A DNA stretch of 29,740 nt. It comes from a virus. The notes below the pieces were generated by a model. It made no database searches and had not been told where the DNA came from. It saw nothing but the letters and a program-made list of their open reading frames with translations. The stretch spans positions 1 to 29,740 of IMG/VR virus record IMGVR_UViG_3300043466_000274; one strand, given 5' to 3'. Positions within the stretch are counted from its first letter, which is position 1, and each line of letters begins with the position of its first letter. A program made the position numbers and the translations under genes. Shown piece after piece: positions 1 through 29,740 of this stretch.

Positions 1-23
1 ACAGCTTATACTTACAAAACATT

Positions 24-257
24 ATGAGAGTAAAAGTCAACTTTGTTTTTCAAGAAGATAACATTGATCCAATCTACGAAAAGTTAGGTCTGGATATGGG
101 TGCAGATGCTGTTGAGATAATAGAAGAGGGGTGGTTAGACCTTAATCACGTTATCGCAGCGACAGAATTTTATGAGATGACTCATGTATATTGCATTGGA
201 AATCACACTTTTTTAATAGATTTGCCGTTAAATGAATTTGAAGCACTATGGACGTAG
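24..257 (+). CDS. small hypothetical protein, 77 aa
   Basis: I do not recognise this family. The 77-aa product is acidic and soluble-looking, with no signal peptide, membrane span or metal-binding motif. The ATG follows an A-rich stretch (ACAAAACATT) with no Shine-Dalgarno sequence, as is usual in this genome. Its last codons overlap the start of the DUF3310 gene by 10 nt, which suggests co-translation. It sits in a short block that also holds the endolysin and a tail-completion protein, so it is probably expressed late, but nothing in the sequence points to a role. Its reality rests on overlap spacing and on being the only sensible ORF here. Confidence 0.6.
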   Translation: MRVKVNFVFQEDNIDPIYEKLGLDMGADAVEIIEEGWLDLNHVIAATEFYEMTHVYCIGNHTFLIDLPLNEFEALWT

Positions 258-475
258 TTAACAAACCACCACATTATCAAGGCGAAGTTGAAGCCATAGA
301 TTCAATTAAATCAGCAATGAGTTATGAAGCATTTAAAGGTTATTGTCAGGGTAATGCTCTTAAGTATATTATCCGTTATGATCGTAAAAATGGAGTTGAA
401 GACCTACGCAAGGCAGAATGGTACATCAACAGACTTATTAAACATTTGGAAAATGGCAAAAATAGAACACTCTAA
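248..475 (+). CDS. DUF3310 family protein
   Basis: The N-terminal signature VNKPPHYQG followed by EAIDSI, then a middle block with KYIIRYDRKNG and a C-terminal WYINRLIKHLE helix, is the DUF3310 pattern. This family of short phage proteins is sometimes labelled 'nucleotide kinase' in databases, but no P-loop is present here, so that label should not be carried over. At 75 aa the length is typical for the stand-alone domain. The start overlaps the previous gene by 10 nt, and the 3' end overlaps the endolysin start at 453 by 23 nt. The family is common beside phage replication or late genes; its biochemical function is unknown. Confidence 0.85.
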   Translation: MDVVNKPPHYQGEVEAIDSIKSAMSYEAFKGYCQGNALKYIIRYDRKNGVEDLRKAEWYINRLIKHLENGKNRTL

Positions 476-1028
476 CATCGACTACATCCTTAAATGGGAA
501 GGCGGTCTTTCTAAACACAAGGCAGATACTGCGTCAAAGCATCCAGTACCTGACGGAAGCGGATTTCACACAAACAAAGGAATTACTTGGATGGTGTGGC
601 GTACTATACATGGCTCAACATCAGAGTCTATTGCACGTTTCTATAAAATGACGCATACTGACTTTTTAAGCGTTTATCAGAGATATTGGGATGGGGTTAA
701 CGCTACTGCTATAAACTCACAAATAATCGCAGAATTTTGGGCAGACTTTGCTTGGGGTAGTGGGATAGGTGGTGCTTCACGTCAGATGCAGCGTTTTTTG
801 AACTCTCACGGCTTTAATTTAAAAGTTGATGGTAAGATAGGGCAGCAGACAATTAATGCTTTAAATAGCCTTATTTCGCAAAAGTCAGAAAAGTGGGTTT
901 TTGAGAGTTGCTACGCTTGGCGAGTTTCATTTTTGCAGTCACTTACTTCGTTTAAGGACTTCGGCAAAGGTTGGCTTAATCGTATGCAGGACTTCTACCT
1001 ATACGCTAATCGTGAATTGATGAAATGA
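453..1028 (+). CDS. endolysin, glycoside hydrolase family 108 with C-terminal peptidoglycan-binding domain
   Basis: Predicted N-acetylmuramidase that cleaves the glycan strands of host peptidoglycan at lysis. The product is 191 aa from the ATG at 453 (MAKIEHSN). Residues about 8-18 carry the GH108 active-site segment ILKWEGG, with Glu16 the expected catalytic acid, followed by a loop ending in NKGIT, equivalent to the NYGIT motif of the family. Residues about 100-190 match the PG_binding_3 type domain, with VDGKIGQQTINALNSL as the typical DGKIG-P/Q-T core. There is no signal peptide, so release would depend on a holin. An upstream in-frame ATG at 324 would overlap most of DUF3310, and I reject it. 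The gene ends with an ATGA overlap into the next gene. The holin candidates lie far away at 27312-27649. Confidence 0.9.
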   Translation: MAKIEHSNIDYILKWEGGLSKHKADTASKHPVPDGSGFHTNKGITWMVWRTIHGSTSESIARFYKMTHTDFLSVYQRYWDGVNATAINSQIIAEFWADFAWGSGIGGASRQMQRFLNSHGFNLKVDGKIGQQTINALNSLISQKSEKWVFESCYAWRVSFLQSLTSFKDFGKGWLNRMQDFYLYANRELMK

Positions 1029-1546
1029 AGAGCGTTGAAGATATAGGTAAAGAGTGGAGTAGTTACAACCCACCATCGGATGATGGCATTTTGCGTATTA
1101 TTCAGAATTGGGGCAATGAGCTAATTTCAAACTTTCGTTCTAATCTTCAAAAAAACAAGTCTCTCGCATCTCGTAACCTTTACCAGCAGATAGAGCCATC
1201 AATAAGCACACAGCCTAAAGGCTATAACTTAAAGATTCAGATGTTGGACTATTGGAAGTACATTGAGAACGGCAGACCACCAACAAGAACAAACTCACCA
1301 AGCAACCCAACTTTACAAAAGTCTATTGAAGAGTGGATTGTTAATAAAGGAATCCAAGTAAGAACTTCCAAGAATCAAGATAGACGAACTGCAATTAAAT
1401 CTCTTGCATACGTTATCGCAAGAAAGATACATCGTAACGGCACAAAGGCAAGACCTTTTATATCACCAGCACTCACGGACAAAACTATGCAAGTGCTGTC
1501 AGATAGAATCGGAGTTTACATAGCAGAGTCATTAGCAAGTGAGTAA
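1025..1546 (+). CDS. HK97 gp10-like tail-completion / neck protein
   Basis: 173-aa basic protein. The order YWKYIENGRPPT, a PSNP loop, EEWIVNKGI, then KSLAYVIARKIHRNGTKARPF near the C-terminus, follows the gp10-like/minor structural pattern seen in siphoviruses, where the protein caps the tail tube or joins head and tail. The family is recognised by layout rather than a catalytic motif, so the exact position in the virion is inference. The start is coupled to the endolysin by ATGA. The 142-nt non-coding region that follows, with its new promoter, makes this the last gene of the late block. Its separation from the connector gene at 29496 suggests the genome is circularly permuted relative to this window. 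Confidence 0.62.
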   Translation: MKSVEDIGKEWSSYNPPSDDGILRIIQNWGNELISNFRSNLQKNKSLASRNLYQQIEPSISTQPKGYNLKIQMLDYWKYIENGRPPTRTNSPSNPTLQKSIEEWIVNKGIQVRTSKNQDRRTAIKSLAYVIARKIHRNGTKARPFISPALTDKTMQVLSDRIGVYIAESLASE

Positions 1547-1603
1547 AATCGGAATTACCGATATTTGTCCAGTTTTTATTGTAAAAAACATGACTATATT
1601 TTG

Positions 1604-1624
1604 CCACTAAATCTGATTAGGTGG
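1604..1624 (+). other. imperfect hairpin in the late/early junction (1547-1688)
   Basis: The 142-nt gap between the gp10-like gene and the HTH-like gene has no ORF. Right after the stop there is a short 5-bp hairpin, ATCGG/CCGAT with loop AATTA. A second, imperfect hairpin, CCACT/GGTGG plus AAT/ATT, lies at 1604-1624. Neither is followed by a convincing U-tract, so a terminator role for the late transcript, or an operator role, is only a possibility. Confidence 0.3.
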
Positions 1625-1654
1625 TAATTTATAAACTCTTATTTGTAAAATATT

Positions 1655-1684
1655 TTTGTAATATTAAAAATATTTGTATATTTG
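1655..1684 (+). promoter_or_regulatory. Bacteroidota-type promoter for the early HTH-like gene
   Basis: TTTG at 1655-1658 and TATATTTG at 1677-1684, separated by 18 nt, match the Bacteroidota -33 TTTG / -7 TAnnTTTG consensus. The ATG at 1689 is only 4 nt after the -7 element, so the expected transcription start falls on or next to the start codon (leaderless mRNA). The spacer holds the palindrome TAATATTA (1659-1666) inside a 16-nt block that recurs in the promoter at 3647. Confidence 0.7.
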
Positions 1685-1688
1685 CTGC

Positions 1689-1868
1689 ATGGAACTGAAA
1701 GAAATCATTGCAGTAATTAAGCTACACAAGAAGCACGGCTTAATCAAGAGCGTTAGCAAGAAGACAGGTGTATCTATGCCAACCGTTAAAAAGTATTTAG
1801 ACGGTGATGTAATTAACCCTAAAGCGATGCTTGTAATCAAAACAGCATTAGAGGAGGTTTCAAGATGA
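1689..1868 (+). CDS. small HTH-like protein, possible early regulator
   Basis: 59-aa basic protein. Residues about 16-40 read HGLIKSVSKKTGVSMPTVKKYL, which has the shape of a helix-turn-helix: a first helix, the G-V-S turn, then a recognition helix with TVKKYL, as in Tra5/resolvase-type HTH segments. The ATG at 1689 is preferred over the upstream TTG at 1674 because it lies immediately after a strong promoter -7 element. It is the first gene after the late/early junction, a position often used for a regulator. A strong GAGGAGG at 1851-1857 near its 3' end serves the next gene, which starts in an ATGA overlap. It could bind the palindromic TAATATTA sites in its own promoter and in the promoter at 3647, but that is inference. 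Confidence 0.6.
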   Translation: MELKEIIAVIKLHKKHGLIKSVSKKTGVSMPTVKKYLDGDVINPKAMLVIKTALEEVSR

Positions 1869-2107
1869 AAGTTGAAGTAAACGTATATGTACACGACAAA
1901 GATGTAGAAATAGTCTTTGATGATACTTTTATTTTATCTTATGATAGACAAGAATTAGAAGACGCAATCATTGAACACTATTTCAAGAAATTTGAAGAGG
2001 TTATTTCTAAAGATGACGACAGCAGCCCTTACGAGGTAACTTACAGAGTAGACTTAGAACACATTAAAGAACACGAACTATATAGAATTATTCAAGAAAC
2101 ACTATGA
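1865..2107 (+). CDS. hypothetical acidic protein, 80 aa
   Basis: I do not recognise this protein. It starts with a beta-rich segment (MKVEVNVYVHDKDVEIVFDD), continues into an acidic helix and has no membrane span. The start is well supported: GAGGAGG at 1851-1857 is 7 nt upstream of the ATG, one of few canonical Shine-Dalgarno sites in the window, and ATGA overlaps the stop of the HTH-like gene. Its 3' end has the same 4-nt overlap with the membrane-protein gene, so the three are probably co-translated. The strong ribosome site suggests it is made in larger amounts than its neighbours. Confidence 0.6.
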   Translation: MKVEVNVYVHDKDVEIVFDDTFILSYDRQELEDAIIEHYFKKFEEVISKDDDSSPYEVTYRVDLEHIKEHELYRIIQETL

Positions 2108-2499
2108 GCAACGAATCTTTAATTTATTGGATAACGAGAATGGATTCTATATCTGCTTTCTTTTTGGCATTGTCAATAATAAGCGGAATTGGAGCGATAA
2201 TCATGTTGTTTATTGTAAATATTGACCATTATGAAGAACATAAAGAAAAAAGACTTTATATAAGATTTAGAATATTTATGGTAATGGCTTTATTTTTTGG
2301 AATTACGAATGTTTTTATACCTACAACAAAACAATGCATAATGATTTACGCTGGTGGTAAAACATTGGACTACATTGAAAGTGATACGTCACTACAACAA
2401 ATACCTTCTAAAAGTACTGAGATAATATTAAACAAGTTAAACGAATATTTAAAAGAAACTAATCATGAAAACATCAGAAAAAATCACAAATCTAACTAA
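2104..2499 (+). CDS. two-TM membrane protein of unknown function
   Basis: 131 aa with two hydrophobic spans, at about residues 15-38 (SAFFLALSIISGIGAIIMLF) and 56-73 (FMVMALFFGITNVF), separated by a charged loop rich in E, K and R. The soluble C-terminal part contains IPTTKQ, GGKTLDYIE and QIPSKSTEIILNKL. I associate this combination with a small membrane protein frequently found in Bacteroidota phages and prophages, but no function is assigned to it as far as I know. It starts in an ATGA overlap with the previous gene and overlaps the ERF gene by 35 nt. It is too long and too early in the genome to be an obvious holin. Confidence 0.65.
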   Translation: MSNESLIYWITRMDSISAFFLALSIISGIGAIIMLFIVNIDHYEEHKEKRLYIRFRIFMVMALFFGITNVFIPTTKQCIMIYAGGKTLDYIESDTSLQQIPSKSTEIILNKLNEYLKETNHENIRKNHKSN

Positions 2500-3001
2500 G
2501 GCAATGTTTTGCTTTCAAACAAAAGTATCAGCAGTTAAGAAATCTGCTGTTAATGGACACTTTAAAAAGAACTACGCTGACCTATCGGCTATTCTTGAAG
2601 TGATCAATCCTATTATGATAGAATGCGGTCTACTGGTTACACAACATCCAAACGAGGATAGTCTTGTAACTACTGTGTATCATGCTGAGAGTGGTGAATG
2701 GATGCAGAGTGAACAGGTATTGCGAATGAAGGACTTGAATAACCCACAGCAACAAGGCTCTGCAATTACTTACGCAAGACGTTATGCCTTAGCTTCTATA
2801 TTTAATCTCAATCAGGAAGACGATGACGCAAATACTGCAAGTGGTCACAAGGTTACTGCTGTAAAAGAGCATTTAAACCCTAAACATCCAATGTGGAGTA
2901 AAGCACTTGAACACTTATCTAAAGGTGGTAGTGTATCTGACATTGAAGCAAAGTACGTTTTAACCGATGAGGTTAGAATTTTATTAACGGCTACGAAATG
3001 A
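2465..3001 (+). CDS. erf: ERF-family single-strand annealing protein
   Basis: Recombination protein that coats and anneals complementary single strands of phage DNA. In the 178-aa product, the block FKKNYADLSAILEVINPIM near residues 34-52, then GLLVTQHP, and QQQGSAITYARRYALASIF near 96-114, are the hallmarks of the ERF domain (the G-S-A-I-T-Y-A-R-R-Y core is diagnostic). The C-terminal third is poorly conserved, as usual. It is followed, in a 4-nt ATGA overlap, by a YqaJ-type exonuclease, the typical annealing-protein/exonuclease pair of phage recombination systems. The ATG at 2465 lies inside the end of the upstream gene and is the only reasonable start. Confidence 0.92.
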   Translation: MKTSEKITNLTKAMFCFQTKVSAVKKSAVNGHFKKNYADLSAILEVINPIMIECGLLVTQHPNEDSLVTTVYHAESGEWMQSEQVLRMKDLNNPQQQGSAITYARRYALASIFNLNQEDDDANTASGHKVTAVKEHLNPKHPMWSKALEHLSKGGSVSDIEAKYVLTDEVRILLTATK

Positions 3002-3645
3002 ATGATAGAAAAAGGATGGAAGTTACAATTACATCATCAGCAGAAAGATGGCAAGAGGCGAGATTATCTCGCTTCACAGCCTCGGAAATCCATAAACTAA
3101 TGGGGAGTTCTCGAAATGGGAACTCTCTCTCTAAAACAGCAGAGACTTTTGTCTATGAGAAAGCAGCAGAGATTCTCACCGGTCAGAAGAAACAAATCTT
3201 CGGTCAGGCTCTTGATTGGGGGATCGAACACGAGTCACACGCATTCAGTAAGTTCTCACGTATCACATTTGAGGAGTTTACTTACTATGGTGGGGAGACC
3301 TACGTTTTTATTCCTTACGGAGACTTTAGCGGATATTCTCCTGATGGCTTGAGTAAAGATGCCATTCTTGAGATTAAATGCCCGTATAACTCTGCAATTC
3401 ACTTGAAGAACTTTGAAATCTACGATGCTGATAGTTTAAAGGAGATTCACCCAGAGTACTATTGGCAAATGCAACTTGGCATGATTACCGCCAATTTAGA
3501 AAAAGGGTACTTTGTTTCGTTTGATCCACGAATGCCAATGGGCAAAGATATACACGTAGCAGAGATAGAATTGCATTTAGTGAAGGAAGAGATAGATGAG
3601 AAGTTAGAGGCTGCATCAGAACTTTTAACAAAAATCTTAAAATAA
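2998..3645 (+). CDS. YqaJ-family viral recombinase (lambda-type exonuclease)
   Basis: 215-aa nuclease of the PD-(D/E)XK type that would resect double-strand ends to feed the ERF protein. Visible family features are RWQEARLSRFTASEIHKLMG near residues 18-37, WGIEHESHAFSKF, the catalytic stretch GYSPDGL followed by AILEIKCPY (Asp, then E-x-K), and YYWQMQLGM with the conserved Tyr/Gln pair. Length fits the family. It starts in an ATGA overlap with erf; an internal ATG at 3016 preceded by an A/G-rich stretch is an alternative start. A promoter directly after its stop begins the next transcription unit. Confidence 0.92.
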   Translation: MNDRKRMEVTITSSAERWQEARLSRFTASEIHKLMGSSRNGNSLSKTAETFVYEKAAEILTGQKKQIFGQALDWGIEHESHAFSKFSRITFEEFTYYGGETYVFIPYGDFSGYSPDGLSKDAILEIKCPYNSAIHLKNFEIYDADSLKEIHPEYYWQMQLGMITANLEKGYFVSFDPRMPMGKDIHVAEIELHLVKEEIDEKLEAASELLTKILK

Positions 3646-3646
3646 T

Positions 3647-3677
3647 TTTGTAATATTAAAAGAATAGTTTAATTTTG
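3647..3677 (+). promoter_or_regulatory. Bacteroidota-type promoter, second early unit
   Basis: TTTG (3647-3650), a 19-nt spacer and TAATTTTG (3670-3677) match the consensus. The ATG at 3683 is 5 nt after the -7 element, again predicting a leaderless mRNA. Bases 3646-3661 are identical to 1654-1669 (TTTTGTAATATTAAAA), placing the same palindrome at the same position relative to the -33 element in both promoters. Confidence 0.7.
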
Positions 3678-3682
3678 AACCC

Positions 3683-3898
3683 ATGATAGACGTAGGATAT
3701 TTATTAGCAGGATTAGTCATTGGTGGAATATCAGTGCTAATTAAGATTTATTTCGACTACTTGAAATTTCAAAAGTGGCTTGACCAACAGCAAGAGGCAA
3801 CTCCTTACCAGTTAGAAAAGCCTATTAGAGTTAGCAGACATCAATCAGAGGTATTTAATCGTTCAATGAGACGTATTAGAAAGGAACTAAAACCATGA
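3683..3898 (+). CDS. small N-terminally anchored membrane protein
   Basis: 71 aa. Residues about 4-26 (VGYLLAGLVIGGISVLIKIYF) form one transmembrane helix, followed by a basic cytosolic tail with RVSRHQ and RSMRRIRKEL. No family is recognised. The gene is the first of a unit read from the promoter at 3647 and its ATG is almost at the predicted transcription start. It ends with ATGA into the next gene. A role in host takeover at the membrane would fit its early position, but that is only positional reasoning. Confidence 0.6.
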   Translation: MIDVGYLLAGLVIGGISVLIKIYFDYLKFQKWLDQQQEATPYQLEKPIRVSRHQSEVFNRSMRRIRKELKP

Positions 3899-4125
3899 AA
3901 CTATACACAGAATTCGAAGTAAAATTTGCTATGGATATAGCAAGATGTCAACCCGATAGAACTTTTGATGACGTGTTAGAAGAACTAACCCCCATCCAAC
4001 TACCAAGTGATGAAAAGATTGAAGAAATGGGTAAAGATGTAATTATTTACAACGACACAAAAAGAGGATGGTTTGTAGAGGGATTAAGGTTTATGCGTGA
4101 TAAAATACAAGGAGGTAACAAATGA
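3895..4125 (+). CDS. small acidic protein, MKLYT-type
   Basis: 76 aa. It opens with MKLYTEFEVKFAMDIAR, passes through a central PIQLPSDEKIEEMGK linker, and ends WFVEGLRFMRDKIQGGNK. This layout (MKLYT, an Asp/Glu helix, a P-I-x-L-P-S turn, and a final helix ending in D-K-I) is shared with the protein encoded at 14921-15160, so the two look like paralogues. I associate the type with Bacteroidota phages but know of no function. The ATGA overlap joins it to the previous gene, and its last bases carry the ribosome site AAGGAGG (4109-4115) of the next gene. Confidence 0.65.
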   Translation: MKLYTEFEVKFAMDIARCQPDRTFDDVLEELTPIQLPSDEKIEEMGKDVIIYNDTKRGWFVEGLRFMRDKIQGGNK

Positions 4126-4313
4126 GCAGTTTAGAATATTTAATTGAGCAAATCTTTTCAGGTCATCACAGACAATGGGAGAAGGAAATAGCTAAAGCCA
4201 GAGAACTATTTAAGCTTGAAAAAGAACAGGCTTATTTAGATGGCTACAATGAAGGATTTAAGAAGGCAACTGAAATCGTAAATAACTTTTTTGACAATGA
4301 GCAAACTAATTGA
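4122..4313 (+). CDS. small coiled, helical hypothetical protein
   Basis: 63 aa, almost entirely charged helix (KEIAKARELFKLEKEQAYLD, then GYNEGFKKATEIVNNFF), likely a short coiled coil. No family assignment. The start is unusually well marked: AAGGAGG at 4109-4115 with a 6-nt spacer, plus ATGA overlap with the preceding gene. The 3' end overlaps the next gene by 17 nt. Confidence 0.55.
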   Translation: MSSLEYLIEQIFSGHHRQWEKEIAKARELFKLEKEQAYLDGYNEGFKKATEIVNNFFDNEQTN

Positions 4314-4614
4314 TAGACGTGTTACGGCTTGTTTGCTAAACAACCCTAACACCAAAGACGATGACAACCTTTTAATCGTAAACTATTGGAAAATGGAGAT
4401 GAGAGATAACGGCTTAAACCCTGATAACTTACATACATTTTTTGATTACATAATGAACAATCAAGTATGCAACCCTCAAAGCATTACGAGAATCAGACGT
4501 AAGCTGCAGATGTTATATCCTCATTTAAGAGGAGAAAAGTTTGTCGAAAGACAAAAGAAAAAGAAGAAGGTTAAAGCTGATTTAGGTTATGCGGTGGACT
4601 CAAGAGAAGATTGA
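4297..4614 (+). CDS. hypothetical protein, 105 aa
   Basis: The protein starts MSKLIDRRVTACLLNNP, followed by acidic and helical segments, and ends in a lysine-rich tail (VERQKKKKKVKADLG). I associate the N-terminal block with small phage proteins but cannot name a function; the basic tail could contact nucleic acid. I prefer the ATG at 4297 over the TTG at 4291 two codons upstream. The 3' end overlaps the next gene by 26 nt, in keeping with the compressed early region. Confidence 0.6.
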   Translation: MSKLIDRRVTACLLNNPNTKDDDNLLIVNYWKMEMRDNGLNPDNLHTFFDYIMNNQVCNPQSITRIRRKLQMLYPHLRGEKFVERQKKKKKVKADLGYAVDSRED

Positions 4615-4972
4615 ACTACTTAAAACATACTTTCCTACTATGCACAGAGATGATTTATGTGAAATGCTTGGATGCACACCATCAGCATTAGGAACAAAGG
4701 CATCTGAATTAGGAATTAAGAAAGAAAAAAAATGGAAACTATTCATGCTCCATCAATCAGGTACGATAAGCGGATGGCAGAAAGGTAGAACAAGTTGGAA
4801 TAAAGGAATGAAGATGGGTGAAAATTGGGGAGGTAAAGAAACTCGATTTAAACCTGGTCAAGAGCCTCACAACAAATTACCACAAGATGTAAGAGAAGCA
4901 GCTTTGCAATTAAGAAAATTAAAGAAAAATATAAAAGGAAGACTATGCCGAAGAACAAAATCACAGATTTAA
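4589..4972 (+). CDS. HTH DNA-binding protein resembling the N-terminal half of phage HNH endonucleases
   Basis: 127 aa. Residues 1-46 (WTQEKIELLKTYFPT, then LCEMLGCTPSALGTKASELG) form a Myb/GcrA-like helix-turn-helix of the sort that precedes HNH or GIY-YIG nuclease domains in free-standing homing-type endonucleases. Residues about 58-105 carry the repeated turn motifs WQKGRTSWNKGMKMG and FKPGQEPHNK, also typical linkers of those enzymes. A nuclease domain (His-Asn-His with cysteines) is absent, so this may be a DNA-binding remnant or a protein exapted as a regulator. The tail is strongly basic. It overlaps its neighbours on both sides. Confidence 0.6.
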   Translation: MRWTQEKIELLKTYFPTMHRDDLCEMLGCTPSALGTKASELGIKKEKKWKLFMLHQSGTISGWQKGRTSWNKGMKMGENWGGKETRFKPGQEPHNKLPQDVREAALQLRKLKKNIKGRLCRRTKSQI

Positions 4973-5157
4973 GAAACCATCTCTTTGAGACTATTGAGAT
5001 GCTAAAAGACAAAGAAATTGACCTTGATACCGCTAAAGCTATTTGCGATGTCAGTCAGGTAATAATTAACAGCGCAAAGGTGGAAGTACAATTCCTTAAG
5101 GAACTTGGAACGAATAAGCACAGCGGATTTATTCAACTTGAAGAAAAAAACAATTGA
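4945..5157 (+). CDS. small helical hypothetical protein
   Basis: 70 aa. The segment LRNHLFETIEMLKDKEIDLD followed by AKAICDVSQVIINSAKVEVQ is an alpha-helical layout I associate with short proteins in many phages, with no function I can name. It starts inside the end of the HTH-protein gene (28-nt overlap) and is the last gene before the non-coding region 5158-5342. Its final codons contain the -33 TTG of the next promoter. Confidence 0.6.
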   Translation: MPKNKITDLRNHLFETIEMLKDKEIDLDTAKAICDVSQVIINSAKVEVQFLKELGTNKHSGFIQLEEKNN

Positions 5158-5183
5158 TAATTCAAATAGTTTTAGTATCTTTG
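5154..5183 (+). promoter_or_regulatory. Bacteroidota-type promoter heading the replication unit
   Basis: TTG (5154-5156), a 19-nt spacer and TATCTTTG (5176-5183) match the TTG / TAnnTTTG consensus. Transcription should start near 5188-5190, about 150 nt upstream of the first gene (5343). Unlike the other promoters here, the start is followed directly by a strong hairpin rather than an ATG. Confidence 0.65.
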
Positions 5184-5197
5184 CATCACACCAAATC

Positions 5198-5230
5198 AAA
5201 GGGGGTAGTAACACACCTGCTGCCCTCTTT
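5198..5230 (+). ncRNA. strong hairpin just after a promoter: attenuator or short RNA
   Basis: Bases 5198-5210 pair with 5218-5230 to form a continuous 13-bp stem (ten Watson-Crick pairs, three G-U) with a 7-nt loop ACACACC... (5211-5217). It is followed by ATTTTAAC, a moderately U-rich tail. The hairpin begins only about 10 nt after the predicted transcription start. It could terminate a short RNA, attenuate the replication operon, protect the 5' end, or be part of a replication origin placed upstream of the initiator gene. No ORF explains it. Confidence 0.55.
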
Positions 5231-5255
5231 ATTTTAACATAGAAAACACAACCAA

Positions 5256-5319
5256 GTTGCAGATGGTTAAGTTTAAAAGATATTTGCCTGTACGGGTTAG
5301 ATGGCTGCAACACATCTAA
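5256..5319 (+). ncRNA. structured leader with mutually exclusive or pseudoknotted stems
   Basis: GTTGCAG (5256-5262) is exactly complementary to CTGCAAC (5305-5311). CTGCAAC itself lies in the loop of a second perfect 7-bp hairpin, TTAGATG/CATCTAA (5297-5303 with 5313-5319). The two helices therefore form either a pseudoknot or two alternative states. The segment lies 24 nt before the ATG of the initiator gene and has no ORF. I do not recognise it as a known riboswitch class. Confidence 0.4.
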
Positions 5320-5342
5320 TTTGTATGGGCATTTTTTATTTA

Positions 5343-5927
5343 ATGAAAGTTGAAACAATATCATTTAAAACAGAGTACGCTGAAGAGTACGGAATAGAAG
5401 CAGCGATACTTATTCAAGGCATTCAATTAGGATTAGCCTTAAACCGTTACAAAGAAACTCACAACCATTTTGGTAAAGTATGGATGTACAATTCAGTTGC
5501 TGAATGGCAGCGAACTTATCCGTTTATGAGTGAGTCAACAATTAAAAGAGCCTTGCAAAAGTTAAGAGAAGATAAGGTATTGGAAGTAATGCAGTTAGAT
5601 AAGAATCCAATGAATAAAACTAACTGGTATACTTTGACCAATCGATTAGGTCAATTTGAACCAATGGAAGAGGTCAGATTGAACCAATCAAAACAATATA
5701 AAACAAACAATATAAAACAAACATTTATAGTACCGACACTTGAAGAATTAAAAAATGAGTTTCCAAATTTAGATGCTCAAAGATTTCACGACTTTTATTC
5801 TTCTAAAGGTTGGATGGTAGGTAAAAACAAAATGAAAGATTGGAGAGCAGCAGCAAGGAACTGGATATCCAGAAATGAATTACCTTTGAAAAGTACCACA
5901 ATTAAGAAAGCTAATTTAGATGATTGA
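5343..5927 (+). CDS. replication initiator / helicase-loader-like protein
   Basis: 194 aa. Residues about 1-100 form a winged-helix domain (EYGIEAAILIQGIQLGLALN, then VWMYNSVAEWQRTYPFMSES with STIKRALQKL as recognition helix, and NWYTL closing the wing), like phage replication proteins of the O/DnaD type. A low-complexity linker (SKQYKTNNIKQT) leads to a C-terminal segment FHDFYSSKGWMVGKNKMKDW, the pattern found at the end of primosome/loader proteins. It would bind origin DNA and help load the DnaB helicase encoded in the next gene, with which it overlaps by 8 nt. The ATG at 5343 is chosen; an in-frame ATG at 5301 lies inside the structured leader. Confidence 0.78.
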   Translation: MKVETISFKTEYAEEYGIEAAILIQGIQLGLALNRYKETHNHFGKVWMYNSVAEWQRTYPFMSESTIKRALQKLREDKVLEVMQLDKNPMNKTNWYTLTNRLGQFEPMEEVRLNQSKQYKTNNIKQTFIVPTLEELKNEFPNLDAQRFHDFYSSKGWMVGKNKMKDWRAAARNWISRNELPLKSTTIKKANLDD

Positions 5928-7149
5928 AATAGAAAAAAGCATATTAGGACAAATATTTCTTTATCCTGATGCACACAACTACATAATGAAGATGAACCCA
6001 AACTGGTTTACTTCATTTAGAAAAGACGTAGTAATTACGATGCAGGAGTTTTACATGAGTAATCAACCTGTTTCACTTTCTACAATAGGCTTAAGACATA
6101 AAGAGCATATCAGAGAGATTGCAACAATGCAAAACTACGTGACTACAAACGTCCATTTAGAGAAAGAGATTCTTCAGCTTGAGATTGCCTATAAGAAAAA
6201 CAACATACAAAGTAAAGTTGCTCATTTAGATTTCTCCAAAGAACTAAACGAAATAATTTCGGACATCAATTTGATGGTTACCGAAAACACCGTTAACGTC
6301 AGCAGCAAGGCAACCGTTATTTCTTCAGTAGCAGGAAATGTCATAGACACTTTATACGATGCAGTTAAAAGAGGAACTAACATGACAGGTATCTCTACTG
6401 GATGGAAGTACTTGGATAAGTACTTGGGTGGATGGAATAAGGGTAATATGGTTGTGATAGCAGGTAGACCTGGAAGCGGTAAAACTGCAATCGCTTTATC
6501 ACTTGCTATTGACTGCTGCCGTCATGCAAAGGCTTTATTTATTTCTCTTGAAATGTCAAAAGAAGAACTTGCAAAACGCTACCTTTCATTTATTGCAAAT
6601 GTCGAAAACTACAAAATTCGTAGTGCCAGAGTAACTGAAACGGATTTAAAAGAAATCACAGATAGGCTTTACGGAATGAACATGGACTTCTTTCTTGACG
6701 ATGGTAGTAATAGCGATATTAACGACATTGTAGCGAAGATTAAACTACACAAGGCTAAACATGGTCTTGACATTGTATTTATTGACTATATGCAGTTAAT
6801 TAAAAGTCATCAGAAAATAAGAGAACAAGAGATTGCACACATTAGCAGAACACTTAAACTTTTGGCAAAGGAGTTAGGAATAACAATAATAGCACTCGCA
6901 CAACTTTCAAGAGAAACTGAAAAAAGAGCTGAAAAGAAACCAATGCTTTCAGACTTAAGAGAGAGTGGTCAAATTGAACAAGATGCTGATATTGTTTTAT
7001 TTCCATTTAGACCAGCGTATTACTCAGACGATAAGCCTGAGATTGAAATGGATGCTGAGTTAATTATAGGCAAGAATAGACATGGGCAATGTGTATCTGT
7101 ACCAATGTCATTTGAAGGACGTTACACACGTTATAAAGAAATACTATGA
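5920..7149 (+). CDS. dnaB: replicative DNA helicase, DnaB family
   Basis: 409-aa hexameric 5'-3' helicase that unwinds the phage replication fork. Residues 1-90 form the helical N-terminal domain (MIEIEKSILGQIFLYPDAHN). The RecA-like domain shows TGISTGWKYLDKYLGGW, Walker A AGRPGSGKT at about 182-190, LFISLEMSKEELAKR (motif H1a/H2 region), Walker B VFIDYMQLI, and LAQLSRETEKR followed by SDLRESGQIEQDADIV (motif H3/H4 with arginine finger region). It is slightly shorter than bacterial DnaB (about 450-470 aa), as phage versions often are. It overlaps the loader-like gene by 8 nt and the methyltransferase by 4 nt (ATGA). Confidence 0.96.
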   Translation: MIEIEKSILGQIFLYPDAHNYIMKMNPNWFTSFRKDVVITMQEFYMSNQPVSLSTIGLRHKEHIREIATMQNYVTTNVHLEKEILQLEIAYKKNNIQSKVAHLDFSKELNEIISDINLMVTENTVNVSSKATVISSVAGNVIDTLYDAVKRGTNMTGISTGWKYLDKYLGGWNKGNMVVIAGRPGSGKTAIALSLAIDCCRHAKALFISLEMSKEELAKRYLSFIANVENYKIRSARVTETDLKEITDRLYGMNMDFFLDDGSNSDINDIVAKIKLHKAKHGLDIVFIDYMQLIKSHQKIREQEIAHISRTLKLLAKELGITIIALAQLSRETEKRAEKKPMLSDLRESGQIEQDADIVLFPFRPAYYSDDKPEIEMDAELIIGKNRHGQCVSVPMSFEGRYTRYKEIL

Positions 7150-8150
7150 GGCACGGAAGTTTATTCTCAGGTATAGGAGGATTTGATCTTGCTGCTGAGT
7201 GGATGGGTTGGGAAAACGTATTTCATTGCGAATGGATGGAGTTCCCTCGTAAAGTATTAGACTATTATTTTCCAAACGCTGATAGTCACATAGATATTTG
7301 TAAAACTGATTTTAAAAAATATGCAAACACAATTGACATTCTCACAGGAGGATTCCCTTGCCAACCATTCTCAATGGCAGGAAAAAGAAAAGGGAAAGAT
7401 GATGAACGCTACCTCTGGGGAGAAATGCTTAGAGCAATTCAAGAAATTAAACCCAAATTTGTCATTGCAGAAAACGTCTTTGGTATCACGAATATTGATG
7501 GCGGATTGGTATTCGAGCAGGTGTGCCTTGACTTGGAAGCTGAAGGGTACGAAGTTCAGCCGTTTATTATTTGTGCTGCAGCCAAAAATGCACCGCACAG
7601 ACGAGATAGGTGTTGGTTCATTGCTTTTAAAAACACCTTGCACAGCGGATGCCTACACGGAAGGAATGAGCAAGAAGGAGCAGAAATTTGGGAACAGCGG
7701 AACACTTGCACAAGAGGTGCAGACGGGATTCATTTATCAAAGGGGAATGCTACCAACACCAACGGCAATGGATTCAACGAATGCAACGGCAACGATGAAA
7801 TCAACACAGGTAAAGGAGGGGAGTATGCACTCGGTGACATTGAACAGGGCAATGTCAATGGGGATGTTGCCAACTCCGACAGCACAAATAATCAAGCACA
7901 GCCACAAAAAGGAATATTGGGACAAAAGAATAAAAGACGGAAGACAAGAAGATTTGTCGATGGTAATACACGGACACAATGGAATGAATTCCCAACTCAA
8001 TCCCCGATTTGTGGCGGAGATGATGGGCTTCCCACCGAACTGGACGGAATTACCTTTTCAAAGTGGAGAGCAGAAAGTATCAAAGGATACGGAAACGCAA
8101 TAGTACCACAAGTAGCATTAGAACTTTTTAAAATTATAGAAACAATATGA
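7146..8150 (+). CDS. C5 cytosine-specific DNA methyltransferase
   Basis: 334-aa enzyme that transfers a methyl group from SAM to C5 of cytosine in DNA, probably protecting phage DNA from host restriction. Motifs in order are: I LFSGIGGFD (5-13), IV GGFPCQPFS with catalytic Cys72, VI AENV (E109-N110), VIII HRRDRCWFIA, then a low-complexity target-recognition stretch, and IX/X FPTQSPICGGDDG, ITFSKWRAESIKGYGN and AIVPQVALELF. All ten-motif landmarks are in one open frame, so the gene is intact. The central part (about residues 165-275) is rich in N, G, D and Q (NATNTNGNGF, VANSDS), unlike the compact TRDs of bacterial enzymes. A second frame inside it is also highly suggestive of coding (separate entry). 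It is ATGA-coupled to dnaB and to the DnaA-like gene. Confidence 0.95.
   Translation: MRHGSLFSGIGGFDLAAEWMGWENVFHCEWMEFPRKVLDYYFPNADSHIDICKTDFKKYANTIDILTGGFPCQPFSMAGKRKGKDDERYLWGEMLRAIQEIKPKFVIAENVFGITNIDGGLVFEQVCLDLEAEGYEVQPFIICAAAKNAPHRRDRCWFIAFKNTLHSGCLHGRNEQEGAEIWEQRNTCTRGADGIHLSKGNATNTNGNGFNECNGNDEINTGKGGEYALGDIEQGNVNGDVANSDSTNNQAQPQKGILGQKNKRRKTRRFVDGNTRTQWNEFPTQSPICGGDDGLPTELDGITFSKWRAESIKGYGNAIVPQVALELFKIIETI
7321..8103 (+). CDS. putative overprinted ORF inside the C5 methyltransferase gene (+1 frame)
   Basis: This 260-codon open frame starts with ATG and lies wholly within the methyltransferase gene, one base out of phase. Its translation carries CALTWKLKGTKFSRLLF, MLPTPTAMDS, a second MLPTPTA, LNPRFVAEMMGFPPNWT and ELPF, ending SKDTETQ. 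From memory, these LPTPTA and MGFP-x-x-WT-x-LPF patterns occur in proteins annotated with or as phage cytosine methyltransferases. The same bases encode canonical C5 motifs in the main frame: MLPTPTA at 7864-7884 is VANSDS in the main frame, and LNPRF...WTELPF from 7996 is QSPICGGDDG...TFSKWR. No ribosome site or clear slippery sequence is visible. Alternatives are an untranslated shadow kept similar by main-frame conservation, or a frame used for an isoform with another recognition domain. Confidence 0.35.
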   Translation: MQTQLTFSQEDSLANHSQWQEKEKGKMMNATSGEKCLEQFKKLNPNLSLQKTSLVSRILMADWYSSRCALTWKLKGTKFSRLLFVLQPKMHRTDEIGVGSLLLKTPCTADAYTEGMSKKEQKFGNSGTLAQEVQTGFIYQRGMLPTPTAMDSTNATATMKSTQVKEGSMHSVTLNRAMSMGMLPTPTAQIIKHSHKKEYWDKRIKDGRQEDLSMVIHGHNGMNSQLNPRFVAEMMGFPPNWTELPFQSGEQKVSKDTETQ

Positions 8151-8632
8151 ACTACCAAGCAGACCTAATCACACTAAAAGCCCAACACGCTCGAATGAAA
8201 GCAAGATATGAGGCTTTGTTAGCAAAGAAAGACAATGAGATTGAAACTCTCCGCAACATGATCATTAACCCTAAAAAGATAGTTAAGATAGAGCATAAGA
8301 GCCTTGATAACCTTATGAGGATAGTTTGTGATGTAATCAACGTATTACCGCAAGAATTCTTCTCAAGATGCAGGAGACAAGAGTATGTACTTGCACGTTC
8401 TTTCTTCTGCTACTTTGCCAACGTACACATGAAAGAGGCAACAGTTAAAATTGGGTTGTACATTAATCGTGATCACAGCACCGTAATTCATGGACGTAAC
8501 ATGATAGGTGACCTGATTCACATCGGAAGTAAATACGAGATGAAACTTTTTAAAGAGATAGAAAAGCAACTCCATGAGATTCCTGACACTTACAATGAGG
8601 AGGTCTTACGAATCAATCCATATTTGTCTTAA
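8147..8632 (+). CDS. protein with DnaA domain IV-like DNA-binding region
   Basis: 161 aa. Residues 1-45 are a charged coiled-coil segment (LKAQHARMKARYEALLAKKD). Residues about 55-155 resemble DnaA domain IV: RRQEYVLARSFFCYFANVHM corresponds to helix 2, and INRDHSTVIHGRNMIGDLI is the signature helix, with the D-H-S-T-V core that contacts DnaA boxes. No AAA+ ATPase domain is present, so it cannot act as a normal DnaA initiator. It may bind origin DNA for the phage, compete with host DnaA, or act as a repressor. It lies in the replication cluster and is ATGA-coupled to the methyltransferase gene. Confidence 0.78.
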   Translation: MNYQADLITLKAQHARMKARYEALLAKKDNEIETLRNMIINPKKIVKIEHKSLDNLMRIVCDVINVLPQEFFSRCRRQEYVLARSFFCYFANVHMKEATVKIGLYINRDHSTVIHGRNMIGDLIHIGSKYEMKLFKEIEKQLHEIPDTYNEEVLRINPYLS

Positions 8633-8723
8633 CACAGATGAAGATTTGATGTACTACTACAAAAAGTATATTAAACAAGGATGGCAACTTTATTCAATTG
8701 ACGATTCAGATAGAATAATATGA
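8595..8723 (+). CDS. small hypothetical protein, 42 aa
   Basis: A 42-codon ORF (MRRSYESIHICLNTDEDLMY, then YYKKYIKQGWQLYSIDDS) bridges the gap between the DnaA-like gene, which it overlaps by 38 nt, and the PAPS-reductase-like gene, with which it shares the ATGA overlap at 8720-8723. That overlap, repeated throughout this genome, is the main reason to call it. Later in-frame ATG codons would give a shorter product. No family is recognised. Confidence 0.5.
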   Translation: MRRSYESIHICLNTDEDLMYYYKKYIKQGWQLYSIDDSDRII

Positions 8724-9466
8724 ATGTAATAAATTTTAGCGGTGGCAGAACAAGTGCTTACTTGACCAAACGTCTAATTGATGAAGGCGGTGAATACCTT
8801 GTTACATTTCAAAATACAGGTAAGGAGTTACCACAAACACTTGACTTTGTAAATGAATGCGACAAGAGATGGAATCTTGAAATAGTTTGGTTAGAATATC
8901 GTAAACCTGCAACTTTTGAAGTAGTGACATATGAGACAGCTTCACGCAATGGAGAGCCATATACTCAACTATTAGAACAAAGACCTGCTTCTATTCCTAA
9001 TATGCAATTTAGATACTGCACAATGGAACTAAAGATAATGACTCTTAAGCGTTATCTTAAAAGCATAGGAGTTACTGATTACACTTCATTTAATGGGATA
9101 CGTTATGATGAGCCTCGTAGATGGCAAAAAGTAAAAGACAGCGATATTGATGTAGAACTGCCTTTAGTTAAATGGAAGGTAACAAAGAAAGACGTCTTGA
9201 ATTGGTGGAAACTACAAGACTTTGATTTGATGGTTAACGAGCCTTACGGAAATTGTGACTGCTGCTTTTTAAAAGGTAAGGGTAAACTTGCAACAATAGC
9301 TAAAGAAAAGCCAGAGTTGTTTGATTGGTGGATTGACATAGAAAACAAAAGCGGTCATCAATGGAAAAAGGAAATCACCTATGAACAAATAAAAGAAAAG
9401 GCACAAAGTCAATTAGGTTTATGGGATAACGATCCGTCTTTTGAATGCTTTTGCAATGTAGACTAA
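8720..9466 (+). CDS. PAPS reductase-like / adenine nucleotide alpha-hydrolase family protein
   Basis: 248 aa of the ATP-pyrophosphatase (PP-loop) fold. The N-terminal NFSGGRTSAYL holds the SGGxxS nucleotide loop at residues 7-12, and VTFQNTGKELPQTLDFVNEC and WLEYRKP follow as in phage PAPS-reductase-like and DndC-like proteins. Four Cys-rich spots (FRYCTMELK, YGNCDCCFLKGKG and a C-terminal ECFC) could hold a metal or an iron-sulfur cluster. The family uses ATP to activate sulfur or nucleotide substrates, and the specific reaction here is unknown. No other sulfur-metabolism or phosphorothioation (dndABDE) gene is visible, so it may work with host enzymes or in DNA/RNA modification next to the methyltransferase. 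It is coupled by ATGA to the preceding small ORF. Confidence 0.85.
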   Translation: MNVINFSGGRTSAYLTKRLIDEGGEYLVTFQNTGKELPQTLDFVNECDKRWNLEIVWLEYRKPATFEVVTYETASRNGEPYTQLLEQRPASIPNMQFRYCTMELKIMTLKRYLKSIGVTDYTSFNGIRYDEPRRWQKVKDSDIDVELPLVKWKVTKKDVLNWWKLQDFDLMVNEPYGNCDCCFLKGKGKLATIAKEKPELFDWWIDIENKSGHQWKKEITYEQIKEKAQSQLGLWDNDPSFECFCNVD

Positions 9467-9479
9467 TGTTTAAAAACTA

Positions 9480-9513
9480 TTGAAAACTTGTTCAAAAATA
9501 GGGGTTAACTTTG
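9480..9513 (+). promoter_or_regulatory. Bacteroidota-type promoter before the sigma-like gene
   Basis: TAACTTTG at 9506-9513 matches TAnnTTTG exactly. The best upstream TTG is at 9480-9482, giving a 23-nt spacer; another TTG at 9488-9490 would give only 15 nt. The -33 element is thus the weaker part. The predicted transcription start is about 9518. Confidence 0.55.
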
Positions 9514-9517
9514 ATGT

Positions 9518-10072
9518 ATCAGAAAGGCGGAAATCATAAAAGACTTAACGACTCAAAAGTGGGTAAGGGATTTCTGTCAAAAGATAGCAGGAGAGTTAGC
9601 CTCTGATTTATACCAAGAACTTTTTTTAATCCTATGCGAGAAAGATGACAAGTGGATTGAAGAGAAATACACGAGCGGTTATTGGGAAGGCTTCATTATC
9701 AGAATAGGCTTAAATCAATTTTACGGCAAACGCACAAACTTTCAAAAGAACTACCTTGCACCTATAGGACTTTACGACATCGTAGAAGTAGAAGAGATAA
9801 CCACCTTTGACAGCCACTACAGAGAGATGCTACATTTAGCTATTGAAGAGGTTGTAGAGTCACGAGATTGGTATGAACAGAAGATTTGGACGTTATACGC
9901 TGAAGGAGACAAGACTAAAGACATTAAACCACGAAGTGCCAGGAGCATAAGCAGAGCAACGGATATCAGTAGACAAGAAATCTTAAGGGTAATTAACACA
10001 ATTAAAAAAGAAATAAATGCAAGACTTATTAGTGATTTTGGGAATAGCATCGATGAGTTTGATTTTTGTTAG
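9518..10072 (+). CDS. RNA polymerase sigma-like protein, apparent non-ATG start
   Basis: The frame is open from 9515 to the stop at 10070-10072, about 184 aa. Residues near 20-75 (ASDLYQELFLILCEKDDKWI, then GYWEGFIIRIGLNQFYGKR) resemble the region-2 helices of small sigma factors. Near the end, RSISRATDISRQEILRVIN is a helix-turn-helix like region 4. No ATG, GTG or TTG precedes this conserved part. The first ATG in frame is at 9827 and would delete the first half, so I set the start at the ATC codon 9518-9520, 4 nt after the -7 element, the same spacing as the ATG at 1689. Alternatives are the ATG at 9514 with a +1 shift after two codons, or a sequence error. It may redirect host RNA polymerase to late genes. 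Confidence 0.5.
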   Translation: MRKAEIIKDLTTQKWVRDFCQKIAGELASDLYQELFLILCEKDDKWIEEKYTSGYWEGFIIRIGLNQFYGKRTNFQKNYLAPIGLYDIVEVEEITTFDSHYREMLHLAIEEVVESRDWYEQKIWTLYAEGDKTKDIKPRSARSISRATDISRQEILRVINTIKKEINARLISDFGNSIDEFDFC

Positions 10073-10220
10073 AGAGTTTGGGTACAAATATCCAAAGCCT
10101 TTTTCTTGTGAGCTGTGTATGGCTTTTTGGATCACACTATTTTGGTATCACTCATTGATTGGAATACCTTTTGCATTTGCAGCAGGTACCACGGCAACAC
10201 TTTTGAATAAGTATATTTAA
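10017..10220 (+). CDS. small membrane protein with CxxC motif
   Basis: 67 aa with two hydrophobic spans, at residues about 4-19 (LLVILGIASMSLIFV) and 36-62 (FWITLFWYHSLIGIPFAFAA), flanking the motif KPFSCELCMAFW. A CxxC between membrane spans is a recurring design in small Bacteroidota phage proteins and resembles the DUF1360 turn. It could act in membrane remodelling or as a holin-like pore, but neither is shown. The ATG lies within the 3' end of the sigma-like gene (56-nt overlap). Confidence 0.6.
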   Translation: MQDLLVILGIASMSLIFVREFGYKYPKPFSCELCMAFWITLFWYHSLIGIPFAFAAGTTATLLNKYI

Positions 10221-10224
10221 ACAC

Positions 10225-10440
10225 ATGAAAAAAATTATATTATATCTAAAGCAAATCTTTGTAACAGGAAAGACTAACGGCAGTCCTGAAAACAAAACAA
10301 CACATGAAGGTGACTTTGTTGAACTTGTATGGATGATTGAAAAATTAAGGCATCCAGAGAACAAGTGTACAATGAACGAACTAATTGAAGAAGTAAATAA
10401 AAACTTTGACGGATTAGAAGCAATAACAAAAAAGATATGA
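10225..10440 (+). CDS. small hypothetical protein, 71 aa
   Basis: 71-aa protein with a basic N-terminus (MKKIILYLKQIFV) and an acidic/helical remainder (ELIEEVNKNFDGLEAITKKI). The N-terminus is mildly hydrophobic but too short for a convincing membrane span. No family is recognised. It begins 4 nt after the previous stop and ends with an ATGA overlap into the next gene, so it is well embedded in the operon. Confidence 0.55.
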   Translation: MKKIILYLKQIFVTGKTNGSPENKTTHEGDFVELVWMIEKLRHPENKCTMNELIEEVNKNFDGLEAITKKI

Positions 10441-10730
10441 CCAAAGAAGAAATTTTGTACATTACCGGTGATGTATACCAGAACTTTCTTAAGTGGAAAG
10501 CATCTGGAGTTTTCAGAGTAGCACCTGAAGACAACGTAAAAATCAGAGACATCTACTTTAGAGAGATGGGCAGACCGATGCCGACTTGCTCGAATTGTTT
10601 TGTTGAGTCATTGTACTCACTCATAGTAAGAGCAAACGCACACCATGCCGAACTAATGGAAAAAGAAAGACAACTTGAAGCAGCAACAATCGCAACAGAT
10701 GAACAACCAAAAAGAAGAAGGCGTAAATAG
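10437..10730 (+). CDS. hypothetical protein with CxxC and basic tail
   Basis: 97 aa. It starts MTKEEILYITGDVYQNFLKW, carries GRPMPTCSNCFVESLYSL, a CxxC in the middle, and ends in a lysine/arginine tail (DEQPKRRRRK). The pattern resembles small Bacteroidota phage proteins without assigned function. The single CxxC is not a full zinc finger unless the protein dimerises. The last 32 nt overlap the methyltransferase gene, and the first codon overlaps the previous stop as ATGA. Confidence 0.6.
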   Translation: MTKEEILYITGDVYQNFLKWKASGVFRVAPEDNVKIRDIYFREMGRPMPTCSNCFVESLYSLIVRANAHHAELMEKERQLEAATIATDEQPKRRRRK

Positions 10731-11283
10731 TTTCGGAGGCAATTGGTCAGATATCCAATGCTTCGATTGGGAGATGAGAAACGGAATCCATTTAGATAAT
10801 CCGTCATTTATCAATCTATACAAAGAAACTACAGAACTAATAACAAGCGAAATTGAATTTAGTTCATTCACAGATTTAGGAGGTGGTGTTGGTGCTTATT
10901 GTCAGCAGATGAAAGCAGCAGGTAAAAAGGTAACTTACTACGACCTTAACCCACATCACTTCGAGTACGCACACGAAAGAAATGTAGCAGACTCATACCA
11001 TTTGGGTGACTTCACCACTATGGTCATAAAAGGGGATTTAGTCTCTTGCATTGAAGTTGCTGAACACATCACAGATGAAAAGCTAATACCTTTCTTTTCA
11101 AGGCTTGAATGCAACTATTTGCACTTCAGTTCTACACCGTTTTATACAAAGTTTGATGAGGATTGGGGTCACATAAATATTAAGCCTAAAGCACATTGGA
11201 TTGAATTTTTTAGTAAATTTGGATATACATTACACAAAGAAATAGAAAAGCCCACTAAATGGTCACTCCTGTTAAAGAAATAG
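10699..11283 (+). CDS. class I SAM-dependent methyltransferase
   Basis: 194 aa from the ATG at 10699; a TTG at 10675 would add 8 residues of glutamine-rich sequence and is less likely. Motif I is FTDLGGGVGAYCQQM (SAM-binding glycine loop). KVTYYDLNPHH supplies the acidic residue that binds the ribose, and LVSCIEVAEHI is motif IV. No DNA-methyltransferase catalytic signature (NPPY or PCQ) is present. The C-terminal WGHINIKPKAHWIEFFSKFG is closer to enzymes acting on sugars, lipids or small molecules, which would fit the glycosyltransferase 1.4 kb downstream. Substrate unknown. Confidence 0.8.
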   Translation: MNNQKEEGVNSFGGNWSDIQCFDWEMRNGIHLDNPSFINLYKETTELITSEIEFSSFTDLGGGVGAYCQQMKAAGKKVTYYDLNPHHFEYAHERNVADSYHLGDFTTMVIKGDLVSCIEVAEHITDEKLIPFFSRLECNYLHFSSTPFYTKFDEDWGHINIKPKAHWIEFFSKFGYTLHKEIEKPTKWSLLLKK

Positions 11284-11426
11284 GTAAATTTGTAAAGTGG
11301 TTACACGCTAACTACATTCTCTTCGATATCGTAAGAGGAAAAGAGATTTATAAAAAAGGGGCAGAGACTTATTCAATAGACCAACTGATAAAGATCTATG
11401 AAGAATCATACAAAGATATACCTTAA
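11259..11426 (+). CDS. small hypothetical protein, 55 aa
   Basis: 55-codon ORF filling the space between the methyltransferase and HNH genes and overlapping both (25 and 29 nt). The translation begins MVTPVKEIGKFVKWLHANYI and continues FDIVRGKEIYKKGAETYSID, a plausible alpha/beta sequence that resembles short proteins of Bacteroidota phages. No Shine-Dalgarno site is seen. No known function. Confidence 0.6.
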   Translation: MVTPVKEIGKFVKWLHANYILFDIVRGKEIYKKGAETYSIDQLIKIYEESYKDIP

Positions 11427-11655
11427 CTATTTCGGCTATGATATTCATTCATTCATTCCTTGTGAAATGTGTGGGATGAAAGCACAGGATATTCACCACG
11501 TAGAAGCAAGAGGTATGGGCGGCTCTAAACACGCAGATAACATCGAAAACCTAATGGCACTATGCAGACAATGCCACATAGACTTCGGAGATAAAAAACA
11601 GCATAAAGAAATGCTAAAAGTAGTACACAAAGTAAAAATGAACGAATGCAAGTAA
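11398..11655 (+). CDS. HNH endonuclease
   Basis: 85-aa compact HNH nuclease. The paired cysteines CEMC and CRQC bind the structural zinc, and DIHHVEARGMGG contains the first catalytic His pair. NIENLMALCRQCH supplies the Asn and final His. This minimal length matches small HNH proteins that nick DNA during phage packaging or as free homing enzymes. Its place, about 230 nt before the terminase small subunit gene, fits the known partnership of HNH proteins with terminases in cos-type phages. The last 10 nt overlap the next gene. Confidence 0.9.
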   Translation: MKNHTKIYLNYFGYDIHSFIPCEMCGMKAQDIHHVEARGMGGSKHADNIENLMALCRQCHIDFGDKKQHKEMLKVVHKVKMNECK

Positions 11656-11867
11656 ACTACCAATTCAACGATGAAGATAGAAGCGAGTTAGAAATCTTCC
11701 AACAGGCACGACAAATGTACTTGGCACTTACTGAAATAGAAGACTATTTAAGAACAAAGACAAGATACAACGAGACAGACTCTGAAGAAGTGATTGAAAC
11801 TTACTCTAAAGTTAGAGAGAGAGTGCATGAAATAATTTGGGAAAATAAAATTGATTTACATCTTTAA
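11646..11867 (+). CDS. hypothetical helical protein, 73 aa
   Basis: 73 aa, acidic and mostly helical (FNDEDRSELEIFQQARQMYL, then EEVIETYSKVRERVHEIIWE), probably a small coiled-coil. It resembles unnamed proteins near the terminase genes of Bacteroidota phages. It overlaps the HNH gene by 10 nt; a 20-nt A-rich gap separates it from the terminase small subunit. Confidence 0.55.
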   Translation: MQVNYQFNDEDRSELEIFQQARQMYLALTEIEDYLRTKTRYNETDSEEVIETYSKVRERVHEIIWENKIDLHL

Positions 11868-11887
11868 AACAAAGTAAGTTCAAAGTA

Positions 11888-12256
11888 ATGAAAGAGATAC
11901 CGGGCAGAAATGGGGGTACATTGAAAGTACCCGAAAAAGGAGAGACAAATAACCCTTATGGTAGACCAAAGAAGTTTACTACTTTAATGAAGGAGAACGG
12001 CTATTCTTTAAGCGAGGTCAACGATTCTATTCAAGCCATCATGGCAATGGATGAAAAGAACATTAAAGAGGTTTTAAAGAACGAAGATGCAACGATGCTT
12101 GAAAAGACGGTAGCAAAGGCAATCATTAAAAGCTATGAGAAAGGCTCTCTCTATTCTATGGACACTTTACTATCAAGAGTATTCGGAAAGCCAAAGGAAA
12201 GCGTAGAAGCAACCGTAGAAGCTAAAGTCATTAACGTAACACTTAATTTAGAATGA
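11888..12256 (+). CDS. terS: terminase small subunit-like protein
   Basis: 122 aa. The N-terminal KGETNNPYGRPKKFTTLMKE is the basic, GRPKK-type start of small terminase/DUF5681-like proteins. A helical DNA-binding/oligomerisation part follows (LEKTVAKAIIKSYEKGS, LLSRVFGKPKE). Terminase small subunits recognise the packaging site and hand DNA to the large subunit. The expected neighbour, the large subunit at 13741, is separated by two small genes and a glycosyltransferase gene. The call rests on motif style and position, and no enzyme motif is expected in this family. Confidence 0.68.
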   Translation: MKEIPGRNGGTLKVPEKGETNNPYGRPKKFTTLMKENGYSLSEVNDSIQAIMAMDEKNIKEVLKNEDATMLEKTVAKAIIKSYEKGSLYSMDTLLSRVFGKPKESVEATVEAKVINVTLNLE

Positions 12257-12441
12257 CACCACAAGAGAAAGCGGTTGAATTGGTAGATAAGTTCGCAAGA
12301 ATTGACGGCTATGTCGATAGTATTGATTTGAGCAAATGCGAGTTTGAAAAGCAATGTGCATTGGTTGCAGTAAATGAATTAATCGAAGCAACCGACTACT
12401 ACTTTTGGACAGAGGTTAAAAAAGAAATAGAAAAACTATGA
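12253..12441 (+). CDS. small hypothetical protein, 62 aa
   Basis: 62 aa, with TPQEKAVELVDKFARIDG, then KQCALVAVNELIEATDYYFW and a final EVKKEIEKL helix. I recognise the layout as a short protein recurrent in Bacteroidota phages (a 'KQCALxAV' core) but know no function. ATGA overlaps link it to the terminase small subunit upstream and to the next gene downstream. Confidence 0.65.
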   Translation: MTPQEKAVELVDKFARIDGYVDSIDLSKCEFEKQCALVAVNELIEATDYYFWTEVKKEIEKL

Positions 12442-12656
12442 CAACATATTTAGGTAATGCTTGGGAAGACCAATACGGTCTTAACGTAACAATCAACATC
12501 GAGAAATTAAACGCTGCAATTAAAAGCGGTGAGTTAGATATTAACAAGTACGGTGACGTAAAAGTAAGAGTAGGTAAATTGAAACTACCTAACGAAAAAA
12601 GCAAGGCAACACACTTTGTCGCTTTGCCAAAGCCTAAAAACGATATGCCTTTCTGA
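12438..12656 (+). CDS. small hypothetical protein, 72 aa
   Basis: 72 aa, apparently beta-rich (TTYLGNAWEDQYGLNVTINI, KYGDVKVRVGKLKLPNE), ending PKPKNDMPF. The pattern of short strands with a C-terminal proline-rich tail and acidic/aromatic end faintly recalls single-strand DNA-binding tails, but there is no OB-fold evidence. I associate the family with Bacteroidota phages, function unknown. The stop overlaps the glycosyltransferase ATG by one base. Confidence 0.6.
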   Translation: MTTYLGNAWEDQYGLNVTINIEKLNAAIKSGELDINKYGDVKVRVGKLKLPNEKSKATHFVALPKPKNDMPF

Positions 12657-13681
12657 TGAGGATACTTTGTTTGTTTGACGGATATACGGGAGTGAGCTTT
12701 CATAGGCTATACACTCCCTATGTTCGTATGCAGTTAGATTTGGGAGTTGAAGTAGACGTAAGCCATGATCAGAACGATTGGGTTAACATGGATTTTCAGA
12801 AGTATGATGTTGTAATTTTCAATCGATGGTTAGGCAGGTACCAATACAACATACTGCCAATTCTTGCAAAACTAAAAGTTCCTTACATAGTTGACTTGGA
12901 CGATTACTGGGTGCTACCAAAGTACAACCCTGCATATCAGTTCTATAGAGCATACATCAAGGACGGAGTTAAAAATGCTTTGACCTATGCTGATGGTGTA
13001 ATGGTCACTACCCCTCAACTTGCGGATAAGGTAACAGAGTTTTACAAAGGCGATAACATCTGCATTGCACCGAACGCTTTAGACTTCACCCAAGAGCAAT
13101 GGATGGGGTATGAGCAGCACGAACCTACAATAGGGTGGATAGGTGGAATAAGCCACGTAGAGGACTTAAAACTATTAAGCGGACAGATAGCACCACTTTG
13201 CGAAAAATACGGCTATAAGTTCTTAATGGGAGGTCACCACGAGAATAGTAGACTATGGGCAACAATGGAAGAGGCGATAACAGGACGCAAACAAAAAGAC
13301 AGACCTGATTGGTTTATTAGAAGAGAGGGAACTAACCCTGCTGCATACGGAAAGTTTTATGCTGAAATGGACATTGCACTTGCACCTTTGACTAATCAGC
13401 ATTTCAACAGATACAAGTCAGAGTTGAAAATCGTTGAGGCTGCCGCTTATCGTTTGCCTATTCTTGTTTCATCGGTAGAACCATACACTAACCACCGTAA
13501 CAATTTAGGAGTATTTTTTGTTACGAATAACGATTGGAAAACTCCTTTAGAGCAGTTAATGAAATCGGGCAAATCTAAAGAGGTAGGAAAGATTAATCAC
13601 GTATACTGCAACGAGCATCACAACATCCAGAGCATTAACAAAACAAGGTTAGAGTTTATTCAAAAAGTAATAGCACCCTAA
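12656..13681 (+). CDS. glycosyltransferase, GT-B / GT4-like
   Basis: 341 aa. The N-terminal half has an alternating strand/helix Rossmann pattern (MRILCLFDGYTGVSFHRLYT, VPYIVDLDDYW). The C-terminal half shows IGWIGGISHVEDLKLL, the GT-B donor-side glycine loop, and KSELKIVEAAAYRLPILVSS, the E-x7-E region that contacts the nucleotide-sugar in family GT4. It would move a sugar from an NDP-sugar to an acceptor; possible acceptors are modified bases, virion proteins or host surface glycans. Its location between small and large terminase genes is unusual and raises the possibility of recent insertion. Two copies of TAGCACCCT directly follow, spanning its stop. Confidence 0.85.
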   Translation: MRILCLFDGYTGVSFHRLYTPYVRMQLDLGVEVDVSHDQNDWVNMDFQKYDVVIFNRWLGRYQYNILPILAKLKVPYIVDLDDYWVLPKYNPAYQFYRAYIKDGVKNALTYADGVMVTTPQLADKVTEFYKGDNICIAPNALDFTQEQWMGYEQHEPTIGWIGGISHVEDLKLLSGQIAPLCEKYGYKFLMGGHHENSRLWATMEEAITGRKQKDRPDWFIRREGTNPAAYGKFYAEMDIALAPLTNQHFNRYKSELKIVEAAAYRLPILVSSVEPYTNHRNNLGVFFVTNNDWKTPLEQLMKSGKSKEVGKINHVYCNEHHNIQSINKTRLEFIQKVIAP

Positions 13682-13740
13682 TTAGCACCCTCAAGTTTAA
13701 AAAAGTTCATTTAAATAAACCACAAGTATAGGAATAATTC

Positions 13741-14928
13741 ATGCAGATAAACTACAAGAGACCATATTTGACAACTTATCAAAAGGCAATCCTTGATAGT
13801 CCTGCACGTTATACTATTACTGCTGCATCTACTAAAACAGGTAAGACGGCATCACATATCATTTGGCTATTTGAACAAGCCTTAACGCTAAAAGAAAACC
13901 AAGCGGTGTGGTGGGTTGCACCGGTATACCAACAAGCAGAGATAGCATTCCGAAGGATGAAGGCTCAAGTCAATGAAAAGAACTTCTTTCACTCTAATGA
14001 GTCTAAACTTGTTTTAACTACTCCTTTAGGCTCACGGATAGAATTTAAGTCAGCAGAAAAGCCTGACAACTTATACGGAGACGATGTCTACGCTGCTGTG
14101 TTTGACGAAGCATCCAGAGCAAGAGAAGATTCATGGTATGCACTACGTTCTACCTTAACTGCAACTCAAGGCAAGTGCAAACTAATCGGTAACGTCAAAG
14201 GTAAAAAGAATTGGTTTTACAAGTTGGGAGAAAGAGCCAAAGCAGGAGAGCCTAATCACGAGTACTTTAAAATAACGGCTTATGATGCAGCAAAAGAAGG
14301 CATCATTGAACCAGAGGAAATAGAACAAGCTAAACGAGACTTGCCGTCACATATTTTCAAAGAATTGTACCTTGCAGAACCTGCGGAAGACAACTCAAAC
14401 CCTTTCGGGTACGATAACATTGAAAAGTGCATTATAAGTACCTCTTCGGGTATACCTGTAGCATACGGCATAGATTTAGCCAAGTATACTGACTGGACGG
14501 TTATTATTGGTTTAAACGATAATGGTCAAGTATGTTACTTTGATAGATTCCAAATGGATTGGTCTCAAACTTTGACAAAAATCGTCAAGACAATAGGTAA
14601 CACTCCTGCTTACATAGATAGTACCGGTGTTGGTGATCCGATAGTTGAACAACTACAAAGAAACCATCCACGAGTACAAGGCTTTAAATTTACATCTCAA
14701 AGCAAACAGCAGCTAATAGAAGGATTGGTTGTAGCAGTACAGCAGCAGCAGATATTCTTCCCTGATGGGAATATAACAGACGAAATGCGTAACTTTGAAT
14801 TTGAATATACAAGAACGGGCGTAAGATACACCGCACCACAAGGTCTACACGATGACTGCGTTATGTCTTTGGCTCTTGCTTGGGATTGCAAACAACACAA
14901 CAAAAAAGGAGTATTTTTTTATGCTTAA
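13741..14928 (+). CDS. terL: terminase large subunit
   Basis: 395-aa packaging motor and nuclease. The ATPase half carries a Walker A-like AASTKTGKT (about 28-36) and Walker B AAVFDEAS with Asp122/Glu123. The RNase H-like nuclease half has GIDLAKYTDW (Asp245), YIDSTGVGD (Asp293) and LHDDCVMSLALAW (Asp371/Asp372), the usual acidic metal ligands. Length and motif spacing are normal for a compact terL. It follows a 59-nt AT-rich gap. Its 3' end overlaps the next gene by 8 nt, and AGGAG (14907-14911) near that end is the downstream ribosome site. Confidence 0.96.
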   Translation: MQINYKRPYLTTYQKAILDSPARYTITAASTKTGKTASHIIWLFEQALTLKENQAVWWVAPVYQQAEIAFRRMKAQVNEKNFFHSNESKLVLTTPLGSRIEFKSAEKPDNLYGDDVYAAVFDEASRAREDSWYALRSTLTATQGKCKLIGNVKGKKNWFYKLGERAKAGEPNHEYFKITAYDAAKEGIIEPEEIEQAKRDLPSHIFKELYLAEPAEDNSNPFGYDNIEKCIISTSSGIPVAYGIDLAKYTDWTVIIGLNDNGQVCYFDRFQMDWSQTLTKIVKTIGNTPAYIDSTGVGDPIVEQLQRNHPRVQGFKFTSQSKQQLIEGLVVAVQQQQIFFPDGNITDEMRNFEFEYTRTGVRYTAPQGLHDDCVMSLALAWDCKQHNKKGVFFYA

Positions 14929-15160
14929 TATGAAACTATACACGAGAGAACAAATGATTGAGGCATTTGAATATGGCAAAACATTAAAAGGATTTGATTG
15001 GATTGGTGATATGATAGACTCATTAGAAGCAATCGAACTACCAAGTTCTACAGATTTAGAAAAAAAAGCATTTGAATTGCACAAAAATTCTTTGTTAGAA
15101 TTTAACTCCTATTTAGACGGTGGGAAATTTGTAATTGATAAAATAGCACATACAAAATGA
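14921..15160 (+). CDS. small acidic protein, MKLYT-type paralogue
   Basis: 79 aa, read MLNMKLYTREQMIEAFEYGK, then IELPSSTDLEKKAFE and a final helix ending FVIDKIAHTK. It has the same plan as the protein at 3895-4125 (MKLYT start, P-S-rich turn, D-K-I end), so I take them as paralogues. AGGAG at 14907-14911 lies 9 nt upstream of the ATG at 14921, which supports that start over the ATG at 14930. An ATGA overlap leads into the tail-chaperone gene. Its placement between terminase and tail genes, far from the early copy, is unexplained. Confidence 0.65.
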   Translation: MLNMKLYTREQMIEAFEYGKTLKGFDWIGDMIDSLEAIELPSSTDLEKKAFELHKNSLLEFNSYLDGGKFVIDKIAHTK

Positions 15161-15699
15161 ATTGGAACGACATAACAATCGAGAAACTTCAACTGATAAA
15201 CCAAGTTGACACAAATAACCCAATAGAACGCACAGCACAGATTGTCAGCATTCTGAAAGAGTTGCCTTACGAACACGTTGAGACTTGGACTCTTGACGAA
15301 TTAAGAAAAGTAGACCTTACCTTTTTAGAGAAAATTCCAAAGTCACCATTAAAGTTTAAGTTTAAGCATCAAGGGAAACGCTATCGATTAGTTAAGAACG
15401 CTCAAGAAATGAACGCTCACCATTTCATCGAATTGCAAGAATTAAGCAAAAAAGATGTAATCGAGGCGCTACCCGAGATTATTGGGTGCTTATCGTACCG
15501 TGTTAATATTTTTGGGCGCAGAGTAAAAGACGACTACGAAGTAAAGGTAGAGGCTTACAAATCACTTCCATTTGTCAAGTTTTATACTTACGCTCTTTTT
15601 TTTTCGACTCTCTTTCCAGCGTTATTAGACGCTACCCTAACTTATTTGAAGGAGAAGGAGAAGGAAGTGCAGACGCATTTGGATGGCTTACACTCATAG
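15157..15699 (+). CDS. tail assembly chaperone, short (gpG-like) form
   Basis: 180-aa acidic/helical protein (NWNDITIEKLQLINQVDTNN, FKFKHQGKRYRLV, LSKKDVIEALPEI) encoded just upstream of the tail and tape-measure genes, where tail-assembly chaperones lie. Siphoviral chaperones come in a short and a frameshifted long form that bind tape measure and tail-tube protein during tail assembly. A nine-T run near its 3' end and an open -1 frame beyond its stop support the same arrangement here. The start is ATGA-coupled to the previous gene. Confidence 0.72.
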   Translation: MNWNDITIEKLQLINQVDTNNPIERTAQIVSILKELPYEHVETWTLDELRKVDLTFLEKIPKSPLKFKFKHQGKRYRLVKNAQEMNAHHFIELQELSKKDVIEALPEIIGCLSYRVNIFGRRVKDDYEVKVEAYKSLPFVKFYTYALFFSTLFPALLDATLTYLKEKEKEVQTHLDGLHS

Positions 15700-15881
15700 A
15701 TAAGTTAGCAGGTGGCAGACGAGCAGAGTGGGATAAGATTCTTGAAATGCCGTTGATTGAGTTCTTAAATACGTTAGCCTTTCACACAACAATCAAGAAA
15801 GAGCAGCAGAAGAGATTAGAGAAGGCAGCAGGGCAAGGATTTGAAGCTTATGTCTGTGCTTGTCTAAATGAGATAATATAA
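15157..15881 (+). CDS. tail assembly chaperone, long -1 frameshift (gpGT-like) form
   Basis: Frameshift product predicted from a join of 15157-15603 with 15603-15881. If ribosomes slip back one base on the T7 heptamer at 15597-15603, translation continues in the -1 frame through EGEGEGSADAFGWLTLIDKL and EFLNTLAFHTTIKKEQQKR, ending CACLNEII. The tail domain thus adds about 92 residues for a total near 241. The region 15700-15881 has no usable early ATG of its own yet is clearly protein-like, which is the expected sign. The exact slip position is inferred. Confidence 0.68.
15597..15603 (+). other. candidate -1 programmed frameshift site (TTTTTTT)
   Basis: Nine consecutive T (15596-15604) place a T TTT TTT heptamer in the zero frame of the chaperone gene, an ideal X XXY YYZ slippery site. 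The -1 frame is open from upstream of the site to the stop at 15879-15881. No other canonical heptamer was seen between here and the zero-frame stop. Confidence 0.6.
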
Positions 15882-15954
15882 AACGAGTGATCCGATACTG
15901 ACATTAAGTTGGGTGTGAAAGCGGATTAACGGCTACACCGCACGGCTCGTTTTT
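15880..15954 (+). ncRNA. pseudoknot-capable structured RNA / terminator between chaperone and tail genes
   Basis: Outer stem: AAAACGAG (15880-15887) with CTCGTTTT (15946-15953), 8 bp. Next to it, a 7-bp stem joins TGATCCG (15888-15894) to CGGATTA (15922-15928, one G-U). Its loop segment GGTGTG (15912-15917) pairs with TACACC (15934-15939), crossing the second stem and so making a pseudoknot. A T-run follows the outer stem, so it may also terminate transcription. The 107-nt gap 15882-15988 holds no ORF. I do not match it to a known RNA class. Confidence 0.5.
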
Positions 15955-15988
15955 AGGACACTTTAGAACTATTGTTATTTAATATTGT

Positions 15989-17164
15989 ATGGCTTTATCA
16001 TTTAAGCATCAACCTGCTTCGGGAATTAGTTTTTTACCTGCATATAACGACAATATCTATGTAGTTAGTGAGAGTGCTTCAGGTACTTACTCGCAGTTTA
16101 ACTTCAAGTTTAATACGGTAATCGTTGACTCAAACGCTTCTGGCAACATCACAATGCTAAAAGCCCCTATCTACTATGGTAGTACAAATAAGGGAGTGTT
16201 TAACATTGCACGAGTTTTAGAAAACTATGTGACCTACGATTGGAACTACGCAGATAGTGCAGCAAGTGGATGCACAAATTCAGTCTTCAGATACCAAGCA
16301 CGTTTCGGATATGAATACAGCACAGGTGCAACTTCTGACATTATCTTATCTACTGGAGTAACTTCTGAATCAGCGAGAAAAGTTTGGAACGCTGCGTTAT
16401 CTCCTGAAGAGTTTTTAACTTTTGATGAAGGAGACTATTTAATGGGTACAGGCTCAACGGCTAAATTCCTAACACACAACTTTAATAAAAGAATACACAT
16501 TGACCAAAAAGATTGGCTCTACGCTTTACACGCTGGGACTCTTCATCATTTGGATGTTAGTTTTTCTCCAAGCGGTTCTACTACTATTAATGGGACGGCT
16601 CAAGACATTACTCGTTTCCCTATTGGCAGCAATATTCCAGGCGGTATTCCAATCGGTACGAAGTCATACACCATCACACCAAAGAACAGCAGCAACGCCA
16701 CAATCGGAAGTGCCTATACTATAACGATAGACGAAAGGTGTAGCAAATATGGCGATGTAGATTTGTACTTTTTGAACAAGTTAGGCGGTGTTGAGTCATT
16801 TAGATTCTCGATGTTAAAGAGACAGAATCTCACTTACAATCGCAAGTCATACAAACGCAATCCATACACGCTAAACAACACAGCGGTCGAGTATCAGACA
16901 ACAAACCAAGACCATCACAACACAGACTTTTATACTGACTCTACTACACGCTTCACGCTAAACTCTGACTTTATTACGGAGGCAGAAGCAGATTGGCTAA
17001 AAGAGTTGATAGGCTCTACTTATGTATGGATGTATGACGGATCACTTAAAGCGGTCAACATTAAAACCAGCGAATACGAGAGAAGATACCACGTCAATGA
17101 CAAGGTTTTCAATTTGACTTTAGAAGTAGAGATTTCTTACAACGATAAATCACAAAGACGATGA
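15989..17164 (+). CDS. virion tail protein (distal tail/baseplate-like), 391 aa
   Basis: Predominantly beta-structured 391-aa protein (FKHQPASGISFLPAYNDNIY near the start; YSITID-like strands; EADWLKELIGSTYVWMYDG near the end). The order chaperone, this protein, a 920-aa tail protein, tape measure indicates a tail structural role. The C-terminal EADWLKELI...VWMY...VNIKTSEYE pattern resembles tail proteins that end in a distal-tail-like domain. The family is typical for Bacteroidota phages but I cannot place it precisely. Its start follows an AT-rich leader without Shine-Dalgarno. ATGA joins it to the next gene. Confidence 0.6.
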   Translation: MALSFKHQPASGISFLPAYNDNIYVVSESASGTYSQFNFKFNTVIVDSNASGNITMLKAPIYYGSTNKGVFNIARVLENYVTYDWNYADSAASGCTNSVFRYQARFGYEYSTGATSDIILSTGVTSESARKVWNAALSPEEFLTFDEGDYLMGTGSTAKFLTHNFNKRIHIDQKDWLYALHAGTLHHLDVSFSPSGSTTINGTAQDITRFPIGSNIPGGIPIGTKSYTITPKNSSNATIGSAYTITIDERCSKYGDVDLYFLNKLGGVESFRFSMLKRQNLTYNRKSYKRNPYTLNNTAVEYQTTNQDHHNTDFYTDSTTRFTLNSDFITEAEADWLKELIGSTYVWMYDGSLKAVNIKTSEYERRYHVNDKVFNLTLEVEISYNDKSQRR

Positions 17165-19923
17165 TAGAAATAATAGCTGAAGGCTATCAGTTAGAGGTAA
17201 ACGATGATTTAAATCTACTCATTAATCGGGAAATTTCCGATTTACGAGAGCCAGAGAAACGATCATCAGATTGGAGTAAGACTTTTACGCTTCCCGGTAC
17301 AAAGGTAAACAACAAGTTCTTTAACGCTTTCTTTGAAGTTGGTAAGGTAACCATCGGAGGCAACATTCAGCAGATATCGGACTTCAAGGTAAACAAGAAG
17401 GCTAATTGCACAATAATTGCACATGGCATGGAGCAGCTTGTCGGCTTCTTGCGATTGACAGAAGTTGTGCTAACTGACACAAATCAGATAGAGTATAACT
17501 GCACGGTGCATGGCGAGACTGCTGACCTTTTCACTAACATCAAGGATAAGAAGTTATCAGAACTTGATTTCAGCGAATACAACCACGTTTTAAATAAGAC
17601 CAATATCGTTAATAGTTGGGATACATCTATTTGGTACGATGGTGCAAGTGGTACACCTTTTGAGCTTGGCAGAGGTTACACCTATTCTCAAATGTTGCCT
17701 AAAAGAGCAACTAAAGGCTATAACTCAAGAGAGTGGAGAGTTGATGATCATATACCTTGCCTTTACGCAAAGACCGTAATAGACAAGATTTTCTCTCAAG
17801 CAGGGTACAGATACACTTCTGACTCGTTCTTTAATTTAGAGCGTTTTAAAAGGCTTATTATCCCCTATACTAATTTAGGGTTTACAATTACAGATAGTCA
17901 ACTTACAGATAGACTTTATCAGGCACAAGTAACAGGAAACACAACTATTCCATCCTGGGAAAACAATCCAACAGGTGCAACCATACCTGCCGCTAACGAT
18001 TCAACAGGCGGTAACTTTGACAACGGTAGTAATTACAATAATTCAACTTATAAGTATACTTGCCCTGCAAGTGGTAGATATGAGTTTTATGTTACTTTAG
18101 ACGGATCTTCTGCATACGTTGATACTGACGGTGCATTATGTAGAGCAGGATTTGGTATATTTGTCAATAACACCTTTGTCAATTTTATTGTAGTTAATGG
18201 GCAAATTCAATCAAATAACGCAGTATTTAATGAAACTCAAAGCAATTCAGTATCTTTAGTAGAAGGAGATGAAGTTGAGATTAAGTTTGGTGCTATCTAT
18301 GTCAATTCAACTTCTGGTAGTATTGTAAGGCTATCAACTATTGACATTACAAACAATACTTATGTTTTTAATAAATCAAAGTCAAGTGGTTACGCTTATA
18401 AAACTGCATTAGACTTCGCTCATTTCTTTGTTGGAGAATACACACAAACCGAACTACTTGCAAACTTTGTCAAGATGTTCAATTTGTACATCGAGCCTAC
18501 ACAAGATAGCAAGGTTTTAAGAATACAAACAAGAGATAACTTCTATGTTGGTTCTGTTGATTGGTCTCAAAAATTAGACTACTCACAGCCTTATGACATT
18601 GTACCTTACGGAGAATTACAAGGCAACCCTTACAAGTTCTCATACAAGGAAGGTCAAGACGAAGAAAACAAGCAGTATAAAACAAATACTAATCAAGTAT
18701 ACGGAGAGCGTACCTATCGAATAGATAACGACTTCATCAAGAATGAGAAAAAGATAGATATCACTTTTGCACCTACTTTGCTTTACGAAGATGATTCAGT
18801 TTCTCGTTATTACTCCGAAGCAACCAATCAAGATGGTAAAGTTGGAGATTTAAGAATATTGTACTACGGTGGCTTGGAAAGTTGTTCACTTTACAGATTA
18901 TACGAATTCGGATCTCCAGGCATATCTGATAATAGAACAAGCTATCCTTTAACATTGCATATAGACAACCCTGCAAATATGCAGTTTGACCTATTGTTTG
19001 GGATGCCTCGTGAAATTAAGGCTTATTTGAATCTTGAGTACAGCAACCAGAATTTAGTAAACACTTACTATTACCAAACTCTAACAGAAATAACCGACAG
19101 AGATTCCAAGATATTCAGAGGATTCTTCAGAATTACTACAAAGGATTGGCAGACGATGAAGATGTCTAACCTTTATTTCTTTGAGGGGCAATATTGGAGA
19201 CTGCAAAAAGTGACTGATTATAACCCATTGGTAGACGATGTTTTTCAATGTGAGTTCTTATTGGTTAAATACTACAAGCCTTTCACACCTACTAAAAAGG
19301 GATTAGACTTTTCTGATGTCATTAATGCAGGAACTGGAGACGCACAGCAGATTCCTTTCTCTTCTAAAGGCGGCAGTACCGGTGCATCAACAAAAGGAGT
19401 CTATGTCGGTAACTCTGAAGGCAGAGGAGGTCAAAATGTAGTAGTAGGAAACCTTAACGCAGTAGGAGGTGATTACAATGTAGTTACAAGTTCGGAGCGT
19501 GTTATCATTCCTGATGGTTACGATAATATAACTGCAATTAGGTGCAACGAGTACAACGTACCTTACACAGATAGATTGTACGTTGAGAACTACCCTTGCT
19601 TGGGAAGTTGGATGTCAGGAGGAAAGGTTACAAGTATAACTACGGCAGATTCGCCATATTTAGCCACTTCTGAAGATTGGTTAATTTTATGTAACACGAG
19701 TGGTGGGAATATCACCGTAACTCTTCCAACACCAAGTGCAGACAACAGCGGAAAGATGTACACGGTTAAGAAGACTGCATCAAATCACTCGGTAACGATT
19801 AACGCTGGAGATGGTTCAATTTTGATTGATGACGCAACCTCTCACACAGATAACGCTAAAAACGGCTACGACCAAGTAGTTAGTGATGGCACTCAATATT
19901 GGATAATAACACACGGACATTAA
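17161..19923 (+). CDS. large tail tip / receptor-interaction candidate, 920 aa
   Basis: Very large beta-rich protein. The N-terminal block MIEIIAEGYQLEVNDDLNLL with KRSSDWSKTFTLPGTKVNN is a pattern I associate with Bacteroidota phage and prophage tail proteins. The middle (about residues 300-400) looks like an inserted carbohydrate-binding-type beta-sandwich (ASGRYEFYVTLDGSSAYVDT). The last 90 residues (WLILCNTSGGNITVTLPTPS, YDQVVSDGTQYWIITHG) match the small C-terminal domain found at the end of many phage fibre and tip proteins. It lies directly before the tape measure, the reverse of the classical lambda order. Function in adsorption is inference. Confidence 0.6.
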   Translation: MIEIIAEGYQLEVNDDLNLLINREISDLREPEKRSSDWSKTFTLPGTKVNNKFFNAFFEVGKVTIGGNIQQISDFKVNKKANCTIIAHGMEQLVGFLRLTEVVLTDTNQIEYNCTVHGETADLFTNIKDKKLSELDFSEYNHVLNKTNIVNSWDTSIWYDGASGTPFELGRGYTYSQMLPKRATKGYNSREWRVDDHIPCLYAKTVIDKIFSQAGYRYTSDSFFNLERFKRLIIPYTNLGFTITDSQLTDRLYQAQVTGNTTIPSWENNPTGATIPAANDSTGGNFDNGSNYNNSTYKYTCPASGRYEFYVTLDGSSAYVDTDGALCRAGFGIFVNNTFVNFIVVNGQIQSNNAVFNETQSNSVSLVEGDEVEIKFGAIYVNSTSGSIVRLSTIDITNNTYVFNKSKSSGYAYKTALDFAHFFVGEYTQTELLANFVKMFNLYIEPTQDSKVLRIQTRDNFYVGSVDWSQKLDYSQPYDIVPYGELQGNPYKFSYKEGQDEENKQYKTNTNQVYGERTYRIDNDFIKNEKKIDITFAPTLLYEDDSVSRYYSEATNQDGKVGDLRILYYGGLESCSLYRLYEFGSPGISDNRTSYPLTLHIDNPANMQFDLLFGMPREIKAYLNLEYSNQNLVNTYYYQTLTEITDRDSKIFRGFFRITTKDWQTMKMSNLYFFEGQYWRLQKVTDYNPLVDDVFQCEFLLVKYYKPFTPTKKGLDFSDVINAGTGDAQQIPFSSKGGSTGASTKGVYVGNSEGRGGQNVVVGNLNAVGGDYNVVTSSERVIIPDGYDNITAIRCNEYNVPYTDRLYVENYPCLGSWMSGGKVTSITTADSPYLATSEDWLILCNTSGGNITVTLPTPSADNSGKMYTVKKTASNHSVTINAGDGSILIDDATSHTDNAKNGYDQVVSDGTQYWIITHGH

Positions 19924-19924
19924 A

Positions 19925-21604
19925 ATGGCAATAGAAACTTCAGTTAATATAGACGTAAACGTAGACGGAACAGCTACGGTAAAACAAGCAGCACAAGGCT
20001 TTGAAGATTTAGGCGATGCAGTTGCAAAAACCCAACGAGAAGCGGAAGCGTTAGCCTTGCAATTTGGAATTAATGACCAGAGGACACAAGAGGCTATAAA
20101 GAGAGCAGGTCAGTACAAGGGGCAACTTGAACAATTAGACCAAGCAGTTGAGGCTAATAAAGGAGGCATTGACCAAATGTTTAGAGCGGTTCAAGGTGTT
20201 GCAGCAGGATTTGAGATTGCGGCAGGTGCTACGGCTCTGTTTGGCTCTGAAAGTGAGGACTTAAATAAAGTACTTATTCGTGTTCAGGGTGCAATGGTAT
20301 TTGCACAAGGCTTACGAGACTTAAAAGAATTTGTACCTGCAATCAAAGCGGTTAATAGTGGTTTCATTAACATGATTAAAACTCTTAACGGAGTTAAAAT
20401 TGCTTTAGCTGCTACTGGTATAGGTGCAATTGTTGCTGTCATTGGTTTGTTTGGTGAGCAGATAGGTGAACTATTTGACAAACTAAAAGAAAAGTTTAAA
20501 GGCTTTACCGATAGCATAGGACTAACAAAGTTTGCAGCCAGAGAAGCAATAAAAGAACAAGAGGCTTTAGTTGATTCTTTGAATAGAGAACTTGCAGTCA
20601 TGGAGGCAAGAGGTGATAGTGAATCAGCACTATTTAAACAGAGACTAAAGATTGCAGAAGAAGAGGCTAAACTTGAAGAGCAAAGACTTGCTATTTTATC
20701 AGAGTCAGAAGACGGTTACCCTGCACAGCAAAAGGCTGCTTTAGATGCTTCCAATAACATCATAGTAACTAAAGAGCAAGAGAATAAACGCTTAAGAGAT
20801 TTAGAAAAGGAAAGAGTAAAAAATAGAGAAGAGGTAAATAAGCAATTATTTGACTTACAAGCTCAAGAGATACAAGCAAACAAAGATAGACTTCAGCAGT
20901 TAACTGATTTACAAAAGCAATATCAAGCAGATTCTAAAGATAATGTAAAGGCTGATTTTCTTTTAAGGTTTAACGAGTTATCAGAGCAATTTAAACAAGA
21001 AAGAGAATTGCTTGAGAACGCTCTTGACATGGAGCTAATAACTGAAGCAGAGTATGACAAATTACAATTAGAACAAGACGCATCGCATCAAAAAAGACGA
21101 AGAGAATTAGAGTTACAATATTTAAACAATCGTTTAGATCAACAGCAGAAATTAGTAGAAGAGACTTTCTCTATTATTACAAATCTAACTGACGCATTTA
21201 CAAGCAACCAAGCCAAGCAGTCAGAGGAATATTTTAAAGTACAAAAGGCGTTCAATATTGCTCAAGTTTTAATTGATACCTACTTCGCAGCACAGAAAGC
21301 TTACAACTCACAGATGACGTTAACTCCTGACTCACCTATCAGAGCAACCATTGCAGCAGCAGCAGCAGTTGCATCTGGTCTTGCACGAGTAGCAGCAATC
21401 AAAAGAACAGAGTTTAATCGTTCAGCACCTCAAACAAGTTTTGGACAGCAAAGCATACAAAGTGCAACTATAAGAAGTTCATCATTGCCTCAAACAGGTG
21501 ACATTTTAACTCAAAATAGGAAAGTATACGTTCTTGAAGGCGATATCACAAGAACACAGCAAAGAGTAGCATCTAACCAATCAGTAAGCGTGTTAGGTGG
21601 TTAA
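19925..21604 (+). CDS. tail tape measure protein
   Basis: 559 aa that would set tail length and pass through the tube at injection. The N-terminal DVNVDGTATVKQAAQGFEDL is typical of tape measures. A hydrophobic central stretch (IALAATGIGAIVAVIGLFGE, near residues 158-180) fits the membrane-inserting part, followed by long charged coiled coil (residues about 200-420, rich in E, K, Q and R). The C-terminal ATIAAAAAVASGLARVAAIK is a second hydrophobic segment. Compared with many siphoviruses it is short, predicting a short tail. The gene starts 1 nt after the previous stop. Confidence 0.88.
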   Translation: MAIETSVNIDVNVDGTATVKQAAQGFEDLGDAVAKTQREAEALALQFGINDQRTQEAIKRAGQYKGQLEQLDQAVEANKGGIDQMFRAVQGVAAGFEIAAGATALFGSESEDLNKVLIRVQGAMVFAQGLRDLKEFVPAIKAVNSGFINMIKTLNGVKIALAATGIGAIVAVIGLFGEQIGELFDKLKEKFKGFTDSIGLTKFAAREAIKEQEALVDSLNRELAVMEARGDSESALFKQRLKIAEEEAKLEEQRLAILSESEDGYPAQQKAALDASNNIIVTKEQENKRLRDLEKERVKNREEVNKQLFDLQAQEIQANKDRLQQLTDLQKQYQADSKDNVKADFLLRFNELSEQFKQERELLENALDMELITEAEYDKLQLEQDASHQKRRRELELQYLNNRLDQQQKLVEETFSIITNLTDAFTSNQAKQSEEYFKVQKAFNIAQVLIDTYFAAQKAYNSQMTLTPDSPIRATIAAAAAVASGLARVAAIKRTEFNRSAPQTSFGQQSIQSATIRSSSLPQTGDILTQNRKVYVLEGDITRTQQRVASNQSVSVLGG

Positions 21605-21605
21605 A

Positions 21606-21635
21606 ATTGAGCCAATTAAAACAAATCACTAATTA
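21606..21635 (+). repeat. conserved gene leader, copy 1 (before the protease gene)
   Basis: ATTGAGCCAA at 21606-21615, 13 nt, then CTAATTA at 21629-21635, followed 6 nt later by the ATG. The same two blocks, separated by the same 13 nt, occur at 22537-22566 before the scaffold gene. No Shine-Dalgarno is present, so the element may be a translation enhancer or a transcription signal. Confidence 0.55.
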
Positions 21636-21641
21636 TAGAAA

Positions 21642-22541
21642 ATGGAATTACCCGTTTACAAACTGATTATCAACCCAGACGATGAAACAGGTGTGGAATT
21701 TGTATCTCTTGTGACTAACCCTGCGATAGAAAGAGACTTCCAATACTTTGACAAGCAACTATTTTTTAACGACTATCCAAAAGCAGCATCTCAAAACGCA
21801 CAGAGAGGAATAAACCTTAACCAAGCAATCGGGAATGAGTGTGCTACGTTAGTGGGAAAGAACAGAGCAAGGCAATTAGTTGCAAACGAGAATCTATCAA
21901 TAGAAACAATCAAACGTACTTATTCTTATTTGTCAAGAGCTAAAGAATACTACAATCCACAAGACACCAAAGCGTGTGGTACTATTTCTTACCTTTTATG
22001 GGGTGGAGAAGAGATGTTAAGATGGACTGAACGCAAACTTGAAGAGTTAGAGTTAACTAAAGCAAGAAAGGCACGTTTTGAGATTCAGAACGAAGAGAAA
22101 CGTATCATCTCTGGTGCTGCAATGATTGCTGATTTACCTATTTACCGGTATGATGAAATCAGAGGTGAATACTATGTCGTATTTGACAAAGAGACCATCT
22201 TTGAAATTGCCAAGAAATGGGCAAGAGGTGATAAGTACGATGCTGTTAACATACATCACGACAAAGCAGTAAAAGGGCTATCTCTATTTGAGTCTTTTAT
22301 CGTTGACAGAGAAAGAGGTATTATGCCTCCTAAAGGTTACGAAGAAGTTGCTGATGGATCATGGTTCTTGTCTTACATTGTAAATGATGATGAAATATGG
22401 GCAAGAGTCAAAGAAGGCGAGTTCAAAGGCTTTTCTGTAGAGGGAATGTTTGACTTCCAAGAGTCAACTGAAGATAAGATTGCTAATGCTATGGTCAGCA
22501 AATTGAAACGCATCCTTGAGAAATGGAACGGTAAAAATTGA
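21642..22541 (+). CDS. capsid maturation protease, XkdF-like, with inserted domain
   Basis: 299 aa. Residues 1-30 (ELPVYKLIINPDDETGVEFV) and about 135-285 (RIISGAAMIADLPIYRYDE, YDAVNIHHDKAVKGLSLFES, then VKEGEFKGFSVEGMFDF) form the XkdF-type prohead protease fold, with the conserved His-His and the G-x-S-V-E segment likely contributing the active site. Between them, residues about 50-125 (CATLVGKNRARQLVANENLS, then GTISYLLWGGEEMLRWTERK) form an inserted helical domain, a type also seen attached to other phage and ParB-like proteins. It would cleave scaffold and capsid during prohead maturation. It lies directly before scaffold and major capsid genes. Confidence 0.8.
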   Translation: MELPVYKLIINPDDETGVEFVSLVTNPAIERDFQYFDKQLFFNDYPKAASQNAQRGINLNQAIGNECATLVGKNRARQLVANENLSIETIKRTYSYLSRAKEYYNPQDTKACGTISYLLWGGEEMLRWTERKLEELELTKARKARFEIQNEEKRIISGAAMIADLPIYRYDEIRGEYYVVFDKETIFEIAKKWARGDKYDAVNIHHDKAVKGLSLFESFIVDRERGIMPPKGYEEVADGSWFLSYIVNDDEIWARVKEGEFKGFSVEGMFDFQESTEDKIANAMVSKLKRILEKWNGKN

Positions 22542-22566
22542 GCCAAAATAAGTAAACCACTAATTA
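22537..22566 (+). repeat. conserved gene leader, copy 2 (before the scaffold gene)
   Basis: ATTGAGCCAA (22537-22546), 13 nt, CTAATTA (22560-22566), then 8 nt to the ATG at 22575. The TGA inside the first block is the stop codon of the protease gene. A shorter relative, ATTGCTAATTACATAAA, precedes the ATG at 24668. Confidence 0.55.
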
Positions 22567-22574
22567 AATATAAA

Positions 22575-23126
22575 ATGAATTCAAAAGAAGTTATTTCAGA
22601 AATCAGAACATTATTGTTCGGTGCTGAAGAGCAGAAGGTAGAAATGGCTACCGCTACGCTCGTTGACGGCACTATCGTAGAATGGGAGGGAGAACTTGCA
22701 GTAGGTACTCCTTTATTTGTTCAAACTGGCGAAGGTCTTATTCCTGCTCCTGACGCAACTCACGAAGTAGAAGGCGGAATGCTTGTAACTACTGAAGGAG
22801 GTATCGTTACCGAAATCGTAGAAACTGAAGCAGAGGTAGAAGTTACTATCGAAGCTAATGAGTTTGCATCGCTTGAGTCTTTCAACTCTTTGTTAGACAA
22901 GTTCAATGAGGTTGTATCTCGTTTAGAGGCAATCGAAAAGAAAGCAGCAGAACAAGAGGCTAAATTCAACTCAATGAAAGAGGTTTTTTCAAAGACCGTT
23001 GACTTGGTTGAAAAAGTAGCAGAATTACCATCTGAAGAGCCTGTTAAAGCACCTGCAAAACTTTCAAAGAAAGAAGAGCAGTTTGCAAACATCATGAAAA
23101 TAGCACAAACCCTAAAAAATAAATAA
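22575..23126 (+). CDS. scaffolding protein candidate
   Basis: 183 aa, strongly acidic with an N-terminal low-complexity beta part (ATLVDGTIVEWEGELAVGTP) and a long C-terminal coiled coil (SLLDKFNEVVSRLEAIEKKA). It ends with a lysine-rich helix (LSKKEEQFANIMKIAQTLKN). This shape, and its place between the protease and the major capsid gene, match phage scaffolding proteins, whose basic C-terminal helix binds capsid subunits. No sequence motif is diagnostic, so the call is by architecture and context. Confidence 0.72.
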   Translation: MNSKEVISEIRTLLFGAEEQKVEMATATLVDGTIVEWEGELAVGTPLFVQTGEGLIPAPDATHEVEGGMLVTTEGGIVTEIVETEAEVEVTIEANEFASLESFNSLLDKFNEVVSRLEAIEKKAAEQEAKFNSMKEVFSKTVDLVEKVAELPSEEPVKAPAKLSKKEEQFANIMKIAQTLKNK

Positions 23127-23131
23127 AAATC

Positions 23132-24067
23132 ATGGCATTTAACGTATCAGGATTAGCAAATTACACAAACGAGCAGTCTACAGAGTTAGTACTTAAGTCT
23201 TTGTTTGGTGGCAAAACTGCCGCTATCTTACAAGCAGCAGGTCAAGTTCAAGTAGGAGTAAAATCAGCAGAGGCATTGAACATCTTGACATCAGATGTTT
23301 ACTTCCAAGCTGATGGTTGTGGTTACACCGCTTCAGGTAACACTACTTTCACTCAACGTAACATCACCGTAGGTAAAATCAAAGTTGAAGAGACTTTGTG
23401 TCCTAAAACCCTTGAGGCTAAATGGATGCAAACTCAAATCGCTCCAGGTTCACCAACTGAAGTACCTTTCGAGGTTCAAATCGGAACTGACAAATCTAAC
23501 AACATCGCTAAATTGTTAGAAGTATCTATGTGGCAAGGTGATACTGCAACAAGCAACACTAACCCTAACACTAACCGTTTTGACGGATTCACTAAAATCA
23601 TCGATGCGGCATCTGCTTCTACAATCGCAGGTAACACTTCATCTGCAACTGCAATCACTATTGCAAACGTAGACGATTTGATTGACAACATCTACGCTGC
23701 TGTTCCTGCTGACATCGCAGATTCTGATGACTTGGTTCTTTGGGTAGGTATTGATACTTTCAAGAAGTACACTACTGCTTTGAGAAATAACAACTTGTTC
23801 CACTATGCTGCTGACAGCGAAGGAATGGAGTTAATCATCCCTGCAACTAACATCAAGATGATTGGTGTAGGCGGATTGAACGGTACTAACAGAATGTTCT
23901 GTGGTCGTTTGAGCAACTTCTTCGTAGGTACTGACCTTGCAAATGAAGAGGAAGAATACAAGTTCTGGTACAGCCAAGATAACGATGAAGTTCGTTTCAG
24001 AGCTACCATGAAGTATGGTGTTCAGATTGCGTTCCCTGATCAAATCGTTCAGTTTAAATTAGCATAA
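23132..24067 (+). CDS. major capsid protein
   Basis: 311 aa, soluble and slightly acidic, following protease and scaffold as usual. The N-terminal part (MAFNVSGLANYTNEQSTELV, LKSLFGGKTAAILQ) and the C-terminal FRATMKYGVQIAFPDQIVQF, which ends in a typical HK97-fold P-domain strand, are features of Bacteroidota siphovirus capsid proteins. Codon choice is the most biased in the window (frequent AAC, GTA, CGT, GAA), consistent with high expression. No Shine-Dalgarno, but an A-rich leader (AAATAAATAAAAATC). The stop codon lies inside the strong AAGGAGG used by the next gene. Confidence 0.85.
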   Translation: MAFNVSGLANYTNEQSTELVLKSLFGGKTAAILQAAGQVQVGVKSAEALNILTSDVYFQADGCGYTASGNTTFTQRNITVGKIKVEETLCPKTLEAKWMQTQIAPGSPTEVPFEVQIGTDKSNNIAKLLEVSMWQGDTATSNTNPNTNRFDGFTKIIDAASASTIAGNTSSATAITIANVDDLIDNIYAAVPADIADSDDLVLWVGIDTFKKYTTALRNNNLFHYAADSEGMELIIPATNIKMIGVGGLNGTNRMFCGRLSNFFVGTDLANEEEEYKFWYSQDNDEVRFRATMKYGVQIAFPDQIVQFKLA

Positions 24068-24072
24068 GGAGG
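24066..24072 (+). promoter_or_regulatory. strong Shine-Dalgarno site AAGGAGG
   Basis: AAGGAGG at 24066-24072, 6 nt before the ATG at 24079. Most genes here lack such a site; other clear ones are GAGGAGG (1851-1857) and AAGGAGG (4109-4115). It overlaps the stop codon of the major capsid gene, favouring immediate reinitiation and a high yield of the following protein. Confidence 0.75.
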
Positions 24073-24078
24073 TAGAAA

Positions 24079-24585
24079 ATGGCTTGTAACTTAACCGCAG
24101 GTTTTACTTTAGATTGTAAAGATTCAGTAGGAGGCGTTAAAGCTATCCACTTGGTAGACTTTGCATCAACAGGATTTACCGTTAGCGGTGGAGAGGTTAC
24201 AGCAACTACCATCGCTTCTGGCAGCGTATATACTTACGAGATGCCAAAGGGTGTTGGTTCTATGACTACCACTACTAACGTATCACAAGAAAACGGAACT
24301 GTATTTAACCAAACAGACGTAGTAGCACGTTTACGCAAGTTGGCAACAACTAAACGTAACGAGTTGAAACTTCTCGCTCAAAATCGTGTATTTTGCGTAG
24401 TAGAAGACAACAATGCTAACTACTGGCTTGTTGGTAAAGAGTACGGATGTGACATCACAGCGATGACGCAAGAGACCGGTACTGCAATGGGTGACAACTA
24501 CGGCTACAATTTCACTTTGAGTGCTATTGAGGCTGAATCACCATACAAATTGCAAGCTTCTGTTGTGACTGCTTTGGGTATCTAA
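24079..24585 (+). CDS. probable tail tube (major tail) protein
   Basis: 168 aa, beta-rich (MACNLTAGFTLDCKDSVGGV, FTVSGGEVTATTIASGSVYT, FTLSAIEAESPYKLQASVVT). The position directly after the major capsid gene, the strong ribosome site, biased codons and the transcription terminator just behind it suggest an abundant virion protein. The size and the ...TLSAIEAESPYK end resemble the major tail protein of Bacteroidota siphophages. A head decoration or stabilising protein is an alternative. Confidence 0.6.
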   Translation: MACNLTAGFTLDCKDSVGGVKAIHLVDFASTGFTVSGGEVTATTIASGSVYTYEMPKGVGSMTTTTNVSQENGTVFNQTDVVARLRKLATTKRNELKLLAQNRVFCVVEDNNANYWLVGKEYGCDITAMTQETGTAMGDNYGYNFTLSAIEAESPYKLQASVVTALGI

Positions 24586-24605
24586 TATTGTTTTCTTTCA
24601 TTGGG

Positions 24606-24634
24606 AAAGGGGAGGCTTCGGTCTCCCTTTTTTT
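24606..24634 (+). terminator. intrinsic terminator after the capsid/tail-tube genes
   Basis: An 11-bp stem (24606-24616 with 24621-24631, two G-U pairs) is closed by the stable tetraloop TTCG, and the 3' strand ends in a run of seven T (24628-24634). It is the clearest Rho-independent terminator in the window, 20 nt after the stop of the tail-tube gene, and would cap the highly expressed capsid unit. Confidence 0.9.
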
Positions 24635-24667
24635 ATGCCATTTCTGAAAAATTGCTAATTACATAAA

Positions 24668-25114
24668 ATGCTACAGATAAATAAGGCAGAGTCTAAAAAT
24701 TGGTATCTCACGTTAACGGAGAAAACCACTATTGCAAACCCTACTTATTTATTCTCATTAAAGCATAGACTTACTGCTGTAGAGTATAACTTCATTCTTA
24801 CTGACTCTTCAAACTACAAAGAAAGATACAACGAATTTGCGATTACAGAGGGTGCAACGGTAACTCTTGATGCAGGTGAGTATGAGTACAAGATTTACGC
24901 TCAAACTTCACCTACTAACGTCATTCCTGCAAACGCTGACGAGTTAGTAGAGCAAGGAATAGTCAAAGTTGACTTTGATGTAGTTAGAACAAGTTACAGC
25001 GTAACACTAAACGAAAAAATATACGAAATTGAAGCACCTGAAACAATCGCTTATCTACTTTTGGAAAGCGGTGATTTCTTACTTCAAGAAGATGACTCTA
25101 AAATTCTACTATAA
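24668..25114 (+). CDS. hypothetical tail-associated protein, 148 aa
   Basis: 148 aa, beta-rich, without membrane spans (MLQINKAESKNWYLTLTEKT, GEYEYKIYAQTSPTN), ending in the unusual hydrophobic/acidic stretch LLLESGDFLLQEDDSKILL. I see this type next to tail-fibre genes of Bacteroidota phages, possibly as an adaptor or chaperone. The ATG follows CTAATTACATAAA, similar to the leaders of the protease and scaffold genes. Its single-base overlap with the fibre gene implies co-translation. Confidence 0.55.
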   Translation: MLQINKAESKNWYLTLTEKTTIANPTYLFSLKHRLTAVEYNFILTDSSNYKERYNEFAITEGATVTLDAGEYEYKIYAQTSPTNVIPANADELVEQGIVKVDFDVVRTSYSVTLNEKIYEIEAPETIAYLLLESGDFLLQEDDSKILL

Positions 25115-26331
25115 TGCCAGATAAAAAAATAAGTGCTTTAGATGCCATTGTAACGATAGCAAACGATGACGTTCTGCCTATTGTCGATAACTCTGCATCT
25201 ACTACCAAGAAGATAAGCATTACACAAATTAAGGCTCTATCGCCTGTTCAAAGCGTAGCAGGTAAAACTGGTGCTGTAACTTTGGATAAGTCCGATGTAA
25301 GTTTGGGCAATGTCGATAACACTTCAGATGCTGACAAGCCTGTATCTACTGCAACACAAACTGCCTTAAACGCTAAACAAGCTACTTTAGTAAGTGGGAC
25401 TAACATTAAGACCATTAACGGAACTTCGCTTTTAGGAAGCGGAGATATTACAATTAGCGGTGGTGGTGGGATTTCTGACGGTGACAAAGGAGATATAACT
25501 GTTAGTGCAAGTGGAGCAACTTGGACTATTGATAACGGTGTTGTTAACAATGATAAGGTAGCAAGTGGAATAGATGCTGCGAAGTTGGCTGATGGTAGTG
25601 TGAGTAATGCTGAATTTCAATATCTTAATGGTGTAAGTAGTTCGATTCAGACGCAGTTAGATGGCAAAGTTGACGAAAACGCAGCGATAACAGGAGCCAC
25701 AAAAACGAAAATTACCTACGATGCGAAAGGTTTAGTAACTGCTGGAGCAGATGCAACCACCGCAGACATAGCAGATAGCACGAATAAGCGTTATGTAACC
25801 GATGCACAATTAACGGTTATCGGTAACACAAGCGGAACTAATACAGGCGATAACGCCACAAATAGTCAGTATAGTGGATTGGCTGCGAGTAAAGAGGACG
25901 TGGCTAACAAATCAACATCGGTAACTACTGACCAAGCATCAAACACTAAATACCCATCAGTTAAGGCGGTGTATGATTGGGCGGTGGGATTATTTGCAAC
26001 CATTTCAAACTTGGCATTAAAGACCGATAAATTGGTGGTGGCTAACCGCCAAACGGCATCCTATACTTTGGTTTTGTCCGATGCTGACAAGTTAGTCGAG
26101 ATGAACGTGGCAACGGCAAATAACTTGACCGTTCCTGCATCAGTTTTTTCAGCAGGTACACAAATTTTATTGGCTCAATACGGTGCAGGACAAACAACGG
26201 TAGTTGCAGGTTCAGGAATGACAATTCGCAGCAACGGAGGTAAGTTGAAGTTGAATGTTCAATATAGCGGTGCGACTTTGGTGTTTATTTCGTCCACTGA
26301 AAGTTATTTATTTGGGGATATAGTAGCATGA
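25114..26331 (+). CDS. tail fibre-like protein
   Basis: 405 aa. N-terminus KKISALDAIVTIANDDVLPI, then VQSVAGKTGAVTLDKSDVSL and LGNVDNTSDADKPVS, the repeated collagen-like/knotted motif widespread in phage tail fibres, followed by further TTADIADSTNKRYVTDAQL-type repeats. The last 95 residues (NRQTASYTLVLSDADKLVEM, then VPASVFSAGTQILLAQYGAG) form a C-terminal beta-roll domain found at fibre ends. Low in cysteine and aromatic residues as expected for a trimeric fibre. It probably binds the host surface together with the next protein. Confidence 0.78.
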   Translation: MPDKKISALDAIVTIANDDVLPIVDNSASTTKKISITQIKALSPVQSVAGKTGAVTLDKSDVSLGNVDNTSDADKPVSTATQTALNAKQATLVSGTNIKTINGTSLLGSGDITISGGGGISDGDKGDITVSASGATWTIDNGVVNNDKVASGIDAAKLADGSVSNAEFQYLNGVSSSIQTQLDGKVDENAAITGATKTKITYDAKGLVTAGADATTADIADSTNKRYVTDAQLTVIGNTSGTNTGDNATNSQYSGLAASKEDVANKSTSVTTDQASNTKYPSVKAVYDWAVGLFATISNLALKTDKLVVANRQTASYTLVLSDADKLVEMNVATANNLTVPASVFSAGTQILLAQYGAGQTTVVAGSGMTIRSNGGKLKLNVQYSGATLVFISSTESYLFGDIVA

Positions 26332-27095
26332 TATTAAGCACACACGGTATAGTAGGAAGTCAAATTTTACAGATAGACCCTGATTATTTGGCTTTTGTAA
26401 ATAGAGTAACAACTGCGGGAGGGTCTTTATCTACGACGGAGCAATCAGCAGTTTTGCAACTTGTAAAGGACTTAAAAGATTACGGCATTTGGACTAAAAT
26501 GAAAGCCATCTACCCTATGGTAGGGGCAAGTCAAGCAGCGTGTTCGCAAAATTTAAAGAGTTCAAGTTTTACAGGTACTTTTACAACGGGTTGGACTTTT
26601 GCAAGTACAGGTGCAACACCAAATGGAAGTAGTGCATATATGAATACAGGGTTAAATGCAAGTGGAAATTTAACAACATCCAATGCACATTTGTCGGTTT
26701 ATGTAAATGTCCTGTCAGGGGCAGGGGATAGAATTAATGGAACTTATCCTGGAATTTTTATAGACCAATTTAGTGGCACGAGTATTTATTACGGCGTAGG
26801 CTCTGAAAATACAGCCAGTAATGCTGTAAATAACCTTGGTCTAATACAAGTGAACGCCCTATCAAATTTAGGCATTTTTAGAAATGGCGTAAATTTACAA
26901 TCAGTTGCAACTGGAGGAACTTTGCCATCAAGAACATTGTTTTTAGGTGCATCAAATAAAGGTTCTGGCGGGGAGTATTGGTGGAGTGGAAGAATGTCTT
27001 TTTCCTCAATTGGTGACGGATTAACCGCCACCGAAGTATCCAACTTTTACACAGCAGTACAGGCATTTCAAACAACCCTTTCACGTCAAGTATAA
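26328..27095 (+). CDS. tail protein with concanavalin/LamG-like C-terminal domain
   Basis: 255 aa. The N-terminus (residues 1-70, FVNRVTTAGGSLSTTEQSAV, DYGIWTKMKAIYPMVG) is a helical adaptor segment I associate with Bacteroidota phage tail proteins. The rest is a beta-sandwich in the LamG/concanavalin style (NAHLSVYVNVLSGAGDR, GIFRNGVNLQS, LFLGASNKGSGGEYWWSG). Such domains commonly bind glycans, so a receptor-binding role is likely but not shown. It is ATGA-coupled to the fibre gene and 1-bp-coupled to the next. Confidence 0.65.
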   Translation: MILSTHGIVGSQILQIDPDYLAFVNRVTTAGGSLSTTEQSAVLQLVKDLKDYGIWTKMKAIYPMVGASQAACSQNLKSSSFTGTFTTGWTFASTGATPNGSSAYMNTGLNASGNLTTSNAHLSVYVNVLSGAGDRINGTYPGIFIDQFSGTSIYYGVGSENTASNAVNNLGLIQVNALSNLGIFRNGVNLQSVATGGTLPSRTLFLGASNKGSGGEYWWSGRMSFSSIGDGLTATEVSNFYTAVQAFQTTLSRQV

Positions 27096-27325
27096 TGATA
27101 GGCTACATTTTAACCGAAGAACAATTAAACGAGGTACAAGGCAAATTTATCACGCCATATCTTTTTATTAACTGCGTTCAAGACATTAACGGCACTTGGT
27201 TCTTTTTCGGCAACGAGCAAGACAAAGAGGTTTTTAAAGATTCCGAATATATGTGGTTGTTTGACTTACCACAAGGAGAATACATACCTAAACCAACACC
27301 TAACCCATTCGATGAAACTAACTGA
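27095..27325 (+). CDS. small hypothetical protein, 76 aa
   Basis: 76 aa: IGYILTEEQLNEVQGKFITP, then WFFFGNEQDKEVFKDS and a proline-rich acidic tail (PKPTPNPFDETN). It probably works with the preceding tail protein since the stop/start bases overlap. No family is recognised. Its 3' end overlaps the holin-like gene by 14 nt. Confidence 0.55.
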   Translation: MIGYILTEEQLNEVQGKFITPYLFINCVQDINGTWFFFGNEQDKEVFKDSEYMWLFDLPQGEYIPKPTPNPFDETN

Positions 27326-27482
27326 TACAACCGCTAACGCTTTAACTACAACATCATTTGTAGGTGCTTTTAGCTCTATTGCTACTACTTGGAATCCTAT
27401 TATCTCCGCTATCGGTGGGTTAATTGCAATCGTTACAGGCTTACTCGGTGCTATTTACTACATTAAAAAACTACGAAAATGA
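27312..27482 (+). CDS. holin-like small membrane protein A
   Basis: 56 aa from the ATG at 27312, rather than 27261, which would lie wholly inside the previous gene. The N-terminal part is polar (KLTDTTANALTTTSFV), with one long hydrophobic span (WNPIISAIGGLIAIVTGLLG, AIYYIKKL) and a basic C-terminus. Size, single or paired helix and the next gene being a second small membrane protein suggest a lysis pore or its partner. The endolysin, at the other end of the late region, has no signal peptide and needs a holin. Confidence 0.62.
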   Translation: MKLTDTTANALTTTSFVGAFSSIATTWNPIISAIGGLIAIVTGLLGAIYYIKKLRK

Positions 27483-27649
27483 TTGACCGTATATTTAAAA
27501 ATTGGAAATCTACTGCATTAGGAATAGGAGTTATGGCTGTAGGCTTTTTGCTTGTATGGTTTGAAAAAGCAACATTAACTGAGTTTACGGCATTTATTGG
27601 CGGAGGTTTACTACTTTTATTTTCAAAAGATGGCAAAGCAGCAGATTAA
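27479..27649 (+). CDS. holin-like small membrane protein B
   Basis: 56 aa. Two hydrophobic helices (TALGIGVMAVGFLLVWFEKA and FTAFIGGGLLLLFSKDGK) are linked by a short polar turn, with a basic N-terminus (MIDRIFKNWKS), the layout of a class II holin. Its ATG overlaps the stop of the previous small membrane protein, and its end overlaps the next gene by 20 nt. I cannot say which of the two genes is the holin and which might be an antiholin. Confidence 0.65.
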   Translation: MIDRIFKNWKSTALGIGVMAVGFLLVWFEKATLTEFTAFIGGGLLLLFSKDGKAAD

Positions 27650-27746
27650 CTTATTTAAAGCAAAGCCAACTAAAAAACTTAGACGGCATACCAAACACAA
27701 GAATAAACACAAATCAACTAAACCATATAACGGACAAGGAAGATGA
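27630..27746 (+). CDS. small basic peptide, 38 aa
   Basis: 38 aa, 16 of them Lys, Arg or His (KPTKKLRRHTKHKNKHKS), ending NGQGR. It starts within the holin-like gene and ends with the ATGA overlap onto the portal gene. The basic plus GQGR-end pattern is one I associate with short ORFs beside the portal gene in Bacteroidota phages. A DNA- or RNA-binding role is likely from charge alone. Confidence 0.62.
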   Translation: MAKQQINLFKAKPTKKLRRHTKHKNKHKSTKPYNGQGR

Positions 27747-29503
27747 CAGAATTTGCAAGAATAAACTTTGCCGAAAGCAAGATACCTGTTTTCAAAGAAA
27801 ATAAGGCAAAGAACTATATCACTTACGGTACTGATAATAAGTACCCTCAAATGTTAATTGACCTTTACAACTCTTCTCCTAAACACGGAGCAATAGTTTC
27901 TCAAAAGGCTCAATACATCGCAGGTGACAAAACTGAGGTAATCGCCAACAACACAGAGCAACTAACCATTGCAAATGATAAACTTGCTTCTATTAACGCC
28001 TACGAGTCCTTTGATGACGTTAAAGCAAAGATTGCTGCTGACCTTGAACTTTTTGACGGCTTCGCTTTGGAAGTTATTTGGAATAAGGCGAAAACCTCCG
28101 TAGCTGAAATCTATCACTTACCTTTTCAAAATGTACGTCATTCTCTTGACGGTCACTATTTGTATGCTGAAGATTGGAGCGATAGAAAAGTAGATCCAAT
28201 TTACTACTATTGCTGGAATCCACTTACCAGAGAAAATAAGCAACTTTTTTACTTTAAGTTGTACAAAGCAGGTCAAGGCGAATACCCTACTGCACCATAT
28301 CAGTCAGCTCTTAAATATATCGAGATAGACACAGAGATAGCAAACTTCCATTTAAACTCGATTAAAAGCGGTTTCTCTGCACAAACCCTTTTACAGCTAT
28401 TCAAGGGGTATCCATCTGGAGAAGAGGCTCGTCAGACTATCAAAAGATTTAAAGATAATTTTAGCGGAACGGATAACGCAGGTTCTATCATTATTCAGTT
28501 CAATGAACCTAACGAACAACCGTCAATCGTTAACAACCTTACACCATCAGACTTCGATAAGCAATTTGACATCTTAAATAAGACCGTACAGCAAGAAATA
28601 TTGATGGCTCACCGGGTAACTTCTCCAATGTTGTTTGGCATCAAGACAGAAGGTCAGTTAGGCGGCAGAAGTGAGCTTATAGAGGCTTACGAGGCTTTTC
28701 AAACGTCTTACATTGAGCCAAGACAGAATCAAATGGACAGAGCGTTAACTTCTATCTTTAAATACATCACACCTGTTAAACTCATTACCAAGAACAAACC
28801 TCCTATCGGTCTTGACTACGTTCTTTTATTTGAGAAGGGCATTATCACTCAAGCAGAGGCAAGAAAAGAGATGGGAATGACGGAGACGGTGCAATTCTCA
28901 AAGCAGAGTTGCTCTTGCTCTACAGAAAACCCTTTTAACTGGGATGATGACAGAGACTTGGAAGTGTTCTCAAAGTATGGGGAATCTGCTGAAATGTTTG
29001 AGTCTGTGCCAATGCAGTTTGCTTCCGCTCTTGAGTTGATTATCTTGCAGTTCTTACAAGGTAACAACCAACTTACTTTGCAAGACCTTGCTAATAACAT
29101 TAAAGAAGATTCTGCACTTATCGCTGAAGCTGTAGATAGAATGATTAACGATGGGAGAATAGTTCCTAACGATGCTATTTTAAACATTACAGAGGAAGGC
29201 TCTACAGAGTTAAGAAGGTCAGGACTTGACACAGAACTTGTAGTGCGTTACACTTATGAGAAAGCACCGGGCATCAGCGGAGGCGATGTTATACCGACAT
29301 CAAGAGACTTTTGCAGAAGGCTAATCTCTTTAAATAGAGTTTACTCAAGAGAGGACATCGACCAAGTTTCTACTATTGTAGGATATGACGCTTGGAAAAG
29401 AAGAGGCGGTTGGATGACCGTTAAAGGCTCTTCTCCTGCTGTTCATGTACCTTATTGCCGTCACATTTGGAAATCACAATTATTAAGAAGAAAAAATGGC
29501 TAA
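27743..29503 (+). CDS. portal protein with extended C-terminal domain
   Basis: 586 aa. Residues about 1-380 follow the phage portal family (YITYGTDNKYPQMLIDLYNS, KHGAIVSQKAQYIAG, YHLPFQNVRHSLDGHYLYA, MLFGIKTEGQLGGRSELIEA). It forms the dodecameric channel for DNA at one capsid vertex. The C-terminal 200 residues are an addition not needed for a portal: a helical segment (FASALELIILQFLQGNNQLT) and a terminal block ISGGDVIPTSRDFCRRLIS, YSREDIDQVSTIVGYDAW, with HVPYCRHIW, containing Cys/His pairs reminiscent of MuF-type minor head proteins. No separate MuF gene is seen, so the fusion may combine both jobs. Confidence 0.85.
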   Translation: MTEFARINFAESKIPVFKENKAKNYITYGTDNKYPQMLIDLYNSSPKHGAIVSQKAQYIAGDKTEVIANNTEQLTIANDKLASINAYESFDDVKAKIAADLELFDGFALEVIWNKAKTSVAEIYHLPFQNVRHSLDGHYLYAEDWSDRKVDPIYYYCWNPLTRENKQLFYFKLYKAGQGEYPTAPYQSALKYIEIDTEIANFHLNSIKSGFSAQTLLQLFKGYPSGEEARQTIKRFKDNFSGTDNAGSIIIQFNEPNEQPSIVNNLTPSDFDKQFDILNKTVQQEILMAHRVTSPMLFGIKTEGQLGGRSELIEAYEAFQTSYIEPRQNQMDRALTSIFKYITPVKLITKNKPPIGLDYVLLFEKGIITQAEARKEMGMTETVQFSKQSCSCSTENPFNWDDDRDLEVFSKYGESAEMFESVPMQFASALELIILQFLQGNNQLTLQDLANNIKEDSALIAEAVDRMINDGRIVPNDAILNITEEGSTELRRSGLDTELVVRYTYEKAPGISGGDVIPTSRDFCRRLISLNRVYSREDIDQVSTIVGYDAWKRRGGWMTVKGSSPAVHVPYCRHIWKSQLLRRKNG

Positions 29504-29740
29504 TTTTGTTTACTTTATATCCGTTTCCTTTTTAAAGGACAATACACCCATCAACGAAAATCTTGATGATAAACTCCTTAAGTCTGCTATAAAAGAGGCG
29601 CAAGAGGTTTACGTTAGAGATGTTATCGGATCAGGTATTTACAACCAGTTACAAGACCAAGCATTTAATGGCACGTTAACTGCTGATAATACAACACTTT
29701 TAGACTCTTATATTGCACCTTGTCTAAAATACTACACATT
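29496..29740 (+). CDS. head-tail connector, DUF6712-like (truncated by the window end)
   Basis: 81 complete codons visible, with no stop. The sequence (NFVYFISVSFLKDNTPINEN, LLKSAIKEAQEVYVRDVIG, then YIAPCLKYY) follows the DUF6712-like connector family next to portal genes of Bacteroidota phages, normally about 130-170 aa. The start overlaps the portal stop by 8 nt. Reading across to base 1 does not continue it plausibly, so the remainder lies outside this window. Confidence 0.72.
   Translation, partial: MANFVYFISVSFLKDNTPINENLDDKLLKSAIKEAQEVYVRDVIGSGIYNQLQDQAFNGTLTADNTTLLDSYIAPCLKYYT

Follow-up and report, generated by a model that had tools for sequence, protein, structure and literature searches.

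A phage C5-cytosine methyltransferase probably split between a catalytic chain and a recognition subunit nested in its +1 frame

Introduction

In C5-cytosine methyltransferases, the small domain holds the target-recognition region together with motif IX (PMC3404938). M.AquI (CYCGRG) is a split C5 methyltransferase made up of two chains, with the recognition region apart from the catalytic domain (PMC3404938). M.EcoHK31I (YGGCCR) likewise consists of two polypeptides; the large one contains motifs I–VIII and X, the small one contains motif IX, and the predicted recognition domain has been assigned to the large subunit (PMC3404938).

Here, we analyze a 29,740-nucleotide stretch of viral DNA (IMG/VR record IMGVR_UViG_3300043466_000274, positions 1 to 29,740), referred to below as the window. 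A first-pass annotation of this DNA had drawn attention to two coding-like frames within a single methyltransferase gene, and both read as it claimed: a main frame of 334 aa at 7146–8150, called alpha here, and a +1 frame of 260 aa at 7321–8103, called beta, both on the plus strand, as are the features within them. The main frame was held to be a complete methyltransferase, and three readings were offered for the +1 frame, namely a true overprinted gene, a frameshift isoform with another recognition domain, and an annotation artefact. In 1995, Lee et al. reportedly described the small-chain gene of M.EcoHK31I as lying inside the large gene, in another frame, and both chains are said to be needed for activity.

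Results

The main-frame gene

Alpha is the catalytic chain of a C5 methyltransferase. In profile searches, run for each frame separately as the first-pass annotation had proposed, its product matches PF00145 (3.5e-45), TIGR00675 (3.4e-37) and PHROG_363, and the +1 product matches PHROG_1008. In the alignment of alpha homologues, motif IV (PCQPFS; 7356–7373) is invariant, motif VIII (NAPHRRDRC; 7587–7613) is nearly so, and the G, N and A of motif X (GYGNAIVPQV; 8085–8114) are invariant. Motif IX is not seen in alpha in this alignment. Hence, the view of the main frame as complete with all motifs does not hold: motifs I–VIII and X are present, as expected of an M.EcoHK31I-type large chain, and the motif IX-like sequence lies in the +1 frame instead.

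In the AlphaFold model of alpha, residues 1–166 form the catalytic fold, mostly with confidence, and residues 305–334, at the motif X end, form confident C-terminal helices. The recognition region between them is predicted without a confident fold (residues 167–291; 7644–8018), pLDDT being below 50 at residues 167–277, 281–283 and 285–291, and mostly near 30 over 167–277; main-frame constraint is weak over most of this span. The folded parts of the model align with M.HhaI (Z 18.8, 194 of 334 residues) and with M.HaeIII (Z 17.1). A monomeric C5 methyltransferase unites motifs I–VIII and X, motif IX and a recognition domain in one chain; alpha does not.

The locus is preceded by a DnaB-like helicase gene and followed by a PAPS-reductase-like gene (8720–9466). 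The latter and a glycosyltransferase-like gene at 12656–13681 possibly serve in DNA or surface modification. A short protein encoded downstream of alpha, at 8147–8632, matches PHROG_16091, an entry without function, and contains the sequence RDHSTVIHG, which we take to resemble the DnaA domain IV signature.

The nested +1 gene

Open between 7294 and 8103, the +1 frame has its first ATG at 7321. The beta product matches PHROG_1008, 'DNA methyltransferase', at 3e-28 (beta residues 3–249 to positions 36–286 of 329), and other betas, both nested and tandem, match this family at up to 6e-72. The motifs reported earlier for this frame are all present: MLPTPTA at 7747 and again at 7864, LNPRFVAEMMGFPPNWTELPF at 7996–8058, and TWKLKGTKFSRLLF. 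The dual reading reported for 7863–7884 is there too, with DVANSDS from 7863 opposite MLPTPTA at 7864. The earlier statement that database proteins contain both motif sets is borne out by the PHROG_1008 match and by Paenibacillus phages, where annotations exist for both frames, in some cases as a pair of methyltransferases and once as 'g62 internal gene'.

A cassette structure is evident in the alignment of betas. In the window, cassette 1 (LLKTPCTADAY...IYQRG; 7624–7746, bounds approximate) is followed by cassette 2 (MLPTPTAMDSTNATATMKSTQVKEGSMHSVTL...; 7747–7863), of a type that recurs at loci of several Bacteroidota and of a Lacticaseibacillus phage, and by cassette 3 (MLPTPTAQIIKHSH...; 7864–7992, bounds approximate). 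Betas hold one to five such cassettes with LPTP-like anchors at the head, and the number of anchors correlates with the length of beta (r 0.88). After the LPTP cassettes comes LNPRFVAEMMGFPPNW, which resembles motif IX and can be compared with LTPRECWRLQGFP in a monomeric Streptococcus phage enzyme. Within this segment (7996–8058), LNP.FV.EMMGFP is invariant among homologues. The motif IX-like sequence (LNPRFVAEMMGFP) thus sits in beta and not in alpha; the similarity is short, and the assignment draws on the pattern, on colinearity and on the tandem homologues described below. Structure prediction of beta alone, from 59 sequences, was poor (pLDDT 49), which leaves its fold unproven, and a comparison of the beta profile to PDB sequences found no relative among solved structures, yielding one chance match only.

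Selection in the two frames

Homologues were collected with the main frame alone, to avoid bias. Among 66 unique homologues, interior stops in the +1 frame average 0.38 per gene, as compared to 6.4 after within-gene shuffling of synonymous codons, and the few stops seen are located near the C-terminal end. The +2 frame of the same genes behaves like its shuffles (21.6 stops versus 22.3).

Rates of change at main-frame four-fold sites were obtained from differences among 62 genes under 95% identity. For alpha, the rate is 0.53–0.58 over codons 1–55, upstream of the overlap; 0.11 at codons 51–65, around the +1 start; 0.09–0.36 over codons 81–145; and 0.03–0.10 in most of codons 191–305, which correspond to the LPTP and motif IX region of beta. 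Past the beta stop, near codon 318, it is back to 0.45. As a neutral control, the helicase and downstream genes that flank alpha at these loci have rates of mostly 0.44–0.63 and show no comparable dip, except in one sparsely sampled terminal segment.

The two frames were also contrasted in 31 disjoint nearest pairs. Fisher p values are 2e-12 for codons 281–305, 4e-10 for codons 161–280 and 1e-4 for codons 111–160; rates at codons 161–280 are less secure than those at 59–160 and 281–305, the main-frame alignment being unreliable in the cassette region. At codons 281–305, the per-site rate is 0.216 for changes silent only in the +1 frame, 0.047 for changes silent only in the main frame, and 0.016 for changes that alter both; dNN/dNS for the +1 frame is ~0.07. 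Consistently, through most of codons ~165–305, alpha codons evolve faster at position 1, the third position in the +1 frame, than at position 3.

These synonymous-site and frame-contrast rates show strong purifying selection on the +1 protein and, from codon ~165 to 305, more constraint on the +1 frame than on the main frame. The check on selection in both frames that the first-pass annotation had called for, made on homologues, therefore comes out in favor of coding, with +1 stops rare and synonymous sites suppressed. The +1 frame at 7321–8103 is a real nested gene.

The start of the nested gene

The beta ATG (7321) is conserved in 62 of 62 homologues. This ATG demands that the overlapping Tyr codon of alpha be TAT and never TAC, as is the case in all 62. 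The stretch directly upstream is conserved and A/T-rich, and this leader together with the ATG (7297–7323) falls where the four-fold rate drops to 0.11. In the window, no Shine-Dalgarno sequence precedes the beta ATG, and no duplex with the anti-Shine-Dalgarno sequence is found there. Paenibacillus phages have GGAGGTG (Bloom) or GAGGTGT (Lily) 9–10 nt before the beta ATG, within alpha codons; in E. coli phage ESSI2, AAAGGAG lies 8 nt upstream of it; and Klebsiella phage KO-TP1 has ACGGAGT at the right distance, again within alpha codons. The presence of Shine-Dalgarno sequences at the internal start in phages whose hosts use them favors independent initiation over frameshifting.

Distribution and other layouts

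By tblastn, phages of Paenibacillus, Bacteroides and Lacticaseibacillus, among others, were found to match ~90% of the length of the +1 protein. Phages of Bacteroides, Paenibacillus, Lacticaseibacillus, Escherichia, Klebsiella, Rhodobacter and Synechococcus have nested pairs, as do bacterial contigs, mostly of Bacteroidota; about 1–2% of bacterial genomes have a match, based on two genome samples. All 80 of the fetched viral loci that have an alpha alignment contain a nested beta in the +1 frame. When motif IX-like sequence is tallied by locus, using a pattern that misses divergent members and with 110 loci lacking a scored alpha, it is found in the +1 frame at 274 loci and in the main frame at 5, is recognized in neither at 21, and is never in both.

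In mycobacteriophage Alma (gp83/gp82) and Arthrobacter phage Andrew (gp43/gp44), alpha and beta-family genes are arranged in tandem. Here, the first protein stops after motif VIII, and the second, a member of PHROG_1008, contains LPTP elements, a motif IX-like segment and motif X. This layout ties the LPTP region to the position of the recognition domain in a C5 methyltransferase.

Other arrangements were also encountered. In Gordonia phage CheeseTouch, the +1 ORF holds the LPTP cassettes but stops before motif IX, which lies with motif X in the main frame; this is possibly an intermediate or rearranged form. In Bacteroides finegoldii plasmid NZ_OY725938, stops interrupt alpha and the nested +1 frame is open for 353 codons; this is probably a decaying copy. 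At two loci (L185 and L234), both frames shift together within the gene, as expected for frameshift-damaged copies. The methyltransferases of Streptococcus phage P0091 (L327:1152–1571) and its homologues (L332–L411) are monomeric, with motif IX in the main frame, and their genes contain a different, shorter nested +1 ORF over codons ~51–190, where the main-frame four-fold rate is 0.22–0.38 versus ~0.6 elsewhere. This ORF may be a second nested gene. Because of it, these methyltransferases, intended as a negative control, were used only as a control for motif IX. A control scan of Vibrio phage found no relatives.

Discussion

We find that a C5 methyltransferase locus of phages codes in two frames, that its +1 frame is under purifying selection and begins at a conserved internal start, and that motif IX, where recognized, belongs exclusively to one chain or the other. 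The locus is best explained as a split C5-cytosine methyltransferase composed of alpha and an independently started beta, with beta responsible for target recognition and motif IX; we put the probability of this reading at about 0.85. In such an enzyme, one transcript with two overlapping frames would give rise to two chains. Alpha would furnish the SAM-binding catalytic domain (motifs I–VIII) and the motif X helices, bridged by a long linker that is predicted to have no confident fold. Beta, starting at an internal ATG just upstream of the alpha motif IV codons and independently of the alpha start, would supply the missing small domain in trans: LPTP-headed cassettes, which are putative target-recognition elements and would thus set the target sequence, followed by motif IX. 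Alpha and beta would then associate in a physical complex to form one active, apparently orphan phage methyltransferase, whose methylation activity would probably protect or mark the phage genome. That beta acts as the small domain in trans, to make one active enzyme, we infer from what is known of that domain in C5 methyltransferases (PMC3404938).

Other explanations can be considered. Beta alone has no recognizable fold and no match among solved structures, and it could conceivably be a real overprinted gene of unrelated function, encoding a regulator or anti-restriction protein, for instance, with alpha being active by itself. This is unlikely, however, as alpha is without motif IX and a foldable recognition region, beta terminates in a motif IX-like segment, and the tandem beta-family proteins of the mycobacteriophage and Arthrobacter phage run on into motif X and are encoded directly behind an alpha that stops at motif VIII. 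Of the overprinted gene proposed in the first-pass annotation, then, the nested coding is upheld, but it does not overlie a complete methyltransferase; rather, the two products appear to share out the parts of an enzyme.

The +1 ORF often runs upstream of its ATG, in some homologues nearly to the alpha start, as might be seen if a programmed +1 frameshift fused the N-terminal half of alpha to the C-terminal half of beta, generating an isoform with a different recognition domain. We regard this as quite improbable. The internal ATG is kept in 62 of 62 homologues, with very low synonymous change nearby; Shine-Dalgarno sequences lie before it in phages of hosts that use them; and it is at this ATG, not at a shift site inside the gene, that constraint on the +1 frame sets in. 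Moreover, a frameshift product would stop short of motif X, which is located at or past the beta stop. Probably, then, the evidence rules against a frameshift isoform, although the idea of a recognition domain in the +1 frame was close in spirit: this domain looks like the only one the enzyme has, on a separate polypeptide. That the +1 ORF is non-coding, a by-product of conservation in the main frame spread by annotation, is hardly credible. The +1 frames of C5 methyltransferases can be fairly open, with long stretches free of stops in Vibrio phage 1.233, for example, but the suppression of synonymous change, the depletion of stops relative to shuffles, the excess of +1-silent over main-silent changes, and the greater constraint on the +1 frame over codons ~165–305 refute an annotation artefact.

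The alpha/beta locus is widespread among phages and prophages and represents a new form of a known two-part methyltransferase type; our literature search found no paper describing this nested methyltransferase family in phages. It provides a clear case of a same-strand nested gene in prokaryotes, with support from hundreds of loci, and one in which nesting makes mechanistic sense, as the two products would divide one enzyme. It can also explain why two unrelated-looking 'DNA methyltransferase' proteins in the databases come from a single piece of DNA, and why many phage methyltransferases look disordered in their recognition region. Annotation of one frame alone would drop the subunit thought to set the target, which matters for the prediction of phage methylation and for enzyme cloning. 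We lean toward the broader view that these loci make up a large and mostly unrecognized class of phage and prophage C5 methyltransferases with a +1-nested recognition subunit. In their recognition region, the two frames would swap their usual roles, the nested one encoding the conserved protein and the main one a filler linker, and cassettes could be exchanged nearly free of constraint from the catalytic chain. If so, nested recognition cassettes would make the target site rapidly evolvable.

How does this locus compare with known systems? PHROG_1008 is the same family as beta, and its entry gives no hint of the nesting seen in most examples met here, or of a subunit role. The folded parts of alpha resemble those of the monomeric enzymes M.HhaI and M.HaeIII; unlike alpha, both of these have the recognition domain and motif IX in the one chain. 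M.AquI is similar in having two chains, and homologues of the mycobacteriophage gp83/gp82 type show a comparable tandem split; however, the small chain of M.AquI carries motifs IX and X and is not nested, whereas here motif X is on alpha (8085–8114). In comparison with the account of M.EcoHK31I, one difference stands out: on the grounds of selection and structure, we assign the recognition region to the nested chain, where it would consist of one to five swappable cassettes. The corresponding region of alpha has no confident fold and bears +1-frame constraint; a missing predicted fold is, of course, no proof of an absent domain. In the sequence features compared, the locus otherwise resembles M.EcoHK31I. 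By description, the large chain has motifs I–VIII and X and the small chain has motif IX, the same division of motifs that we find in the window between alpha and beta; and, reportedly, its small chain too is nested within the large gene, in another frame. Based on this published description, rather than on sequence homology, the locus in the window most likely works like M.EcoHK31I.
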